A program made the position numbers and the translations under genes. The notes under the pieces were generated by a model, which was given only the letters and a program-made list of their open reading frames with translations, did no database searches and was not told where the DNA came from. A stretch of 64,000 nt of DNA from Kitasatospora sp. A2-31 (lineage in GTDB: Bacteria > Actinomycetota > Actinomycetes > Streptomycetales > Streptomycetaceae). This document shows positions 1 through 64,000 of the stretch, piece by piece; within the stretch, counting starts at the first letter, position 1; the number at the start of each line of letters is the position of its first letter. The DNA is taken from NCBI RefSeq assembly GCF_022288725.1, contig NZ_JAKNTA010000003.1, positions 623,738-687,737 of the forward strand, in the 5' to 3' direction.

Positions 1-300
1 CCCGGAAACGGAGCGGAAAACATCTGATAAGCTGGAAACACGAAAGAACGAAGCGCCCGGAGGGCCGGTGTGAAAGCCGCCTGAAGGAAGCGTCCGTTCC
101 TTGAGAACTCAACAGCGTGCCAAAAGTCAACGCCAGATATGTTGACATCCCCGGCCTCAGATTCTCTGGGGTTGGAGATTCCTTTTGAAATAACACAGCG
201 AGGACGCAGTGCGCGGGGCCGCCCTATTCCGGTGGTTGCCGTGCCGCTCAACGCGAGTGTGCCGCTCGCAGCTCTTAATCGAGCACAGTCGGGCAAGCAT
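1..300 (+). promoter_or_regulatory. rRNA operon leader and promoter region
   Basis: This stretch runs directly into the 16S 5' end and has no convincing gene. It holds the TTGAGAACTCAACAG-type element (about 101-115) common in streptomycete pre-rRNA leaders, a TTGACA hexamer at 142-147, and AT-richer sequence at 180-200 that is unusual for this genome. I infer that it contains the last promoter and/or the processed leader of the rrn operon. I cannot fix a transcription start. Confidence 0.6.
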
Positions 301-497
301 TCACGGAGAGTTTGATCCTGGCTCAGGACGAACGCTGGCGGCGTGCTTAACACATGCAAGTCGAACGGTGAAGCCCTTCGGGGTGGATCAGTGGCGAACG
401 GGTGAGTAACACGTGGGCAATCTGCCCTGCACTCTGGGACAAGCCCTGGAAACGGGGTCTAATACCGGATATGACCTTCCTCCGCATGGGGGTTGGT

Positions 498-500
<3 letters not shown>
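301..500 (+). rRNA. rrs: 16S rRNA, 5' fragment only
   Basis: The universal start AGAGTTTGATCCTGGCTCAG lies at 307-326, followed by the actinobacterial helices with GTCGAACGGTGAAGCCCTTC and GTGAGTAACACGTG. The sequence follows a streptomycete 16S for about 200 nt and then switches abruptly, around 498-503, into the 3' end of 23S rRNA. More than 1.3 kb of 16S and the whole 16S-23S spacer are absent. A real functional operon cannot look like this, so I read it as a truncated, probably misassembled, copy. Confidence 0.9.
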
Positions 501-1042
<542 letters not shown>

Positions 1043-1084
1043 CCCCTACCGCTCTGGCGGGTGGGCGGCGGATAGTTTCATAGT

Positions 1085-1201
1085 GTTTCGGTGGTCATAG
1101 CGTGAGGGAAACGCCCGGTTACATTCCGAACCCGGAAGCTAAGCCTCACAGCGCCGATGGTACTGCAGGGGGGACCCTGTGGGAGAGTAGGACGCCGCCG
1201 A
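1085..1201 (+). rRNA. rrf: 5S rRNA
   Basis: It starts GTTTCGGTGGTCATAGCG, has the conserved loop CCGAACCCGGAAGCTAAGCC, and ends GAGAGTAGGACGCCGCCGAA. Its length of about 117 nt is normal. This is the only complete rRNA gene in the window. Confidence 0.95.
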
Positions 1202-1212
1202 ACAATTCTTCT

Positions 1213-1250
1213 GAAGAACCCCCATCCGGATTCCCGGATGGGGGTTCTTC
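1213..1250 (+). terminator. rrn operon terminator
   Basis: Perfect 17-bp stem (1213-1229 with 1234-1250) and a 4-nt loop (1230-1233), just after 5S. The right arm ends in GGGGGTTCTTC. It is one of the strongest hairpins in the window and ends only 28 bp before the mshD start. Confidence 0.92.
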
Positions 1251-1277
1251 GCGTTTCCGTTGACGTATCGTCAGGAC

Positions 1278-2282
1278 ATGGACGAAGAGCAGGAGCAGCG
1301 GTTCTACAACGGCACGCCGGCGACCGACGAGGGGGCCGTGGTCGCGTACGAGGTGCTGCGGCCCGAGCAGCGTGACAGTGCGCTGCGCGTGCTGGCGGAC
1401 GCCCAGGAGGCGGACGGCCGGGCTGCGGTCTCCGAGCAGGGGCGGCTCAGGCTGCGTTCGGCCGAGGCCGCCCGGCCCGGCGTGGTCCACTTCGTGCAGG
1501 GCCGGCGGGCCGACGTCGGCTACGGCCAGCTGGAGGTGCCGCAGGGCGCCGCCGGGGGGAACCCCGCCGCCGAGCTGGTGGTGGCCCCGGGGGCGCGCGG
1601 CCGCGGCCACGGCCGGCCCCTGGTCGACGCGGTGCTGGCCGAGGCGCACCGGGCCGGCCACGACCACGTCGACTTCTGGGTGCACGGCGGTCACCCGGCG
1701 GCCCGGCACCTGGCCGAGCTGTACGGCGCCGAGCTGGTCCGCGAACTGCGGCAGATGCGGCGGACCGGACCGCAGACCGAGGAGGTCGCCCTGCCGGACG
1801 GCGTCGAGCTGCGGACCTTCCGGCCCGGCGAGGACGACGCGGAGTGGCTGCGGCTGAACGCGCTGGCCTTCGCCCACCACCCCGAGCAGGGCGCCTGGAC
1901 GGAGCGGGACCTCGCCGAGCGGCTGGCCGAGCCGTGGTTCGACCCGGCGGGCTTCTTCCTCGCCACCCGTGGCGACAAGCTGGTCGGCTTCCACTGGACG
2001 AAGGTGCATCCGGCGACCACCACCGAGCCGGCCCTCGGCGAGGTGTACGTCGTCGGTGTGGACCCGGCGGAGCAGGGGAGCGGCCTCGGCCGTGCGCTCA
2101 CCGCGGCGGGCCTGCGTCACCTGACCGGCGGCAGCCCGGGCGAGCGCGGTCTGGCGACCGTACTTCTGTACGTCGACGCCGACAATACGGCCGCCGTGCG
2201 GGTATATGAACGACTGGGGTTCGCCGTCCACGAGGTGGACCTCATGTACCGCGCCGCGTACCGGGGCGGTCAGGTCTCCTGA
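1278..2282 (+). CDS. mshD: Mycothiol synthase (MshD), GNAT acetyltransferase
   Basis: Predicted to acetylate Cys-GlcN-Ins with acetyl-CoA, the last step of mycothiol synthesis, in the cytosol. The 334-residue protein has two GNAT domains in tandem, as in the MshD family. The N-terminal one has a degenerate acetyl-CoA loop RGRGHG near residue 109. The C-terminal one has the intact QGSGLG loop near 265-270 and the motif VDPAEQGSGLGRAL. I chose the ATG at 1278, preceded by AGGA, over an in-frame TTG at 1260 that overlaps the rrn terminator region and has no ribosome site. It is a single gene, closed by a hairpin at 2294-2323. Confidence 0.9.
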   Translation: MDEEQEQRFYNGTPATDEGAVVAYEVLRPEQRDSALRVLADAQEADGRAAVSEQGRLRLRSAEAARPGVVHFVQGRRADVGYGQLEVPQGAAGGNPAAELVVAPGARGRGHGRPLVDAVLAEAHRAGHDHVDFWVHGGHPAARHLAELYGAELVRELRQMRRTGPQTEEVALPDGVELRTFRPGEDDAEWLRLNALAFAHHPEQGAWTERDLAERLAEPWFDPAGFFLATRGDKLVGFHWTKVHPATTTEPALGEVYVVGVDPAEQGSGLGRALTAAGLRHLTGGSPGERGLATVLLYVDADNTAAVRVYERLGFAVHEVDLMYRAAYRGGQVS

Positions 2283-2293
2283 CCCGGCCCCGA

Positions 2294-2323
2294 GCCGGGG
2301 CACGGGGGAGCCCGTGCCCCGGC
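2294..2323 (+). terminator. Terminator after mshD
   Basis: Perfect 13-bp stem (2294-2306 with 2311-2323), loop GGAG, 11 bp after the mshD stop. It separates mshD from the ppk promoter region. Confidence 0.75.
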
Positions 2324-2454
2324 CCGGGCGCCTCGGCCCGGGAGACAACCGGGCGGAAGCCCCGGGGCCATAGCGGAGGAACGGGTCCGGGGCAATCGGT
2401 GGGTCGTACGGCCTCCGACCCCGACCGACTCAGCTTTCCTCCTGGCCATGCGGT

Positions 2455-2476
2455 GTTTACCGTGGATTCAATTGCT
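2455..2476 (+). promoter_or_regulatory. Degenerate PHO-box-like repeats before ppk
   Basis: Two adjacent 11-nt units, GTTTACCGTGG and ATTCAATTGCT, resemble the streptomycete PhoP direct-repeat unit (core GTTCACC) with one and two or more mismatches. They lie about 180 bp upstream of the chosen ppk start. Streptomycete ppk genes are known PhoP targets, so the position is sensible, but the match is weak. Confidence 0.4.
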
Positions 2477-2652
2477 GCCGCGAAGATCACAGGATGAAGT
2501 CCGTAGTGTCTCGCTCGTGCAGCACCGGCCGACACTCACCGGCCGGTGCTGTAGCGACCGTGCCGGGTGGGTGGGCGCTGGTACCGGGCGAGGGCGACGG
2601 CCCGTTGAGCCTTTCGCGACCGGACGCCGTCCTGCTGGAGGAGCTGGAGCCG

Positions 2653-4830
2653 ATGAGCATCCCCCGCCCCGTCCCTGCCCCGCTGTCCCCGCCGGCCCGG
2701 ATGTCGAGTGCGCTGGGGATACCGCCGGAGCTGCCGGCCGCCGACGACAAGGACTTCGAGGAGCTGCCCCAGGGCCGGTTCCTGGACCGCGAGCGCAGCT
2801 GGCTGGCCTTCAACGAGCGCGTCCTGGAACTGGCCGAGGACGCGTCCATCCCGCTGCTGGAGCGGGCCAAGTTCCTGGCGATCTTCGCCAGCAACCTGGA
2901 CGAGTTCTTCATGGTCCGGGTGGCCGGCCTGAAGCGCCGGATCGCCACCGGCGTGGCCCAGCGCAGTGCCTCCGGCCTGCAGCCGCGCGAGGTGCTCGAC
3001 CTGATCTGGACCAGGTCCCGCGAGCTGATGGCGCGGCACGCCGCCGCCTTCCAGCAGGAGGTCCTGCCGGACCTCGCCGCCGAGGGCATCGAGGTGGCCC
3101 GCTGGGCCGAGCTGGCGGAGAAGGAGCAGGCCCGCCTGCACACGCTCTTCCGGCAGAAGATCTTCCCGGTGCTCACGCCGCTCGCGGTGGACCCGGCGCA
3201 CCCCTTCCCCTACATATCGGGACTCTCCCTCAACCTCGCGGTCGTCGTGCGCAACCCGGTCTCCGGGCACAAGCACTTCGCCCGGGTGAAGGTCCCGCAG
3301 TCCCTCGCGCGCTTCCTGGAGGCCTCCCCGCAGCGGTACGTGCCCCTGGAGGACGTCATGGGCGCGCACCTGGAGGAGCTGTTCCCGGGGATGGAGGTGC
3401 TCGCCCACCACGCCTTCCGGGTCACCCGCAACGAGGACCTCGAGGTCGAGGAGGACGACACCGAGAACATCCTCAAGGCGCTGGAGAAGGAGCTGATGCG
3501 GCGGCGCTTCGGCCCGCCGGTCCGGCTGGAGGTCGAGGAGTCGATCGACCCCTACATCCTGGACCTGCTGGTGCGGGAGCTGAACATCACCGAGGCGGAG
3601 GTCTTCCCGCTGCCCGGCCCGCTCGACCTGACCGGTCTGTTCGGCATCGCCGACCTGGACCGGCCGGAGCTGAAGTACCCGAAGTTCGTGGCGGGGACGG
3701 CCCGCGGCCTGACCGACGTGGAGTCGGCCTCGCAGCCGGACATCTTCGCCGCGATGCGCGAGCGGGACGTGCTGCTGCACCACCCGTACGACAGCTTCTC
3801 CACCTCGGTGCAGGCCTTCCTGGAGCAGGCCGCGGCCGATCCGGACGTGCTGGCGATCAAGCAGACGCTGTACCGGACCTCCGGTGACTCGCCGATCGTG
3901 GACGCGCTGATCGACGCGGCGGAGTCCGGCAAGCAGGTGCTCGTCCTGGTGGAGATCAAGGCGCGCTTCGACGAGCAGGCGAACATCAAGTGGGCCCGCA
4001 AGCTGGAGGAGGCCGGCTGCCACGTCGTCTACGGCCTGGTGGGCCTGAAGACCCACTGCAAGCTGTCGCTGGTGGTGCGCCAGGAGGGCGACACCCTGCG
4101 CCGCTACTCGCACGTGGGCACCGGCAACTACCACCCGAAGACGGCCCGGCTCTACGAGGACCTGGGCCTGCTGACGTCGGACCCGCAGGTCGGGGCGGAC
4201 CTCTCGGACCTCTTCAACCGGCTCTCCGGCTACTCGCGCCGCGAGTCCTACCGCCGCCTGCTGACCGCGCCCCGCGGCCTGCGGGACGGGCTGATCGCGC
4301 GGATCCACAACGAGATCGCCCACCACAAGGACGGTCGCCCGGCCTTCGTGAAGCTCAAGGTCAACTCCATCGTCGACGAGGCGGTCATCGACGCGCTCTA
4401 CCGGGCCTCCCAGGCCGGGGTGCCGGTGGACGTCTGGGTGCGCGGGATCTGCGCGATCCGCCCGGGCGTGCCGGGGCTCAGCGAGAACGTCCGGGTCCGC
4501 AGCATCCTGGGGCGGTTCCTGGAGCACTCGCGGATCTTCGTGTTCGGCAACAACGGCGATCCGGAGGTCTGGATCGGCAGCGCCGACATGATGCACCGGA
4601 ACCTGGACCGCCGGATCGAGGCGCTGCTGCGGATCACCGACCCGGCGCACCGGGCGGAGCTGTCGGGGCTGATCGACCTCGGGATGTCGGACGAGACCGA
4701 GTCCTGGCACCTCGGGCCGGACGGCACCTGGACCCGCCACGCCCAGGACGCCGAGGACAAGCCGCTGCGGCACGTCCAGGACCTGCTCATCGACTCGCGC
4801 CAGCGCCGCCGGGCCGCCGCCGCCCGGTGA
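2653..4830 (+). CDS. ppk: Polyphosphate kinase (Ppk1)
   Basis: Reversibly transfers the gamma-phosphate of ATP to polyphosphate. The family layout is complete: N-terminal domain with [16 protein letters not shown], head domain, and two C-terminal phospholipase-D-like domains. The autophosphorylated His is in [20 protein letters not shown] (about residue 487 from this start), and the second catalytic block is [17 protein letters not shown] near the end. I chose ATG 2653 (726 residues, GGAG upstream). The frame stays open back to an ATG at 2494, but that stretch is not family-like and probably holds the promoter. It is followed by a CHAD-domain gene, fitting a polyphosphate module. Confidence 0.95.
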
Positions 4831-4990
4831 CCGTACGTCGCCGCCACGACGCACGGACGCGACCCACCGACGTGAGCCACTGATGCCGACGCGCGCCACC
4901 GATGCGAGCCGCTGAGCGGTCGGGACCCGCCACAGCGGTCGGCCACCAGCCCCGGGGGACGGCCCCGGGGGAACGGGGATCTACCTAGTC

Positions 4991-6079
4991 ATGACCGATG
5001 CGCCGATGACGGCCCAGGCGGCCTCCACCGCGACCGCCGGGGACATCCTCTCCAGCCATCTCACCGCCCAGGCCGGCGCGTTCCTCCGCGCGCTGCCGGC
5101 GGCGGTGGGCGAGGTCGGCGCGAGACCCGGGACGGGGGCCGCACCGTCCGGCGGGACGGCCGACCTGCTGCGGGCGGTGCGGCGGATCGGCGGACTGCTG
5201 CACACCTTCGGGGCCACCTTCGAGCAGTCCTGGGCGCAGGAGTCGCGCACCGAGCTGCGCTGGCTGCTGAACCTGCTGGCGCTGGAGCCGGGGTACGTCC
5301 GCCGGTCGGCACGGCTGCTGGGGGCGCTGGACGCGCTCACCGGCACCGAGTCGGACGGGCCGGGGATGCTGGCCGGGCACGCCGGGGCGCCGAAGGCGCG
5401 GGCCTTGCTGGACCGCCAGCTGACCCTGGCCCGGACCAGGGCGCACTCGACCGTCCTGCAGGAGCTCCGCTCCGCCCGGCTGCACGCGCTGGCGGACCGG
5501 ATGACGCTGCTGGTGGCGGAGGCGCCGCTGCTGGACGCGGCGGCCGGCCGGGCCGGGGCGGTGCTGCTGCCGCAGGCGGCGGCGGCGTTCACCGCGCTGA
5601 CCGCCGGCACCCAGAAGCTGCGGCTGCAGCGCGCCGCGACGCCGTACGGCGGCGACGGGCTGCGCCGGCTCGGCTCGGTGCCGGCCGCCCGGGGTGCGAT
5701 GGACGCGGACACGGCGCTGGCGGCGGACGACGCGCCGTGGCACCGGGTGCGGATCCTGGTGAAGCGGGCCCGGTACGCGCTGGAGGTGTGCGGCCGGCCG
5801 GCCGTCGAGCTGGACGAGCTGGACCGGGTGCTGGCGCGGCACCAGGACGCCTCGGACGCGGCGGTCACCGCCGCCACCGCGGCGCGGACGCCGAGGATCA
5901 CACCCGCGACCGCGTACGTGCTCGGGGTGGTGCATGCTGATCAGCGACTGGAGGTGGAGGCGGCCAGGTACGCCTTCGGCCGCCAGTGGCCCGAGCTCCC
6001 GCCCGGCCTGGACGGCTGGCTGGAGATCCCCCCTGCCGAGGGCGGCTGGGGGCACACCCCCGCACCCCGGATGGCATGA
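4991..6079 (+). CDS. CHAD domain protein
   Basis: A 362-residue, largely helical CHAD protein. CHAD domains carry conserved basic and His residues and bind inorganic polyphosphate. Seen here are the characteristic segments WHRVRILVKRARYALEVCG (about 250-270) and a helix-rich C-terminal half. It lies 160 bp after ppk in the same direction and overlaps or abuts the Nudix gene, so a role linked to polyphosphate or its regulation is likely. No catalytic CYTH domain is fused to it. Its exact biochemical function is not known. Confidence 0.8.
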   Translation: MTDAPMTAQAASTATAGDILSSHLTAQAGAFLRALPAAVGEVGARPGTGAAPSGGTADLLRAVRRIGGLLHTFGATFEQSWAQESRTELRWLLNLLALEPGYVRRSARLLGALDALTGTESDGPGMLAGHAGAPKARALLDRQLTLARTRAHSTVLQELRSARLHALADRMTLLVAEAPLLDAAAGRAGAVLLPQAAAAFTALTAGTQKLRLQRAATPYGGDGLRRLGSVPAARGAMDADTALAADDAPWHRVRILVKRARYALEVCGRPAVELDELDRVLARHQDASDAAVTAATAARTPRITPATAYVLGVVHADQRLEVEAARYAFGRQWPELPPGLDGWLEIPPAEGGWGHTPAPRMA

Positions 6080-6080
6080 G

Positions 6081-6602
6081 TTGCGCAACCGCCTGAGCAC
6101 CGAGCAGGCCGAGGGTCCCGCCCGGACCCGTTCCACCACGCCGGGGGCGACCCCGGGGCCCGCAGGTAGGGCGCCGGTGATCCTCGCGGCGGGCGCGGTG
6201 CTCTGGCTGCCGGGGCGGCCGAAGAAGAGCGGTCGGCTGGGGCGGCCGCGGATCGCGGTGATCCACCGCCCCAAGTACGACGACTGGAGCCTGCCGAAGG
6301 GCAAGCTCGACCCGGGGGAGGGCGTGGTCGAGGCGGCGCTGCGCGAAGTGCGGGAGGAGACCGGCTTCTCCTGCGTGCTGGGGGCGGAGCTGCCCACCCA
6401 GCACTACCTGGCGCAGGGTCGGCCGAAGGAGGTCCGGTACTGGGCCGCGGTGCCGGGGGCGGGGGCTTTCCGGCCGAGCCGGGAGGTGGACCGGCTGGAG
6501 TGGCTGCCGGCCGGCAAGGCCCGGGCCCGGCTGACGCACGAGCGGGACCGGGTGCTGGTGGACGCGCTGCTGGAGCTGCTGGGCGCCCGCCCGGTGCGGT
6601 AG
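6081..6602 (+). CDS. Nudix (MutT-type) hydrolase
   Basis: Contains the Nudix box GX5EX7REUXEEXGU as GVVEAALREVREETGF, preceded by DDWSLPKGKLDPGE. This pattern is typical of actinobacterial MutT-like enzymes acting on 8-oxo-dGTP, diadenosine polyphosphates or related phosphoanhydrides; the substrate cannot be read from sequence. The likely start is TTG 6081, immediately after the CHAD stop (TGA at 6077-6079), suggesting translational coupling. A GTG at 6177 would also keep the whole domain. Unlike MutT1-type proteins, no histidine-phosphatase domain follows. Confidence 0.82.
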   Translation: MRNRLSTEQAEGPARTRSTTPGATPGPAGRAPVILAAGAVLWLPGRPKKSGRLGRPRIAVIHRPKYDDWSLPKGKLDPGEGVVEAALREVREETGFSCVLGAELPTQHYLAQGRPKEVRYWAAVPGAGAFRPSREVDRLEWLPAGKARARLTHERDRVLVDALLELLGARPVR

Positions 6603-6732
6603 CACGGGACCCGGGTCGTCCGGTGGATCTGGCGAGGTCGGGGCTGTGGAGGAACCATGGAAGTGATCTCCCCGCGCTCTCGCCGTGACGCAACCGTTAC
6701 TACCTGACGTAGTTTCCTGCCATCCCTTCGAG

Positions 6733-6754
6733 GTTCACTCTCCGTTCACTTCGG
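6733..6754 (+). promoter_or_regulatory. PHO box upstream of pstS
   Basis: Two head-to-tail 11-nt units, GTTCACTCTCC (6733-6743) and GTTCACTTCGG (6744-6754), match the streptomycete PhoP direct-repeat core GTTCAC exactly and have the expected 11-nt period. They lie about 140 bp before the pstS start, as in other streptomycetes. PhoP-dependent induction on phosphate limitation is inferred from the family. Confidence 0.85.
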
Positions 6755-6893
6755 ACCGGCTGACGTGTCACTTGCCCGGCCTAACTTCGGCTGCACCGGA
6801 GGGCCGAACGGGCCCCGGACCACAGCAAAACCCGCGCTCCGCCGTGGTCTCACGGCCCGCGTGCCGGGCAATGCCACAGAAAGGGACACCCCT

Positions 6894-8030
6894 GTGAAGC
6901 TCCAGCGGAACGGCCGCTCCAAGGCCCTCGCCATCGGTGCCATGGCGCTCGTCAGCTCGCTGTCGCTCGCCGCCTGCGGTTCGGACGAGAACAACAACAC
7001 CACCGCGTCCAGCGGCAGCGGCTCGGCCGCCCCGGCCGCCGCGATCAACTGTGGCAGCAAGCCGAGCGCGCTGGTCGCCGCGGGCTCCACCGCCCAGGGC
7101 AACGCGATCGACGTCTGGAAGACGAACTTCGGCGCGGCCTGCTCCGGCGCTACCATCAACTACGGTGGTGGCGGTTCCGGCGCCGGTGTCCAGCAGTTCA
7201 CCCAGGGCAAGGTCCAGTTCGCCGGCTCCGACTCGGCGCTCAAGCCGGCCGAGGTCGACGCCACCAAGGCGGTCTGCACCGGCGGCCAGGGCATCAACCT
7301 GCCGCTCGTCGCCGGTCTGATCTCGATCGTCTACAACGTCGAGGGCGTCGACAACCTGGTCCTGGACGGCCCGACCACCGCCAAGATCTTCGACTCGCAG
7401 ATCACCAAGTGGAACGACCCGGCGATCGCCGCCCTGAACCCGGGCGCCAAGCTGCCGGACGCCGACATCCAGGCCTTCCACCGCTCGGACGACTCCGGCA
7501 CCACCGACAACCTGACCAAGTACTTCGCCAAGGCCTCCGGTGGCGCCTGGTCCTACCCGGCCAGCAAGACCTGGGCGGGCAAGGGCGGCCAGTCGGCCAA
7601 CGGCTCCGCCGGCGTCTCCGCCCAGGTGAAGCAGGTCAAGAACTCGATCAGCTACGCCGAGCTGTCGTTCGCCCAGACCAACAACCTGAAGAGCGCCGCC
7701 ATCGCCACCGGCGCCTCCAAGCCGGTCGAGGCCACCGCCGCCAACGCCGCCAACACCTTCGCCAAGGCCAAGGTCGCCGGCACCGGCAGCGACCTGGCGC
7801 TGACCCTCGACTACGCGACCAAGGACGAGGGCTCGTACCCGCTGGTCCTGGTCACCTACGAGATCGTCTGCGACAAGGGCAACAAGGCCGACACCCTCGA
7901 CACGCTGAAGGCGTTCCTGACCTACGGCGCCAGCGAGGCCGGCCAGAAGGCCATCGGTGAGAAGGGCTACGTCCCGCTGCCGAAGGAGCTCACCGACAAG
8001 GTCAACGCCGTCATCCCGACGCTGGCCTGA
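6894..8030 (+). CDS. pstS: Phosphate ABC transporter substrate-binding lipoprotein PstS
   Basis: Binds phosphate outside the membrane and delivers it to PstCA. GTG start at 6894 with a good ribosome site (AGAAAGGGA). A lipoprotein signal peptide ends in the lipobox LAAC with Cys28. Phosphate-binding segments AGSTAQGNA, FAGSDSALKP and HRSDDSGTTDN are all present. The length of 378 residues is normal. A PHO box lies upstream and pstC follows. The gene looks intact, but the rest of the transporter is damaged in this sequence. Confidence 0.95.
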   Translation: MKLQRNGRSKALAIGAMALVSSLSLAACGSDENNNTTASSGSGSAAPAAAINCGSKPSALVAAGSTAQGNAIDVWKTNFGAACSGATINYGGGGSGAGVQQFTQGKVQFAGSDSALKPAEVDATKAVCTGGQGINLPLVAGLISIVYNVEGVDNLVLDGPTTAKIFDSQITKWNDPAIAALNPGAKLPDADIQAFHRSDDSGTTDNLTKYFAKASGGAWSYPASKTWAGKGGQSANGSAGVSAQVKQVKNSISYAELSFAQTNNLKSAAIATGASKPVEATAANAANTFAKAKVAGTGSDLALTLDYATKDEGSYPLVLVTYEIVCDKGNKADTLDTLKAFLTYGASEAGQKAIGEKGYVPLPKELTDKVNAVIPTLA

Positions 8031-8177
8031 CCTCCGTAGTACCTCCGGTGGAGCGGCCCCGTGAACGAGGGGGCCGGGGCCGCTCCGCCGGACAGCACGA
8101 AACCCAGCACAACGTCCGGGGCACCGCCGCCAGGGTGCCGCCCCCTCGGGGCAGCACCACCAGACCGGAGTAGACCA

Positions 8178-9086
8178 ATGACTTCACCCACTCCTGCCGC
8201 CCCGCAAGGCAGGGTACGCCGCAAGCGCGACAGCCGCTTCGGCGACAAGATCTTCATGAACCTCTCCCGCGGGTCGGGCATCCTGCTGCTGGTCGTCATG
8301 GCCGCCATCGCGGGCTTCCTGACCTGGCGCTCGGGCATCGCCCTGAGCAAGAACGAGGGCAACTTCCTCACCACCTTCGAGTGGACCCCGGACGGCGTGA
8401 AGCCGGTCTTCGGCATCGCCGTCCTCGCCTTCGGCACCATCGTCAGCGCGGTGATCGCGATGGCGATCGCCGTGCCGGTGGCCATCGGCATCGCGCTGTT
8501 CATCTCGCACTACGCGCCGCGCCGGATCGCCCAGCCGTTCGCCTACCTGGTGGACCTGCTCGCGGCCGTCCCCAGCATCATCTACGGCCTCTGGGGCGCG
8601 CTCTTCCTCGTCCCGCACCTGGACGGGCTGACCAGCTGGCTGGACCAGTACCTCGGCTGGACGTACGTCTTCGACCAGTCCCGGGCCGGCACCACGCCGC
8701 GCAACCTGTTCACCGTCGGCATCCTGCTGGCGATCATGATCCTGCCGATCATCACCGCGGTCTCCCGCGAGGTCTTCCGGCAGGTCCCGCGGATGCACGA
8801 GGAGGCGGCGCTCGCCCTCGGCGCGACCCGCTGGGAGATGATCCGCACCGCGGTGCTCCCGTTCGGCCGCCCCGGCATCATCTCGGCCTCGATGCTCGGC
8901 CTGGGCCGTGCGCTCGGCGAGACCATCGCGGTCGCGGTGGTGCTCTCCTCCAACAGCGTGCTCTCGCTGCACCTGCTCGACCCGGGCGGCGGCACCTTCG
9001 CGCAGAACATCGCGCTGAAGTTCAACGAGGCCCAGCCCCTCGGCCGCGACGCGCTGATGGCCTCCGGCCTCGTCCTGTTCGTCATC
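8178..9086 (+). pseudogene. pstC: Phosphate ABC permease PstC, 3' end lost
   Basis: The first 303 residues are a normal PstC: a basic N-terminus, about six membrane segments, and the ABC permease coupling loop EEAALALGATRWEMIRTAVLP, then GLGRALGETIAVAVVL. Native sequence stops at LVLFVI (9086) and is replaced by an 80-bp copy of downstream DNA; no stop follows in frame until 11387. About 25 C-terminal residues, the natural stop and all of pstA are missing. The start is ATG 8178 after ACCGGAG. An assembly error is the likeliest cause. Confidence 0.85.
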
Positions 9087-9166
9087 GGCCCCGGAGCACG
9101 GCCCCGGGGACTCAGCCCCAGAAGAGGTGGACGAACCAGTAGATCAGCGCTGCGACGACGGCGGCC
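9087..9166 (+). repeat. 80-bp direct repeat, copy 1 (at the pst deletion)
   Basis: Exactly identical to 10046-10125 (offset 959). It includes the last codons of the PiT gene (in reverse) plus the intergenic sequence beyond its stop, which makes no sense inside the pst operon. It joins pstC to the middle of pstB. Confidence 0.93.
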
Positions 9167-9798
9167 CGCTCAACCGCATGCACGAGGTGATCCCCGGCGC
9201 CCGCGTCGAGGGCAAGGTCCTCCTGGACGACGAGAACCTGTACGCCTCGAACGTCGACCCGGTGGCCGTCCGCCGCTCGGTCGGCATGGTCTTCCAGCGC
9301 CCGAACCCGTTCCCGACCATGTCGATCTACGACAACGTGGTCGCCGGGCTGAAGCTCGCGGGCGTGCGCAAGAAGTCCGTGCTGGACGGCGTGGTGGAGA
9401 AGTCCCTCAAGGGCGCCAACCTCTGGAACGAGGTCAAGGACCGGCTGGGCAAGCCGGGCGCCGGCCTCTCCGGCGGTCAGCAGCAGCGCCTCTGCATCGC
9501 CCGCGCCATCGCGGTCGAGCCGCAGGTCCTGCTGATGGACGAGCCCTGCTCGGCCCTCGACCCGATCTCCACCCTCGCCATCGAGGACCTGATCGGCGAG
9601 CTGAAGGAGCAGTTCACGATCGTCATCGTGACGCACAACATGCAGCAGGCGGCCCGCGTCAGCGACCGCACGGCCTTCTTCAACCTGGCCGGCGTCGGCC
9701 AGCCGGGCAAGCTGATCGAGCTGGACGACACCCAGCGGATCTTCTCCAACCCGTCGGTCCAGGCCACCGAGGACTACATCTCCGGCCGCTTCGGCTGA
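9167..9798 (+). pseudogene. pstB: Phosphate ABC ATPase PstB, 5' end lost
   Basis: Native PstB sequence resumes at [17 protein letters not shown] and runs to a normal end. The signature motif [16 protein letters not shown], Walker B VLLMDEP and the His switch IVIVTHNMQ are present. The roughly 55 N-terminal residues, including the Walker A loop, are missing, so this product could not bind ATP. A frame stays open from a GTG at 9127 inside the 80-bp repeat, but those residues are unrelated to PstB. A clear terminator follows at 9895. Confidence 0.9.
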
Positions 9799-9894
9799 GC
9801 CGCTTCCGGCCGAGCCGGTCCGGCCGAGGAGCACGCCTCGCGCCACAGGCTGCTTCGCGGTGCTGCATGGCGGTGCCGCCGCGAAGTATGAATA

Positions 9895-9927
9895 AGGGCC
9901 CGCCCCCGAGATGTGGGGGCGGGCCCT
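9895..9927 (+). terminator. Terminator after pstB
   Basis: Perfect 13-bp stem (9895-9907 with 9915-9927), 7-nt loop, about 100 bp after the pstB stop. It ends the pst operon; the next gene is on the opposite strand. Confidence 0.85.
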
Positions 9928-10045
9928 GTTCCGTCCCCGGCCGTCCGCCGGTTGCTCGGCCGTCCGCGGCGCCGGGGGCGTTCCGTTCCCGGGACGCCGT
10001 TGCCTCTCCGGGTCACCGGGCGTACCGGGCCGTGCGCCAGGGCGT

Positions 10046-10125
10046 GGCCCCGGAGCACGGCCCCGGGGACTCAGCCCCAGAAGAGGTGGACGAACCAGTA
10101 GATCAGCGCTGCGACGACGGCGGCC
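10046..10125 (+). repeat. 80-bp direct repeat, copy 2 (native position)
   Basis: The partner of 9087-9166. It covers the intergenic sequence next to the PiT stop and about 18 of its last codons, its expected context. Confidence 0.93.
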
Positions 10126-11066
10126 GCCGGCATCGTGATGAACCAGCCGAGCACGATGTTCTTCGCGACGCCCCAGCGGACCGCGCGGATCCGCTTGGTG
10201 GCCCCCACACCCATGATCGCCGAGGTGATCACGTGGGTGGTGGAGATGGGCGCCTTGTAGACGAACGAGGTGATGTACATGACGATCGACGCGGTGGTCT
10301 CGGCGGCGAAGCCCTGCGGCGGGTCCAACTCGATGATCTTCCGGCCGAGCGTCCGCATGATCCGCCAGCCGCCCGCGTAGGTGCCCAGCGAGAGCATCGT
10401 CGCGCAGGAGATCTTCACCCAGACCGGGATGTCGTAGGTGGCCTGGTTGCCGGAGATCACCAGGGCCATCACCACGATGCCCATGGTCTTCTGGGCGTCC
10501 TGCAGGCCGTGCGCGAGCGCCATGGCGGCGGCCGAGGCGGTCTGGGCGACGCGGAAGTTGCGCTTGGCGCGGTGCGGGTTGGCCCGCCGGAAGATCCAGA
10601 GGATCGCCAGCATCACCAGGTAGCCGCCGACCAGGCCGACCACCGGGGAGACGATCATCGGGATGACGATCTTGTCGACGACGCCGTTCCAGATCACCTC
10701 GGTGCCGCCGGCCAGCGCCGCACCCACCATGCCGCCGAAGAGGGCGTGCGAGGAGGAGGACGGCAGGCCGAAGTACCAGGTGACCAGGTTCCAGGCGATC
10801 GCCCCGATCAGTGCGGCGAAGAGGATCGCCAGGCCCTGGTTGCCGCTGGGGGTCTCGATGATGCCGCTGGAGACGGTGTGCGCCACGCCGCTGCCGAGGA
10901 AGGCGCCGGCGAGGTTCATCACCGCGGCCATCGCGAGCGCGGCCTTCGGGGTCAGCGCCCGGGTGGAGACCGAGGTAGCGATGGCGTTCGCGGAGTCGTG
11001 GAAGCCGTTGGTGTAGGTGAAGAAGAACGCAACGCCGATGACGGCGATGAGTGCTGCCGTGTCCAC
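10071..11066 (-). CDS. PiT-family inorganic phosphate transporter
   Basis: Low-affinity phosphate (metal-phosphate) symporter of the inner membrane. The protein has 331 residues and about 9-10 membrane segments. It has both PiT signature repeats: GFHDSANAIATSVSTRALTP at the N-terminus and APISTTHVITSAIMGVGATK in the C-terminal half. A short cytosolic loop with the RVAQTASAAAMALAHGLQDA motif separates them. It lies 5 bp downstream of the DUF47 gene on the same strand, the usual two-gene pit operon, and converges with pst. It resembles PitH1 of Streptomyces. Confidence 0.93.
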   Translation of the reverse strand: MDTAALIAVIGVAFFFTYTNGFHDSANAIATSVSTRALTPKAALAMAAVMNLAGAFLGSGVAHTVSSGIIETPSGNQGLAILFAALIGAIAWNLVTWYFGLPSSSSHALFGGMVGAALAGGTEVIWNGVVDKIVIPMIVSPVVGLVGGYLVMLAILWIFRRANPHRAKRNFRVAQTASAAAMALAHGLQDAQKTMGIVVMALVISGNQATYDIPVWVKISCATMLSLGTYAGGWRIMRTLGRKIIELDPPQGFAAETTASIVMYITSFVYKAPISTTHVITSAIMGVGATKRIRAVRWGVAKNIVLGWFITMPAAAVVAALIYWFVHLFWG

Positions 11067-11071
11067 GGGGT

Positions 11072-11692
11072 TCAGGACTCCTTGACGGCGATGGTCTCCA
11101 CCGTGTTGGCGACGTGCTCGAAGGCGTCCGCCGCCTCCTCAAGCACGTCCACGACCTGCTTGAGCTTGAGCACCTCGATGGCGTCGTACTGGCCGGAGAA
11201 CAGGTGGGCGAGCAGCTTGCGGTGGATCTGGTCCGCCTGGTTCTCCAGCCGGTTGACCTCGATCCAGTACTCGGTGAGGTTCGACATGCTGCGCAGGTTC
11301 GGCATCGCCTCGGCGGTGAGCTCGGCGGCGCGCGCCAGCACCTCGATCTGCTGCTCGATGCCCTTCGGCAGGGTCTGGATGTCGTAGAGGACGACCAGGT
11401 CGACGGCCTCCTCCATGAAGTCCATGATGTCGTCCAGCGACGAGGCGAGGCTGTAGATGTCCTCGCGGTCGAAGGGCGTGATGAAGGAGGAGTTCAGCTG
11501 GTGGAAGACGGCATGGGTGGTGTCGTCCCCGGCGTGCTCGGCGGCGCGCATGCGCTCGACGATCTCCGCGCGGGCCGACACGTCTGATCCCAGCAGTTCC
11601 AGCAGGAGCTTCGATCCGACGACGAGGTTCTCCGCGGCTGCGGCGAACATGTCGTAGAAGCTCGTCTCCTTCGGGGTCAGGCTAAAACGCAC
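11072..11692 (-). CDS. DUF47 / PhoU-like partner of the PiT transporter
   Basis: A 206-residue all-helical protein of the DUF47 family, which is distantly related to PhoU and nearly always encoded beside PiT transporters, whose activity it is thought to modulate. Family segments seen: MRFSLTPKETSFYDMFAAAA, FITPFDREDIYSLASSLDDI (acidic, metal-binding in PhoU folds) and LEEAADAFEHVANTVETI. It is the first gene of the operon with the transporter, separated by 5 bp. Confidence 0.9.
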   Translation of the reverse strand: MRFSLTPKETSFYDMFAAAAENLVVGSKLLLELLGSDVSARAEIVERMRAAEHAGDDTTHAVFHQLNSSFITPFDREDIYSLASSLDDIMDFMEEAVDLVVLYDIQTLPKGIEQQIEVLARAAELTAEAMPNLRSMSNLTEYWIEVNRLENQADQIHRKLLAHLFSGQYDAIEVLKLKQVVDVLEEAADAFEHVANTVETIAVKES

Positions 11693-11998
11693 GGAAATCT
11701 CCGATGTGCGGGGTTCGGACTGAACGATGCTAGGTGCAACCGAGCACGATCACGCAAACGGGGTGGTGGGGGAGGAGCCGGAACCTCCCCTTCCGGTTGG
11801 CCGCCGCGGCGGTGGATCCGGTCCGCACGTCGCCGTGCGGGCGCGAGCCCCCAGTCTGACGGAACCTCGCCCGGATCGCCCCCCGTCCGGCGAACGGAAG
11901 CCCGCGGTGTCAGCCCTTACGGGGAACACCACGACGGCTCCGCGTGTTGGACACTGGAGGTCGACGCAGCCACCAGGCACTGATACGAAGGCGGGCCG
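11693..11998. other. Divergent intergenic region (DUF47 gene / csoR)
   Basis: 306 bp between two genes that point away from each other. It should hold both promoters. I see one GTTCAGTCCGA unit on the minus strand (about 11727-11737) that could be half of a PHO box, but no clear repeat, and no obvious CsoR-type GC-rich palindrome. Confidence 0.4.
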
Positions 11999-12358
11999 AT
12001 GACCACGACGGAAGCGCGCACCGAGCCGGACCACACGCCCGGGGCCGAGCCGCACGCCCACCACGGCGGGCACGGCCAGCACGGCTACAGCGCCCAGAAG
12101 GACGCCCACCTGAAGCGGCTGCGCCGGATCGAGGGCCAGATCCGCGGCCTCCAGCGGATGGTCGACGAGGACGTCTACTGCATCGACGTGCTGACCCAGG
12201 TGTCGGCCGGCACCAAGGCCCTGCAGTCCTTCGCGCTCTCGCTGCTGGAGGAGCACCTGCGGCACTGCGTCGCCGCGGCCGCCGAGGAGGGCGGCGCCGA
12301 GCTGGACGCCAAGGTGGCGGAGGCCACCGCCGCGATCGGCCGGCTGCTGCGCAGCTGA
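11999..12358 (+). CDS. csoR: CsoR-family copper-sensing repressor
   Basis: A 119-residue DUF156/CsoR protein, an all-helical DNA-binding repressor released by Cu(I). The copper ligands are intact and correctly spaced: Cys61 (VYCIDVL), His86 and Cys90 (EEHLRHC), matching the Cys-X24-His-X3-Cys pattern. The N-terminus is His-rich (HAHHGGHGQHGY), an extension that may bind metal. No copper exporter or chaperone gene lies beside it, so its targets are probably elsewhere. Confidence 0.9.
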   Translation: MTTTEARTEPDHTPGAEPHAHHGGHGQHGYSAQKDAHLKRLRRIEGQIRGLQRMVDEDVYCIDVLTQVSAGTKALQSFALSLLEEHLRHCVAAAAEEGGAELDAKVAEATAAIGRLLRS

Positions 12359-12361
12359 CCC

Positions 12362-12559
12362 TCAGCTCCCCGGTTCCGACGGCCCGTCGGCGGACGCCCC
12401 GCCGTCGGGCCGGTCCAGCAGCACCTCGTCGATCCGCGCGGTCGGCAGCCGGTCGCCGGTGCTGGCCGTGGCGGCGATCATCAGCTCGCCGGCCAGGTCG
12501 ATCTCGTCGAGGGCCGCGTCGTCGTGGCCGCCGCTGCGGCCGCCCGTGGACGACACCAC
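12362..12559 (-). CDS. Small conserved hypothetical protein
   Basis: About 65 residues, acidic, with the block LDEIDLAGELMIAATAS and then RIDEVLLDRP. It lies tail to tail with csoR (3 bp between stops). The start is uncertain: several GTG codons follow GAAGGGG; the one at 12559 has the best spacing (8 nt), with alternatives at 12565 and 12568. I do not recognise a function. The codon pattern (G/C in third positions) supports a real gene. Confidence 0.6.
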   Translation of the reverse strand: MVSSTGGRSGGHDDAALDEIDLAGELMIAATASTGDRLPTARIDEVLLDRPDGGASADGPSEPGS

Positions 12560-12731
12560 CTGCACCACCCCTTCAGTGCCTCGCCAGCCCGGGCGGCAGC
12601 CACCCGCCCTCCAGCCTAGGCACTTCGGAGCCCGCCCACATGGCACGGACGGGCCATCTCGGGGCCGCCGAAACGGGTGGGCCGGGCGATCCCGGGTGAC
12701 CCACCGGCGCCGGCGGCGCCCCTGCGTCCGG

Positions 12732-13640
12732 TTACTTCGGGCTCTCCGTGGGCTTCATCGCGTAGATGTCGGCAGCGGCGGGCTCGGCCGCCTCCACCGG
12801 CTTGCCGAAGTCGGCCAGCGACATCGTCGACGTCACCTTCACCTGGTCCTTCGCCTCCTTCGAGCCGGGCACGCCGGCGAAGGTGTAGACCTGGACCACC
12901 TTGTGCAGCCGGCCCTGCTCGTCCAGCCAGACGTCGTAGGGGACGTCCCGGACGGTGAAGGTCTGGGCCCCCATCCGCAGGCCGTCCCCGCCGCGGCCCC
13001 CGGTCGCCTCGGCGGCCTTGGCGAGGTCCAGGGTGCCCCGGTAGTGCTTGAGCGGCACGCCGCCGACGGTCTCGGGGCCCACCAGCTCGGCCTTCTGAGC
13101 CCCGCGCAGCGCGCCCGCCGCGGAGGCCGGGTCGGTGGCGCCGCTGCTCACCAGGTTGCCGTCCGGCAGCTGGCGCACGTCCAGCTTCACCCACTTGCCC
13201 TCGGGCACCTTGGCGCCGCTGTTCTGCAGGTACACGGTGCCGGGCAGGACCACCTCGACGATCTTCCCGGTGGTCGCCGCGCCGGGCGGCACGGCCACCT
13301 CCAGCCGCCCGATCCGCTTCACGTAGTCGTACCCGCCGGTGCCGGTGAAGACGGCCTTCTTCTCGGCGGACTCGGTGACCAGCTCGGTGGCCGCGTGTGC
13401 GGAGCCGGTCCGGCCGGTGATGTCGGCGGCGCTGCGGACGGCCGTCAGCGGGTCCGCCGAGAGCTGGTCGGGGGCGGCCGCCCTCCGGTCGGCCGAGCCG
13501 GCGGAGTCCGTGGCGCCGCCCGAGCAGCCGGCCAGCCCGGCCAGGGCGGCGGCGAGTACGACGGCTCCGGCCGCCGAGCGCAGCTGGGGCAGCGGGCGGC
13601 CCGGCCGCCGGCCGCCGCGCTGCTCGTCGGTCACATTCAT
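12732..13640 (-). CDS. Secreted lipoprotein, LolA/LppX-like
   Basis: 302 residues. ATG at 13640, a basic N-terminus, a hydrophobic stretch and the lipobox LAGC with Cys39, so it is predicted to be anchored to the outer face of the membrane. The mature part has alternating strands (VKRIGRLEVAVP, KWVKLDVRQLP, VPYDVWLDEQGRLHKVVQVY) like the half-barrel lipoproteins that bind hydrophobic ligands (LolA, LppX, LprG). The ligand is unknown. It is divergent from the small gene at 13798. Confidence 0.72.
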   Translation of the reverse strand: MNVTDEQRGGRRPGRPLPQLRSAAGAVVLAAALAGLAGCSGGATDSAGSADRRAAAPDQLSADPLTAVRSAADITGRTGSAHAATELVTESAEKKAVFTGTGGYDYVKRIGRLEVAVPPGAATTGKIVEVVLPGTVYLQNSGAKVPEGKWVKLDVRQLPDGNLVSSGATDPASAAGALRGAQKAELVGPETVGGVPLKHYRGTLDLAKAAEATGGRGGDGLRMGAQTFTVRDVPYDVWLDEQGRLHKVVQVYTFAGVPGSKEAKDQVKVTSTMSLADFGKPVEAAEPAAADIYAMKPTESPK

Positions 13641-13797
13641 CCTCGCCACAACCCCCTCGGGCCCGACTGCTCCGCCGACCAGCACCGGCTGGGCAGAGCT
13701 CTTTCCGGGCAAACGACTCGGGCTGTCGGGGGTTACGCGGCACCCGGCGCGAACCGGGCATCGCGCGCCGGGTCCGGAGCGCGTTACGGTGAGGTAC

Positions 13798-13986
13798 GTG
13801 CACAGTGAGCTGCCGGCGGGACCCGGCACCACCCCGATGCCCGAGCACCGGGTCGCGATCAGCGAACGCGGCTCCTTCTGCTACGCGAGCTGCGACTGCG
13901 GCTGGTTCTCACCGGCCCGCCGCTCGCGGGACCTGACCAGGCGTGAGGCCGCCGACCACCTGGCCGAGAACCGCGACCCGGCGTAG
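13798..13986 (+). CDS. Small Cys-containing hypothetical protein
   Basis: 62 residues from a GTG start preceded by GTGAGG. It contains the segment CYASCDCGWFSPARRS, with three Cys in five residues, and a helical tail TRREAADHLAENRD. Similar short proteins occur in streptomycetes; the Cys cluster suggests a metal or redox role, but no partner is visible. The function is not known. Confidence 0.6.
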   Translation: MHSELPAGPGTTPMPEHRVAISERGSFCYASCDCGWFSPARRSRDLTRREAADHLAENRDPA

Positions 13987-14123
13987 CACCGGGTCGCTCC
14001 GGCCCCTTCGTACCCGCCTCCCCGGCGGTCCCGCGTACGGGTGGCGGCCCCTTCGGTGGCGGCGGGTCGGGCCGGTGGCGGCGGGTCAGGCCGGTGGCGG
14101 CAGGTCGGGCCGGTGGCGGCGGG

Positions 14124-14837
14124 TCAGGCCGCGAGGTCGGACTCCGGCGGCTGCTCGTCGGCCCGGACGGCGCCGCGGGCGTCGCCGCGCCTGCGCCCGC
14201 CGCGCGGTCGCGGTCCGCCCCGGGGGGCCCGGATCAGCGGGGCGACGGCGGTGCGGCTCAGCGCGTGACAGAGCGGCACCAGCACGGCCATCGCGATCGG
14301 CGCGAGCAGCAGCACGACCGCGGTGGCGAGCGCGAAGCCGCCGATCACGTCGGTGGGGTAGTGGACGCCCATGTACATCCGGCAGAAGCCCTGCAGCAGG
14401 GCCAGGCCGCCGGCGATCCAGCCGAGCTTCCGGTTCACCAGGAACAGCCCCACCGCGATGCCCATCGACATGGTCGAGTGGTCGCTGACGAAGGAGTGGG
14501 TGCCCGCCTTGCCCTCCACCAGGACGTCGAGTCCGGTGTGGTCGACGAAGGGGCGCGGGCGGTCGACGATGGCGGCGATCGGCAGGTTGGCCAGCTCGGC
14601 GATGGCGGTCGCCAGCGGGGCCCAGAGCAGCCCCGCGACGGCCACCGGGGCGTCCGGCCGGCGTCTCGCCTGCAACCAGCCGACCAGGCCCAGCAGGGCC
14701 AGGCCGATCAGGATGCCGTACTCGCCGATCCAGGAGACCAGGTGGTCCAGCCACTCCGGGGAGCGCTTGGCCAGGCCGTTGACGGCGTAGAGCAGGCCGA
14801 GGTCGGGGTTGGTCGTGTCGGCAAGCGGCGTCGACAC
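14124..14837 (-). CDS. PAP2-family membrane phosphatase
   Basis: 237 residues with about six membrane segments. The three acid-phosphatase motifs are present: DRPRPF, SFVSDHSTMSMG (usual form PSGH) and GVHYPTDVIGG. Such enzymes dephosphorylate lipid phosphates such as undecaprenyl pyrophosphate or phosphatidic acid; the substrate is not clear. The start is GTG 14837, right after AAGGAGGTG. The second motif has SDH instead of SGH, a variant seen in some family members. Confidence 0.85.
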   Translation of the reverse strand: MSTPLADTTNPDLGLLYAVNGLAKRSPEWLDHLVSWIGEYGILIGLALLGLVGWLQARRRPDAPVAVAGLLWAPLATAIAELANLPIAAIVDRPRPFVDHTGLDVLVEGKAGTHSFVSDHSTMSMGIAVGLFLVNRKLGWIAGGLALLQGFCRMYMGVHYPTDVIGGFALATAVVLLLAPIAMAVLVPLCHALSRTAVAPLIRAPRGGPRPRGGRRRGDARGAVRADEQPPESDLAA

Positions 14838-15029
14838 GCCGCACCTCCTTCTGGTCCGCTGCACCTGGTCGTTCCGGCCGTGGTCCGTTCCGCACCACCC
14901 GGCTCGGGGGGTGACGGCGGGCCACCGGACACAACGTCATAACCGGGGCACAGCGTTCCACGGAAACTGGCGGTTATGGAAACTTGACTCAGCGTCCACA
15001 GCGCACTCACACGCGGGCTCCGGGACGGG

Positions 15030-16211
15030 TCAGCTCTTTGCGCTGTTTTGACCTGGACCTGTCGGGGTGGGACGGGCCGCCGCGGAGCCGGCGGGTCGGG
15101 GCACCGGGGCGGAGGAGGGCTCGGGGGTGGTCAGGGCGGCCGGGGCGGGGGTCGCGGGGGCGGGCTCGCCGGGTCGGCTCGGCGCGGTGATGCTGCCGTC
15201 CGCGTTGCGGCCCGGCAGCGCCTGGGCGCCGTCCGTGGTGACCCGGGTGGCGCCGATGTACTCCCTGGTGTCGATCTTGTCGTAGCGGATCACCGCGCCG
15301 GTGTGGGGGGCGTCGATCATGTAGCCGCCGCCGACGTAGATGCCGACGTGGTGGATGCTGCGCGGGTCGCTCAGGTCGGTCGCCCAGAACACCAGGTCCC
15401 CCGGGCGCAGCTGGTCCCGCGACGGGTGCGGGCCGGCGTACCACTGGTCGTTCGCCACCCGGGGCAGCGTGATCCCCACGCTGGCGTACGCGGCCTGGGT
15501 CAGCCCCGAGCAGTCGAACCGCCCGTTCTGCGAGGGCAGCCCCTCGCCGCCCCACAGGTACGGCGTGCCGAGCTTGGTCTGGGCGAAGTAGATGGCGCCG
15601 GCGGACTGCTGGGAGACCTCCACCGGCGTGGTCGGCGCGGTGAAACTGCGGGCCATCGCCTGGATGTTGCGCACGTACCCCTGAGTCTCCCGGTACGGCG
15701 GGATCCCGTTGTACTTCGTCACCGCGTACGGTCCGGCGTTGTAGGCGGCCAGGACGTTGGCCTGGCGGTCGCCCGGCACACCGGCGACGTCCTTGGCGAG
15801 CGCGCAGTCGAACGTCGCCGCCGAGGCGATGGCGTCGAACGGGTCCCAGACGTCCTTCCGGCCGTCATTGTTGCCGTCGGTGCCGTATGTCGCCCAGGTC
15901 GCCGGCATGAACTGTGCCATTCCCTGTGCGCCCACGGGTGATCGGGCGCCCGGGTCGAAACCGCTTTCCTGGTACAGCTGCGCCGCGAGCATCGGCGGGG
16001 AGATCTCCGCACAGAGCGAGCCCCACTGCTCGATCGGCCCCTGGTAGGCCGCCGGAACGGTTCCACGGGAGAGTCCGGCACGATTGGCCGACTGCTGCGG
16101 CGTACCGCTGGCCGCATACGTCCCCACCGTCACCAGGCCGACGAAGCCGATCGCGACAACTCCCGCAGCGGCGGCGGCCGTACCGGCCTTCCGGAGTACC
16201 ATCAGCACCAT
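15030..16211 (-). CDS. Secreted lytic transglycosylase / NlpC-P60 peptidase
   Basis: 393 residues with an N-terminal membrane anchor or signal (about 10-33), a lysozyme-like transglycosylase domain (QLYQESGFDPGARSPVGAQG with the catalytic Glu, then AYNAGPYAV), and a C40 NlpC/P60 domain with FDCSGLTQAAYA (catalytic Cys), HHVGIYVGGGYMID (His), and a Pro/Ala/Thr-rich tail. It cleaves both glycan and peptide bonds of the cell wall. This pairing is typical of cell-wall hydrolases of Gram-positive conjugation systems, and it is divergent from the mini type IV secretion cluster that starts at 16445. Confidence 0.9.
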   Translation of the reverse strand: MVLMVLRKAGTAAAAAGVVAIGFVGLVTVGTYAASGTPQQSANRAGLSRGTVPAAYQGPIEQWGSLCAEISPPMLAAQLYQESGFDPGARSPVGAQGMAQFMPATWATYGTDGNNDGRKDVWDPFDAIASAATFDCALAKDVAGVPGDRQANVLAAYNAGPYAVTKYNGIPPYRETQGYVRNIQAMARSFTAPTTPVEVSQQSAGAIYFAQTKLGTPYLWGGEGLPSQNGRFDCSGLTQAAYASVGITLPRVANDQWYAGPHPSRDQLRPGDLVFWATDLSDPRSIHHVGIYVGGGYMIDAPHTGAVIRYDKIDTREYIGATRVTTDGAQALPGRNADGSITAPSRPGEPAPATPAPAALTTPEPSSAPVPRPAGSAAARPTPTGPGQNSAKS

Positions 16212-16444
16212 CCCGACGAATCGTCAGTCGAAGTGTCCCGGAAGGCGTTGCTCACCGCAATCATCAGAGATACAAAGAGTGAGCGCTATCCTTCGTACGG
16301 TGGACATCCTCGCGTACGTGTCCGATGCCTCACGACCAATCCGCGAGAAGTAGCCAAGTCGACATCAGATCTGGCCAAGAATAGGTGCGGGCCCTTCGCG
16401 CGGGCGGGGTCCGGGCCCTTGAATTTGCCTGATCGGGCGGTGAG

Positions 16445-16801
16445 ATGGAAATGAACCTGAGCAGCGTGGACAGCATCGCGATCGGCCACCTGGCCGAGGA
16501 GCCTCCAAAGAAGCCGAATATCGACACCATCATCGGCGGGATCGCCCCGGACTGGGGCCCGTTCGCGAGCCTCGGCTCCGAGGCCCGGGTGATGGTCGAG
16601 GTCGTCATGGCCGTGGCCATCCTGGCCTGCCTCGGCATCGCCGTCTGGGGCGCGGCCAAGCAGCGCATCGGCGCCACCGCGATGCGCGACAGCTTCGGCG
16701 CCGAGCAGGGCAAGGGGCTGATCATCGCCGGGCTGACCGGCGTGTTCATCATTGGATCACTCGGCACTCTGTTCACCATTGTCTACGGCATGGCGATCTG
16801 A
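16445..16801 (+). CDS. Small two-helix membrane protein of the conjugation-like cluster
   Basis: 118 residues with two hydrophobic helices (about 49-67 and 91-113) joined by a basic/polar loop AAKQRIGATAMRD. Size and topology recall VirB2/TrbC-type pilins, but I see no signal cleavage site, so the comparison is only structural. It is the first gene of a five-gene cluster. ATG 16445 is used; ATG 16451 is also possible. Confidence 0.65.
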   Translation: MEMNLSSVDSIAIGHLAEEPPKKPNIDTIIGGIAPDWGPFASLGSEARVMVEVVMAVAILACLGIAVWGAAKQRIGATAMRDSFGAEQGKGLIIAGLTGVFIIGSLGTLFTIVYGMAI

Positions 16802-16937
16802 CGATAGGACAGCCGTGACGTCACCGTGAGGACGCGGCCGACGCCGTCGGGAATCCATCCACCACCCGCCCTCCGCCCCCGTCCACGGGCGGAGGGGCCC
16901 CGGAGCCGCCCAGGCTCCCCGCACCAGGAGGGCCGCC

Positions 16938-17759
16938 GTGCCGTTGTCCGACGACCAGCCGCACACCCGTACGCGGCTGCCGGTCGGTGAACAGCCCTCC
17001 TCCCAGCCGAACGGCCGTCAGCCCCGTCCGCTGCGAACCCTGGTGACCGTCCTGGTGGTCGTCGTGCTGCTGGTCGTCGCGATCTCCATCGCCAACCGCG
17101 GCAAGCCGGACCCCGCCCCCGCCGGCCGCTCCGCCGACGGCGCGGCCGCCACCCCCACCGCCCCCTCCGGCGCCGGCCCCGCCCCCAGCGGCGAGCAGCC
17201 CGTCGCCACCACCGCCAACGGCATCGCCGCCGGCTTCCCGCACACCGAGCAGGGCGCGCAGTCGGCCGCCGCCAACTACGCCGTGGCCATCGGCTCCGCC
17301 GAGATGTTCCGCACCGACAGCCGCCACACGATCATCGCCACCATCGCCGACCCCTCCGCCGCCCAGACCCTCCAGACCCGCCTGGACCAGGGGTTCGGCG
17401 GCGACACCGCGACCCGCTACGGCCTCGACGCCCAGGGCCGCGCGCCCAAGGGCCTCACCTTCGTCAGCCGGACCGTCCCGGTGGGGGCCAAGTCGGTCGG
17501 CTACGGCGACAGCGAGACCAAGGTCGAGGTCTGGTGCACCGGCCTCACCGGCCTCGCCGGCGAGCGTTCCGTCCAGCCCGTCACGGCGAACTGGTACACG
17601 CTCACCCTGGCCCTCCGCTGGACGGGCAGCGACTGGAAGCTCACCGACTACGCAAGCCGGCAGGGCCCAGCCCCGATGCCGGGCGACCAACAGGCCGCCA
17701 CCGCCGACGAGATCACCGGCGCCGTCCAGCAGTTCGGGGGTTTCCGCTATGCCCGCTGA
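16938..17759 (+). CDS. Bitopic membrane protein, VirB8/TcpC-like candidate
   Basis: 273 residues: a polar N-terminus, one membrane helix (about 33-52), a Pro/Ala linker, and an extracellular domain (about 95-273) with the spacing of an NTF2-like fold (QSAAANYAVAIG ... WYTLTLALRWTGSDWKLTDY). This is the layout of VirB8/TcpC subunits in Gram-positive conjugation machines. The start is GTG 16938 with AGGAGG 8 bp upstream. Its end overlaps the next gene by 11 bp, so the two are translationally coupled. Confidence 0.7.
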   Translation: MPLSDDQPHTRTRLPVGEQPSSQPNGRQPRPLRTLVTVLVVVVLLVVAISIANRGKPDPAPAGRSADGAAATPTAPSGAGPAPSGEQPVATTANGIAAGFPHTEQGAQSAAANYAVAIGSAEMFRTDSRHTIIATIADPSAAQTLQTRLDQGFGGDTATRYGLDAQGRAPKGLTFVSRTVPVGAKSVGYGDSETKVEVWCTGLTGLAGERSVQPVTANWYTLTLALRWTGSDWKLTDYASRQGPAPMPGDQQAATADEITGAVQQFGGFRYAR

Positions 17760-19062
17760 GTCCTCACTCCATCGTTCTGCCTTCCGCCGGGGGCCGGTCG
17801 TGCGGCCGGTGACCCGGCGAGCCGGCGCGGTCGCGGGGACGGTGGCCGCCGTCCAACTGGCAGCGCTCTTGGCGGCCCAGCGCGCCGTCGCCGACCCATC
17901 ACCGAGCCCGTCTGCGAGTCCCACTTGCCAGAAGGTAGACCTTCCGATTCCCGGAAGTGATGCCGCGTGCGCTCCCGGCGGGGCTGTGGTGATCCCCGGG
18001 ACGGGGTCCGTCGGGAGTCTCACCGATCCCCTGGGGTCGTTGGCGAAGGGGTGTTCGCAGGCGGCGGCGTGGGTGGTGCGCAACCTGTCGGGGGCGATCG
18101 ACGGGACGACGCAGGTGGACTTCACCAATGCGTCGTTCCTCCAACAGTACGCGGTGGTGTTCGCCGCCTCGACGATCATCACGCTGGTGCTCTGGCTGCT
18201 GGCGGTGACGAAGCGGGCCGTGCGCGGAGCGCCGCTGACGACGGCGATCTCGGAGGCGATCGGCTTCCTCTGGCTGACCGTGGTGGCCTCGGCGTTCACG
18301 CCGCTGATCCTGTACACCGTGGTGAGCGCGACGGACGGGCTGACCAAGGCGATCGCGGTGGGGACGAAGTCGGACACCGGGACGTACCTGGGCGGGTTCG
18401 CGGACACGTTGGAGAAGGGCAGCATGGGCGGAGGCCCGCTGATCCTGATCATCGTGTCGCTGGTGGCCGTGCTGGCCGCGGCGGTGCTCTGGATCGAGCT
18501 GCTGATCCGGGCGGCGATGCTGTACGTGGGCGCGCTGCTGGGGACCGCGGTGTACGCGGGGCTGGTGGACAAGCAGCTGTGGAAGCACGTGCGCCGTTGG
18601 GCGGGGGTGATGCTGGCCGTGGACCTGGCGAAGCCGATCATCGTGATCATCCTCGGCCTGGCCGGCGCGGTGGCGACCGGCGCCGGTGCGAGCGACGACT
18701 TCGCCCGGGTGCTGTCGGGCCTGGCGATCCTGTTCCTGTCGATCTTCGCGAGCGCCGCCGTCTACCGCTTCGTGCCGGGCTTCGGCGACGAGATCATGAG
18801 CATGCGGCACGCTCGGGCGAGCGCGGTCTCCGCCGGCTCGGCGATGATCAACGGCACCGCGAACCTGGTGAAGCAGGGCATCAGCACGCACGGCGACCGC
18901 GGCCCGCAGGGCGTCGGCGGCGGGAGCCCGGGTTCCGGCGGCGGCTCGGTCGCGCCGGGCATCGCGGCCCACGCCACGCGTGCCCCCGCGCCGCCGCCGC
19001 AGGCCACCGCGCCGCAGGCTCCGGTTCCGATCCGCGACAGCAACCCAGCGAAGGGAGGGTGA
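17749..19062 (+). CDS. Polytopic membrane protein, VirB6/TrbL-like
   Basis: 437 residues: a signal-like N-terminus, an external segment, about six membrane helices between residues 130 and 350, and a Gly/Pro/Ala-rich cytosolic tail of about 75 residues. The arrangement matches VirB6/TrbL channel subunits of type IV secretion systems. It starts within the end of the preceding gene (ATG 17749) and is followed 7 bp later by the split VirB4-like pair. Confidence 0.75.
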   Translation: MPAESSLHRSAFRRGPVVRPVTRRAGAVAGTVAAVQLAALLAAQRAVADPSPSPSASPTCQKVDLPIPGSDAACAPGGAVVIPGTGSVGSLTDPLGSLAKGCSQAAAWVVRNLSGAIDGTTQVDFTNASFLQQYAVVFAASTIITLVLWLLAVTKRAVRGAPLTTAISEAIGFLWLTVVASAFTPLILYTVVSATDGLTKAIAVGTKSDTGTYLGGFADTLEKGSMGGGPLILIIVSLVAVLAAAVLWIELLIRAAMLYVGALLGTAVYAGLVDKQLWKHVRRWAGVMLAVDLAKPIIVIILGLAGAVATGAGASDDFARVLSGLAILFLSIFASAAVYRFVPGFGDEIMSMRHARASAVSAGSAMINGTANLVKQGISTHGDRGPQGVGGGSPGSGGGSVAPGIAAHATRAPAPPPQATAPQAPVPIRDSNPAKGG

Positions 19063-19069
19063 CGGGTAA

Positions 19070-20644
19070 GTGAGCAGCGAACCGCTCGGCCAGTACGGTG
19101 CCCAGTACGCCCAGCCGTACGTGCACCAGCGCCGCACCTACCTGATCGGCAAGGCCCGCCCGAACGCGCCGATCGGCCGCAACCGGGAGTCCGGCGAGAT
19201 CGTCCTGATCATCTTCGGGGCGTTCCTCGGCATGGTCTGGGGCCTGATGATGCCGATCCTGCCGCTGCGCATCGCCGGCCTGGTCGGCCTGCCCGCGCTG
19301 GCCATCGCGGCGGTCTACGTGCCGTACCGGCGGCGGACGTTCTACAAGTGGGTGGAGATCAACCGCACCTACCGCCGGACGGTCCGCAGCGGCCGGGCGG
19401 TCTGGCGTTCGGACGCGATGGACGCCGGCACCCGGCTGGACGGGCGGGAGGTCGAGGTCGGGCCGCCGCCCGGGGTCGGGCGGCTGCGCTGGCTGGCGGC
19501 GCCGTTCGGGCCGGACGAGGTTGGGGTGCTGATGCACCTGGAGCGGCGGACGGTCACGGCCGCGATCGAGATCGAGGGCCCGGGCGTCGGGCTGCGCGAC
19601 TCGGAGGACCAGGAGGCGCTGGTCGACCGGTTCGGCACGCTGCTGAAGCACGTCGCCAACGGCGACGGCTTCGTGACCCGGCTGCAGATCCTGGCCCGGA
19701 CGCTGCCCGCCGACCCGGACGCGCACGCCAAGGACGTGGAGCGGCGCGGCGACGTGGATGCGCCGCGCTGGCTGCAGGAGTCGTACGACCAGCTGCAGTC
19801 GATGGTGTCGACCTCCTCCGAGCAGCACCGGGCGTACCTGGTGGCCTGCATGCACTACACCCGCGACCTGGCGGCCGAGGCGCACGCGATGGGGCGGACG
19901 GCCACCGGCCGGCGGGCCCGGGACGACGAGGGCCTGGCCGCGGTGATGGCGCGTGAGCTGACGGACATCTGCGCCCGGCTGGCGGAGGCGGACATCCGGG
20001 TGCGCCAGCCGCTGGGGCAGGCGCGGCTCTCCTCGCTGCTGCACTCGATGTACGACCCGGACCACCCGATCGACCACATCCAGGCGATGTCCCGGCGCAA
20101 CGCCTGGCCGGCCGAGCTGGACGCGACCCACCCGCAGTTCCTGCAGGCGAAGACCCGTGAGTCGGCGACCCGCGAGCCCTGGTGCCACGCCACCGCCTGG
20201 ATCAAGGAGTGGCCGCTGACCCCGGTGGGCGTCAACTTCCTGGCGCCGCTGCTGGTGCACACCCCGGACGTGATCCGCACGGTCGCGGTCACGATGGACC
20301 TGGAGCCGACCGACGTCGCGATCGAGCGGATGCTGACCGAGAAGACGAACGACGAGGCGGAGGCCAGCCGCGCGGCCAAGATGAACCGCACGGTCGACCC
20401 GCGCGACCTGGCCCACACGGGCCGGGTCGACCAGCGCGGCGACGACCTGGCCTCCGGTGCGGCCGGGGTGAACCTGGTCGGCTACATCACGGTCTCCTCG
20501 CGCAGCCCCGAGGCGCTGGCCCGCGACAAGCGGACCATCCGCGCCTCGGCGGGCAAGAGCTACCTCAAGCTGGAGTGGTGCGACCGCGAGCACCACCGCG
20601 CGTTCGTCAACACCTTGCCGTTCGCCACCGGCATCCGTCGCTGA
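19070..20644 (+). CDS. SCO6880-family protein, VirB4 N-terminal half with PrgI-like helices
   Basis: 524 residues. Residues about 45-85 form two close membrane helices as in PrgI-type subunits. The rest corresponds to the N-terminal, non-ATPase domain of VirB4-like proteins (VLMHLERRTVTAAIEIEG, AWIKEWPLTPVGVNFLAPLL, TVSSRSPEALARDKRTI). No Walker motifs are present; those are in the next gene. GTG 19070 is preceded by AAGGGAGGG. Splitting VirB4 over two adjacent genes is the notable feature. Confidence 0.8.
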   Translation: MSSEPLGQYGAQYAQPYVHQRRTYLIGKARPNAPIGRNRESGEIVLIIFGAFLGMVWGLMMPILPLRIAGLVGLPALAIAAVYVPYRRRTFYKWVEINRTYRRTVRSGRAVWRSDAMDAGTRLDGREVEVGPPPGVGRLRWLAAPFGPDEVGVLMHLERRTVTAAIEIEGPGVGLRDSEDQEALVDRFGTLLKHVANGDGFVTRLQILARTLPADPDAHAKDVERRGDVDAPRWLQESYDQLQSMVSTSSEQHRAYLVACMHYTRDLAAEAHAMGRTATGRRARDDEGLAAVMARELTDICARLAEADIRVRQPLGQARLSSLLHSMYDPDHPIDHIQAMSRRNAWPAELDATHPQFLQAKTRESATREPWCHATAWIKEWPLTPVGVNFLAPLLVHTPDVIRTVAVTMDLEPTDVAIERMLTEKTNDEAEASRAAKMNRTVDPRDLAHTGRVDQRGDDLASGAAGVNLVGYITVSSRSPEALARDKRTIRASAGKSYLKLEWCDREHHRAFVNTLPFATGIRR

Positions 20645-20662
20645 TCCTCCTGGAGGCCCCGC

Positions 20663-22012
20663 ATGGCGCTCGGCAACCTCACCGACGCGTTCACCAGCCT
20701 GATGTTCGGCAAGGTGGAGACCACCCGGCTGCCGGTGCGCACCTCCACCGGCCAGGCGCAGGCGGTCTACCTGCCCACCGCCGCCCCGGGGCTGGGCGAC
20801 TCGGGTGTGATCATCGGGCGTGAGGTGTACAGCGGGAAGGGGTACGTGTACGACCCGTTCCAGCTGTACGGGCAGCAGCTCCCGGCCCCGCACTGGCTGG
20901 TGCTGGGCGAGTCCGGCAACGGCAAGTCGGCGCTCGAGAAGACCTACGTGCTGCGCCAACTGCGGTTCCGCGACCGGCAGGTGGTGGTGCTGGACGCCCA
21001 GGGCGAGGACGGCGTCGGCGAGTGGAACCTGATCGCCGACGCGCTGGGCATAAAGCCGATCCGGCTCGACCCGATGGCGGCCCGCGACGGCGGGGTGAAG
21101 CTGAACCCGCTGGACCCGGCGATCACCCAGACCGGTCAGCTGTCGCTGCTGCGCACCATCATCGAGGTCGCGATGGGGCGGGGCCTGGAGGAGCGGGCCG
21201 GCTTCGCGCTGAAGGCGGCGCACGCCCACGTGGTGGCGACGGTGACCGACCGCCAGCCGGTGCTGGACGACATCATCGACACGCTGCGCAACCCGGAGCT
21301 GTCCTCGGTGGAGTCGCTCGGCGTCGCGGTGGACGAGGTGCAGTCCTGGGGCCTGGACGTGGCGCTGGTGCTGGACCGGCTGGTCGACGGTGACCTGCGC
21401 GGCATGTTCGACGGGCCGACCACGGACGGCATCGACCTGGACGCGCCGCTGATCGTCTTCGACCTCTCGCACATCGACCGCAACTCCATCGCGATGCCGA
21501 TCCTGATGGCGATCGTCGGCGTGTGGCTGGAGCACACCTGGATCAGGCCGGACCGGAAGAAGCGGATCTTCCTGGTCGAGGAGGCCTGGCACATCATCAA
21601 CAGCCCCTTCGTCGCGCAGCTGTTCCAGCGGTTGCTGAAGTTCGGCCGCCGGCTCGGGCTCTCCTTCGTCGCCGTGGTGCACCACCTGTCGGACGTGGTG
21701 GACGGTGCGGCGGCCAAGGAGGCTTCGGCGATCCTCAAGATGGCCTCCACCCGGACCATCTACATGCAGAAGGCCGAGGAGGCGAGAGCCACCGGCCGGG
21801 TGCTCGGTCTGCCGCGCTGGGCGGTGGAGATCATTCCCACACTTTCGCCGGGCATCGCGGTCTGGGACGTGAACGGCAACGTCCAGGTGGTGAAGCACAT
21901 CATCACCGAGACCGAGCGGCCATTGGTCTACACCGACCGGGCGATGACGGAGGACGCGGTGGCCGAGCGGGCCCGCGCAGAGCGGCAGTTGGCGGCCGAA
22001 CCGGGCGTCTGA
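20663..22012 (+). CDS. VirB4-like conjugation ATPase, C-terminal half
   Basis: 449 residues with Walker A LVLGESGNGKSALEKT (about 79-94), Walker B RIFLVEEAWHIINSPF and downstream conserved motifs, as in VirB4/TraC/HerA-class ATPases. It supplies the energy-coupling domain missing from the previous protein, 18 bp upstream. No relaxase, coupling protein or transfer origin is nearby. Streptomyces has a related conserved cluster (cmdABCDEF) linked to differentiation and chromosome distribution; I infer that this is its counterpart. Confidence 0.85.
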   Translation: MALGNLTDAFTSLMFGKVETTRLPVRTSTGQAQAVYLPTAAPGLGDSGVIIGREVYSGKGYVYDPFQLYGQQLPAPHWLVLGESGNGKSALEKTYVLRQLRFRDRQVVVLDAQGEDGVGEWNLIADALGIKPIRLDPMAARDGGVKLNPLDPAITQTGQLSLLRTIIEVAMGRGLEERAGFALKAAHAHVVATVTDRQPVLDDIIDTLRNPELSSVESLGVAVDEVQSWGLDVALVLDRLVDGDLRGMFDGPTTDGIDLDAPLIVFDLSHIDRNSIAMPILMAIVGVWLEHTWIRPDRKKRIFLVEEAWHIINSPFVAQLFQRLLKFGRRLGLSFVAVVHHLSDVVDGAAAKEASAILKMASTRTIYMQKAEEARATGRVLGLPRWAVEIIPTLSPGIAVWDVNGNVQVVKHIITETERPLVYTDRAMTEDAVAERARAERQLAAEPGV

Positions 22013-22250
22013 TCCTGTCGCGTCCCGCTCGCCGGGCTCGTCCGGCCGGGGCCGCCGGGGGTGGGCGGGGCCCGGGCGCTCGTCGGTCCGGGCGGTGTCG
22101 GACGAAGACGATTCGTCAGTAGGTAACCCTGTCGTTACGTTCGAGGTCCTGACAGCTACGCGCGTTGACTCTAGGCTGCACTCGCGCAATTCATGGCCGA
22201 CGCCCGGACCTTCCCACAACTGGGCGCTCTTCGAGGTGCAGGGGACCTTC

Positions 22251-24044
22251 ATGCTCACCGCCAGATCCCGACGTGCGGCGCTCGCCGTCGTCGCCTCCGC
22301 CGGTCTGCTCGGCGCGGTGGTCGTACCGACCGCCGCCCAGGCCGCGGACGCCAAGCGAAACAAGACCGTCAACCTCCAGCTGCTGGCGATCAACGACTTC
22401 CACGGCAACCTGGAGCCCCCGGCCGGCTCGTCCGGCACCATCAAGGAGATCGACCCGGCGACCGGTCAGGTCGTCTCGACCCCGGCCGGCGGCATCGAGT
22501 ACCTGGCCACCGCGCTTCGTCAGGCCCGCATACCGGCCGACGACTCGATCACCGTCGCGGCCGGTGACATCGTCGGTGCCTCCCCGCTGACCTCGGCGCT
22601 CTTCCACGACGAGCCCACCATCGAGGCGATGGACAAGCTCGGCCTCGACGTCACCGCGGTCGGCAACCACGAGTTCGACGAGGGCGCCAAGGAGCTGATC
22701 CGCCTCCAGGAGGGCGGCTGCCACCCGGTCGACGGCTGCTACGAGGAGGGGCGCAAGTTCAAGGGCGCCAACTTCAACTACCTCGCCGCCAACGTCACCG
22801 ACGAGAAGACCGGCAAGCCGATCCTGGCCCCGTACTGGGTGACCAGGTCGCAGGGCGTGAAGGTCGGCTTCATCGGCGCCACCCTGGAGGGCACGCCGAA
22901 CATCGTGACCGCCGAGGGCGTCAAGGGCCTGAAGTTCGGCAACGAGGTCGCCACGATCAACAAGTACGCCGCCGAGCTGAAGAAGCAGGGCGTCAACTCG
23001 ATCGTCGCGCTGATCCACGAGGGCGGCTACCCGGCCAGCAGCACGTACAACTACGACTGCGGCACGGCCGGCCAGGGCATCTCCGGCCCGATCGTCGACA
23101 TCGCCAGGAACCTGGACCCGGCGGTCGGCGCCATCGTCACCGGCCACACCCACAACGCGTACGCCTGCACCATCCCGGACCCGCAGGGGGTGCCGCGCTC
23201 GGTGACCAGCGCCGCCTCCTTCGGCCGGCTCTTCACCGAGATCAACCTGAAGCTCGACAAGACCACCGGCGCCATCGTCCGCCCGTCGGTCAAGGCCGAG
23301 AACCACGTCGTGCGCCGGACGGTCGAGAAGGCCCCGGACATGACGGAGCTGATCGCGCACTACTCCAAGCTGGCCGCGCCGATCGCCAACCGTCCGGTCG
23401 GCTACGTCGGTGCGGACATCAACGGCCGTGGCAGCAGCGACCTGGAGAAGCCGCTCGGTGACGTGATCGCCGACGCGCAGCTCGAGGGCCTGGCCCCCGC
23501 CGACAAGGGCGGCGCCCAGGTCGCGTTCATGAACCCCGGCGGCATCCGCTCCGACCTGGTGTACAAGGCCGCCGGCGCCGAGGGCGACGGCGTGGTGACC
23601 TACGGCGAGGCGTTCACCGTCCAGCCGTTCACCAACATGATGCAGGTCAAGACGCTGACCGGAGCCCAGCTGGTCCAGGTGCTGCAGCAGCAGGTCAGCG
23701 GTGGCAACGACGCCGCGCCGAAGATCCTCCAGGTGTCCAAGAGCCTGAGCTACACGCTGGACATGCGCAAGACCGGGGCGGACCGCGTGCTGGTGGACTC
23801 GATCCGCCTCAACGGCGCGCCGATCGACCCGGCCGGCAAGTACCGGGTCGCGGCCAACGAGTTCCTGGCCGGCGGCGGCGACGGCTTCCCGGCCTTCGCG
23901 GCCGGCACCGACAAGCTGGTCGGCGCCTCGGACCTGGACGTCTTCACGGCCTACCTCGGTGCCCACAGCTCGGCGGCCGCGCCGCTGCAGGCTCCGGCGC
24001 AGGACCGGATCAAGGTCATCGGCCCGGGCAGCGACATCGACTGA
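22251..24044 (+). CDS. Secreted 5'-nucleotidase / metallophosphatase
   Basis: 597 residues from ATG 22251. The N-terminal signal peptide ends near AAQAADA (about 33). The calcineurin-like domain has NDFHGN, GDIVGASPL, GNHEFDEG and GHTHNAY. The C-terminal 5'-nucleotidase domain has FMNPGGIRSDL and the substrate loop GGGDGFPAF. It should release phosphate and nucleosides from extracellular nucleotides, which fits a phosphate-rich neighbourhood, but I found no PHO box directly upstream. The longer frame upstream is non-coding leader. Confidence 0.92.
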   Translation: MLTARSRRAALAVVASAGLLGAVVVPTAAQAADAKRNKTVNLQLLAINDFHGNLEPPAGSSGTIKEIDPATGQVVSTPAGGIEYLATALRQARIPADDSITVAAGDIVGASPLTSALFHDEPTIEAMDKLGLDVTAVGNHEFDEGAKELIRLQEGGCHPVDGCYEEGRKFKGANFNYLAANVTDEKTGKPILAPYWVTRSQGVKVGFIGATLEGTPNIVTAEGVKGLKFGNEVATINKYAAELKKQGVNSIVALIHEGGYPASSTYNYDCGTAGQGISGPIVDIARNLDPAVGAIVTGHTHNAYACTIPDPQGVPRSVTSAASFGRLFTEINLKLDKTTGAIVRPSVKAENHVVRRTVEKAPDMTELIAHYSKLAAPIANRPVGYVGADINGRGSSDLEKPLGDVIADAQLEGLAPADKGGAQVAFMNPGGIRSDLVYKAAGAEGDGVVTYGEAFTVQPFTNMMQVKTLTGAQLVQVLQQQVSGGNDAAPKILQVSKSLSYTLDMRKTGADRVLVDSIRLNGAPIDPAGKYRVAANEFLAGGGDGFPAFAAGTDKLVGASDLDVFTAYLGAHSSAAAPLQAPAQDRIKVIGPGSDID

Positions 24045-24113
24045 CCGTGTGCCGGACATGAGGCGGGCGGGGCGCTGTCGGGGCGCCCCGCCCGTCCGCC
24101 TTTCCGCCCCCGC

Positions 24114-25622
24114 TCAGTCGGGGGCCGGGCCGCCGGGCAGCCGGACGGTGGCGAGCGCGCCCGGGCCGCCGTCCGCGGCCGGGCCCAGCGAGACCTCGCC
24201 GCCGGCCTCCCGGACGCTCTGCGCGACGATCGACAGGCCGAGGCCGGAGCCCGGCAGCTGACGCGACGATGGGGAGCGCCAGAACCGGTCGAAGACGTAC
24301 TGCAGTTCGTCCGGCGGGATGCCGGGGCCGTGGTCGCGCACCGTCAGCACCCCGTCGACGAGCCGGACGTCGATGGTGCCGCCGGGCGGGCTGTACTTCA
24401 CCGCGTTGTCCAGCAGGTTGATCACCGCCCGTTCCAGGGCGGCGGCGTCCCCGTGCACGTACCAGGGCTCGACGGAGGTCTCGAAGACCAGCCCCGGACC
24501 GCGCAGCTTCGCCCGGGCGACCGCGCGGTCGGCGATCTCGTGCAGGGCGACGACGGCCAGGGTGCGGGCGGGCCTGGGGGAGTCCGGCCGGGAGAGCTGC
24601 AACAGGTCGCCGATCAGGCCGGTCAGCTCCTGCATCTGCGCCTTCATGTTGCCGAGCAGCTTGGTCCGGGTGGCCGGGGGAAGCGGCCGGCCGGTGTCGT
24701 CGCTGCGGATCAGCAGGTCGACGTTGGTGCGCAGGGAGGTGAGCGGGGTGCGCAGCTCGTGCCCGGCGTCGGCGATCAGCCGGGTCTGCCGGTCGCGGGA
24801 GTTGGCCAGCGCGGTGGACATGGAGTTGAACGAGGTGGCGAGCCGGGCGATCTCGTCGCTGCCCTCCACCGGGATGGTGGTGCCGACCTCCTCGGTGCGG
24901 GCGATGTGCTCGACCACGTCGGTGAGCCGGTCGACGGGCTTGAGCGCCGAGCGGGCCACGAACCGGCCCGCCAACCCGGCGAGGACGATCCCGCCGAGCG
25001 CCACGCCACCGAGGATGACGGCGAGCCGGTCGAGCGAGTCCTCCACGGCGGCGGTCGGGGTCGCGACCATGACCAGCACGGACGAGTGGCTCGCGGTGCG
25101 GGCCAGGGAGATCCTCACCATGGCCGGCTCGCCGTTGGTGTAGCGGCCCTCCCGGATGATCGCCTGGTTCGGCTTGAGCGCGAACGCGCGGGCGTCGCCC
25201 GGCTCGATTGCGATCGCCTTGGTGGCGCTGAGGGGGAGGGTGACGCACGTCGGGGCGGTCCAGACGAACTGGGTGTCGCGGGGCGCGGGCCCGCCGCCGG
25301 GCAGCTCCGGCAGCGAGCCGGTCTCCTGGGCCTCCTGCACGGTCTTCAGGGCGGCCTCCGGCGTCGTGGCGCACGGGAGCTGGAGGGCGACGTTGCGCGG
25401 CGGCGGGGCGTTCTCCAGCTCGTGCCGCACCTGGCCGTAGAGCTGCTTCTCCACGATGAACCAGCACGCCAGCGCCGACAGGGCGATCGCCACCGCGACC
25501 GCCGCCGCCGTGAGGAAGGTGAGCCGGCTGCGCAGGGAGCGGGCGCGGTACCAGGAGAGGAGGCGCCGGCGGCGGGGTGCGGTGGGCGGGACCAGCGGGG
25601 GCGGCGGGAGGGTGTCGCTCAC
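24114..25622 (-). CDS. cssS: Sensor histidine kinase, CssS-like
   Basis: 502 residues: membrane helix (about 35-55), an extracellular sensing domain of about 145 residues with paired Cys, a second helix (about 203-225), HAMP, and a HisKA domain with [16 protein letters not shown] (phospho-acceptor His about 287). The HATPase domain has N-box [22 protein letters not shown], and GSGLGLSIV. Its start overlaps the response regulator stop by 4 bp. It corresponds to the secretion-stress kinase CssS described in S. lividans; mycobacterial MprB has the same layout. Confidence 0.85.
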
Positions 25623-26392
25623 GCGGGGGTGCCGGGAGCCGGGCGCAGGGCGTAGCCGACGCCGCGTACGGTCTGGATGAGCCGGGACATGCCGCCCTGC
25701 TCGGTCTTGCGGCGCAGGTACATCACGTACACGTCCAGGGAGTTGGAGGAGGGTTCGAAGTCGAAGCCCCAGACCGCCTTGAGGATCTGTTCGCGGGTGA
25801 GGACCTGGCGGGGGTGGGAGAGGAACATCTCCAGCAGCATGAACTCGGTGCGGGTCAGCTCGACCGGGCGCCCGGCGCGGGTGACCTCGCGGGTGGCGGT
25901 GTTCATCCGCAGGTCGGCGAAGGCCAGTACCTCGGTGGCGTCCTCGGCGGCCGCGGCGCGGGCGGCGGCCTCGGTGGCGAGGGCGTTGCGCCGCAGCAGG
26001 GCGCGGACCCGGGCGAGCAGCTCGTCCAGCTCGAAGGGCTTGGCGAGGTAGTCGTCCGCGCCGACGTCCAGGCCGGTGACCCGGTCGCCGACGGCGTCGC
26101 GGGCGGTGAGCATCAGCACCGGGACGGTGTCGCCGCGCGAGCGCATCCGGCGGACGGCGGTGAGGCCGTCCATCCGGGGCATCATGATGTCCAGCAGGAC
26201 GAGGTCCGGCTTGTCGCGTTCGACGGCCTCCAGGGCCTCGTGGCCGTCGGTGGCGGTCGCGACCTCGTAGCCCTCGAAGGCGAGGCTGCTCTCCAGGGCG
26301 TCCCGGAGGGCGGGTTCGTCGTCGACCACGAGGAGCCGGGCGGTGGCCTGCCCGGACTCGGAGGAGGTGCGGTCGTCGGCGGACGGGGTCAT
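25619..26392 (-). CDS. cssR: OmpR-family response regulator, CssR-like
   Basis: 257 residues: receiver domain with DDEPALRD and phospho-acceptor Asp68 ([13 protein letters not shown]), LTARDA, DYLAKPF, then an OmpR-type winged helix (about 155-250) with [11 protein letters not shown] and [14 protein letters not shown]. An Ala-rich linker separates the two. It is co-transcribed with the kinase (ATGA overlap) and lies 98 bp downstream of the HtrA-like protease gene. Predicted to bind OmpR-type tandem repeats such as those at 27741-27784. Confidence 0.88.
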
Positions 26393-26490
26393 GGGCGGGC
26401 GCCCTTTCTCGTCGTCGGTGGGCCTGCTGGGGGGTGCGCCGGGCCGTCTGAGGCGCCCGGCGCGGGGACCTGCTCGGAGTAATTGTCCGT

Positions 26491-27720
26491 CTACACGTTC
26501 TGGCCGGACTGCAGCTGCGGCAGCACCTGCTTGACGTCGTTGATCGGGATGGCGAAGCCGAGGCCGACGCTGCCGGCGCCGCTGCCGCCGGCCGTGGCGC
26601 CCACGCCGCTCGGCGAGTACATGGCCGAGTTGATGCCGATGACCTGCCCGCCGGCGTTGATCAGGGGGCCGCCGGAGTTGCCGGGGTTGAGCGCGGCGTC
26701 GGTCTGGAAGGCCTTGTAGGTGGTGGTCTCGCCGCCGCTCTGCGGGGCGCTGCCGCGCAGGCCGGGCAGGTCGGGGAAGCCGAAGCCGCCGTTGCCGCTG
26801 GTGGCGCCCTCGTCGACCTGGACGGTGACGTCGCGGTTCTCGGCGCTGATGATGCCCGAGGTGACGGTGCCGGTCAGGCCCTCCGGGTTGCCGATGGCGA
26901 CGACCGGATCGCCGACCGAGACGGCGCCGGAGTCGCCGAGGGTGGCGGGGGTGAGGTTTCTGGCGCCGCTCGCGGTGATCACGGCGACATCGAGGCCCTT
27001 GTCGGTGCCGGTGACGGTGGCCCGGGCGGTGGAGCCGTCCTTGAAGGTGACGGTGGTCTGGCCGCCGTCGGCCGCGCCGGCGACGACGTGGTAGTTGGTG
27101 AGGATCCGGCCCTTCTCGTCGAGCACGACCCCGGTGCCGGTGGCCGTGCCGCTCGCGGTCTTCACGGTGATCTGGACGACGCTGGGCGAGACGGCGGAGG
27201 CGATGGCCGCCACGTCGGCGCTGCCGTCCGAGCGGGCCGCGACCGGGCTGGCGATGGTGCCGGTGCGGCTGCCGGCGGCGTGCTGCTCCGCGGCGACCAC
27301 GCCGCCGGTGACCCCGCCGAGGACGGCGGCGACCGCGGCGACGGCGGTGACCAGCGCGACCCGGCCGCGCAGGAAGCCCCGCCGGGTCCGGCCGCTGTGG
27401 CCGCCGCCCTCGCCGCCGGGGGTGGCCGGGCCGCCGGCCTCGGGCGGTGTCGGCGGCGCGGGCGGCATGGCGGGCGGCGGGGGCGGCGGACCGACCGGTG
27501 CGCTGCCGGCGGCCGGGTACCCGCCGGTGGTGCTGCCGAGGACCGTTCCGGGGACGACCCGGCCCCCGGCACCGTCGTGGCCAGGGGTGCCCTGGGTGCC
27601 CTGGCCGCCGTGGTCGGCGTGGCTGCCGGGGCCGCTCTCGTACCCGTGGCCGTACCCGTACGGGTGGCCCTCGTCGTACTGCTCGCCGTACGTGCTGCGG
27701 TGCTGCTGGTGATCGCTCAT
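26491..27720 (-). CDS. Membrane-anchored HtrA-like serine protease
   Basis: 409 residues: a long Pro/Gly/His/Tyr-rich cytosolic N-terminus (about 115), one membrane helix (about 118-145), then a trypsin-fold protease domain. The catalytic triad is intact: His211 (NYHVV), Asp244 (GLDVAVI) and Ser349 (NPGNSGGPL). No PDZ domain follows; the protein ends after the protease domain, so it is shorter than typical HtrA. Encoded directly upstream of the cssRS-like pair on the same strand; a role in clearing misfolded secreted proteins is inferred. Confidence 0.9.
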
Positions 27721-27740
27721 GCCGACCAACGTCCGCCCGC

Positions 27741-27784
27741 CGGATGAGAATCCGGTGAGAGTCCGCTCAGAAGCCCCCGAGAAG
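27741..27784 (-). promoter_or_regulatory. Four tandem 11-nt repeats upstream of the HtrA-like gene
   Basis: Read on the plus strand: CGGATGAGAAT, CCGGTGAGAGT, CCGCTCAGAAG and CCCCCGAGAAG, four directly adjacent units with core CCG-NTGAGAAK and an exact 11-nt period. They sit 21-64 bp before the protease ATG. OmpR-family regulators bind direct repeats with this period, so the neighbouring CssR-like protein is the first candidate. Confidence 0.6.
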
Positions 27785-27809
27785 CCCGTTGACTTCTCAT
27801 AAAGCCTGG

Positions 27810-28862
27810 TCAGGCCGGGGTCGGCACCCCGTCGGGGTGGCAGCCGCAGGAACGGCGCACGACCAGGCGCGACGGGAACTTCCGCACCCGCTCGGTGTCC
27901 GAGCCGGGCACCATCAGCGAGTCGTCCAGCACCAGGTCCACCGCGGCCCGTGCCATCGCGTCGCGGTCGGAGGCGACGGTGGTCAGCGGCGGGTCGGCGA
28001 GGGCGGCCTCGGGTACGTCGTCGAAGCCGGCCACCGCGAGGTCCTCCGGCACCCGCAGGCCGACCTCGCGGGCCGCCCGCAGGACGCCGATCGCCTGGTC
28101 GTCGGTGGAGCAGAAGATCGCCGAGGGGCGGTCCGCCGACCGCAGCACGCCGAGCGCGACCTCGTAGGCGCCGTAGCGGTGGAACGGCGCGTCGATCAGG
28201 TGCGGCTCGGTGGGCAGGCCGTGCGCGTCCATGGCCCGCTGCCAGCCCTCGACGTGGTCGATGACCGGGTCTCCGGGGGCGGGGGAGTCGACCGGGCCGC
28301 CGAAGCAGGCCACGTACGGGTGTCCGTGCTCCTCCAGCAGGTGGCGGACGACGGCCTCGGCGCCGCCCACGTCGTCGGTGACCACCGCGACGTCGTCGAT
28401 CGCCTCGGGCCGGCGGTGCAGCAGCACCACCTTGGCCCCCTCCATGGCGGCGAACTCCTCGGCGGCCCGCTGCGAGGGGCCCTGGCTGACCAGGATCAGG
28501 CCCGAGACCCGCATGCCGAGGAAGGCGCGGACGTAGTGCACCTCGCGGTCGTCCACGTAGTCGGAGTTGCCGATCAGCACGAGCTTGCCGCGTTCCGAGG
28601 CGGCCCGTTCGACGGCGTGCGCCATCTCGGCGAAGAACGGCTGGCGGGCGTCGGGGACGACCATGCCGATGAGGTTGGTGCGGCGGGAGGCCATCGCCTG
28701 GGCGACGCTGTTCGGCCGGTAGCCGAGCTGCTCGATCGCCGCGAGCACCTTCTCCTTGGTGGCGGGCGCGACCGGTCGCGGCCCGTTGTTGATGACGTAG
28801 CTGACGACCGCGGTCGAGGTACCAGCCAGTCGGGCTACATCGTCGCGCGTCACTTTGGCCAC
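27810..28862 (-). CDS. LacI-family transcriptional regulator
   Basis: 350 residues. N-terminal LacI helix-turn-helix and hinge ([20 protein letters not shown], then [17 protein letters not shown]), followed by a periplasmic-binding-like effector domain ([15 protein letters not shown] to about 330) and a short Cys-containing tail RRSCGCHP. The ligand is unknown. No sugar catabolic or transport genes are adjacent, so it is either autoregulatory or acts at a distance. It starts 159 bp after the glnR stop. Confidence 0.9.
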
Positions 28863-28952
28863 GGGGGGAGTCTACGCGTGTGGCGTCCGCCGGGGCAGTG
28901 GGAGCTCGGCGGACCGCCGGAATCCTCCTGGACAGCCCCGGGCGAACCGGGA

Positions 28953-28986
28953 CAGGCCGGGCGGGTGGGCCGGCCCGCCCGGCCTG
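28953..28986 (-). terminator. Terminator after glnR
   Basis: 13-bp perfect stem (28953-28965 with 28974-28986), 8-nt loop, between the glnR stop and the LacI-type gene start. Additional GC-rich arms to 29010 could form alternative pairings. Confidence 0.65.
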
Positions 28987-29021
28987 CCCCGGCCGGACGG
29001 CCCCACCCGCCCGGCCTGTGG

Positions 29022-29756
29022 TCAGGCCTCCGCGGGGGCCGACGCGCGCTGGGGGAGCTCGGCGCGCTCGGCCTTCTCGGCCTTGTCCGGGACGACGAAG
29101 CGGTAGCCGACGTTGCGCACCGTGCCGATCAGCCCCTCGTGCTCGACGCCGAGCTTGGCGCGCAGCCGCCGGACGTGCACGTCGACCGTCCGGGTGCCGC
29201 CGAAGTAGTCGTAGCCCCAGACCTCCTGCAGCAGCTGCGCCCGGGTGAAGACCCGGCCGGGGTGCTGGGCGAGGTACTTCAGCAGCTCGAACTCCTTGAA
29301 GGTGAGGTCGAGCACCCGGCCCTTGAGCTTGGCGGAGTAGGTGGCCTCGTCGACCGAGAGATCGCCGTTGCGGATCTCCATCGGGCTGTCGTCGACGGAC
29401 TCCTGCAGCCGCCGTCCGAGGGCGAGCCGGAGCCGGGCCTCGACCTCGGCGGGGCCGGCGGTGTCCAGCAGGACGTCGTCGATGCCCCATTCGGCGGTGA
29501 CGGCCGCCAGGCCGCCCTCGGTGACCACCAGGATCAGCGGGCAGCCGATCCCGGTCGAGCGCAGCAGCTGGCAGAGGCTGCGGATCTGCGGCAGGTCCCG
29601 CCGGCCGTCGACCAGGATGACGTCGGCGCTGGGGGTGTCGACCAGGGCCGATCCCTCGGCCGGCGCCACCCGGACGTTGTGCAGCAGCAGGCCCAGGGCC
29701 GGCAGCACCTCCGCGGAGGGCTGCAGTGCGTTGGTGAGGAGGAGCAGTGAACTCAT
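29022..29756 (-). CDS. glnR: Nitrogen response regulator GlnR
   Basis: 244 residues, closely matching streptomycete GlnR: N-terminal atypical receiver ([34 protein letters not shown]) and OmpR-type winged helix ([40 protein letters not shown]). GlnR controls glnA, amtB, nitrite reductase and other nitrogen genes. The receiver lacks the usual acidic pocket residues; GlnR is known to work without phosphorylation by a partner kinase, and none is encoded here. ATG 29756 has GAAAGGGGA upstream. Confidence 0.95.
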
Positions 29757-30432
29757 ACCCGGTAGTCCCCTTTCCGGGTCGTCGCGGTCGCGTTGCGGCT
29801 GCCGCCACAGCCGGATGGCGCTCGTGCTGAGGTGAGGGGGAGCGAGGACGCCTGGTCTCCTCCGGAGGATTCGCCGGCGCGCACGGCGTGACGGCTCGCG
29901 CACCGGAGGTCCCGCAACCCCCGTGGCACCGCTCCTGCCCTGCTCATCCCGCGAACCTTCCGGTCTGTCCGGTACCGGGCGGCGGCCCGGCGCCGGGTGT
30001 CCGAACACCCCGGCCGGGCCCGGGCACGTCGTTGTGCCGCGAATGGCGGGGCGGTCCTTGCGGTGCGCCGGGGGTGGGCCGACGAATCGCAAGAACGTCC
30101 GTACTGGCGTCCTGAAAGCACAAAAGGATCCGGGGGCGACTCTGCCCGGATCCCTCAGGGCACGAGAATAGCCGACCGGCACCCGCACCGGGAGGGTTCG
30201 AAAACGGCGCAACGGGCGAACCGGGCGCATCCGGGGTGAGCCTGGCCACAGCCCCGGCGGTCCGCGGGCGGCCTCCGGGCCGGGGCGATTGCCGGTCGCC
30301 CCGACGGACACGCCATCATGGGACGCACATCGGCGGCACCGCGCGCGTACCCCTTTCGGGTGGTGTCCGGCCGCTCCGATGGCGGCCCGACCGGGCACCG
30401 GTCGCGGGCGAGGACGACGAGAAGGGGTTGCC
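29757..30432. other. Intergenic region between glnR and the MoaD-like gene
   Basis: 676 bp between divergent genes, with no reading frame of convincing codon bias. It must hold the glnR promoter and the promoter of the 30433 gene. It contains an inverted repeat GGATCCGGG / CCCGGATCC (30126-30134 and 30145-30153, 10-nt loop) of unknown role. Confidence 0.4.
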
Positions 30433-30726
30433 ATGGGCGCGACCACGGAGCCGGCGGAGGCCGCCCGGGTGAGCGGGACGATCCGCTACTGGGCGGCGGC
30501 GAAGTCGGAGGCCGGGCTGGCCGAGGAGCCGTACGAGGCGGCGACCCTGGCGGAGGCGCTGGCCGGGGCCAAGGAGCGGCACGCGGACCGGCCGAAGCTC
30601 GTCCGGCTGCTCGGACACTGCTCCTACCTGGTGGACGGCTCGCCGGTCGGCGGCCGCGACCACGCGACCGTGGCCCTCACCGAGGGCGGGACGGTCGAGG
30701 TCCTCCCGCCGTTCGCGGGAGGGTGA
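30433..30726 (+). CDS. MoaD/ThiS-family sulfur-carrier protein
   Basis: 97 residues with a ubiquitin-like fold ([35 protein letters not shown]) and the diagnostic C-terminal Gly-Gly that is adenylated and thiocarboxylated. It could serve molybdopterin, thiamine or cysteine/mycothiol-type sulfur transfer; no partner E1 or synthase gene is adjacent. ATG 30433 follows GAAGGGG. The next gene starts within 6 bp of its stop. Confidence 0.88.
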
Positions 30727-30731
30727 GCGGC

Positions 30732-32105
30732 GTGACGGATCCGAACCAGGTGCACGGCGCCCAGGGCGGCTGGCCGCAGCCGCAGTACCCGCCGACCCCG
30801 ATGCCGACCCCGCAGGCCCGGCCGCAGCAGCCGTACGAGGCCCAGCAGCCGTACGACGCCCAGCGCCCGTACCCGCCGCAGCAGGCGTACGACCCGCAGC
30901 AGGCGTACGCGTCGGAGCCGGAGGCACTGCAGGGGCACGCGGCGCAGCCGTACGCCCCCGGGCAGGGCCACGCGCCGGGGCCGTACGGGCCGCCGGACCA
31001 GGCACCGGGCCACGGGTTCCCGGGCCAGGGGCTCCCGGGCCACGGACTCCCGGGCCACGGCGCACAGCCGTACGGCGGCCCGGCGTACGGGCAGCCGCCC
31101 CGCTCGCCGGCCCCAACGGCGGACGACGCCGCGGCCACCACCCTGCTGCCGCCGGTCCCGGCGGACGACGCCGCGGCCACCACCCTGCTGCCGCCGGTCG
31201 TGGTGTCCGGCCCGGCGCCCGGCGGTGCCCCGGCGCCCGCCCCCGGCCAGGCCCCGCCCCAGGACTTCGACCCGCCGACCATGACGCTCAAGCGCCCGGC
31301 GCCCCCGGCCGGCCACGCACCGCAGGCCCCCCGCCGGCCGTTCCCGGCCGTGCCGCCGCCCGGTGCCGTCCCCGCCCCGCCCGCACCGGCGGCCCGGACC
31401 GGCTCGCCGATCATCGACCCGGGCCTGCAGCCGGCCCTGATCACCGCGGGCGCCGCCGCACTGCTCGCCGGCGGTGCCGCGCTCGGTCAGGTCGGGCTCG
31501 CGCTGGCCCTGGCACCGCTCCAGGTGCTGACGGCGGCCGGCTGGTTCCGCCTGAACGGCATGTGGCCGGCCCGCCAGGGCATCGCGCTCGCCGCGCTGGC
31601 CGGCCTGACCGCCGACGCGGCGGTGCTGCTGGCCGACGCGAACGGCGGCGCGGCGGCCGTGGTCGGCACCCTCGGCGGGTTCTTCCTGCTGGTGATGGTG
31701 CTTCAGACGTTCCGGCCGGCGGACCCGAAGGAGCGGTTCTACGCGCTGACCGTGCTCGGCTCGGCCACCGTGGTGACGGTGCTCTGCACGGCGCTGCTGC
31801 TGGCCGACTGGGTCCCGGCGGCGGTCGGCGCGGTCGCGCTGGCCACCGTGCTGGCCGCGGCACCGCTGCCCGGACCGAAGCAGCTGGGGCCGGTGCTCGG
31901 CCTGGTCGCGGCGGTGGTGTTCGGTCTGGCCGTGGGCGCGCCGCCGGCGCTGGGCGCCCTCGCGGGCCTCGGCGCGCTGGTCGGCCGCCGGGTGGCCGGG
32001 TACGACTTCCCGTCCCGCTTCGTGCACATGACGGCGGGCGTGGCGCTGCCGCTGGCGGTGGCCGCGCCGCTGGTCTGGATCGCGACCCGCCTGCTGGCCG
32101 GCTGA
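30732..32105 (+). CDS. Membrane protein with long Pro/Gln/Tyr-rich N-terminus
   Basis: 457 residues. The first 220 are low complexity: QPYEAQQPYDAQRPYPPQ-type repeats and a perfect 14-residue tandem repeat ADDAAATTLLPPVP (nucleotides 31119-31160 and 31161-31199). About eight membrane helices follow (residues 240-457). No enzyme motif was found. GTG 30732 has GGGAGG about 11 bp upstream; GTG 30723, overlapping the previous stop, is an alternative. Function unknown; a conserved streptomycete gene by overall form. Confidence 0.72.
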   Translation: MTDPNQVHGAQGGWPQPQYPPTPMPTPQARPQQPYEAQQPYDAQRPYPPQQAYDPQQAYASEPEALQGHAAQPYAPGQGHAPGPYGPPDQAPGHGFPGQGLPGHGLPGHGAQPYGGPAYGQPPRSPAPTADDAAATTLLPPVPADDAAATTLLPPVVVSGPAPGGAPAPAPGQAPPQDFDPPTMTLKRPAPPAGHAPQAPRRPFPAVPPPGAVPAPPAPAARTGSPIIDPGLQPALITAGAAALLAGGAALGQVGLALALAPLQVLTAAGWFRLNGMWPARQGIALAALAGLTADAAVLLADANGGAAAVVGTLGGFFLLVMVLQTFRPADPKERFYALTVLGSATVVTVLCTALLLADWVPAAVGAVALATVLAAAPLPGPKQLGPVLGLVAAVVFGLAVGAPPALGALAGLGALVGRRVAGYDFPSRFVHMTAGVALPLAVAAPLVWIATRLLAG

Positions 32106-32160
32106 CCCCGGCGCCGCACCGGGCACCCGCCCGGGCCAGCCCCCGCCCACCGCGCCCCGC

Positions 32161-32211
32161 CCGTACGACGTCCCGCCCAGGAACCATGCTCCGGGGCGGG
32201 ACGTCGTACGG
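32161..32211 (+). terminator. Terminator after the 30732 membrane protein
   Basis: Perfect 18-bp stem (32161-32178 with 32194-32211) and a 15-nt loop, 55 bp after the stop. It separates the gene from the DUF2993 gene. Confidence 0.8.
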
Positions 32212-32341
32212 TCGTGCGGAAGCGGCCGTACCGGAGGGCCGCGACCGGGCGAGGGCGGCGACCGGGCGCGCCGACGACCGGTAGGACAGCGCGGCAGGAC
32301 GGCATCGGCAGGACGACGACAGGCGACGACGGGGGAGAGCG

Positions 32342-33058
32342 ATGCGCGGTTGGCTGAAAGCGACGATCGTCGTGGGGGTGCTCTGCGGTCTGCTGGCGGG
32401 TGCCGACCGGATCGCGGTCGGCGTGGCCGAGGACGAGGCCGCCGACCAGCTGCTGAAGAGCGGCCGGATGAGCAAGCGGCCCGACGTGTCGATCGAGGGC
32501 TTCCCGTTCCTGACCCAGGCCCTGTCGATGAAGCTGGACGACGTCCGGATCTCGGCGGACGGGCTGACCGTGGGTGACGGCAGCCGCCAGGTGGCCCTGC
32601 ATTCCTTCAAGGCCGAGCTGTCGGGGGTCGAGGTGAGCGGCAGCATGACGAGCGCCACCGTGGACCACGGCAGCGGCACCGGCCTGATCACCTACGCGGA
32701 CCTGTCCCAGCTGCTGCCGCCGGCGTCCCAGCTGGTGCCGAGCGCGGGCAAGCTCCCGATCGGCGGCAACACCCGCTTGAGCCTCTCCTACGGCGGCCCG
32801 GGCAAGATCAAGGCCTCGATGGGCCCGCTCCCGGTCGGCGAGGGCGTGCTGCACAGCCAGGGCAACACCGTCACGGTGGACGGCTTCAAGCTCAGCGGGA
32901 TGGCCGGGATGCTGGCGGGCCTGTCCAACCAGCAGATCGAGCCGATCAGCTTCACGCTCTCCGCGCTGCCGGCCGGGCTCAACCTGGCCGGGGTCTCGCC
33001 CCAGGAGGACGGTCTCCGGATGAGCTTCGACGGCAGGGACGTCAAGCTCATCGGCTGA
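32342..33058 (+). CDS. DUF2993 / LmeA-type phospholipid-binding protein
   Basis: 238 residues: N-terminal signal or membrane anchor (VVGVLCGLLAGADRIAVGVAE), then the DUF2993 domain beginning DVSIEGFPFLTQAL and ending SFDGRDVKLIG. The family includes mycobacterial LmeA, which binds phospholipids and helps mannan elongation; here only a lipid-binding role at the cell surface can be inferred. ATG 32342 is preceded by GGGGAGAGCG. Confidence 0.85.
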   Translation: MRGWLKATIVVGVLCGLLAGADRIAVGVAEDEAADQLLKSGRMSKRPDVSIEGFPFLTQALSMKLDDVRISADGLTVGDGSRQVALHSFKAELSGVEVSGSMTSATVDHGSGTGLITYADLSQLLPPASQLVPSAGKLPIGGNTRLSLSYGGPGKIKASMGPLPVGEGVLHSQGNTVTVDGFKLSGMAGMLAGLSNQQIEPISFTLSALPAGLNLAGVSPQEDGLRMSFDGRDVKLIG

Positions 33059-33065
33059 CCGCAGA

Positions 33066-33100
33066 CCCGATCGCCCCGATCGCCCCGATCGCCCCGATCA
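33066..33100 (+). repeat. 9-nt tandem repeat
   Basis: Unit CCCCGATCG, about four copies (first missing one C, last ending A), 7 bp after the DUF2993 stop. Simple slippage-type repeat; no role assigned. Confidence 0.85.
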
Positions 33101-33398
33101 CATCGATCGCGTCGACGGCGTCGCGTGCCCGTCCCGGTGCCCGGGCCACGACCCGGCCCCCCTCCCCGGTCCCCCCGCCGTCGGTCCCCCCACCGTCCCG
33201 ACCGTTCCGCTCCGCGAGACGCGCTGTCCAGCGCCGGCCGCGGAGCGGTGCCCTTCCCGCCCCCGTTCGGGCCTCCGGGCGGCCCCCGACCGGTGTCCGC
33301 AGCCCTCAGGACGGTCGAATCCCACGATGCGAATGTTCTGGTCTCGCCATTCGATACGCTGATGACAGCGGGCGTCCGGTGTCCCTAGCATCGTCGGC
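33101..33398. other. Intergenic region upstream of the Cys leader
   Basis: No gene seen. It contains an inverted repeat CGAATG-N12-CATTCG (33330-33335 and 33348-33353) next to a possible -10 hexamer TACGCT (33355-33360), about 40 bp before the leader peptide ATG. A promoter with an operator for the sulfurtransferase operon is inferred. Confidence 0.45.
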
Positions 33399-33479
33399 AT
33401 GAAGCGACAGACGGACCTCACGAAGCGGCGGGCGGTAGACCTGTGCCGCGTGGCCGCCTGTCTGTGTCGAATGCGCTAA
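33399..33479 (+). CDS. Cys-rich putative leader peptide (26 aa)
   Basis: ATG 33399 to TAA 33477-33479. The C-terminal half reads RAVDLCRVAACLCRMR, with three Cys codons in eight. Short actinobacterial leader peptides of this type (VDLCR...CR) stand before sulfur-assimilation genes and are thought to sense cysteine supply by ribosome stalling. Here it precedes the sulfurtransferase/DUF1416 operon by 257 bp. Expression and mechanism are inferred; the peptide itself is clearly encoded. Confidence 0.78.
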   Translation: MKRQTDLTKRRAVDLCRVAACLCRMR

Positions 33480-33736
33480 CTCGGCTTAGTGGCAGGGCAG
33501 TTGACGCCCGCCGCCGACTTCCCCGGTGACCAGGGCCGGCGCCCCGCCCGCCCCTCCCGGCTGTACCCCGCAGAGCACCGCCCGGCCGCCCCGTGCACCC
33601 TCCGCTGTCCCATCATTCGGACAGGGATTCGGACCGGCCGTCACCGGGCGACCCGCACGACCTCCTCGGCCCCGGCCGTGGGACCCCCCGTAGCAGCACC
33701 ACCTTCCGCCAACCGCCCCCGGATGGAGACACCACC

Positions 33737-34570
33737 ATGAGCCGCAGCGACGTCCTGGTCGACGCCGACTGGGTCCAGGCCCACCTGGACGACCCGAAGG
33801 TCGTCATCGTCGAGGTCGACGAGGACACCTCCGCCTACGACAAGAACCACATCCGCAACGCCGTCCGGATCGACTGGAAGAAGGACCTCCAGGACCCGGT
33901 GCGCCGCGACTTCATCGACCAGGCCGGCTTCGAGGCGCTGCTCAGCGCCAAGGGCATCGCCAACGACGACACCGTCGTGCTCTACGGCGGCAACAACAAC
34001 TGGTTCGCCTCGTACGCCTACTGGTACTTCAAGCTGTACGGCCACGGTGACGTCCGCCTGCTGGACGGCGGCCGCAAGAAGTGGGAGCTCGACTCCCGCG
34101 ACCTGGTCTCCGAGGTGCCGCAGCGCGCCGCGACCGAGTACAAGGCGCAGGCCGCCGACTCCTCGATCCGCGCCTTCCGCGACGACGTGGTGGCCGCCAT
34201 CGGCACCCTGAACCTGGTCGACGTCCGCTCGCCCGACGAGTTCTCGGGCAAGCTGCTCGCCCCGGCCCACCTCCCGCAGGAGCAGTCGCAGCGCCCCGGC
34301 CACGTGCCGAGCGCCCGGAACATCCCGTGGGCCAAGAACGCCAACGACGACGGCACCTTCAAGAGCGACGACGAGCTCAAGGCGCTCTACGAGGCCGAGG
34401 GCATCGACCTGGCGAAGGACACCATCGCCTACTGCCGCATCGGCGAGCGCTCCGCGCTCACCTGGTTCGTGCTGCACGAGCTGCTCGGCCAGGAGAACGT
34501 GAAGAACTACGACGGCTCGTGGACCGAGTACGGCAGCCTCGTCGGCGTGCCGATCGAGCTCGGCAACTGA
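33737..34570 (+). CDS. Thiosulfate sulfurtransferase (rhodanese)
   Basis: 277 residues with two rhodanese domains. The C-terminal one has the active-site loop YCRIGERSALTWF with Cys233; the N-terminal one (DDTVVLYGGNNNWFASYAYW) lacks a catalytic Cys, as normal. It transfers sulfane sulfur, probably from thiosulfate, to an acceptor. ATG 33737 follows GGAGACACC. Followed 40 bp later by the DUF1416 gene, a conserved actinobacterial pair, and preceded by a Cys leader peptide. Confidence 0.93.
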   Translation: MSRSDVLVDADWVQAHLDDPKVVIVEVDEDTSAYDKNHIRNAVRIDWKKDLQDPVRRDFIDQAGFEALLSAKGIANDDTVVLYGGNNNWFASYAYWYFKLYGHGDVRLLDGGRKKWELDSRDLVSEVPQRAATEYKAQAADSSIRAFRDDVVAAIGTLNLVDVRSPDEFSGKLLAPAHLPQEQSQRPGHVPSARNIPWAKNANDDGTFKSDDELKALYEAEGIDLAKDTIAYCRIGERSALTWFVLHELLGQENVKNYDGSWTEYGSLVGVPIELGN

Positions 34571-34610
34571 GCCGCCGGCTCCACGCGTAAGTCAGAAGGG
34601 AAGACAAGAC

Positions 34611-34901
34611 ATGTGCGGTGCGAAGGCCGGCGGCCCGGACCTGGCAGGAGTTGACGTGGCGAACGAGACGATCATCCAGGGTTCCGTGACCCGAGACGGC
34701 GAGCCGGTCAACGGCTACGTCCGGCTGCTCGACGAGGGCGGCGAGTTCACGGCCGAGGTGCCCACCTCGGCGACCGGCCAGTTCCGGTTCTTCGCCCGCC
34801 CGGGCAAGTGGACCCTGCGCGCGCTGGTCCCGGGCCAGACCGTGGACCGCCAGGTGGTCGCCTCCCAGGGCAACCTGACCGAGGTCGCGATCGCGGTCTG
34901 A
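34611..34901 (+). CDS. DUF1416 protein
   Basis: 96 residues of the DUF1416 family, starting MCGAKAGGPDL with an early Cys and forming a small beta-rich domain (IIQGSVTRDGEPVNGYVRLL, GQFRFFARPGKWTLRAL), similar to carboxypeptidase-regulatory-like folds. Members are nearly always beside rhodanese genes, which suggests that it accepts or carries sulfur; the mechanism is unknown. A strong terminator follows at 34929. Confidence 0.88.
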   Translation: MCGAKAGGPDLAGVDVANETIIQGSVTRDGEPVNGYVRLLDEGGEFTAEVPTSATGQFRFFARPGKWTLRALVPGQTVDRQVVASQGNLTEVAIAV

Positions 34902-34928
34902 CGACCGCCGGTCCGGCCACGGACACGC

Positions 34929-34961
34929 CCCGGGGGCCCCTGCCGAGCAGGGGCCCCCGGG
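34929..34961 (+). terminator. Terminator after the DUF1416 gene
   Basis: Perfect 14-bp stem (34929-34942 with 34948-34961) and a 5-nt loop; 15 bp before the next start. Confidence 0.85.
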
Positions 34962-34975
34962 CATACCGTGGAGGG

Positions 34976-35251
34976 GTGCAGGCACGCCGGCGACACCGCT
35001 ACTACTTCGCCATGATGGGCGTCTGCCTCGGGCTGTTCGTCCTGGCCTGGGGCGTGGTGCGCTTCTGGTCCGTGCCGGCCGCGATCGGCATGTGCCTGGT
35101 CGCGATGGTCATCCCGCCTGCCGCCGCGGTCTTCGCCAACCGGCGGGACCCGGAGGACGACTGGTGGAACGATCCGCGCTGGGACGACCCGAAGTGGGAC
35201 GACCCCGGCCACGACCGGAACCGCCCCGACCACGAGCCGCGCGACCGGTGA
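34976..35251 (+). CDS. DUF3099 small membrane protein
   Basis: 91 residues with two hydrophobic helices (about 9-28 and 32-50) and a Trp/Asp-rich acidic tail with the repeats WWNDPRWDDPKWDDPG. Matches the actinobacterial DUF3099 family, function unknown. GTG 34976 directly follows GGAGGG, so either initiation is leaderless or the start is slightly downstream. Confidence 0.75.
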   Translation: MQARRRHRYYFAMMGVCLGLFVLAWGVVRFWSVPAAIGMCLVAMVIPPAAAVFANRRDPEDDWWNDPRWDDPKWDDPGHDRNRPDHEPRDR

Positions 35252-35365
35252 CGCCAGGCCGGGTGCACCCCGCATCGGTGCCGGGCACAGCGTCCAGCGG
35301 TGCCGGCAAGGCCAGCGGCACCAGCCGGCGGTGTCCGCACGGCCGTTCACCACGAGCCGGCAGTA

Positions 35366-35734
35366 CTAGTAGACGAGCGCCTGCACGCCGTCGGCCATGA
35401 TCTCGCTGACGAAGACCTGCGCGCCCGCGATCCGGACGCCATCGAGGGTGTCCTTCTCCTCGATCCCGCGCCGGGCGGCGCACTGGGTGCAGAGCGTGAT
35501 GCCGCCACCGCCCGCCAGGATCGACTCGATCAGGTCCGGCAGCGGCGCCGCGTGCGGCAGCTCGAACTCCGCCGCGCGGCCCGGGAGGGCGAACCAGGAG
35601 GACTCCCCGGTCAGCCAGAGCGAGACCTCGATCCCGCTGGCCGCGGCGACCGCCGCCACCGTGAAGGCCTGGGAGCAGCGCTCCGGCGCGTCGGCCCCGG
35701 CCGTGACCTTGACTACGAGCTTCTTCGACGACAT
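35366..35734 (-). CDS. DsrE-family protein
   Basis: 122 residues with the DsrE/DsrF fold (KKLVVKVTAGADAPERCSQA, VSLWLTGESSWFALPG) and a conserved C-terminal Cys pair in ITLCTQCAARRGI. Family members relay sulfur as persulfides. Its position, tail-to-tail with the DUF3099 gene and near the sulfurtransferase, supports a sulfur role, although the acceptor is unknown. ATG 35734. Confidence 0.85.
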   Translation of the reverse strand: MSSKKLVVKVTAGADAPERCSQAFTVAAVAAASGIEVSLWLTGESSWFALPGRAAEFELPHAAPLPDLIESILAGGGGITLCTQCAARRGIEEKDTLDGVRIAGAQVFVSEIMADGVQALVY

Positions 35735-35870
35735 GACGTCACCCTAGAGCCTGACCGCCGGCGCCCGCCGCCACCGCGACGTGGTGGGGCTCACCGCGAC
35801 CCGCCGACACCCGGCGGATAGAGTGAGCGCCAGCAAAATCCACCACACTGTCGCCGCCTGGGAGCACCCC

Positions 35871-35978
35871 GTGTCCGGTCTGGAAATGTTCTTCGACGGT
35901 CTGCTGGCCCTCATGGCCGTGCTGATCACCTGGTTCGCCATCTTCTCCGTGATGAAGCTGTACCAGGGCCAGCGCTGA
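35871..35978 (+). CDS. Very small membrane protein (35 aa)
   Basis: GTG 35871 with GGAG 7 bp upstream. The product is essentially one hydrophobic helix (MFFDGLLALMAVLITWFAIF) with a basic tail MKLYQGQR. The clear ribosome site, the divergence from the DsrE gene and the 54-bp distance to the next gene support it. Function unknown. Confidence 0.6.
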   Translation: MSGLEMFFDGLLALMAVLITWFAIFSVMKLYQGQR

Positions 35979-36032
35979 CCCCGCCTGCCGTACGGTTGAA
36001 GCAGTCCCACACCGACGACAGCGACCAGGAAC

Positions 36033-36635
36033 ATGATCGAGATCCCCTCTGACCTCCACAAGGACGTCGTCCCGCTCGCCTTCCTCCTCGGCACCTGGGA
36101 GGGCGCGGGCGTCTACGCCCCGCTGCCCGGCGAGGAGGGCACGGGTGCGGAGAAGTGCAACTTCGGCCAGGAGGTCGTCTTCCGGCACGACGGCCGCCCG
36201 TTCCTCGAGTTCCGCTCCCGCACCTGGGTGCTGAACGAGGAGGGTGAGAAGGTCCGCCCGCTGGAGAACGAGCACGCCTTCTGGCGCATCACCAGCAACG
36301 CCCACGGCACCAGCGGCGCCCGGGGGATCGAGATCTCCTCCGTCCGCGACGACGGCACCGTCGAGGTCTGGTACGGCGAGCTGGCCGACGGCAAGCCGCA
36401 GGTCGAGATCGCCACCGACGCCGTGGCCCGGATCGAGGGCTCGGCGCCGTACTCCGGTGGCAAGCGCCTGTACGGCTTCGTCAACGAGGAGCTGCTCTGG
36501 GTCGGCGAGAAGTCGGCGCCCGAGGTGGAGCTGCGCCCGTACATGTCCGCGCAGCTGAAGAAGGTGCTCAGCCCGGCGCAGCTGATCAAGGACATCAACG
36601 ACCTCCCGGACGACGGCATCGCGTTCTTCCGCTGA
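36033..36635 (+). CDS. Nitrobindin-like (FABP-family) beta-barrel protein
   Basis: 200 residues of the actinobacterial FABP/nitrobindin family with the lipocalin-type motif LLGTWEGAGVYAPLPGEEG near residues 18-36 and a ten-strand pattern (VVFRHDGRPFLEFRSRTW, HAFWRITSN). Nitrobindins bind ferric heme and detoxify peroxynitrite. I could not identify the C-terminal heme-ligand His with certainty, since the end reads DLPDDGIAFFR, so heme binding is unproven for this member. Confidence 0.82.
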   Translation: MIEIPSDLHKDVVPLAFLLGTWEGAGVYAPLPGEEGTGAEKCNFGQEVVFRHDGRPFLEFRSRTWVLNEEGEKVRPLENEHAFWRITSNAHGTSGARGIEISSVRDDGTVEVWYGELADGKPQVEIATDAVARIEGSAPYSGGKRLYGFVNEELLWVGEKSAPEVELRPYMSAQLKKVLSPAQLIKDINDLPDDGIAFFR

Positions 36636-36671
36636 GCCGGTTCCGCACGGAGCCCGCGAAGCGCGCAGGAG

Positions 36672-36700
36672 GTAGGGACCGGCCGTCGGCCGGTCCCTAC
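36672..36700 (+). terminator. Hairpin between nitrobindin-like gene and nur
   Basis: Perfect 13-bp inverted repeat (36672-36684 with 36688-36700), 3-nt loop, 36 bp after the upstream stop and 40 bp before the nur start. Most likely a terminator; its right arm overlaps TACACT, a possible -10 for nur, so an operator role is also possible. Confidence 0.65.
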
Positions 36701-36739
36701 ACTTGCCTCAGGACCCCCGACCTTGGCAGGGACAGCACC

Positions 36740-37204
36740 GTGGCGGACACCGGCACCACCGACTGGCAGCTCTCCGGCGACTGGAAGGCCGACCTGCGCG
36801 AGCGCGGCTACCGCCTGACGCCCCAGCGCCAGCTCGTCCTGGAGGCGGTCGACGTGCTCGACCACGCGACCCCGGACGACATCCTCGGCCACGTCCGCAA
36901 GACCGCCAGCGGCATCAACATCTCCACCGTCTACCGGACGCTGGAGCTGCTGGAGGAGCTCGGCCTGGTCTCGCACGCCCACCTCGGGCACGGCGCCCCG
37001 ACGTACCACCTGGCCGGCCGCCACCACCACCTGCACCTGGTCTGCCGGGACTGCGAGAAGGTCACCGAGACCGGTACCGAGATCGCCCGGCCGCTGATCG
37101 ACAGCCTGCGCGAACAGCACGGCTTCGACACCGACCTGAAGCATTTCGCCATCTTCGGCCGCTGTGCCGACTGCACCGCCAAGCGCGCGGAGGGCGGGTC
37201 GTAA
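36740..37204 (+). CDS. nur: Nickel-responsive Fur-family regulator Nur
   Basis: 154 residues, strongly similar along its length to Streptomyces Nur: DLRERGYRLTPQRQLVLEAV, ATPDDILGHVRKTASGINIS (DNA-binding domain), then the metal-binding stretch RHHHLHLVCRDC and HFAIFGRCADC. Nur represses nickel uptake and Fe-SOD genes when nickel is present. GTG 36740. Only the first half of the usual Fur CxxC pairs is retained, as in Nur. It is followed 11 bp later by the ygfZ-like gene. Confidence 0.9.
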   Translation: MADTGTTDWQLSGDWKADLRERGYRLTPQRQLVLEAVDVLDHATPDDILGHVRKTASGINISTVYRTLELLEELGLVSHAHLGHGAPTYHLAGRHHHLHLVCRDCEKVTETGTEIARPLIDSLREQHGFDTDLKHFAIFGRCADCTAKRAEGGS

Positions 37205-37214
37205 GCTGGCCGGT

Positions 37215-38177
37215 ATGAAGAGCCCGCTGCTTGCACTGCCCGGTGCCGTCCCCGCCGAGGGAACCGACGAGGGCGTGGCCGCCCACTACGGCGACATCTT
37301 CCGCGAGCAGCGCAACCTCGCGCAGGGCGCGGGCTTCGTGGACCTCTCGCACCGCGGCGTCGTCACCGTCACCGGTGAGGACCGGCTCAGCTGGTTGCAC
37401 CTGCTGCTCACCCAGCACGTCAGCGCGTTGCCGCCGCAGCAGGCCACCGAGGCGCTGGTGCTCTCCCCGAACGGGCACGTCGAGCACGCGCTCTACCTGG
37501 TCGACGACGGCACCACCACCTGGGCCCACGTCGAGCCGGGCACCGAACGGGCGCTGGTCGGCTACCTGGAGAGCATGAAGTTCTTCTACCGGGTCGAGGT
37601 GGCGGACGCGACCGCCGACTACGCGGTGGTGCACCTGCCGGCCGGCTCCACCGCCCCGGCGGACGGCGCGGCGGCGGTGCGCGAGCTGCCGTACGGGCGG
37701 GACCTCTTCCTGCCGCGCGCCGAGCTGGAGGAACTGACCGCGGGCTACGGCCCGGCGGCGGGGGTCTGGGCGTACGAGGCGCTGCGGATCGAGGGCCACC
37801 GGCCGCGGCTGGGCTTCGAGACCGACCACCGGACCATTCCGCACGAGGTGGACTGGCTGGCGACCGCCGTGCACCTGCAGAAGGGCTGCTACCGCGGCCA
37901 GGAGACGGTCGCCCGGGTGCACAACCTGGGCCGTCCGCCGCGCCGGCTGGTCTTCCTGCACCTGGACGGCACCGAGGAGGTGCTGCCTCCGCACGGGACG
38001 GAGGTGCGGCTCGCCTCGGACCCGGACGGCCGGGCGCTGGGCTTCGTGACGTCCTCGGCGCGCCACCACGAGCTGGGGCCGATCGCGCTGGCGATCGTCA
38101 AGCGGAACGTGCCGGTGGACGCGGTGCTGCTGGCCGGGACGGTGCCCGGGACGCAGGACGTGATCGTCCCGCAGTAG
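37215..38177 (+). CDS. Folate-binding YgfZ/GcvT-like protein
   Basis: 320 residues with the GcvT fold and the diagnostic motif KGCYRGQETVARV (Cys225). YgfZ-type proteins bind folate and help assembly or repair of some Fe-S enzymes. ATG 37215 starts 11 bp after nur. The N-terminal RGVVTVTGEDRLSWLHLLLTQ is typical of the family. No Fe-S assembly genes are nearby. Confidence 0.9.
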   Translation: MKSPLLALPGAVPAEGTDEGVAAHYGDIFREQRNLAQGAGFVDLSHRGVVTVTGEDRLSWLHLLLTQHVSALPPQQATEALVLSPNGHVEHALYLVDDGTTTWAHVEPGTERALVGYLESMKFFYRVEVADATADYAVVHLPAGSTAPADGAAAVRELPYGRDLFLPRAELEELTAGYGPAAGVWAYEALRIEGHRPRLGFETDHRTIPHEVDWLATAVHLQKGCYRGQETVARVHNLGRPPRRLVFLHLDGTEEVLPPHGTEVRLASDPDGRALGFVTSSARHHELGPIALAIVKRNVPVDAVLLAGTVPGTQDVIVPQ

Positions 38178-38217
38178 GTCCGGGGTCGCCCGCGCCCGTG
38201 GCCGCGGCCAACAGGCC

Positions 38218-38658
38218 TCAGACCTCGACGAGCACGGTGAACGGGCCGTCGTTCACCAGGGCGACCTGCATGTCCGCGCCGAACCGGCCGGTCTCCACCT
38301 TGGCGCCGAGCGCGCGCAGCTGGGCGACGACCTCGTCGACCAGCGGTTCGGCGACCGGGCCGGGCGCGGCGGCGTTCCAGGTGGGGCGGCGGCCCTTGCG
38401 GGCGTCGCCGTAGAGCGTGAACTGGCTGATCACCAGCAGCGGTGCGGCCAGGTCGGAGCAGGACTGCTCGACGCCGTTCTCGTCGGCCTCCAGCAGCCGC
38501 AGGGTCCAGAGCTTGCGGGCCAGCTGGGCCGCCTTGGCGGGGGTGTCGTCGTGCGTGACACCGACCAGGACGCAGAGCCCGGGCCCCTCGATCGCACCGA
38601 CGGTCTCGCCGGCCACCGTCACCCGGGCCTCGGTCACACGCTGAACCACTGCTCGCAT
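38218..38658 (-). CDS. dtd: D-aminoacyl-tRNA deacylase
   Basis: 146 residues. Both active-site motifs are present: [15 protein letters not shown] and [10 protein letters not shown] (with the chirality-determining Gly-Pro). The enzyme removes D-amino acids and mischarged glycine from tRNA, as a dimer. ATG 38658; it converges with the ygfZ-like gene (40 bp between stops). Confidence 0.95.
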
Positions 38659-39237
38659 GCGGCCATTGTGCCGGAGCCGGACCGCCCCGCCGTACGGCCC
38701 CCGGCCGCTTCCGCGCAACGGTGCGGCGCTTCCGCGGCGGCCTCGCGAGGCCGTCCGCCCCCGCTTGCGGCACGGCGCCCGGATGCCCCGGAGGGGGCGC
38801 GCGATGATGCGGTACGCGCCGGACGGTGTGCGCCCGCGCTCGGTCTGGCGCTGATCCCGCCGCGGAATGCCCCGGTCATATCAGCCACCCCCGTTCGCCA
38901 GGGGGCCGTTCGGGTGCACGGGCGGTGCACGGGCGCCGGGCGGGGTGGCACCCTGGGGCCGTACCAGGGGTCCGGGGCGTCAAGGTCCGCCGCGTCGGGC
39001 CCGGTTCGGCCGGGCGGCCGGTTCGGTGGATCGGGTGTTCGAGCGGTGTCGCCCCGGCGGGTGGTGCCGGCCGGGGGCGGGAACCATCGGGGGCGCCCGG
39101 GCGTGCCATCGCACGACCCGTCCATCGGCGGGCGGCCGCGACGGGCGCGCGACGGCCGCCCGGGAACGGGCCGGACCGGCGGCAGGCGACGGGGTGCCGC
39201 GAGCGGGCGGGATCGGACGACGGCAGGTGGTTGGTTG
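38659..39237. other. Intergenic region between dtd and the rsiG-like gene
   Basis: 579 bp between divergent genes. Very GC-rich, open frames in every direction but no family-like sequence and no consistent third-position pattern. I see no RNA gene or strong hairpin. It should contain the promoters of both flanking genes. Confidence 0.4.
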
Positions 39238-39930
39238 ATGGACGCGAGCAGTGCGGAACAGGACCGGTACGGGCGGGCCCCCGGGGGCGCGGAGCCGGCG
39301 GGGGACTTCGCCGCCCCGGTCCGGCCGGGAGACGTCCCCGGCCCGCCGGCCGGCCGGGCACCGGCGGACGGCCCGGCGGCGGACCGCGCTGCGGACCGCG
39401 CGGCGGAGCCCGACCTGGAGGGGCTCGGCCTGGACCAGCTGCGGACCCTGCGCCGGGAGACCCTGGAGCAGGAGGCCGACCTCTCCTACCTGCGGCGCCT
39501 GCTGCACGGACGGATGGACATCCTGCGGGCCGAGCTGGACCGCCGCCCCGGTTCCTCGGTCCTGGTGCCGGCGGGGGCCGAGGGCGCCCCGGCCGGGGCG
39601 CTGCTGGACCGGCTGCCGGCCATCCTCACCGACGCCCCCTCCACCGTGCGGCGCTCCGCCCGGCACGTCACCGTGGGGCCGCCGCGCGGCCTCCAGTCGC
39701 AGGTGGAGGCGGACGCGCTGATGGGCGACGTCCAGCTGGCCGACCTGGCCGCGCACCCGGCGGAGGAGCTGCTCGCGGCGCTGGACCGGCTCCGGGCGCA
39801 CGAGCGGGAGGTGTCCGGCCGCCGGCAGCTGCTGCTGCGGACGGCGGACGGCTGCAGTGCGGAAATCACCCGCAGGTACCGTGATGGGGAAGCACGGGTC
39901 GACGACCTGCTCGCGGGCGGCCCGCTCTGA
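39238..39930 (+). CDS. rsiG: RsiG-like c-di-GMP-dependent anti-sigma factor
   Basis: 230 residues. After a disordered N-terminus it has two antiparallel coiled-coil helices carrying RsiG-type motifs E-X3-S-X2-R-X3-Q-X3-D: first EADLSYLRRLLHGRMD (His where Gln is usual), second EREVSGRRQLLLRTAD (Leu in that place). In Streptomyces RsiG binds c-di-GMP through these motifs and sequesters the sporulation sigma factor WhiG. ATG 39238 has a weak ribosome site. The identification rests on the motif pair and the domain layout. Confidence 0.82.
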   Translation: MDASSAEQDRYGRAPGGAEPAGDFAAPVRPGDVPGPPAGRAPADGPAADRAADRAAEPDLEGLGLDQLRTLRRETLEQEADLSYLRRLLHGRMDILRAELDRRPGSSVLVPAGAEGAPAGALLDRLPAILTDAPSTVRRSARHVTVGPPRGLQSQVEADALMGDVQLADLAAHPAEELLAALDRLRAHEREVSGRRQLLLRTADGCSAEITRRYRDGEARVDDLLAGGPL

Positions 39931-40007
39931 CCGGGTGAGGCACCCCGGGGGCGGGGGCGGGCCCGGGCTCGCCCCCGGTCCACCCTCACCCCCGGAAGGC
40001 CTCCGCC

Positions 40008-40967
40008 ATGACCGACTCCGCAGCCCTGCCCGTCCTCGCCGAGGTCATACGGTCGGGCTTCACCGAGGGCCGGCACCACGGTTCGCTGGTGCTGCTCGCC
40101 GCCGACGGCTCGGTGGAGTTCGCGCTCGGCTCGCCGGACGCGCCGGTCTTCCCGCGGTCGTGCGCCAAGCCGTTCCAGGCGGTGGCCACCCTGCGGGCGG
40201 GGCTGGAGATCGAGGGCGAGCTGCTGGCACTGGCGGCCTCCAGCCACTCTGCGGAAACGTTCCACCAGGACGGTGTCCGGCGGATCCTGGCCGGCGCCGG
40301 GCTGGACGAGTCCGCCCTGCGGACCCCGGCGGACCTCCCGCTGGACGAGGCCGAGGCCGAGCGGCACCTGCGCTCCGGCGGCGAGCGGGCGCCGATCCTG
40401 ATGGACTGTTCCGGCAAGCACGCCGGCTGGCTGGCCGCCTGCGTCGCCAACGGCTGGCCCACCGAGACCTACCTGGACCCGGCCCACCCGGTCCAGCGGC
40501 TGGCCGGCGAGGCCCTGCAGGAGGCCACCGGCGAGCCGGTCGCGCACGCCGGCGTGGACGGCTGTGGCGCGCCGCTGCTGGCCGTCACGCTGACCGGCCT
40601 GGCCCGCGGCTACCGCGCGCTGCTGCGGGCCGAGGAGGGCACCCCGCAGCGCCGGGTCGCGGACGCGATGCGGGCGCACCCCGAGTACGTGGCGGGCACC
40701 CGCCGGGCCGACACCTGGCTGATGCGGGCGGTGCCGGGCGCGCTCTCCAAGATGGGGGCCGAGGCGGTGCAGGTGGTGGCGCTGCCGGACGGCCGGGCGC
40801 TCGCCTTCAAGATCGACGACGGCGCCGAGCGGGCCCGTGGGCCGGTCCTGGCGGCCGCGCTGCGCCGGCTGGGCGTGACGGCGGCGGACGGCACGCTGGA
40901 GCGGATCGGCGCCGCGCCGCTGCTCGGCGGCGGGGTGCCGGTGGGCGAGGTCCGCGCCGCGTTCTGA
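40008..40967 (+). CDS. Asparaginase (class 3, ReAV-like)
   Basis: 319 residues with the family blocks SCAKPFQAVA, SSHSAETFHQ, LMDCSGKHAGWLAAC and VDGCGAPLLAVT; the last two carry the Cys and Ser-Lys pair of the Rhizobium etli AspII-type active site. It hydrolyses L-asparagine to aspartate and ammonia, in the cytosol (no signal peptide). ATG 40008 follows GGAAGG. It is a separate unit, 77 bp after rsiG. Confidence 0.88.
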   Translation: MTDSAALPVLAEVIRSGFTEGRHHGSLVLLAADGSVEFALGSPDAPVFPRSCAKPFQAVATLRAGLEIEGELLALAASSHSAETFHQDGVRRILAGAGLDESALRTPADLPLDEAEAERHLRSGGERAPILMDCSGKHAGWLAACVANGWPTETYLDPAHPVQRLAGEALQEATGEPVAHAGVDGCGAPLLAVTLTGLARGYRALLRAEEGTPQRRVADAMRAHPEYVAGTRRADTWLMRAVPGALSKMGAEAVQVVALPDGRALAFKIDDGAERARGPVLAAALRRLGVTAADGTLERIGAAPLLGGGVPVGEVRAAF

Positions 40968-41056
40968 GCCGCCCTGGCCGGCTGCCCCCGGAGTGCGGAC
41001 CGCCCGGACGCGGTGCACGGTGGACCGGGGGCCGTCGCACAGCTGAGGGAGTGGTC

Positions 41057-41272
41057 ATGAGCGAGCACGTGTACCGGGTGACCGAGATCGTCGGGTCCTC
41101 GACCGAGTCCATCGACGCGGCCGTCCGCAACGGGGTCGAGCGGGCGTCCCGGACGCTGCGCAACCTCGACTGGTTCGAGGTGACGCAGGTCCGGGGCCAC
41201 CTCGCGGACGGCCGGATCCAGCACTTCCAGGTCGGCCTGAAGATCGGCTTCCGGCTGGACGACGAGGCCTGA
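41057..41272 (+). CDS. Dodecin (flavin-binding)
   Basis: 71 residues, the complete dodecin: YRVTEIVGSSTESIDAAVRN, LDWFEVTQVRGHL (flavin-stacking Trp) and QVGLKIGFRLD. Forms hollow dodecamers that store FMN/FAD or CoA. ATG 41057 with GAGGGAG upstream. Confidence 0.95.
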   Translation: MSEHVYRVTEIVGSSTESIDAAVRNGVERASRTLRNLDWFEVTQVRGHLADGRIQHFQVGLKIGFRLDDEA

Positions 41273-41507
41273 CCCCGCCGCGGCGGTCGAGCCGTGACGG
41301 CGGGCGCCCGCCGTCACCCGCGCTCCGGCAGCACCGGCGGGAGGCCGGTGCGCGGGTGCGGCAGCACCTCCACCGGGTTGCCCTGCCCCTCGCGCCGGCG
41401 GACTCGCGCCACGACCTGACCCCGCGCCACGACCTGACCACCCGAAGCCACGACCTGCCGGATGCCGTCGGGGTGTCGGCGAACCGGCCCGGCGCCGGGA
41501 ACGGCGA

Positions 41508-41544
41508 AGGCCGGGGCCGCGGACTGCTCCGCGGACCCCGGCCT
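41508..41544. terminator. Hairpin between dodecin and ppa
   Basis: AGGCCGGGG-based stem of 16 pairs with one bulge (41508-41523 with 41528-41544), loop CTGC, between convergent genes; it could serve both strands. The rest of 41273-41600 holds three imperfect copies of GCCACGACCTG (about 41409-41460) and no gene. Confidence 0.7.
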
Positions 41545-41600
41545 CCGACTGCCTCGACCTACCTCGAACGGCCCTGGGCGAACGAGATCGGCACGACGGC

Positions 41601-42092
41601 TCAGTGACCGCCCTGCTCCGCCAGGCGCTTGATCGACGCGGTGACCTCGGCCTCGGCCTCGGCGCGGCCGACCCAGTTGGCACCCTCGACCGACTTGCCG
41701 GGCTCCAGGTCCTTGTAGACCTCGAAGAAGTGCTGGATCTCCAGGCGGTCGAACTCCGACACGTGGTGGATGTCCCGCAGGTGCTCCCAGCGCGGGTCGG
41801 TCGCCGGGACGCAGAGCAGCTTGTCGTCGCCGCCGGCCTCGTCCGTCATCTGGAACATGCCGATCGCGCGGCACTTGATCAGGCAGCCGGGGAAGGTCGG
41901 CTCGTCCAGGATGACCAGCGCGTCCAGCGGGTCGCCGTCCTCGCCGAGCGTGCCCTCGACGTAGCCGTAGTCGGCCGGGTAGCGGGTCGAGGTGAAGAGC
42001 ATCCGGTCGAGCCGCAGACGGCCGGTCTCGTGGTCGACCTCGTACTTGTTACGAGAGCCCTTCGGGATTTCGATAAGGACGTCGAACTCCAA
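41601..42092 (-). CDS. ppa: Inorganic pyrophosphatase
   Basis: Family I soluble pyrophosphatase. The metal site [12 protein letters not shown] and the block [19 protein letters not shown] are intact. It hydrolyses pyrophosphate to phosphate. I chose TTG 42092 (163 residues, [12 protein letters not shown]) because GGAGGA stands 5 bp before it and homologues begin MEFDV; a TTG at 42104 would lie on the ribosome site itself. It is divergent from the dacB-type gene 49 bp away. Confidence 0.93.
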
Positions 42093-42141
42093 CGCTTCCT
42101 CCAAGGTAGGGACTGACAGAATCCAAGTGTCTCCTACGGGA

Positions 42142-43797
42142 GTGAGTGCTCAGGAAAGGGGCCGGTCGGTGGGTGCAGGGGTCGGGGCGGGACGCCGCCG
42201 CAGGGGGACGGCCGTCGGGCTGTTCGGGGTGGCGCTGCTGGTCGCCGGTACGGTCCTGACCTCGGGTGGTGGTGCGTACGCGCAGCCGTCCCCGTCGCCC
42301 GGCGGGCACAGCGCGGGCCATGACGAGGAGGACGACCGGGCCGGCAGAACCGGCGAGAACGGCGACAACAAGGGGGGCAACGGCAAGGGCAAGGGGCGCA
42401 CGGGCGCCACCGAGACGCCCCACCCGACCGGGACGCCCTCCGCCGCCCGGACCCCCTCGGCCGGATCCTCCGCCCCGGCCTCCTCCGCGGCCTCCCCGGG
42501 CGCCGCGCGCCCGGCGCCCGGTGCCGGCGCCGTCCTGGCGCTGGCCGAGGCCGGCCCGACCACCGGCCTGCCGACCGCCCAGGGGCTCCAGCAGGCGCTC
42601 GCTTCCGCGCTCGGCGACAAGAACCTCGGCACCGTCAGCTTCGCGGTCGCCGACGCCGCCGGTGGCCAACTCCTCTACGGCTCGGGCGAGAACACCCCGG
42701 CGACGCCCGCCTCCACCACCAAGCTGGCGACCTCGGTCGCCGCGCTCTCGCTGATCCCGGCCGACACCCGGCTGACCACCCGGGTCGTCAAGGGCGTGGG
42801 TCCCGGCGAGATCACCCTGGTGGGTGGCGGTGACCCGACCCTCACCGCGCTGCCCGCCGACCAGGTGCAGATCGGCGGCCTGCCCGCCGACGCCGACACC
42901 GCCCCCGCCTCGCTGGACGCGCTCGCCCGGCAGACCGCGGCGGCGCTCAAGGCCGCCGGCACCACCGCGGTCAAGCTCGACTACGACCTCTCGCTCTACT
43001 CCGGGAACCCGCAGCACAAGAACCACGACGCCGAGAACATCGCGCTGGTCACCCCCCTGATGGTGGACGAGGGCAAGGTCGACCCGAAGAGCCGGGAGGA
43101 CGCCCCGCCCCGCGTGGCCGACCCGGCCGGGCAGGCCGCCGAGGCCTTCGCCGCGCTGCTCAGGGCCCAGGGCATCACCGTCGAGGGCAAGGCCAGGCCC
43201 GCAGCCGCCCCGGCGGCCCCCACCGCGCCGGTCCTCGGCCGGGTCGACTCGCCGACCGTCGCCAGGCTGGTCGAGCGGCTGCTCACCACCTCGGACAACA
43301 CCCTCGCCGAGGCGATCGCCCGTCAGGCCGCGATCGCCGCGCACCAGCCGGCCAGCTTCGAGGGCGCGGCCACCGCCGTCACCCAGGAGCTCGCCCGGCT
43401 GGGCGTCCCGATGACCGGTGTGGTGCTCAACGACGGGAGCGGGCTGCACCCGGGCAACGCGATCCCGCCGGCCGTCCTGGTCCACCTGCTGGCGCTGGCC
43501 GCCTCCGAGCAGCACCCGGCACTGCGCCCGGTGCTCACCGGCCTGCCGATCGCCGGGTTCACCGGCACCCTCGGCAAGCGGTTCGGCTCCGGCTCGGGTG
43601 CGGTCGACGCGGCCGGCCTGGTCCGGGCCAAGACCGGCAGCCTCAGCGGCGTCAACACCCTGGCCGGCACGGTGGTGGACGGCGAGGGCCGGCTGCTGGT
43701 GTTCGCCGTGATGACGAAGACCACCGCCCCCGCCGACACCGCCCGCGCCGCCATGGACCGCGTGGTGGCCCGGATCGCCGCCTGTGGCTGCCACTGA
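42142..43797 (+). CDS. dacB: D-Ala-D-Ala carboxypeptidase (PBP4 type)
   Basis: 551 residues. N-terminal membrane/signal segment (about 23-45), a Pro/Ser/Thr-rich linker to about 130, then the PBP4-type transpeptidase fold: SxxK as ASTTKLAT (Ser191, Lys194), SxN as TSDNTLAE (Ser384) and KTG as RAKTGSLSG (Lys497). A large insertion between SxxK and SxN is typical of class C PBPs. It trims or cuts peptidoglycan peptides outside the cell. GTG 42142. Confidence 0.92.
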
Positions 43798-43926
43798 CCG
43801 GCTGTCGCGCCGTCGGCGCCCCGCGGGCCCGCGGGGAGGCGTCCGCAGGCCCTGGGCGCGGTCCGGTTCGCGGGCCGTTGCCACGGGTGGCTCCCCTCGA
43901 TGGGTCCGAGCACGTACGGTGAGGGC

Positions 43927-45108
43927 ATGACGAGCGCGAGCGGTGGTGCCGACATGGTCGACTGGAATCTCGCGGTCGCGACCGCGATCAGGCTGGTGCG
44001 GCCGGGGCCGGAGGTGAGCCGCGCGGAAGCGGCGGCCGTGGTCGCCGAACTGCGCCGGCACGCCCTGGAGGCCGAGGAGCACGTCCGGGAGTTCACCGGC
44101 ATGCGCTCCAGCAGCCTCGCCGAGGCCGCCGCGACCCCGGTCCTGATCGTGGACCGCCCCGGCTGGGTGCGGGCCAACGTCGCGGGGTTCCGCACCGTCG
44201 TCCAGCCGCTGGTGGAGAAGCTGCAGGCCCGCCGGGCCAACAGCGCCACCGCCGGCGTCCTGGGCACGGTGGGCGAGAAGGCCACCGGCATCGAGGTGGG
44301 CGCGCTGCTGGCCTTCCTGTCCACCAAGGTGCTCGGCCAGTACGAGACCTTCGCCCCGGCCGAGCCCTCGCTGGAGGCGCCGGACAGCCCGGCAGCGCTC
44401 TTCGACAAGCCCCGGCTCGGTCCCGAGGGGCCCGGCCCCGGCCGGCTGCTGCTGGTGGCGCCGAACATCGTGCACGTCGAGCGCGAGCTGGACGTCGACC
44501 CGGCCGACTTCCGGCTCTGGGTCTGCCTGCACGAGGAGACCCACCGCACCCAGTTCACCGCGGTGCCCTGGCTGCGCGACCACATCCAGTCCGAGGTGCA
44601 GTCCTTCCTCGCCGAGACGGACGTCGACCCGGGGGCCCTGCTGGACCGGCTGCGGGACGCGGTCGGCTCGCTCGGCGGGAGCCTGCCCGGCCTCGGCGGC
44701 CGGGGCGAGTCCGGGCAGCCCGCGACCGGCCTGCTGGAGATCGTCCAGTCGCCCGCCCAGCGCGAGATCCTGGGGCGGCTGACGGCCGTGATGTCGCTGC
44801 TGGAGGGCCACGCGGACGTGGTGATGGACGGAGTCGGCCCGGCGGTGGTGCCGAGCGTGGCGGAGATCCGGGAGAAGTTCCAGCAGCGCCGGGACCGCGG
44901 CGCCAACCGGCTGGACCTGGTGCTGCGCCGGCTGCTCGGCATGGACGCCAAGCTCCGCCAGTACCAGGACGGCGCGGTCTTCGTGCGCGGCGTGGTGGAG
45001 CGGGTCGGCATGGAGGGCTTCAACCGGGTCTGGACCTCGCCGAACACGCTGCCGACCAAGGAGGAGATCCACGACCCCGCCGCCTGGGTCGCCCGCGTGG
45101 GGAGGTGA
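43927..45108 (+). CDS. Zinc-dependent metalloprotease (DUF2342)
   Basis: 393 residues with the zincin motif HEETH (His202 to His206, in WVCLHEETHRTQF) and the downstream SLLEGHADVVMDGVGP segment typical of the DUF2342 / 'coenzyme F420 biosynthesis-associated' family. Soluble, no signal peptide. Substrate unknown; no F420 genes are nearby, so the family label should not be read as function. ATG 43927. Confidence 0.85.
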   Translation: MTSASGGADMVDWNLAVATAIRLVRPGPEVSRAEAAAVVAELRRHALEAEEHVREFTGMRSSSLAEAAATPVLIVDRPGWVRANVAGFRTVVQPLVEKLQARRANSATAGVLGTVGEKATGIEVGALLAFLSTKVLGQYETFAPAEPSLEAPDSPAALFDKPRLGPEGPGPGRLLLVAPNIVHVERELDVDPADFRLWVCLHEETHRTQFTAVPWLRDHIQSEVQSFLAETDVDPGALLDRLRDAVGSLGGSLPGLGGRGESGQPATGLLEIVQSPAQREILGRLTAVMSLLEGHADVVMDGVGPAVVPSVAEIREKFQQRRDRGANRLDLVLRRLLGMDAKLRQYQDGAVFVRGVVERVGMEGFNRVWTSPNTLPTKEEIHDPAAWVARVGR

Positions 45109-45420
45109 CCCGCCCGGACGGGGTGCTCCGCCGGCCCGGAACCGGGCGACGCTCCCGACCGGGCCGGGTCCGGCCCGTCCACCGGTCGGCAGCGGTCAAT
45201 CCCGTTCGTACGAGTGGTCCAGTCGTGCAGATGGCGGGTGAAGATACGTTTCTCCATTCACCCGAACGTGGGACGGTGGTCGTACCGGTGGCGCGGGTGG
45301 CGTAGCGGGTGCCTCCTTTCTGCCACCATCTGTGAGCGCCCGGTAACACGGTGCACACAGATGCGCGGTCCCCGCCGCGCCCACCGCCGTCCCGTCCCCT
45401 CCGCCAAGGAGCCGTCCGCC
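45109..45420. other. Intergenic region before tilS
   Basis: 312 bp with the tilS-hpt-ftsH-folE promoter region. Inverted repeat CGGGTGAA / TTCACCCG (45235-45242 and 45257-45264, 14-nt spacer) could be an operator. No gene seen. Confidence 0.4.
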
Positions 45421-46548
45421 GTGGGCCCACACCCCGCAGTCGCCGCGATACGCCTGGCCGTACGCCGCACGCTGACCGACCTCGCCGCCGAGGCCGGCAC
45501 CGCCTTCACCGCGCCCGTGCGCGAGCCCCGTGAGCGCCCGACCGGGGCGCCGCTGGTCGGCGCCGCCGCCGGCACCACCCTGATCGGCAACGCCCACCGC
45601 CACCCCTCCGGCCTCCCGCGCACCCCGGCCGCACCCGGCTCGCCGCTGGTCCTGGTCGCCGTCAGCGGCGGTGCGGACTCCATGGCGCTGGCCATCGCGG
45701 CCGCCTTCGAGGCCCCCAAGATCGGTCTGCGGATCGGCGCCGTCACCGTCGATCACGGACTGCAGGACGGTTCCGCGGACCGCGCCGCGCAGGTGGCCGA
45801 GCGGCTCCGCTCGCTCGGGCTCGACCCGGTCGAGGCGATCCCGGTCCGGGTCGGCCGGGCGGGCGGCCCGGAGGCCGCCGCGCGGGACGCCCGCTACGCG
45901 GCGCTGGACGAGGCCGCCGAGCGCCACGGTGCGCTCGCCGTGCTGCTCGGCCACACCCGGGACGACCAGGCCGAGACGGTGCTGCTGGGCCTGGCCCGCG
46001 GTTCCGGCGCCCGCTCGCTGGCGGGCATGCCGGCCCAGAAGGGCCGCTACCGGCGCCCGCTGCTGGAGCTGGACCGGGCGGCCACCCGGCAGGCCTGCTC
46101 CGCCCAGGCGATCCCGGTCTGGGACGACCCGCACAACTGCGACCCGGCCTACACCCGCTCCCGGGTGCGCCACGAGGTGCTGCCGGTGTTGGAGAAGCAC
46201 CTGGGCGGCGGCGTGGTGGAGGCGCTGGCCCGCACCGCCCGGCTGTTCCGCGACGACGCCGACGCGCTCGATCAGTGGGCCTCGCTCGCCGAGCGCGACC
46301 TCCGGACGGGCGAGGGCACCCTGGACGCCGTGAAACTCGCCGAACTGCCCCCCGCGGTGCGCCGCAGGGTGCTGCGCCGGGCCGCGCTGCGGGCGGGCTG
46401 TCCGGCCGGGGACCTCTTCGCGCGCCACCTCGAAACGATCGACCTGCTGGTCACCGGATGGCGCGGCCAGGGGCCGCTGCACCTACCCGGGGGCGTCGAA
46501 GCCACCCGCAGGTGTGGCACGCTGGTCTTTCGGCGGCAGGGCGACTGA
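45421..46548 (+). CDS. tilS: tRNA(Ile)-lysidine synthetase
   Basis: 375 residues. PP-loop SGGADS (Ser82 to Ser87), then [28 protein letters not shown] and the TilS C-terminal domain. The enzyme converts the wobble C of the AUA-reading tRNA-Ile to lysidine using ATP and lysine. GTG 45421 follows AAGGAG (9 bp). The first 75 residues are an actinobacterial extension. It is followed by hpt and ftsH, the common order. Confidence 0.93.
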
Positions 46549-46617
46549 CGGGCAGGCATGCCCGGGGGCGTCGGCCGCCGGCCATCCAGACCCCGAACGT
46601 TTGAGGACGTATCCCCG

Positions 46618-47172
46618 GTGGACCAGAACGACATGGGCGCTGACCTCGCGAAGGTGCTCATCAGCAAGGACGAGATCGACGCCAAGCTCCTGGAGCTGGC
46701 CGAGCGCATCGACCGGGACTACGCAGGCAAGGACCTGCTGATCGTCGGCGTCCTCAAGGGGGCCGTGATGGTCATGGCCGACCTCGCCCGGGCCCTGCAC
46801 TCGCAGGTGACCATGGACTGGATGGCCGTCTCGTCGTACGGGATGGGCACCAAGTCCTCCGGCGTCGTCCGGATCCTCAAGGACCTGGACACCGACATCG
46901 CCGGCCGCGACGTCCTGATCGTCGAGGACATCATCGACTCCGGCCTGACGCTCTCCTGGCTGCTCGGCAACCTGGGCTCGCGCGGACCGGCCTCGCTGGA
47001 GGTCTGCACCCTGCTGCGCAAGCCGGACGCGGCCAAGGTCGAGATCGACGTCAAGTACGTCGGGTTCGACATCCCCAACGAGTTCGTGGTCGGCTACGGC
47101 CTCGACTACGCGGAGAAGCTGCGCAACCTCCCCTTCATCGGGACCCTCGCGCCGCACGTCTACGGCGGCTGA
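46618..47172 (+). CDS. hpt: Hypoxanthine phosphoribosyltransferase
   Basis: 184 residues with the PRPP loop [11 protein letters not shown] (from residue 102) and the purine-binding end [20 protein letters not shown]. Salvages hypoxanthine and guanine. GTG 46618 has TTGAGGA upstream; ATG 46633 is a possible alternative. tilS-hpt-ftsH order is conserved in actinobacteria. Confidence 0.95.
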
Positions 47173-47409
47173 GGCACGGTCCGCGCGCCCCGTTCGGGCT
47201 ACGGGCGGGAACAGTACGTCGTTCCCGCCCGTTGGATCGGGGGGAAATGGAAACATGTCGTGCCGCTGTGCTCCCGCCACTGGCGGGGTGGACTGCGGTA
47301 CGGTCCAATAAACCGCTCTTCACATGAGCACAGACCGGATGCGCCGGTGGCCAAAGCCCCGCGGCGCCGTTGAGTGGCAGGAGGGACGGGGCGGCAACGC
47401 CCCGCATGG

Positions 47410-49467
47410 ATGGACGTCAAGCGATACTTCCGTGCGCCGATCATGTGGATCGTGCTGGCCGTCCTCGCCGTCATCGTGCTGATGCAGGTCGTTTCGGACT
47501 CGAACGGCTACAAGACGGTGGACACCGGGCAGGTCGTCGCGGCGATCGACGCCAAGCAGGTCAAGTCGGCGCAGATCACCACTGGTGACTCGAACACGAT
47601 CAAGATCCAGCTCAAGGACGGCGCCAAGCTGTCCGACGCCGGTACGGGCAAGACCCCGTCCGGCAGCAAGTTCCAGGCCTCGTACATCGGCGACCAGGGT
47701 GTCGGCATCGCCGACAAGCTCCAGGCGCAGATCAACGACAACGACCAGAACACGCTCCCCGAGGGCTACACCATCAGCCCGGAGAAGCAGAGCACCTTCG
47801 TCAGCCTGCTGCTGTCGATGCTCCCCATCGTCATCATCGTCCTGGTCTTCCTGTTCCTGATGAACCAGATGCAGGGCGGCGGCTCGCGCGTCATGCAGTT
47901 CGGCAAGTCCAAGGCCAAGCTGCTCACCAAGGACACCCCGAAGACCACCTTCGCGGACGTCGCCGGTGCGGACGAGGCGGTCGAGGAGCTCCACGAGATC
48001 AAGGAGTTCCTGCAGGAGCCGGCCAAGTTCCAGGCCGTCGGCGCCAAGATCCCCAAGGGCGTGCTGCTCTACGGCCCGCCCGGTACCGGCAAGACCCTGC
48101 TGGCGCGCGCCGTCGCGGGCGAGGCCGGCGTGCCGTTCTACTCGATCTCCGGCTCGGACTTCGTCGAGATGTTCGTCGGTGTCGGCGCCAGCCGCGTCCG
48201 CGACCTCTTCGAGCAGGCCAAGGCGAACGCCCCGGCGATCGTCTTCGTCGACGAGATCGACGCCGTCGGCCGGCACCGCGGTGCGGGCCTCGGCGGTGGC
48301 CACGACGAGCGCGAGCAGACCCTCAACCAGCTGCTGGTCGAGATGGACGGCTTCGACGTCAAGGGCGGCGTGATCCTGATCGCCGCGACCAACCGCCCCG
48401 ACATCCTGGACCCGGCGCTGCTGCGCCCGGGCCGCTTCGACCGCCAGATCGCGGTCGAGCGCCCCGACCTCCAGGGCCGGCTGGACATCCTCAAGGTGCA
48501 CCAGAAGGGCAAGCCGATCGCGCCGGACGTCGACCTCTCGGCCGTCGCCAAGCGCACCCCCGGCTTCACGGGCGCGGACCTGTCGAACGTCCTCAACGAG
48601 GCCGCGCTGCTGACCGCCCGTTCGGACAAGAAGCTGATCGACAACGGCATCCTGGACGAGGCGATCGACCGTGTCGTGGCCGGTCCGCAGAAGCGCACGC
48701 GGATCATGTCCGACAAGGAGAAGAAGATCACCGCGTACCACGAGGGCGGCCACGCCCTGGTGGCGGCGGCGTGCCCGAACAGCGACCCGGTGCACAAGAT
48801 CACCATCCTGTCCCGCGGCCGGGCCCTCGGCTACACCATGGTGCTGCCGGACGAGGACAAGTACTCCACCACCCGCAACGAGATGCTCGACCAGCTGGCC
48901 TACATGCTGGGCGGCCGCGCGGCGGAGGAGCTGGTCTTCCACGACCCGACCACGGGCGCCTCGAACGACATCGAGAAGGCCACCGCCACCGCGCGGGCCA
49001 TGGTCACCCAGTACGGCATGACCGAGCGCCTGGGTGCGATCAAGTTCGGCAGCGACAACTCGGAGCCCTTCCTGGGCCGCGAGATGGGCCACCAGCGCGA
49101 CTACTCGGAAGAGGTCGCCGGGCTGGTCGACGAAGAGGTCAAGAAGCTCATCGAGAACGCGCACAACGAGGCCTGGGAGATCCTGGTCGAGAACCGCGAC
49201 GTGCTCGACAACCTGGTCCTCGAGCTCCTGGAGAAGGAGACCCTCAACAAGGAGCAGATCGCCGAGATCTTCGCCCCGATCGTCAAGCGCCCGGCCCGGC
49301 CGGCCTGGACGGGCTCCGCCCGCCGGACGCCGTCCACCCGCCCGCCGGTCCAGTCGCCGAAGGAGCTGGCGCTGACCAACGGCGCCGCGAGCTCCGCCAC
49401 CGACGCTGCCCAGGTCGACGTGGTGAAGCTCCCGCCGCTCCCGACGGAGCCGCCCACGGAGGGCTGA
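47410..49467 (+). CDS. ftsH: ATP-dependent zinc metalloprotease FtsH
   Basis: 685 residues: membrane helix 1 (about 9-27), an external domain, helix 2 (about 135-155), AAA+ ATPase with Walker A GPPGTGKT (222-229), Walker [10 protein letters not shown], second region of homology [20 protein letters not shown], and the zinc protease site HEGGH (His444). Degrades membrane and some cytosolic proteins as a hexamer. The start ATG 47410 gives the family N-terminus MDVKRYFR; the ribosome site AGGAGGG lies unusually far upstream (about 47380). Confidence 0.95.
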
Positions 49468-49578
49468 CCGGCCCGCCGTACGGAACGGAATGGATGCCGC
49501 GTCACCGGGGTTTGTACCCTGGAGGCGCGGCATCCGTGCTGTTCAGCCCCCGTAGTCCCACGAGTAAGCGAGGCCCGC

Positions 49579-50184
49579 ATGATCGACCCGGTGACGCTCG
49601 ACGGTCCGCCCGCCGTCGGGACCTTCGACCAGAAGCGGGCCGAGAACGCCATTCGCGAGCTGCTGCTCGCCGTGGGGGAGGACCCGGACCGCGAGGGACT
49701 GCTGGAGACCCCCGCCCGGGTCGCGCGGGCGTACAAGGAGATATTCGCGGGCCTCTGGCAGGAGCCGGAGGACGTCCTCACCACCACCTTCGACCTGGGC
49801 CACGACGAGATGGTGCTGGTCAAGGACATCGAGCTGACGTCCGTCTGCGAGCACCACCTGGTGCCCTTCCGCGGCGTCGCGCACGTCGGCTACATCCCGT
49901 CCACCAGCGGGAAGATCACCGGCCTGTCCAAGCTGGCCCGCTTGGTCGACGTCTACGCCCGGCGCCCGCAGGTCCAGGAGCGGCTGACCAGCCAGGTCGC
50001 GGACGCGCTGATGCGGATCCTGGAGCCGCGCGGGGCGATCGTCGTGGTCGAGTGCGAGCACATGTGCATGTCGATGCGGGGCATCCGCAAGCCGGGCGCC
50101 AAGACCATCACGTCCTGCGTGCGGGGCCAGCTGCGCGACCCGGCCACCCGGGCCGAGGCGATGAGCCTCATCATCGGGCGCTGA
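49579..50184 (+). CDS. folE: GTP cyclohydrolase I
   Basis: 201 residues. Zinc and catalytic motifs [12 protein letters not shown] (Cys90) and [13 protein letters not shown] are intact. First step of folate (tetrahydropterin) synthesis: GTP to dihydroneopterin triphosphate. ATG 49579. It follows ftsH by 111 bp. The stop TGA is part of an 8-nt tandem repeat. Confidence 0.95.
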
Positions 50185-50228
50185 TGCGCTGATGCGCTGA
50201 TGCGCTGATGCGCTGAGGCGCTGGGGCG
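50181..50228 (+). repeat. 8-nt tandem repeat at the folE stop
   Basis: Six units: four perfect CTGATGCG followed by CTGAGGCG and CTGGGGCG. The first unit contains the folE stop codon. Copy-number change in this unit would not alter the folE protein because the stop lies in the first copy. Confidence 0.9.
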
Positions 50229-50279
50229 CCGAGGGCGGCCGGGGCGCCGGGCCGTCCTCGCTGCTCGGCGCCCGGCTGC

Positions 50280-51068
50280 TCAGAGCAGCTCGCGCTCGGC
50301 GTGTGGCGGGGCCGGCGTGCCCAGGGCGTTGCGGCGCTCGGGCATCCGCAGCTTCACCATCCGGCGCCAGCCGAAGGCCCGGTCGTACAGGTAGAGCGCG
50401 TGGACGCCGGCCGTGACCACGGCCAGCTGCCAGCGAGGCCACCGGAGGATCCGGGCCATCCGGGAGGTCACCGCGAGGCCGACGTCCCGGTGGGTGCGGA
50501 TCTCGCCGCGGGCGCTGTTCTCCAGGACGTGCCGGATGTACGGGCCGTGGCCCTCGGCGGCGAAGCGGAGCAGCTCCTCGTGGCAGTAGGCGAGGTGGTT
50601 GTCCTCGTCGGCGGAGATCATCCGCATCGCCCGGGCGAGGTCGGGGTTGTCGCCGTAGACCTTGACCAGCTGGCGCATCTGCTCCGCCGCGCGCTGCTCG
50701 GTGACCCGGCTGTGCGCCAGGTAGGTGATGATCTCGCGCTCGGTCAGCGGCACCTCGCTGTTGAGCCGTTCGTGGGAGAGGCCGACCCCCTGGCGCTCCA
50801 GCAGCATGCAGTAGTCGGCCTCGGCGGGGACCGCCACCCTGGGCAGGGCGCGTTTGTGGAGCAGCTGGGTGAAGATCCGGCCGTGCTTGCGCTCGTCGGC
50901 GCCGTGCCTGGCGATCTTGGGGGCGAGCACCGGGTCCCGGGTGAGCGCGGTGATCCGTTCGTTCTCCCAGCCGCCCTGGTCCTCGCCGCCGGCCGCGATG
51001 CTGCAGAACAGCTGGTAGGCCTCGTCGTTCCGGTAGATCTCGTCGAAGAGCGATCGAGTGCTGAGCAT
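50280..51068 (-). CDS. Ferritin-like diiron protein
   Basis: 262 residues, helical. Four-helix-bundle metal motifs: an early DEAYQ, HGADERKHGRIF (E-X2-H type), and AMRMISADEDNHLAYCHEELL (E/D-X2-H). A hydrophobic segment WQLAVVTAGVHALYLYDRAFG near the C-terminus suggests membrane association. Resembles ferritin-like proteins of actinobacteria, distantly the MiaE/desaturase class; the reaction is unknown. ATG 51068 with an ideal AGGAGG. Confidence 0.8.
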   Translation of the reverse strand: MLSTRSLFDEIYRNDEAYQLFCSIAAGGEDQGGWENERITALTRDPVLAPKIARHGADERKHGRIFTQLLHKRALPRVAVPAEADYCMLLERQGVGLSHERLNSEVPLTEREIITYLAHSRVTEQRAAEQMRQLVKVYGDNPDLARAMRMISADEDNHLAYCHEELLRFAAEGHGPYIRHVLENSARGEIRTHRDVGLAVTSRMARILRWPRWQLAVVTAGVHALYLYDRAFGWRRMVKLRMPERRNALGTPAPPHAERELL

Positions 51069-51202
51069 GGGGCCTCCTGCTCGGGTCCGGGCGGTGCGGC
51101 CGTTCGGCCGCGGCCGCGATACGTTCCCCCCGGTACGCCGGCGGTCCGGCGACCGGCCGGTAATCACCCGCCCGGCGGCCCGGCCGGCCGTCGTGCCGCC
51201 GC

Positions 51203-52363
51203 TCAGTTCCAGGTGAGCCGGGCGCTCATCCACTCCAGGGCGGCGGGCAGCTCGCGCACCCAGCTGTCGAAATTGTGGCCCCCGTCGTCCAGGTACAGCG
51301 ACTCGACCTTGAACTGCGGGTTGGTCGCGGCCACCTTCTCGGCGAGGTCGACGAACTTCACCGTGTCGGGGTAGTCGGTCTCCTTGCGCGTGCTGATCAC
51401 CATCAGCGAGAGGTTCGGCGCGGGGAGGTTCTGCAGCCGCCAGGAGAGGTCGCTCTGGTCGGCCAGCGCCCGGTCGCCGCCGAAGAGGCTGCCGCCGGTG
51501 AACTGGTCCTCGACCACCTTGAAGTCGCCGTGCATGCCCGTCCCGTTGCCGAAGACGTCGGGGAAGCGCATCGCCAGCCGCAGGGCGCAGCTGCCGCCGG
51601 TGGAGTAGCCGAGCACGCCCCAGGAGGAGGCGGACCGACTGGTCCGGTAGGTCGCGCGCAGCGCGTCGGGGACGTCCTTGGCGAACCAGGTCTCGGTGCG
51701 CGGCCCGCCGGGGACGTCCACGCACTCGGTGTTGCGCGGCGAGACGACGGCCGGGCGGGCCATCACGATGATCGAGGGCGTGAGCTTCCCGGCCTTGCGC
51801 AGCTCCCAGGCGGTCTGCGGCAGGGCCAGCTCCTTCACCAGGTGCTGGGTGGTGCCCGGGTAGCCGGAGAGTGCCAGCAGCACGGGGAAGCGGACCATGG
51901 AGAGCTTGGGGTCGAAGTACTCCGGGGGCAGGTAGACGAACATCTGGTCGGAGAGGCCGGTCTCCTTCCCGGTGACCCGGACCGATTCGATCTTGCCGAC
52001 CTCCTCCGGGGGGCCCTTCGGCAGATCGGTGACGCCCTCCAGGCCGCCCTCGTCGGTCGGCTGGATCGGCGCGTCGGAGACCGGGGTGCCGCCGTGGTGG
52101 TTCTCGTTGCTGGTGAGGGCCAGCTTGGCGCCGCCGGGGCTGAACAGGTCGTCCCACGAGGTGTAGAAGCCGAAGGAGTTGTTGACCGACAGCGCGAGCA
52201 CGGCCAGCACCGAGACCTGGGTCACCGTCAGGAGTCCGATCCGGCCGAGCACCGGCAGGGGGCGCTGGCGGGCCAGCCGCGGCCAGAGCCAGAGCGTCGC
52301 GAGCAGGGCCGCCGCGCCGAGTGCGAGCAGCGAGTTCACCAGCGCTTCGCTGGTCAGTTCCAT
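51203..52363 (-). CDS. Membrane-anchored alpha/beta-hydrolase esterase
   Basis: 386 residues from ATG 52363 (GGAAGG upstream; an in-frame ATG at 52405 is also possible). Two or three N-terminal membrane helices, then an esterase-D/antigen-85-like hydrolase domain: DQMFVYLPPEYFD, nucleophile elbow GYSTGGSC, and the catalytic His in DDGGHNFDSW. Acts outside the membrane, probably on an ester; substrate unknown. Confidence 0.85.
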   Translation of the reverse strand: MELTSEALVNSLLALGAAALLATLWLWPRLARQRPLPVLGRIGLLTVTQVSVLAVLALSVNNSFGFYTSWDDLFSPGGAKLALTSNENHHGGTPVSDAPIQPTDEGGLEGVTDLPKGPPEEVGKIESVRVTGKETGLSDQMFVYLPPEYFDPKLSMVRFPVLLALSGYPGTTQHLVKELALPQTAWELRKAGKLTPSIIVMARPAVVSPRNTECVDVPGGPRTETWFAKDVPDALRATYRTSRSASSWGVLGYSTGGSCALRLAMRFPDVFGNGTGMHGDFKVVEDQFTGGSLFGGDRALADQSDLSWRLQNLPAPNLSLMVISTRKETDYPDTVKFVDLAEKVAATNPQFKVESLYLDDGGHNFDSWVRELPAALEWMSARLTWN

Positions 52364-52666
52364 GCCGTCGGCCTTCCGGTGGGACACTGTCGGTGCAGGC
52401 TTCATCGTCTGGCGGTCCGTCAGTCGCGGCCATCGCGGCTAGGCTGTCCGGGCGCCGGGGCGGGGCGGGAGGGCGAGGAGGAGTCGGCGCAACCGGCGCC
52501 CTAGAATGCGGCGTCCACCGTACGTACCGCGTACGCAGGGGCTCGTCGCGCCACGCGGCACGGGGCTTCGGCTCCCACCCACGGCTCAATCGCAGCGCCC
52601 ACCGGGGCCGGTTTACCGACCGTTTCCCGTTCCTTGGTGTGCGCATTGCCTGATGAAGGAAAAGGC

Positions 52667-52759
52667 ATGAAGGTCCCTCACAACTCCTCCCCCGGAGTGG
52701 CAGGACTGCGCACCGCAGCCTCTACGCTGAGCTTCCATGAGCGTTCCCGTGTCCGTTGA
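52667..52759 (+). CDS. Upstream ORF overlapping the MprF-like gene start
   Basis: 30 codons from ATG 52667, which has an excellent ribosome site (AAGGAAAAGG, 6-8 bp). It reads MKVPHNSSPGVAGLRT and ends with TGA inside the following gene, 23 bp past its ATG, in another frame. It could be a translated leader peptide. The rest of 52364-52736 shows no other gene and must hold two divergent promoters. Confidence 0.4.
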   Translation: MKVPHNSSPGVAGLRTAASTLSFHERSRVR

Positions 52760-54572
52760 GCCGAGCCCCGAGCAGCCGCCGCGTCGCCGCGGCCTGCAGA
52801 CGCTTCGTACCCAAGCGGCCGCCGTACCGAGGGCCTGGCTCCCCGGCGCGGTCGGTTACGCCTGCCTGCTGATCGGTCTGGTCGACATCGCCAGTGCGGT
52901 GTTCCCCAAGCTCCGGCACACCAAGGTGCACGACTTCACCGGGCAGCTGCCCGGCGGCACCACCACCCTGGCCGCGGCCGGGACCCTGATGGTCGGCCTG
53001 CTGCTGGTGCTGCTCGCCCACGCTCTGCGCCGCCGCAAGCGGCGCGCCTGGCGGGCGGTCTGCGTGCTGCTGCCGATCGGCGTGGCGCTGCACGTCCTGC
53101 GCTGGCACCAGATCGGCCCGGCGGTCGTCTCGCTGGTGCTCTTCGTGGTGATGCTGGTGCACCGGCGCGAGTTCTACGCCAAGGCCGACCCGCGCACCCG
53201 CTGGCGGGCGCTCGTCAACCTGGTCGTGATGGGCACCGTCAGCGTGCTGCTCGGCCTGCTGGTGGTCTCCACCCGGACCAAGTACGAGCTCGGCGACCCC
53301 GGCCTGCTGCACCGGCTGGAGCACGTCGGCTACGGGTTGTTCGGCTTCGAAGGACCGCTCGGCTACACCTCGGACCGGGTCTCCGACCTGGTCGCCTACC
53401 TGCTCGGCGGGATGGGCCTGATCACCGCGCTCACCACCGCGTACCTGGCGCTGCGCCCGGAGAAGCCCAAGCCGGAGCTGACCGCCGAGGACGAGGAGAA
53501 GGTCCGCGGACTGCTCGACCGCCACGGTGAGCGGGACTCGCTCGGCTACTTCGCGCTGCGCCGCGACAAGAGCGTGCTGTTTTCCCCCTCCGGCAAGGCC
53601 GCGATCTCCTACCGCGTGGTCTCCGGCGTGATGCTGGCCTCCGGCGACCCGGTGGGTGACGTCGAGGCCTGGCCCGGTGCGATCAAGACCTTCATGGCCG
53701 AGGCCCGCGAGCACGCCTGGGTGCCGGCCGTGATGGGCTGCAGCGAGGTCGGCGGGGAGGTCTGGACCCGCGAGGCGGGCCTGGACGCGCTGGAGCTGGG
53801 GGACGAGGCGATCGTCGACACCGAGAGCTTCTCGCTCTCCGGCCGGGCGATGCGCAACGTCCGCCAGATGGTCAAGCGGATCGAGCGCAACGGCTACTCC
53901 TGCCAGGTGCGCCGGGTCTCCGAGCTGACCCTGGAGGAGAAGTACCGGATCGCCGACGCGGCCGCCCGCTGGCGCGGCACCGACACCGAGCGCGGCTTCT
54001 CGATGGCGCTGGGCCGCTTCGGCGACCCGCTGGACGACGCCTGCGTCGTGGTCACCGCGCACAAGGCCCCGGAGGAGGGCGAGTCGGGCGACGACCTGAA
54101 GGCCGTGCTGCACTTCGTCCCCTGGGGGCCGGACGGCATCTCGCTGGAGCTGATGCGCCGCGACCGCGCTGCCGACCCGGGCCTGAACGAGCTGCTGATC
54201 GTGGCCGCGCTGCAGGCGGTGCCGGCGATGGGCATCCGCCGGGTGTCGCTCAACTTCGCGATGTTCCGCTCCGCGCTGGCGCGCGGCGAGCGGATCGGCG
54301 CCGGCCCGGTGCTGCGCGCCTGGCGCGGGCTCCTGGTCTTCCTCTCGCGCTGGTTCCAGATCGAGTCGCTCTACAAGTTCAACGCGAAGTTCCAGCCGCA
54401 GTGGGAGCCGCGCTTCCTGGTCTTCCCGAACACCCGGGATCTGCCCCGGATCGGCTTCGCCGCGATGCAGGCCGAGGCCTTCATCACGCTCGGCATGCCG
54501 CGCTTCGGCCGCAAGCGGCAGCGCGAGGGCCTGATGCCCTCCCCGCGCCCGGAGGTCACCGAGGCCGCCTGA
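52737..54572 (+). CDS. MprF/LysX-like membrane protein with DUF2156 acyltransferase domain
   Basis: 611 residues: six or seven membrane helices (about 35-245), then a cytosolic DUF2156/lysylphosphatidylglycerol-synthase C-terminal domain (about 260-600; YFALRRDKSVLFSPSGKAA, LMRRDRAADPGLNELLIVAAL, SLYKFNAKFQPQWEPRFLVF). Such proteins transfer an aminoacyl group from tRNA to lipids, changing surface charge. No lysyl-tRNA synthetase domain is fused. ATG 52737 lacks a ribosome site but lies 8 nt after TACGCT (52723-52728), so a leaderless mRNA is possible. Confidence 0.85.
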   Translation: MSVPVSVEPSPEQPPRRRGLQTLRTQAAAVPRAWLPGAVGYACLLIGLVDIASAVFPKLRHTKVHDFTGQLPGGTTTLAAAGTLMVGLLLVLLAHALRRRKRRAWRAVCVLLPIGVALHVLRWHQIGPAVVSLVLFVVMLVHRREFYAKADPRTRWRALVNLVVMGTVSVLLGLLVVSTRTKYELGDPGLLHRLEHVGYGLFGFEGPLGYTSDRVSDLVAYLLGGMGLITALTTAYLALRPEKPKPELTAEDEEKVRGLLDRHGERDSLGYFALRRDKSVLFSPSGKAAISYRVVSGVMLASGDPVGDVEAWPGAIKTFMAEAREHAWVPAVMGCSEVGGEVWTREAGLDALELGDEAIVDTESFSLSGRAMRNVRQMVKRIERNGYSCQVRRVSELTLEEKYRIADAAARWRGTDTERGFSMALGRFGDPLDDACVVVTAHKAPEEGESGDDLKAVLHFVPWGPDGISLELMRRDRAADPGLNELLIVAALQAVPAMGIRRVSLNFAMFRSALARGERIGAGPVLRAWRGLLVFLSRWFQIESLYKFNAKFQPQWEPRFLVFPNTRDLPRIGFAAMQAEAFITLGMPRFGRKRQREGLMPSPRPEVTEAA

Positions 54573-54610
54573 CCGGCGCGCGCCGCCACGGCCGCGCGCC
54601 GCTCGACCCT

Positions 54611-54653
54611 GAACCGGACCCCGGTCGGAACTCCTCCGGCCGGGGTCCGGTTC
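54611..54653 (+). terminator. Terminator between the MprF-like gene and folP
   Basis: 14-bp perfect stem (54611-54624 with 54640-54653), extendable inside the loop. It ends only 14 bp before the folP start, and a GATAAT hexamer (54654-54659) follows directly, so the folP promoter abuts the terminator. Confidence 0.85.
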
Positions 54654-54666
54654 GATAATGGGGTTT

Positions 54667-55533
54667 ATGAGCGATTCGCTGTCCTTCTCCCTGCCGGCCG
54701 GGCTGCCGCGGCTCGACCGCTGCGCCGTGATGGGCGTCGTCAACGTGACCCCCGACTCCTTCTCGGACGGCGGGATGTGGCACGACCCCGCCCGCGCCAT
54801 CGCGCACGGCCTGGCGCTGCGGGCCCGGGGCGCGGACCTGGTGGACGTCGGCGGCGAGTCCACCCGCCCCGGCTCGGCGCGGGTGCCCGAGGAGGAGGAG
54901 CTGAGCCGGGTGCTCCCGGTGGTCCGCGAGCTCGCCGACGCCGGGGTGGTGGTCTCCGTCGACACCATGCGCGCCTCGGTCGCCGAGCGGGCGGTGGCGG
55001 CCGGCGCCCGGATCGTCAACGACGTCTCCGGCGGGCTGGCCGACCCGGCGATGGCCCGGGTGGTGGCGGAGACCGGGGTCCCCTTCGTGGTGATGCACTG
55101 GCGCGGACAGTCCGCCGACATGGACCGGCTGGCCGTCTACGACGACGTGGTCGCCGACGTGGTCGGCGAGCTGACCGCCCGGGTGGACGCCCTGCTCGCG
55201 GCCGGCGTCAAGGAGGAGCAGCTGATCCTGGACCCGGGCCTGGGCTTCGCCAAGACCCCCGCGCACAACTGGGCCCTGCTCGGCCGGCTGGACGCGATCA
55301 CCGGGCTCGGCCGTCCCGTCCTCGTCGCCGCATCGCGCAAGCGGTTCCTGGGTACGCTGCTCGCCGACCCGGAAACCGGGGAGCTGCGTCCGGCGCGGGA
55401 GCGCGACGACGCGACCGCCGCGGTGTCGGTGCTGTCGGCACAGGCGGGGGCCTGGGCGGTGCGGGTGCACGACGTGTCGGGCACGGCGGACGCCGTGCGG
55501 GTGGTCGCGGCCTGGCAGCGCGCGGCCCGGTAG
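54667..55533 (+). CDS. folP: Dihydropteroate synthase
   Basis: 288 residues with the DHPS blocks GVVNVTPDSFSDGGMW, VDVGGESTRPGSARVP, SVDTMRAS, IVNDVSGGL and VLVAASRKRFLG. It joins p-aminobenzoate to the pterin pyrophosphate; target of sulfonamides. ATG 54667 is 7 nt after GATAAT, consistent with leaderless translation; ATG 54658 overlaps that hexamer and is less likely. First gene of folP-NTF2-folB-folK. Confidence 0.95.
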   Translation: MSDSLSFSLPAGLPRLDRCAVMGVVNVTPDSFSDGGMWHDPARAIAHGLALRARGADLVDVGGESTRPGSARVPEEEELSRVLPVVRELADAGVVVSVDTMRASVAERAVAAGARIVNDVSGGLADPAMARVVAETGVPFVVMHWRGQSADMDRLAVYDDVVADVVGELTARVDALLAAGVKEEQLILDPGLGFAKTPAHNWALLGRLDAITGLGRPVLVAASRKRFLGTLLADPETGELRPARERDDATAAVSVLSAQAGAWAVRVHDVSGTADAVRVVAAWQRAAR

Positions 55534-55581
55534 GGACCCTCCGGCCCGACGGCGGGCACGGAGGGCGAGACGGGAGGGTCT

Positions 55582-56082
55582 GTGGCAGGTGACGGCAGGG
55601 TGAGCGGAGACACCGCGGGACAGCGGGCCCGGGAGGCGGACGTGGAGGCCGTCCTGGAGGCCAACCGGGCGCTCTACGAGGCGCTCGAGAACGGCGATCA
55701 GGAGGCGGTCGAGGACGCCTGGCTGGGCGCCGCCGACGCCGACGACAAGGGCGGCGTGGTGTGCGTGCACCCCGGCTGGCCGGTGCTGCGCGGACGGGCC
55801 CAGGTGACCCGCTCGTACATGCTGATCATGGCGCACACCGAGTACATCCAGTTCATCCTGACCGACGTCGAGGCCGAGGTGCACGGTGATGTGGCTCTTG
55901 TCACGTGCACGGAGAACATCCTTTCCGGTGGTGAGGCGGAGGAGGAGGGCGAGCTCGGCCCGCTGGTCGGCGGAAAGGTCGTCTCGACCAATCTCTTCCG
56001 CCGGACGCCGGCCGGCTGGAAGCTCTGGTCCCACCACGGGTCACCGGTGCTGACCAGCGGCGACGAGGACGGCGAGGACTGA
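55582..56082 (+). CDS. NTF2/SnoaL-like protein in the folate cluster
   Basis: 166 residues with the NTF2-like pattern VLEANRALYEALENGDQEAV, GWPVLRGRAQVTRSYM, ALVTCTENIL and KLWSHHGSPV, as in nuclear transport factor 2 family proteins. No clear catalytic residues. A gene of this type regularly stands between folP and folB in streptomycetes, but its role there is not known. GTG 55582 after GGGAGG; GTG 55600 is possible. Confidence 0.82.
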   Translation: MAGDGRVSGDTAGQRAREADVEAVLEANRALYEALENGDQEAVEDAWLGAADADDKGGVVCVHPGWPVLRGRAQVTRSYMLIMAHTEYIQFILTDVEAEVHGDVALVTCTENILSGGEAEEEGELGPLVGGKVVSTNLFRRTPAGWKLWSHHGSPVLTSGDEDGED

Positions 56083-56315
56083 TCCGGGGGCCGTCGGGAA
56101 ATGGGCCCCCGGCGGTCGCCCGGGAATTTCCGGAAGGTCACCCAACGTTCACGTCAATCGCCATTTCGGTGTGCGTGGCGACGGTTCGTGCCGGGTAGGA
56201 CGGTCAGGCGTTGTCCGCGCTCGCAGGTAGATTCGAAACGGAGTGGCGGGCGCGATGCCCGCCTTCGCCCTGCCTGCCCGCCTCGTTCGGGGCAGGGCCC
56301 GTCCGACTGGGAGCA

Positions 56316-56687
56316 GTGATTCGTTTGCTGGACCGCGTCACCCTGCGGGGTCTGCGTGCCCGGGGCCACCACGGCGTCTTCGAGCGCGAGCGCGTCGAGG
56401 GCCAGACCTTCGTGGTGGACCTCGTGCTGTACCTGGACACCCGCCCCGCCGCGTCCGGCGACGACCTCACCCGCACGGCGCACTACGGCATCGTGGCCGA
56501 GGAGGTCACCGCGATCATCGCCGGCGAGCCGGTCGACCTGATCGAGACCCTGGCGCAGCGCATCGCCGACCAGTGCCTGAAGCACGAGGCGGTGGAGGAG
56601 GTCGAGGTGACCGTGCACAAGCCGGACGCCCCGATCACCGTGCCGTTCGACGACGTGACCGTCACCATCCACCGGGGCCGCGCATGA
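56316..56687 (+). CDS. folB: Dihydroneopterin aldolase
   Basis: 123 residues: LDRVTLRGLRARGHHGVFER, FVVDLVLYLDTRPAASGDDL, ETLAQRIADQCL, and the catalytic Lys in VTVHKPDAPI. Converts dihydroneopterin to hydroxymethyl-dihydropterin. GTG 56316 is close to GGGAG; TTG 56325 is an alternative. Its stop overlaps an ATG (ATGA at 56684) of a 17-codon micro-ORF. Confidence 0.92.
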   Translation: MIRLLDRVTLRGLRARGHHGVFERERVEGQTFVVDLVLYLDTRPAASGDDLTRTAHYGIVAEEVTAIIAGEPVDLIETLAQRIADQCLKHEAVEEVEVTVHKPDAPITVPFDDVTVTIHRGRA

Positions 56688-56737
56688 CCGCTGCCGTGCG
56701 CCCCGTTCCCGCCGTCAAGCCCGCCTTCCTGCTGTAG
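56684..56737 (+). CDS. 17-codon micro-ORF between folB and folK
   Basis: ATGA overlap with the folB stop, then MTAAVRPVPAVKPAFLL and TAG, 10 bp before the folK ATG. Could be a translated spacer coupling folB to folK or chance. No family recognised. Confidence 0.3.
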   Translation: MTAAVRPVPAVKPAFLL

Positions 56738-56747
56738 AGGACGCCCG

Positions 56748-57347
56748 ATGAGCACCAGCGACCCGACCGCCTCGCCGAGCACGTTCGACCTGGAGCGCCG
56801 GGTGGACTCGGCCGACACCACGCTGCACGGCCAGCGCTGCGCGGTGATCGCCCTCGGCTCCAACCTCGGCAACCGCCTGGACACCCTCCAGGGCGCCGTG
56901 GACGCCCTGGCCGACACCCCCGGGCTCCGGATCAAGGCCGTCTCCGCCGTGTACGAGACCGAGGCCGTCGGCGGCCCGGACGAGCAGCCCAACTACTACA
57001 ACGCGGTGGTGGTGCTGCGCACCTCGCTGCCCCCGCACGACCTGCTGGAGCGCGGCAACGCGATCGAGGACGCGTTCGGCCGCGTCCGCACCGTCCGTTG
57101 GGGCCCGCGCACCCTGGACGTGGACATCCTCGCCTACGAGGGCGTCACCAGCGACGACCCGCAGCTGCTGCTGCCGCACCCGCGCTCGCACGAGCGGGCG
57201 TTCGTGCTCGCCCCCTGGCTGGACGCCCAGCCGGAGGCCGAGCTGCCCGGCCACGGGCGGGTCGGCGCGCTGCTGGACGCGCTCGGCGGCGCGGACGCCC
57301 AGGGCGTCCGCCGGCGCGACGACATCCGGCTGACGCTGCCGGAGTAG
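56748..57347 (+). CDS. folK: HPPK (hydroxymethyl-dihydropterin pyrophosphokinase)
   Basis: 199 residues with IALGSNLGNRLDTLQ, VYETEAVGGPDEQPNYYNAV and the signature RWGPRTLDVDILAY. Activates the pterin with ATP for FolP. About 28 extra N-terminal residues precede the domain. ATG 56748 follows AGAGGA. Completes folE/folP/folB/folK within 8 kb. Confidence 0.95.
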   Translation: MSTSDPTASPSTFDLERRVDSADTTLHGQRCAVIALGSNLGNRLDTLQGAVDALADTPGLRIKAVSAVYETEAVGGPDEQPNYYNAVVVLRTSLPPHDLLERGNAIEDAFGRVRTVRWGPRTLDVDILAYEGVTSDDPQLLLPHPRSHERAFVLAPWLDAQPEAELPGHGRVGALLDALGGADAQGVRRRDDIRLTLPE

Positions 57348-57599
57348 GACCGCACGGCCGGGGCGCCCCCGGGTGAACGGAGTCCGGGAGCGGTGCGGCG
57401 CGGGAACTCGGGAGGGGGCCCGGCCGTACGAGTAGGTGTCCGGCCCGCACGAGGGTGCCCGTCGGGGCCGGCCCGGTACGGTGGCCTGGCGCCGTCGTAC
57501 CCAGCCCCCGCCCGCCGCCGGACCGGGGCGCCTCCCGCCCGCCGGGCCGGGGAGCGGGCCCGGCCGCCCGACCCTGGTACCCGGAAGGACCACGTCCGA

Positions 57600-58088
57600 G
57601 TGAAGCTGCTTCGCCTCCGCCTGCTGATCGGCATCACCGCCGCGACGACGGCGCTGTCCTGGGCCGGCGCCAAGACGTGGGCCTCCCTGGACACGCTGCC
57701 CGCCGTTCCCGGCGCGGCGCCGGTGGTGCTGGCGGCGGTGGCGGTGATCCTGCTCGCCACGGCGATCTCGCTGCGCTCCCGGCTGAAGGCGGCGCGCGAG
57801 CGGCAGCCCGGCGCCAAGCGGGTCGACCCGATCGGTGCGGCCCGCGCGGTGGTGCTGGGACAGGCGAGCGCGCTGGTCGCGGCGGTGGTCACCGGCATCT
57901 ACGCCGGTGCGGGGATCTACCTGCTCGGCGAGCTCGACGTGCCGGCCCGCAAGGACCAGGCCGTCACGGCCGGCTTCGCGGTGCTGGCCGGCGCCGCGGT
58001 GATCGCGGCGGCGCTCTGGCTGCAGCACGTCTGCAAGCTGCCGGAGAACCACGACGATCCGGGCGGGCCGGCGGCCACGCACCGCTGA
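57600..58088 (+). CDS. DUF3180 membrane protein
   Basis: 162 residues with four membrane helices (about 5-25, 33-55, 80-102, 118-140) and a polar tail. Matches DUF3180, an actinobacterial family always found after the folate genes; function unknown. GTG 57600 has GGAAGGA 10 bp upstream. The 252 bp after folK shows no other gene. Confidence 0.85.
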   Translation: MKLLRLRLLIGITAATTALSWAGAKTWASLDTLPAVPGAAPVVLAAVAVILLATAISLRSRLKAARERQPGAKRVDPIGAARAVVLGQASALVAAVVTGIYAGAGIYLLGELDVPARKDQAVTAGFAVLAGAAVIAAALWLQHVCKLPENHDDPGGPAATHR

Positions 58089-58230
58089 GCGCGCGTCCCG
58101 TGCGCGGGCCGGCGGGCCGGCGGTGATCACGGGTGAGGGCCCGGGCACGTGCGGTACGGCTTCCGCGGTGTCAAGGGCCAAAGCCGACCCTGGGCTGACA
58201 CGGCCCCAATTCGCACGCTAGTTTCTTGGC

Positions 58231-59376
58231 ATGTCTCGCGGACGCCACCGTCATTCCTCCTTCCTCGGCCGGGTCCTTCCCCCCACTGCGGCCGGCGTGC
58301 TCATCGTCGCCGCGGTGGCCGCGCTGCTGTTCAGTCAGGACACCGTCCTGGTCCGCTCGATGGGCGTCGCCGCGGTGCTCGCCGCGCTCGGGATCGCGGT
58401 GCTGCTGCGCCAGCGCGACCGGGCCGCGCGGGCGGCCGCCGAGGTCTCCGTCGCCCAGCGGCTGCGGGCCGAGGAGCGCTTCGAGGAGCAGCTCGCCGAG
58501 GCCGAGTACGCGGCGGAGGTCGCCGAGGAGCGGGCCACCCGTTTCGGACGCCGGCTGACGGCGGAGAAGTCGCGGCTGGCGAAGGCCGAGACGGAGATCG
58601 CCCGGCTGCTGCGCGAGCGGGCCGTGATGGTCGCCGAGCAGGCGCTCAAGGAGGCCGAGGCGGCCCAGCGGGCGCTCGCGGCGAGCCGCCCCAAGTACCC
58701 GGCGAGCCCGGCCGCGTTCGTGCGTGCCGCGTCCGTGCTGCGGCAGCTGGAGCGGCGGGCCGCGGCGGCTCAGGAGCAGCGCGAACGCGCGGCCGGGGCG
58801 CAGCTCGCCCTGCGTGCCCGGACGGCGCCCGTCCCGGCGGCCGCGGCGGTGCCCTCGCCGGTCGTTCCCGCCCCGGTGGCCCTCGCCCCCGAGCGCCGGA
58901 CTGCGGCCCCGGTCCCTGCGGCCCCTGCGGTGCCCGCCCCGGCGACGGCCAAGCCCGCGGTGGCGGCACCCGCGGCCCCGGTCCGGCCGGTGCTGACGGC
59001 GACGGTCGGTCAGCTGGGCGGCCCGCCGGCCGTGCCCGTGGCCCCGGTCGAGCGGCAGCGGCCGCGCCCGGCGCAGCCCGGGGCCGGCCGCAACTTCAGC
59101 TTCTTCGGGCGCACCGCCGGCGGGGTGGCCCGGCCCGCGGCTCCGGAGCCGGCCGTCGGCAGCGTCGCGGAGCTCGGCGAGCGCGCCGATCTGGCGGACG
59201 TGGTCGGGGACGAGGCGGTCGCCGCGCAGCACCGGACGGAGGGCGGGGACCGGGACGCCGTGCAGACCGGGACTCCGGACCGGACGACGGAGGAGACCGC
59301 CCCGGAGGTGGTCGACCTGACGCCCGATGACGAGACCGAGCTGATCCAGCTCCCGGAGCTGCGCGCCTCGCGCTAG
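58231..59376 (+). CDS. Membrane protein with coiled coil and Ala/Pro-rich domain
   Basis: 381 residues. Two membrane helices (about 14-34 and 40-60), a highly charged coiled coil (about 62-190, AEEHeptad-like runs such as EEQLAEAEYAAEVAEE), an Ala/Pro/Val-rich stretch (about 190-285) and an acidic tail. No enzymatic motif. ATG 58231. Similar large envelope-associated proteins occur in streptomycetes; function unknown. Confidence 0.75.
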   Translation: MSRGRHRHSSFLGRVLPPTAAGVLIVAAVAALLFSQDTVLVRSMGVAAVLAALGIAVLLRQRDRAARAAAEVSVAQRLRAEERFEEQLAEAEYAAEVAEERATRFGRRLTAEKSRLAKAETEIARLLRERAVMVAEQALKEAEAAQRALAASRPKYPASPAAFVRAASVLRQLERRAAAAQEQRERAAGAQLALRARTAPVPAAAAVPSPVVPAPVALAPERRTAAPVPAAPAVPAPATAKPAVAAPAAPVRPVLTATVGQLGGPPAVPVAPVERQRPRPAQPGAGRNFSFFGRTAGGVARPAAPEPAVGSVAELGERADLADVVGDEAVAAQHRTEGGDRDAVQTGTPDRTTEETAPEVVDLTPDDETELIQLPELRASR

Positions 59377-59406
59377 GCCCGCTGCCGACCCCTCACCTGC
59401 AGCCCT

Positions 59407-59438
59407 CGGCGCGGGGAGCCGCCCGGCTCCCCGCGCCG
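59407..59438 (+). terminator. First terminator between convergent genes
   Basis: Inverted repeat CGGCGCGGGGAGCCG / CGGCTCCCCGCGCCG (59407-59421 and 59424-59438), 30 bp after the stop of the upstream gene. Confidence 0.75.
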
Positions 59439-59462
59439 ACGCCTTCCCGGGCGGGGGAACGG

Positions 59463-59503
59463 CGAAGCGCCCGGCCCCTGACGGAGTGGGGCCGGGCGCT
59501 TCG
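59463..59503. terminator. Second terminator, before the terD stop
   Basis: Perfect 16-bp stem (59463-59478 with 59488-59503), 9-nt loop. Bidirectional position between the membrane protein gene and terD. Confidence 0.82.
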
Positions 59504-59541
59504 TGCGGTGGAGCCGCGTGGGTGTCCGCCGGAGCCGGACG

Positions 59542-60117
59542 TCAGAGCTGGACGCCGAAGTCCTGGGCGATGCCCGCGAGACCGGAGGCGTAGCCCTGGC
59601 CGACGGCGCGGAACTTCCACTCGGCGCCGTTGCGGTAGAGCTCGCCGAAGATCATGGCCGTCTCGGTGGCGGCGTCCTCGGAGAGGTCGTAGCGGGCGAT
59701 CTCGGCGCCGCCGGCCGCGTTCACCACGCGGATGTAGGCGTTGCGGACCTGGCCGAAGTTCTGCGACCGGGCCACGGCGTCGTAGATCGAGACCGGGAAG
59801 GTGATCTTGACGGCCTCGGCCGGCAGGCCGGCCAGGTTGACGTTGATGGCCTCGTCGTCGCCGGCGCCCTCGCCGGTGCGGTTGTCGCCGGTGTGGACGA
59901 CGGTGTTGTCCGGGGTGCTGGTGTTGTTGAAGAAGACGAAGTGGCTGTTGGACAGCACCTTGCCGTCCGCGTTCAGCACGATCGCGCTGGCGTCGAGGTC
60001 GAACTCGGCACCGGTCGTGGTGCGGACGTCCCAGCCGAGGCCGACGGTGACCGAGGACAGGCCGGGGGCCTCCTTGGTCAGCGAGACGTTGCCACCCTTG
60101 GAGAGGCTCACTGGCAT
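59542..60117 (-). CDS. terD: TerD-family calcium-binding stress protein
   Basis: 191 residues: [20 protein letters not shown], calcium-binding [20 protein letters not shown] and [14 protein letters not shown], and the conserved end [15 protein letters not shown]. TerD proteins bind calcium and belong to the tellurite/phage/colicin resistance network; Streptomyces has many copies affecting differentiation. ATG 60117. No other ter gene is adjacent. Confidence 0.92.
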
Positions 60118-60241
60118 GGTGTGTGCTGTCCCTTCGTTGCTTGTGCCCGGGATAACGCGGGAGGGCGGGGGCTTGGTTCCACGCTTCCCGGCAGATTCTC
60201 GGGGTCGCGGCCGGATCGGGCAACGACCGGTCGACGGCGGG

Positions 60242-60739
60242 TCAGATCCGCCGGAAGCGTCCCTGCAGCGACCAGACGTTGGGATTGTCGGCGAGATCGG
60301 GGTGCATGTCGAAGAGGTCGGCCAGGGTGTCCTGCAGGAAGTCGCGGGCCTCGCGCCGCAGGTCGCTGTGGCGGACCACGACCGGTTCCTCGTCCGGCAG
60401 CCAGGTGGCGCTGACCTCGACCCAGTTGAAGCGGCGCGCGAACCGCAGCAGCTCGGTGTTCTGGGTGAAGTCGAGGTCGGCGGTCTGCACCCGGGCCGAG
60501 CGGCTGCCGTCCGGATCCCGGTCGAGCTGCTCGGCGATGTCGCACAGCGCCCAGGCGAAGTCGAGGACCGGCACCCACCCCCAGGCCGTGGACACCTCGG
60601 CGCCGTCCGATTCCAGGTAGACGTCGCCGCAGAAGAGGTCGTACCGCAGCGCCTGGACCGAGGCGGTCCGGTAGTCCGTCTGCGGGGGGTCCGGGAAGCG
60701 GTTGGAGAGGGAGTAGCCGAGCTCGATCACACAGGCCAT
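60242..60739 (-). CDS. Hypothetical protein, 165 aa
   Basis: Acidic soluble protein with no signal peptide. Recognisable segments are [40 protein letters not shown] and [21 protein letters not shown] do not recognise a characterised family. Normal third-position GC bias. ATG 60739, 68 bp from the divergent arfB start. Confidence 0.7.
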
Positions 60740-60806
60740 TGTCGGGGCTGCGGGCACCGGGGTTAAACCGGGTGACCGCCGCCACCGGGCACGGGATGAT
60801 GGACGC

Positions 60807-61238
60807 ATGCCCGAGCCCATCCGCGTACGGGGGTCGGTGGTCGTCCCCGACGCCGAGCTCGTCTGGCGCTTCTCCCGTTCCTCCGGCCCCGGTGGCCAGC
60901 ACGTCAACACCTCCGACACCCAGGTCGAGCTGCGCTACGACCTGGCGGCCTCCGAGGCGCTGCCGGAGGTGTGGAAGCAGCGCGCCCTGGAGCGGCTGGC
61001 CGGACGGCTGGTCGACGGCCGGGTGCTGGTGGTCCGCGCCTCCGAGCACCGCTCGCAGTGGCGCAACCGCGAGGTCGCCGCGGCCCGGCTGGCGTCGGTG
61101 CTGGGGGAGGCCACCGCACCGCCGCCGAAGGCCCGCAGGGCGACGAAGCCCAGCCGCGGCATGGTCGAGCGGCGGCTGTCCAACAAGCGGCACCGCTCCG
61201 AGCTGAAGCAGGGGCGGCGGTCGCCGCGCGGCGAGTAG
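60807..61238 (+). CDS. arfB: Alternative ribosome-rescue factor ArfB
   Basis: 143 residues: release-factor catalytic domain with SRSSGPGGQHVNTSDTQVEL (GGQ at about residues 29-31) and a basic C-terminal tail KRHRSELKQGRR that enters the empty mRNA channel. Hydrolyses peptidyl-tRNA on stalled ribosomes. ATG 60807. The complementary strand of most of the gene is open in the frame of the neighbouring flavin reductase. Confidence 0.93.
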   Translation: MPEPIRVRGSVVVPDAELVWRFSRSSGPGGQHVNTSDTQVELRYDLAASEALPEVWKQRALERLAGRLVDGRVLVVRASEHRSQWRNREVAAARLASVLGEATAPPPKARRATKPSRGMVERRLSNKRHRSELKQGRRSPRGE

Positions 61239-61801
61239 CCGGGCCGGCCGTGACGGCGGGCGGCCCAGCCGAGCTGCCGGTACCCGCCGCGGAAGTAGAG
61301 GAGCGGGCGGCCGCCCGGGTCGGGCACCACGGCCTCCAGGACGCGGCCCAGCAGCAGCGTGTGGTCACCGGCGGGTATCCGCTGCTCCGTGCGGCACTCG
61401 ACGGTGGCGAGCGCGCCGTCGATCAGCGGCGCCCCGCTGAACGGGCCCCGGTGGTGCGGCGCGTCGGCGAACAGCAGCCGGTCGCTGAGCCGGCCCTTCA
61501 TGGCGAACCGCGAGCCGAGCGCCTTCTGCCCCTCGGAGAGCAGCGAGACGGCCCAGGTCTCGGCGCGGGAGAGCACCTCGTCCATCCGGGAGTCCTCGCG
61601 GACCGAGATCAGCACCAGCGGCGGTTCCAGCGACACGGACAGGAACGAGGTCGCGGTCATGCCGACGTCCTCGCCGTCGTCCGGGTCGTGGACGGTCACC
61701 AGGCTCACGCCCGAAGCGAGCTGGGAGAGTGCCGCCCGGAACTCATCGGGCGTGGCTTGGGTGGCAGCTTCCGGCTGCGGGGACGAGTACACGTACCGCA
61801 C
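60935..61801 (-). CDS. Flavin reductase domain protein, with antisense C-terminal extension
   Basis: The N-terminal 175 residues are a flavin-reductase-like FMN-binding domain (FRAALSQLASGVSLVTVHDP, GMTATSFLSVSLEPPLVLIS, RFAMKGRLSDRLLF, GDHTLLLGRVLEAV). It supplies reduced flavin to a monooxygenase or nitroreductase. Homologues end near LLYFRGGYRQLG (about 61270), but no stop occurs until 60935, which puts 304 bp antisense to arfB. The start is probably GTG 61801 or 61792. I suspect a lost stop or a sequence error near 61240-61260. Confidence 0.72.
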   Translation of the reverse strand: MRYVYSSPQPEAATQATPDEFRAALSQLASGVSLVTVHDPDDGEDVGMTATSFLSVSLEPPLVLISVREDSRMDEVLSRAETWAVSLLSEGQKALGSRFAMKGRLSDRLLFADAPHHRGPFSGAPLIDGALATVECRTEQRIPAGDHTLLLGRVLEAVVPDPGGRPLLYFRGGYRQLGWAARRHGRPGYSPRGDRRPCFSSERCRLLDSRRSTMPRLGFVALRAFGGGAVASPSTDASRAAATSRLRHCERCSEARTTSTRPSTSRPASRSRARCFHTSGSASEAARS

Positions 61802-62027
61802 GGTAGTCGCCGCGAGCCGTGAACGGCATCGGGCCGTGGTCGTAGGACCACCGTTGCAGAAGTCACGGTTCGCGGCCGCGCTCACCCCCAGGAGTGAAGG
61901 CAGGGGGCCTGCCGGCCGTCCGGAGGCTTCAGTGCGCGACCAATGCGGCCGACCACCGGAAATGTTCCGATAAAGCCTTATGTCCCGCTCTGGGGCGGAT
62001 GAGCTGAATAAAGGCGCATAAGTCTCG

Positions 62028-62043
62028 TGTGATTTAAGTCACA
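62028..62043 (+). promoter_or_regulatory. CRP-type palindrome upstream of the cdgB-like gene
   Basis: TGTGATTTAAGTCACA: perfect TGTGA-N6-TCACA in the AT-richest part of the window, 118 bp before the start of the diguanylate cyclase gene. Streptomyces Crp recognises GTG-N6-GNCAC-like sites, so Crp binding is plausible; it is not shown. Confidence 0.55.
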
Positions 62044-62160
62044 AGTGATGGCCTATTGCTGACCGAGCGTGCCGAACGCTGTGCTCCCTGTGATTCAGTT
62101 CTTCTGGCAATCGGACGATAACCATTCAAGAACTATCCGAAGCAGCCGGGGAGCCCCCGC

Positions 62161-63948
62161 ATGGAAGCCGAGTCGGAGCCCTACGTCCGTCTCGCGACCC
62201 TCCGCACCTTGCACCGGGTCGTGGCGGACCTCAACGCTGCCCGCAGCCTGGCGGGCACGCTGCAGGCCGTCGTCGAGGGTGCGGTGCACGGGCTCGGGTT
62301 CGACGCCGCCGCGGTGAGTCTGGTCCGGCCGGACGGCGACCTGGTGGTGGCGGCCGTCTGGGAGCTGGAGGAGAGCGCCATGGGCGGCCCCTCCGTACTG
62401 CTGGGGCAGGTCGGCTCGCGCGAGTCCTGGGACCGGCTGCTCGGCGTCAGCGACCACTGGGGCACGCTCCGCTTCCTCCCCTACGACCGCGGCTGGGCCG
62501 TGGCCAGCGACATCCCGCGCTGGATCGGCGACGGGCCGATGCCGGTCTACGCCAACGACTGGCACCCCGCCGACGGCCTGCTCGCCCCGATGTACAGCGC
62601 CGGCGGCGACCTGCTCGGCGTCCTCTCGGTGGACCGCCCGCGCAGCGGCAAACGGCCCGGGGCCTGGACCCGCGAGGCGCTGGAGATGTTCTCGCTGCAG
62701 GCCTCGATCGCGATCGGCAACGCCCGGCTGCGGGCCGAGATGCAGCGGGCGCTGGCCCGCCTCGAGAAGGAGCAGCAGGCACTGCGGGCCAGCGAGGAGA
62801 GCTTCCGCCAGGCCTTCGAGTACGCCCCCAGCGGGATGGCCATCACCGAACTGCACGGGGCCGGGCGCGGCCAGCTGACCAGGGTCAACGACGCGCTCTG
62901 CCGGCTGCTCGGCCGCCCGCGGGCGGTGCTGCGCCAGCAGAGCTTCGCCGACCTCGTCCACCCCGACGACCGCGCCCTGCTGGAGCGGACCAGCGCCGAG
63001 AGCGGTCGGGCCGAGCTGCGGCTGTCCCGGCGCGACGGCGGCTACCAGTGGGTCTGCCTGCGCAACTCGATCGTCGCCGACGCGGCGGAGGGGCCGAGCT
63101 TCCTGCTCACCCACGTCGAGGACATCGAGGACCGCAAGCGACACGAGCTCCAGCTCGCCCACCGGGCCAGCCACGACGCGCTGACCGGCCTCCCGAACAG
63201 CGCCGAGCTGAAGGCCCGGCTGGCCCGCCGGCTCTGTCCCGAGCCGCAGAACACGGGCGCCGCCGGACCCGGCGACGGATCCCACCCGCAGCCGTACGGC
63301 GGCCACCGGCCCGACCCCTACGCCGGGTTCGACGGCCCGGACGGCGCGGAGTCGCGCGCCGAGCCGGTGCACCACTACGGCGCCGAGGGCTACCCGCCGC
63401 CGGCCGCGCCCGACGCCCCGCTCGGTTACGGCGAGCACGTCCACGCGGTGGTCCCGGCCGACCACGCCGTCGGCGGCGACGTCTGGTCCGGCCCCTTCCG
63501 CTCGGGCGGGGCCGCACCGGTCGACAAGGGCCTCGCCGTCATTTTTTGTGACCTGGACGGGTTCAAGTCGATCAACGACCGGTTCGGCCACAACGCCGGC
63601 GACGCCGTCCTGGTCGAGGTGGCCCGTCGGCTCAGCCAGGCCGTCCGGGACGGCGACACGGTGGCCCGCCTCGGCGGCGACGAGTTCGTGGTGCTGGCCG
63701 ACGGCATCGGGCGGGAGGAGGCCAAGGACCTCGCTCACCGGCTGCGCAACGCGATCATCCCGCCGATGCGGATCGACGGCCGGGCGATGCGGGTCGGCGT
63801 CAGCCTCGGCATCGGCTGGGCGGGCTGCGGGATGAGCATCGAGGAGGTGCTGCACACCGCCGACGAGCGGATGTACGACGAGAAGCGGGCCCGGGGCGGG
63901 GCGGTGCGCGGAGCCCGCGGCGAGCGCTCGCACCGGCGGGCCGGCTAG
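62161..63948 (+). CDS. cdgB: GAF-PAS-GGDEF diguanylate cyclase, CdgB-like
   Basis: 595 residues: GAF (about 28-185), PAS/PAC (about 218-325), GGDEF domain. DALTGLPN (about 340) is separated from CDLDGFKSINDRFGHNAGDA (about 463) by about 110 residues rich in Gly, Pro, His and Tyr. Active site RLGGDEFVVL (505-509) is intact, and so is the inhibitory I-site RDGD five residues before it. No EAL domain. Synthesises c-di-GMP, which holds Streptomyces in vegetative growth via BldD and RsiG-WhiG. ATG 62161 with GGGGAG. Confidence 0.9.
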   Translation: MEAESEPYVRLATLRTLHRVVADLNAARSLAGTLQAVVEGAVHGLGFDAAAVSLVRPDGDLVVAAVWELEESAMGGPSVLLGQVGSRESWDRLLGVSDHWGTLRFLPYDRGWAVASDIPRWIGDGPMPVYANDWHPADGLLAPMYSAGGDLLGVLSVDRPRSGKRPGAWTREALEMFSLQASIAIGNARLRAEMQRALARLEKEQQALRASEESFRQAFEYAPSGMAITELHGAGRGQLTRVNDALCRLLGRPRAVLRQQSFADLVHPDDRALLERTSAESGRAELRLSRRDGGYQWVCLRNSIVADAAEGPSFLLTHVEDIEDRKRHELQLAHRASHDALTGLPNSAELKARLARRLCPEPQNTGAAGPGDGSHPQPYGGHRPDPYAGFDGPDGAESRAEPVHHYGAEGYPPPAAPDAPLGYGEHVHAVVPADHAVGGDVWSGPFRSGGAAPVDKGLAVIFCDLDGFKSINDRFGHNAGDAVLVEVARRLSQAVRDGDTVARLGGDEFVVLADGIGREEAKDLAHRLRNAIIPPMRIDGRAMRVGVSLGIGWAGCGMSIEEVLHTADERMYDEKRARGGAVRGARGERSHRRAG

Positions 63949-64000
63949 CGGCGCGCCCGGACAAAGCTACCGGCGAGTTGTCAAGGCTTCTTTTCGAAGG

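Follow-up and report, generated by a model that had tools for sequence, protein, structure and literature searches.

Four conserved 11-nt direct repeats as the probable CssR operator at the htrB promoter of Streptomycetaceae

The window analyzed here is a whole stretch of 64,000 nucleotides from Kitasatospora sp. A2-31, the minus strand of which carries, in this order, genes for a LacI-type regulator, HtrB, CssR and CssS. htrB (26491–27720) encodes a trypsin-like HtrA-family protease (Pfam Trypsin_2, E = 1.5e-30) and is assigned as the SCO4157 orthologue also on the basis of gene order. cssR (25619–26392) encodes an OmpR-family response regulator (Pfam Response_reg and Trans_reg_C), and cssS (24114–25622) encodes a sensor histidine kinase (Pfam HATPase_c, HisKA and HAMP). 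The gene order matches that of SCO4157–SCO4155 in S. coelicolor, and the gene names used here follow the published ones (PMC3498368). A gap of 89 bp lies between the stop of lacI (27810) and the ATG of htrB (27720), and it holds all four units of a tandem array of 11-nt repeats.

An earlier note on this DNA placed four such 11-mers end to end at 27741–27784, 21–64 bp from the htrB ATG (27720 to 27718, minus strand), and its units, CGGATGAGAAT, CCGGTGAGAGT, CCGCTCAGAAG and CCCCCGAGAAG, agree letter for letter with the window. The best register is shifted by one base (27783–27740, gene strand) and has the core TTCTCA: unit 1 is TTCTCGGGGGC (27773–27783), unit 2 is TTCTGAGCGGA (27762–27772), unit 3 is CTCTCACCGGA (27751–27761) and unit 4 is TTCTCATCCGG (27740–27750), all on the minus strand, with unit 4 followed by CGGGCGGACGTTGGTCGGC and then the ATG. 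The box originally given as CCGNTGAGAAK is better written on the gene strand as four YTCTCANNNNN units, of which units 1 and 2 deviate from the (Y)TCTCA core in the window (TTCTCG and TTCTGA, respectively). Compared pairwise, the units have a mean identity of 0.64 in the earlier register and of 0.68 in the best one. For a period of 11, only 7 of 63,957 window positions score as high as or higher than the earlier register, and in the same scan periods 8–10 and 12–15 are unremarkable at the array. With dinucleotide shuffling of the 89-bp gap, the observed similarity was not reached in any of 2000 trials. The array is thus real and beyond chance; the similarity of the units by itself makes a modest case, and the decisive point is their conservation.

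Relatives were collected using CssR as bait, and the upstream regions of 82 loci were fetched and compared by position. A cssR orthologue is present in all 31 same-genus genomes searched, and a close CssR homologue in 59 of the 61 genomes of the family search. An array was counted if four units reached a consensus score set by the authors, and the caller was restricted to arrays ending 20–29 nt before the start codon. Four in-register units precede htrB in 69 of the 82 loci, each from a different genome, representing 13 genera of Streptomycetaceae, so that phase and distance to the ATG are kept in the comparison among relatives that had been set beforehand as the refuting test. In these 69 loci, the last TCTCA lies 23 or 24 nt from the htrB start; as the caller admitted any distance of 20–29 nt, the result is this narrow range rather than mere nearness to the ATG. 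The A of TTCTSA in unit 2 and the TCA of unit 4 are invariant (69/69 arrays each). The remaining 13 loci comprise seven from one subclade of the window's genus with a degenerate unit 2, one (L066) that the script had assigned to a shifted register, two from another genus (g2) with weaker upstream units and three without htrB beside cssR. A matrix built from other genera only scores the window site at 40.2, compared with -9.0 for the next unrelated site on both strands of the 64 kb, against a background mean of -64 (sd 12.7). In sampled loci having htrB, cssR is located two genes downstream of the array. At one locus of genus g9 without htrB beside cssR (L123), repeats such as GTCCTCGTGAGCCA occur upstream of cssR with a period of 14 instead of 11.

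The spacer between the array and htrB is constrained in the same set. After the last TCTCA, base 13 is A and base 17 is T in all 69 spacers, and among columns spaced by four, only this pair is fixed. In the window, these bases belong to a -10-like element, GACGTT (27728–27733, minus strand), which is of the form [GC]ANNNT and occupies positions 12–17 past the last TCTCA. The ATG follows this hexamer by 6–7 nt, and a leaderless transcript is therefore predicted, with the htrB start codon (27718–27720, minus strand) as the predicted transcription start. S1 mapping in S. coelicolor places the 5' end of the SCO4157 transcript so that it overlaps the predicted translational start, in addition to upstream read-through (PMC3878966). 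Given the array spacing, the invariant A and T and this 5' end, the htrB promoter is probably leaderless, with the repeats lying over its -35 region in the manner of OmpR/PhoB-type activation. If transcription starts at the ATG, the repeats lie at about -63 to -20, spanning the -35 region, which unit 4 is predicted to overlap.

Upstream of the array, where Streptomyces has a CutR-like TTTATAT site, lies a CTTTATGAGAA box (27794–27804, minus strand). In 54 of the 69 promoters, a TTTAT sequence, intact or with one base changed, starts exactly 20 nt ahead of unit 1, and in many Streptomyces promoters the box is TTTATAT, which matches the CutR core TAWATAAA on the opposite strand. The window's box also contains ATGAGAA, the repeat core in reversed form, which in the window's genus makes up an inverted pair together with unit 1 (GAGAAG...CTTCTC). 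In S. venezuelae, a CutR site is reported 17 bp upstream of the htrB start (PMC12802291). This distance would put the start near unit 1 and the array in the leader, unless there are two promoters; the presence of two htrB promoters is possible.

The array shares the properties of an MprA/CssR-type operator: a tandem period of 11 nt, the (Y)TCTCA core seen in putative mycobacterial mprA and pepD promoters, a fixed distance to the -10 element and start, and a cognate OmpR-family regulator with an HtrA-type gene at the same locus. Judged from sequence, the repeats are most likely the CssR operator at the htrB promoter. CssR is very probably the ligand, as it is adjacent, co-conserved, homologous to MprA and able to shift an htrB promoter fragment. 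The earlier note had named this CssR-like neighbor as the OmpR-type ligand, a proposal now supported by the conserved array in the cssRS locus and by a two-unit form before mprA/pepD homologues. In S. lividans, CssR shifts fragments of htrB, htrA1, htrA2 and cssR, the probe for htrB being the whole fragment (PMC5157995). The published htrB primers flank the array in four Streptomyces relatives (L099, L092, L100 and L112); at other loci, the reverse primer matched better elsewhere, by chance. CssR- and MprA-type regulators align well and have similar recognition helices (a 16-residue stretch compared with GNALEVYVGYLRRKTE). Against the assignment to CssR, the array is missing from other htrA-type genes checked, yet htrA1 and htrA2 fragments are shifted in S. 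lividans; similar repeats precede other OmpR-type regulator genes; the footprint in S. lividans led to another motif; and the S. venezuelae start lies 17 bp from the CutR site.

The geometry suggests how such an operator might work. Phosphorylated CssR would bind as two head-to-tail dimers on the same side of the helix, one to units 1–2 and the other to units 3–4. Of these, the dimer nearer the gene would lie over the -35 region (roughly -41 to -20) and recruit RNA polymerase to the weak -10 element ([GC]ANNNT), and transcription would then start at or beside the ATG, yielding a leaderless mRNA. HtrB would in this way be switched on when CssS senses secretion or envelope stress. Contact of CssR with the units, the arrangement of the dimers and activation through the units are what we infer from this geometry.

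A different CssR motif, C(C/G)AGCT(G/T)CG, was tentatively derived from a low-resolution footprint in S. lividans and left open by its authors (PMC5157995). It was found around the array in none of the 82 loci and is rejected for the htrB promoter; this sole proposed CssR motif is doubtful.

Other matches in these genomes bear on the specificity of the array. At the other HtrA-like loci of five genomes (G000, G039, G062, G088 and G043), there is no tandem array, and one isolated match lies on the opposite strand near L163. Among the htrA-type genes tested, the array is therefore specific to htrB rather than a box common to htrA-type genes. The full architecture was searched for as CTCA-N7-CTCA-N12-A-N3-T-N6/7-RTG, with the reversed pattern as control; matches to pattern and control numbered 44 and 1 in 21 genomes, 48 and 1 in 31 genomes, and 79 and 3 in 41 genomes of the window's genus, these sets overlapping. 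The window's own genome has exactly two matches, before htrB and before a gene for a YkcB-like mannosyltransferase (Pfam PMT_2 and YkcB_C). These genes also head the largest downstream-protein groups among the fetched matches, with 35 htrB loci and 19 YkcB-like loci, the latter all from the window's genus and most with four units. The array before the YkcB-like gene reads TCACA, TCATA, TCTCA and TCTCA, and has both the -10 element and the 24-nt spacing in common with htrB (L250, G000:C1:288282-288323; also L146, 1501–1554), and this gene is predicted to be a second CssR target in the window's genus. Two further OmpR-type regulator genes (L308 and L310) have a two-unit CTCA array and a -10 element in the same geometry, which suggests self-control by a related regulator, and some other groups are probably coding sequence; not every pattern match can thus be assigned to CssR. 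A Streptomyces DUF2510 gene (L152, 1501–1542) is preceded by TCTCA/TTTCA units and a TACGGT -10 element in the same geometry, and several Streptomyces genomes contain similar matches.

In a survey across the class, related arrays occur outside Streptomycetaceae. In five genomes of one family, putative mycobacteria with the order regulator-kinase-HtrA (L219–L223), pairs of the type CTCTCAG-N4-(C/A/T)TCTCAG lie just before the regulator gene, and similar pairs precede the HtrA gene in four of the five, L219 having a one-mismatch version. At three loci from three other families (L236, L237 and L238), two to four units precede htrA, with 23–24 nt to the ATG. At a locus of family f17 with no HtrA found beside cssRS (L227), a two-unit array with a TANNNT -10 element, read by eye, lies before cssR. 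At four loci of family f18 (L230, L231, L232 and L234), CTGAG-type motifs precede the cssR homologue in the reverse of the usual core orientation. In M. tuberculosis, MprAB reportedly controls pepD directly (PMC3062566), and MprA of C. glutamicum has a different, loose motif, TKTTAAGAAM (PMC12113857).

The array might instead be bound mainly by another OmpR-family regulator with a TCTCA-type core, CssR being a mere neighbor or weak binder. This is unlikely. Although the L308 and L310 regulator genes have paired repeats with the same -10 geometry, and the YkcB-like gene has an array with no regulator recognized in the ORF list of the surrounding 18 kb, the array lies in the htrB–cssRS locus in all sampled genera with htrB there, a two-unit array directly precedes cssR at L227, the repeats precede mprA in mycobacterial homologues, and CssR shifts the htrB fragment. 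CutR or MtrA, in place of CssR, is a very improbable ligand of the repeats. In two Streptomyces species, the region upstream of htrB is bound by CutR; its site at htrB, with the consensus TAWATAAA, is described as a repressor site (PMC12802291). This core agrees with the TTTAT box, which lies upstream, and does not occur inside the array, the core of which is TTCTCA. MtrA sites are likewise direct repeats, but these are GT-rich with an AC core (G/T-T-G/A-A-C-C-N5-G-T-G/T-A-C), unlike TCTCA. Both proteins are rejected as owners of the array by their cores. Chance, or an RNA-level feature such as a hairpin in lacI read-through transcripts, is hardly credible: in the window's genus, the inverted GAGAAG...CTTCTC pair does extend into the array at its upstream end, but shuffles never match the observed similarity, Streptomyces promoters retain the direct repeats and not the GAGAA arm, and with a start at the ATG the array lies outside the main transcript.

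Taking the repeats as the CssR operator, a broader generalization can be offered tentatively, as one with a reasonable chance of holding. CssR/MprA-type regulators across Actinomycetes may share one promoter module, in which two to four TCTCA units stand at a set offset from [CGT]ANNNT and a leaderless start; in Streptomycetaceae, the units may have doubled to four, with a neighboring CutR site acting against the module, which in the window's genus may also drive the YkcB-like mannosyltransferase gene. If true, the latter target would link secretion stress to surface glycosylation. The CssR binding site has had no definition in these antibiotic producers, and a 2025 study describes the Streptomyces CssR regulon as still undefined (PMC12802291). 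A conserved, base-resolved operator with its -10 element and start would make CssR targets predictable and that regulon testable. Such an operator would also permit tests of CssR/CutR competition at htrB, allow tuning of secretion-stress promoters in industrial protein producers, and link the Streptomyces system, through its DNA sites, to the mycobacterial MprAB–PepD stress response.

Among known systems, the S. lividans CssR motif concerns the same regulator and target promoter, but is without tandem repeats (PMC5157995). The CutR site acts in the same promoter, where a TTTAT box is located 20 nt upstream of unit 1, and differs from the array in sequence and position. In the pho box, bound by PhoB-type regulators, tandem 11-nt units likewise replace the -35 element at a fixed distance from the -10 element; the core sequence differs, and the htrB start is leaderless. 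MprA recognizes a pair of 8-bp repeats with 3 bp between them. The MprA box of the mprA–mprB–pepD locus has two units, whereas the Streptomycetaceae array has four; the gene order is regulator-kinase-protease in mycobacteria and protease-regulator-kinase in Streptomycetaceae, and in some mycobacteria the pepD leader is longer than in htrB array promoters. The two systems have in common a homologous regulator, an HtrA-type target in the locus, tandem 11-nt repeats, the core CTCTCAG and an equal distance to a -10 element of the form [CG]ANNNT.

Follow-up and report, generated by a model that had tools for sequence, protein, structure and literature searches.

Whether cAMP signaling reaches the synthesis of c-di-GMP through a palindrome in front of a diguanylate cyclase gene, and in which direction it would act there, is the question raised by this locus. 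CdgB is one of the core c-di-GMP synthases, and c-di-GMP times sporulation in Streptomyces, as described in PMC6205966. Within the window, by which we mean the whole 64 kb stretch of DNA that was analyzed, four features are considered:

62028..62043, no strand assigned: CRP-type palindrome TGTGATTTAAGTCACA, a perfect TGTGA-N6-TCACA
62056..62072, plus strand: BldD-type box, made up of TTGCTGACC (62056-62064) overlapping TGACCGAGCGTGC (62060-62072)
62089..62099, plus strand: invariant element TGTGATTCAGT, present in 81/81 sequences (the window and the best 80 of 588 relatives)
62161..63948, plus strand: cdgB-like gene, 595 aa, a GAF-PAS-GGDEF diguanylate cyclase according to domain matches

The palindrome and its conservation

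The first-pass annotation had described a perfect TGTGA-N6-TCACA at 62028-62043, lying in an AT-rich pocket 118 bp before a cdgB-like diguanylate cyclase gene, and each part of this description held. The sequence, TGTGATTTAAGTCACA, and its coordinates were exact, the distance from the last palindrome base to the ATG (62161) was 118 bp, and GC content fell to 40% at 62000-62049, compared with 72.6% for the window. The gene product has the GAF-PAS-GGDEF architecture expected of CdgB, with Pfam matches to GGDEF (6.7e-35), GAF (5.5e-9) and also PAS, and RDGDTVARLGGDEF in the translation contains both the GGDEF motif and the RxxD inhibitory-site motif. We took this architecture together with an intact GGDEF motif to define a CdgB orthologue, and both are found in the window gene, whose nearest named orthologue among the matches listed is that of K. 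aureofaciens CPD02 (93% identical). The GGDEF domain seems to be split by a segment of ~85 residues rich in Pro and Gly (residues ~357-450), and the Pfam GGDEF match covers profile positions 31-158 only. Near the start of the window, TGATCCTGGCTCA was noted at 301-325, where we presume a 16S rRNA gene.

The palindrome was the sole zero-mismatch instance of TGTGA-N6-TCACA in the 64 kb window. When up to two mismatches were allowed, 5 matches were found versus 10.0 expected from shuffled sequence, so that only the perfect match is exceptional. A first-order Markov simulation of 150 windows, each as long as the real one, produced 3 perfect sites altogether (∼0.02 per window), and in 15 Streptomycetaceae genomes the perfect palindrome was counted 131 times, compared with once for a reversed control pattern.

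Conservation in close relatives, which the first-pass annotation had proposed as a check, was evaluated in the best 80 of 588 relatives confirmed by a scan of genome contigs; these and the window make up 81 sequences, referred to below as the best-80 set. The site was kept in 80/80 of these relatives, which leaves the first-pass reading unrefuted by this check, and was perfect in 79, the single imperfect one (L076) having one mismatch. The commonest form, TGTGACTTGAGTCACA, was present in 50 of the 81 sequences of the best-80 set, where variation was mostly confined to the inner six bases and the gap between the palindrome and the matched protein start ranged from 89 to 408 bp, the palindrome lying farther upstream in L034 (408 bp gap). 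Streptacidiphilus fuscans carries two cdgB loci on different scaffolds (L021, L022), both with the same promoter palindrome.

Across the family, a search for the exact promoter module at fixed spacing was positive for 374 of the 394 Streptomycetaceae genomes covered, versus 0 for the control. When one mismatch was tolerated, 390 of these genomes had the palindrome; the 394 are mutually related genomes rather than independent samples. Among the 20 genomes lacking the exact module, 19 had an orthologue and 16 had the palindrome, either perfect or with a single mismatch, including 2 in which a perfect palindrome was accompanied by an altered downstream element. The palindrome was absent at this threshold upstream of the orthologues of G014, G015 and G029, and the orthologue search among these 20 genomes did not find cdgB in G130. 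Outside the family, the loci of 5 class-level relatives with 41-48% identity contained no perfect site. The idea that the palindrome is a functionless product of chance is, in our estimation, next to impossible; conservation throughout the family with a zero-hit control, together with rigid spacing, speaks against it, and the module search and the Markov simulation rule out a chance origin. In the best-80 set, the flank to the left of the palindrome was weakly conserved and the right side was rigid, which ties the site to cdgB rather than to the divergent flavin reductase gene, for which a role is disfavored.

The promoter module

The module comprises three parts at near-fixed spacing, namely the palindrome, the BldD-type box and the invariant TGTGATTCAGT. 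In the window, TGACCGAGCGTGC differs by one mismatch from the BldD consensus TNAC(N)5GTNA, as quoted in PMC4151990. TTGYTGACC was located 11 or 12 bp past the palindrome in 79/81 sequences of the best-80 set, and in the remaining 2 the TTG part differed while TGACCC...GTACC was retained. All 81 sequences of this set had TGTGATTCAG either 44 bp (62 sequences) or 45 bp (19 sequences) after the palindrome, and the invariant element was 33 bp from TTGYTGACC in 79/79 of those with both.

It is possible that TGTGATTCAGT represents a core-promoter or start region. Its conservation is stricter than that of the palindrome, it resembles neither a -10 box nor any motif that we can name, and in some species it is found inside an imperfect CACTG-N5-CAGTG dyad. 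Streptomyces orthologues (e.g., L024, L026) have a second conserved block (∼GGAGTTGCTGTCGAGGTCTCGGGGAGAGCGA) immediately ahead of the start codon, and the spacer between this block and the promoter module varies in length. A promoter scan around the site returned no sigma-70-like promoter, a terminator scan returned no terminator, and no RNA element of the leader was matched in Rfam across 61700-62300. If TGTGAT were to serve as the -10 sequence, the centre of the palindrome would be near -64 or -65, off the phase of E. coli class I promoters.

BldD has been reported to control cdgB directly (PMC3781837; PMC4151990), and in S. ghanaensis the cdgB promoter was bound by BldD in EMSA (PMC7026642). 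In S. venezuelae, the region upstream of cdgB is also bound by WhiA (PMC3781837), and the portions of the literature available to us name no input to cdgB other than BldD and WhiA.

Candidate readers of the palindrome

The first-pass annotation had assigned the palindrome to the CRP type, an assignment that agrees with two published motifs, since the window site fits both GTG(N)6GNCAC, quoted as the strong S. coelicolor Crp motif in PMC10033298, and the GlxR consensus TGTGANNTANNTCACA, quoted in PMC4254451. In the best-80 set, 78 of 81 cdgB sites, the window included, fitted GTG(N)6GNCAC, and the GlxR consensus was fitted fully by 11 sites and with one mismatch by 69. The source genome encodes two full Crp/Fnr-type factors, one of which is Crp. 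This Crp and its best solved relative, M. tuberculosis CRP (E 2.1e-83), are identical over the recognition-helix stretch GASRETVNKALADFA, and M. tuberculosis CRP was found by ChIP-seq to bind an E. coli-like palindrome (PMC4117774). A Crp gene was present in 61/61 sampled Streptomycetaceae genomes, at full length and 83-100% identical in 60; the copy in G011 is broken by frame changes that are probably assembly errors. At the level of sequence, the Crp-type reading of the site is supported.

Gao 2012 reportedly mapped S. coelicolor Crp by ChIP-chip, with 393 published targets. A Crp-cdgB link may already be contained in the published data of Gao 2012 or of the CdgB study Tran 2011. The literature excerpts used here, which do not extend to these two studies, yielded no binding or expression data on Crp at Streptomyces cdgB. 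Streptomyces Crp has resisted assay by EMSA (PMC10033298), and one DNA-affinity study recovered it nonspecifically on all promoters tested (PMC12093943).

The main rival to Crp is Rex, a sensor of NADH/NAD+, which by binding the site as its operator would control cdgB and pass redox state on to c-di-GMP. The S. avermitilis Rex motif TTGTGAANNNNTTCACAA resembles the site, and TTGTGACCTGCTTCACAT is among the footprints of Rex, which also bound probes having three mismatches (PMC5355995). When the cdgB sites of the best-80 set were compared with the 14 fixed bases of this 18-mer, they showed 2 (1 site), 3 (53), 4 (26) or 5 (1) mismatches, placing 54/81 within 3 mismatches of the Rex motif and 27/81 at 4 or 5. 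Rex-type sites were nearer to it, with 1-2 mismatches at nuoA (8/8), 0-1 at cydA (2/2) and 1 at ndh-type genes (2/2). In addition, the Rex half-site TGTGAA/TTCACA was found in just 1/81 cdgB sites of the best-80 set, and the Crp motif was fitted by 78/81 of these but by only 2/12 Rex-type sites. Because the nuo, cydA and ndh-type sites match the Rex motif better than the cdgB sites do, this motif comparison favors Crp, and Rex, which fits less well, is disfavored as the reader of the site; we regard a Rex operator at cdgB as improbable.

In 8 genomes searched for perfect palindromes, the most widely shared set was near nuo genes (8/8), the cdgB set was found in 6/8, and smaller sets were seen at cydA and at an NADH dehydrogenase-type gene; a cluster of TetR-associated sites was left out, its loci being grouped by weak family similarity. 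The perfect palindromes near nuo, of Rex type, are those of L085, L126, L137, L142, L152, L162, L169 and L177.

Another factor with the same specificity, either a second Crp-like protein or a member of a different family, might also read the site. Besides Crp, the source genome does encode another Crp/Fnr protein with two domains, whose helix is ASREAVARLLKGL, and similar sites occur at fatty-acid desaturase and FAH-family genes. However, the second Crp-like protein was patchy, being detected at E 1e-30 in 25/61 genomes and with at least 56% identity in only 12/61, whereas the palindrome is present in ∼99% of the Streptomycetaceae genomes searched. This distribution rules against the second Crp-like factor, and we consider it very improbable that any such additional reader is responsible. 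Perfect palindromes recur near the fatty-acid desaturase gene in L136 and L171, and near the FAH-family gene in L086, L140 and L179.

Proposed regulation of cdgB and comparison with known systems

We consider it likely that the palindrome is a cAMP-Crp operator, most probably one that activates cdgB, with feedback by c-di-GMP-loaded BldD on the same promoter. Crp-cAMP would occupy the palindrome as an operator of the cdgB promoter and would most likely activate the gene, such that cAMP would raise c-di-GMP synthesis. BldD loaded with c-di-GMP would then repress cdgB from the adjacent box, creating negative feedback, and the combination of two second messengers at one promoter would contribute to timing the switch from vegetative growth to sporulation. 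In this scheme we infer Crp occupancy, cAMP dependence, and activation over repression at cdgB.

Deletion of sco3571 accelerated growth and sporulation (PMC12093943), and deletion of cdgB enhanced sporulation in S. venezuelae (PMC6205966). Phenotypes give partial, in places contradictory, support to activation of cdgB by Crp. Crp could instead bind and repress cdgB, or act as an anti-repressor against BldD, as diguanylate cyclase genes are repressed by cAMP-CRP in P. putida and V. cholerae (PMC11139211), and the palindrome is merely 11-12 bp from the BldD-type box. Set against this, the palindrome is upstream of both the BldD box and the invariant element, which would be the usual side for an activator, and the faster sporulation of the crp deletion is a better fit to lost activation. 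Repression or anti-repression by Crp appears unlikely, and activation is the direction we prefer.

Since the site is kept in nearly all of the relatives compared, cAMP probably helps to set the level of c-di-GMP, which controls the timing of spore formation in these antibiotic-producing bacteria; a near-universal candidate Crp-type operator would be a specific link from cAMP to c-di-GMP. For S. venezuelae, repression of crp as well as of cdgB by WhiA has been reported (PMC3781837), and a Crp-type operator would offer a route by which WhiA could act on the two genes in a coherent loop. More tentatively, the module could be a family-wide, ancestral integrator of two messengers, turned on by Crp-cAMP and off by BldD-(c-di-GMP) in a fixed geometry, with cdgB as the main point where cAMP enters the developmental clock of the Streptomycetaceae.

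Streptomyces Rex operators (nuoA, cydA, ndh-type) have a palindrome similar to that of the cdgB sites, but the latter, in the best-80 set, nearly always lack the TGTGAA half-site and carry more mismatches. The target promoters of S. coelicolor Crp (SCO3571) share the GTG(N)6GNCAC motif with 78/81 cdgB promoters of this set. Sites of M. tuberculosis CRP (Rv3676) and Corynebacterium GlxR are likewise of the form TGTGA-N6-TCACA, and the window site fits TGTGANNTANNTCACA exactly; these regulators belong to other genera, and the literature excerpts found mention no cdgB-type target for them. In Gram-negative bacteria, diguanylate cyclase genes are already known to be under CRP control (PMC11139211), and the cdgB site stands out by its unusually strong conservation. 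As proposed for cdgB, a cAMP receptor acts on a c-di-GMP-making gene in the case of P. putida gcsA and V. cholerae CdgA (PMC11139211), but in those Gram-negative species the effect is repression, whereas at cdgB we propose activation, next to the box of a c-di-GMP-dependent repressor.
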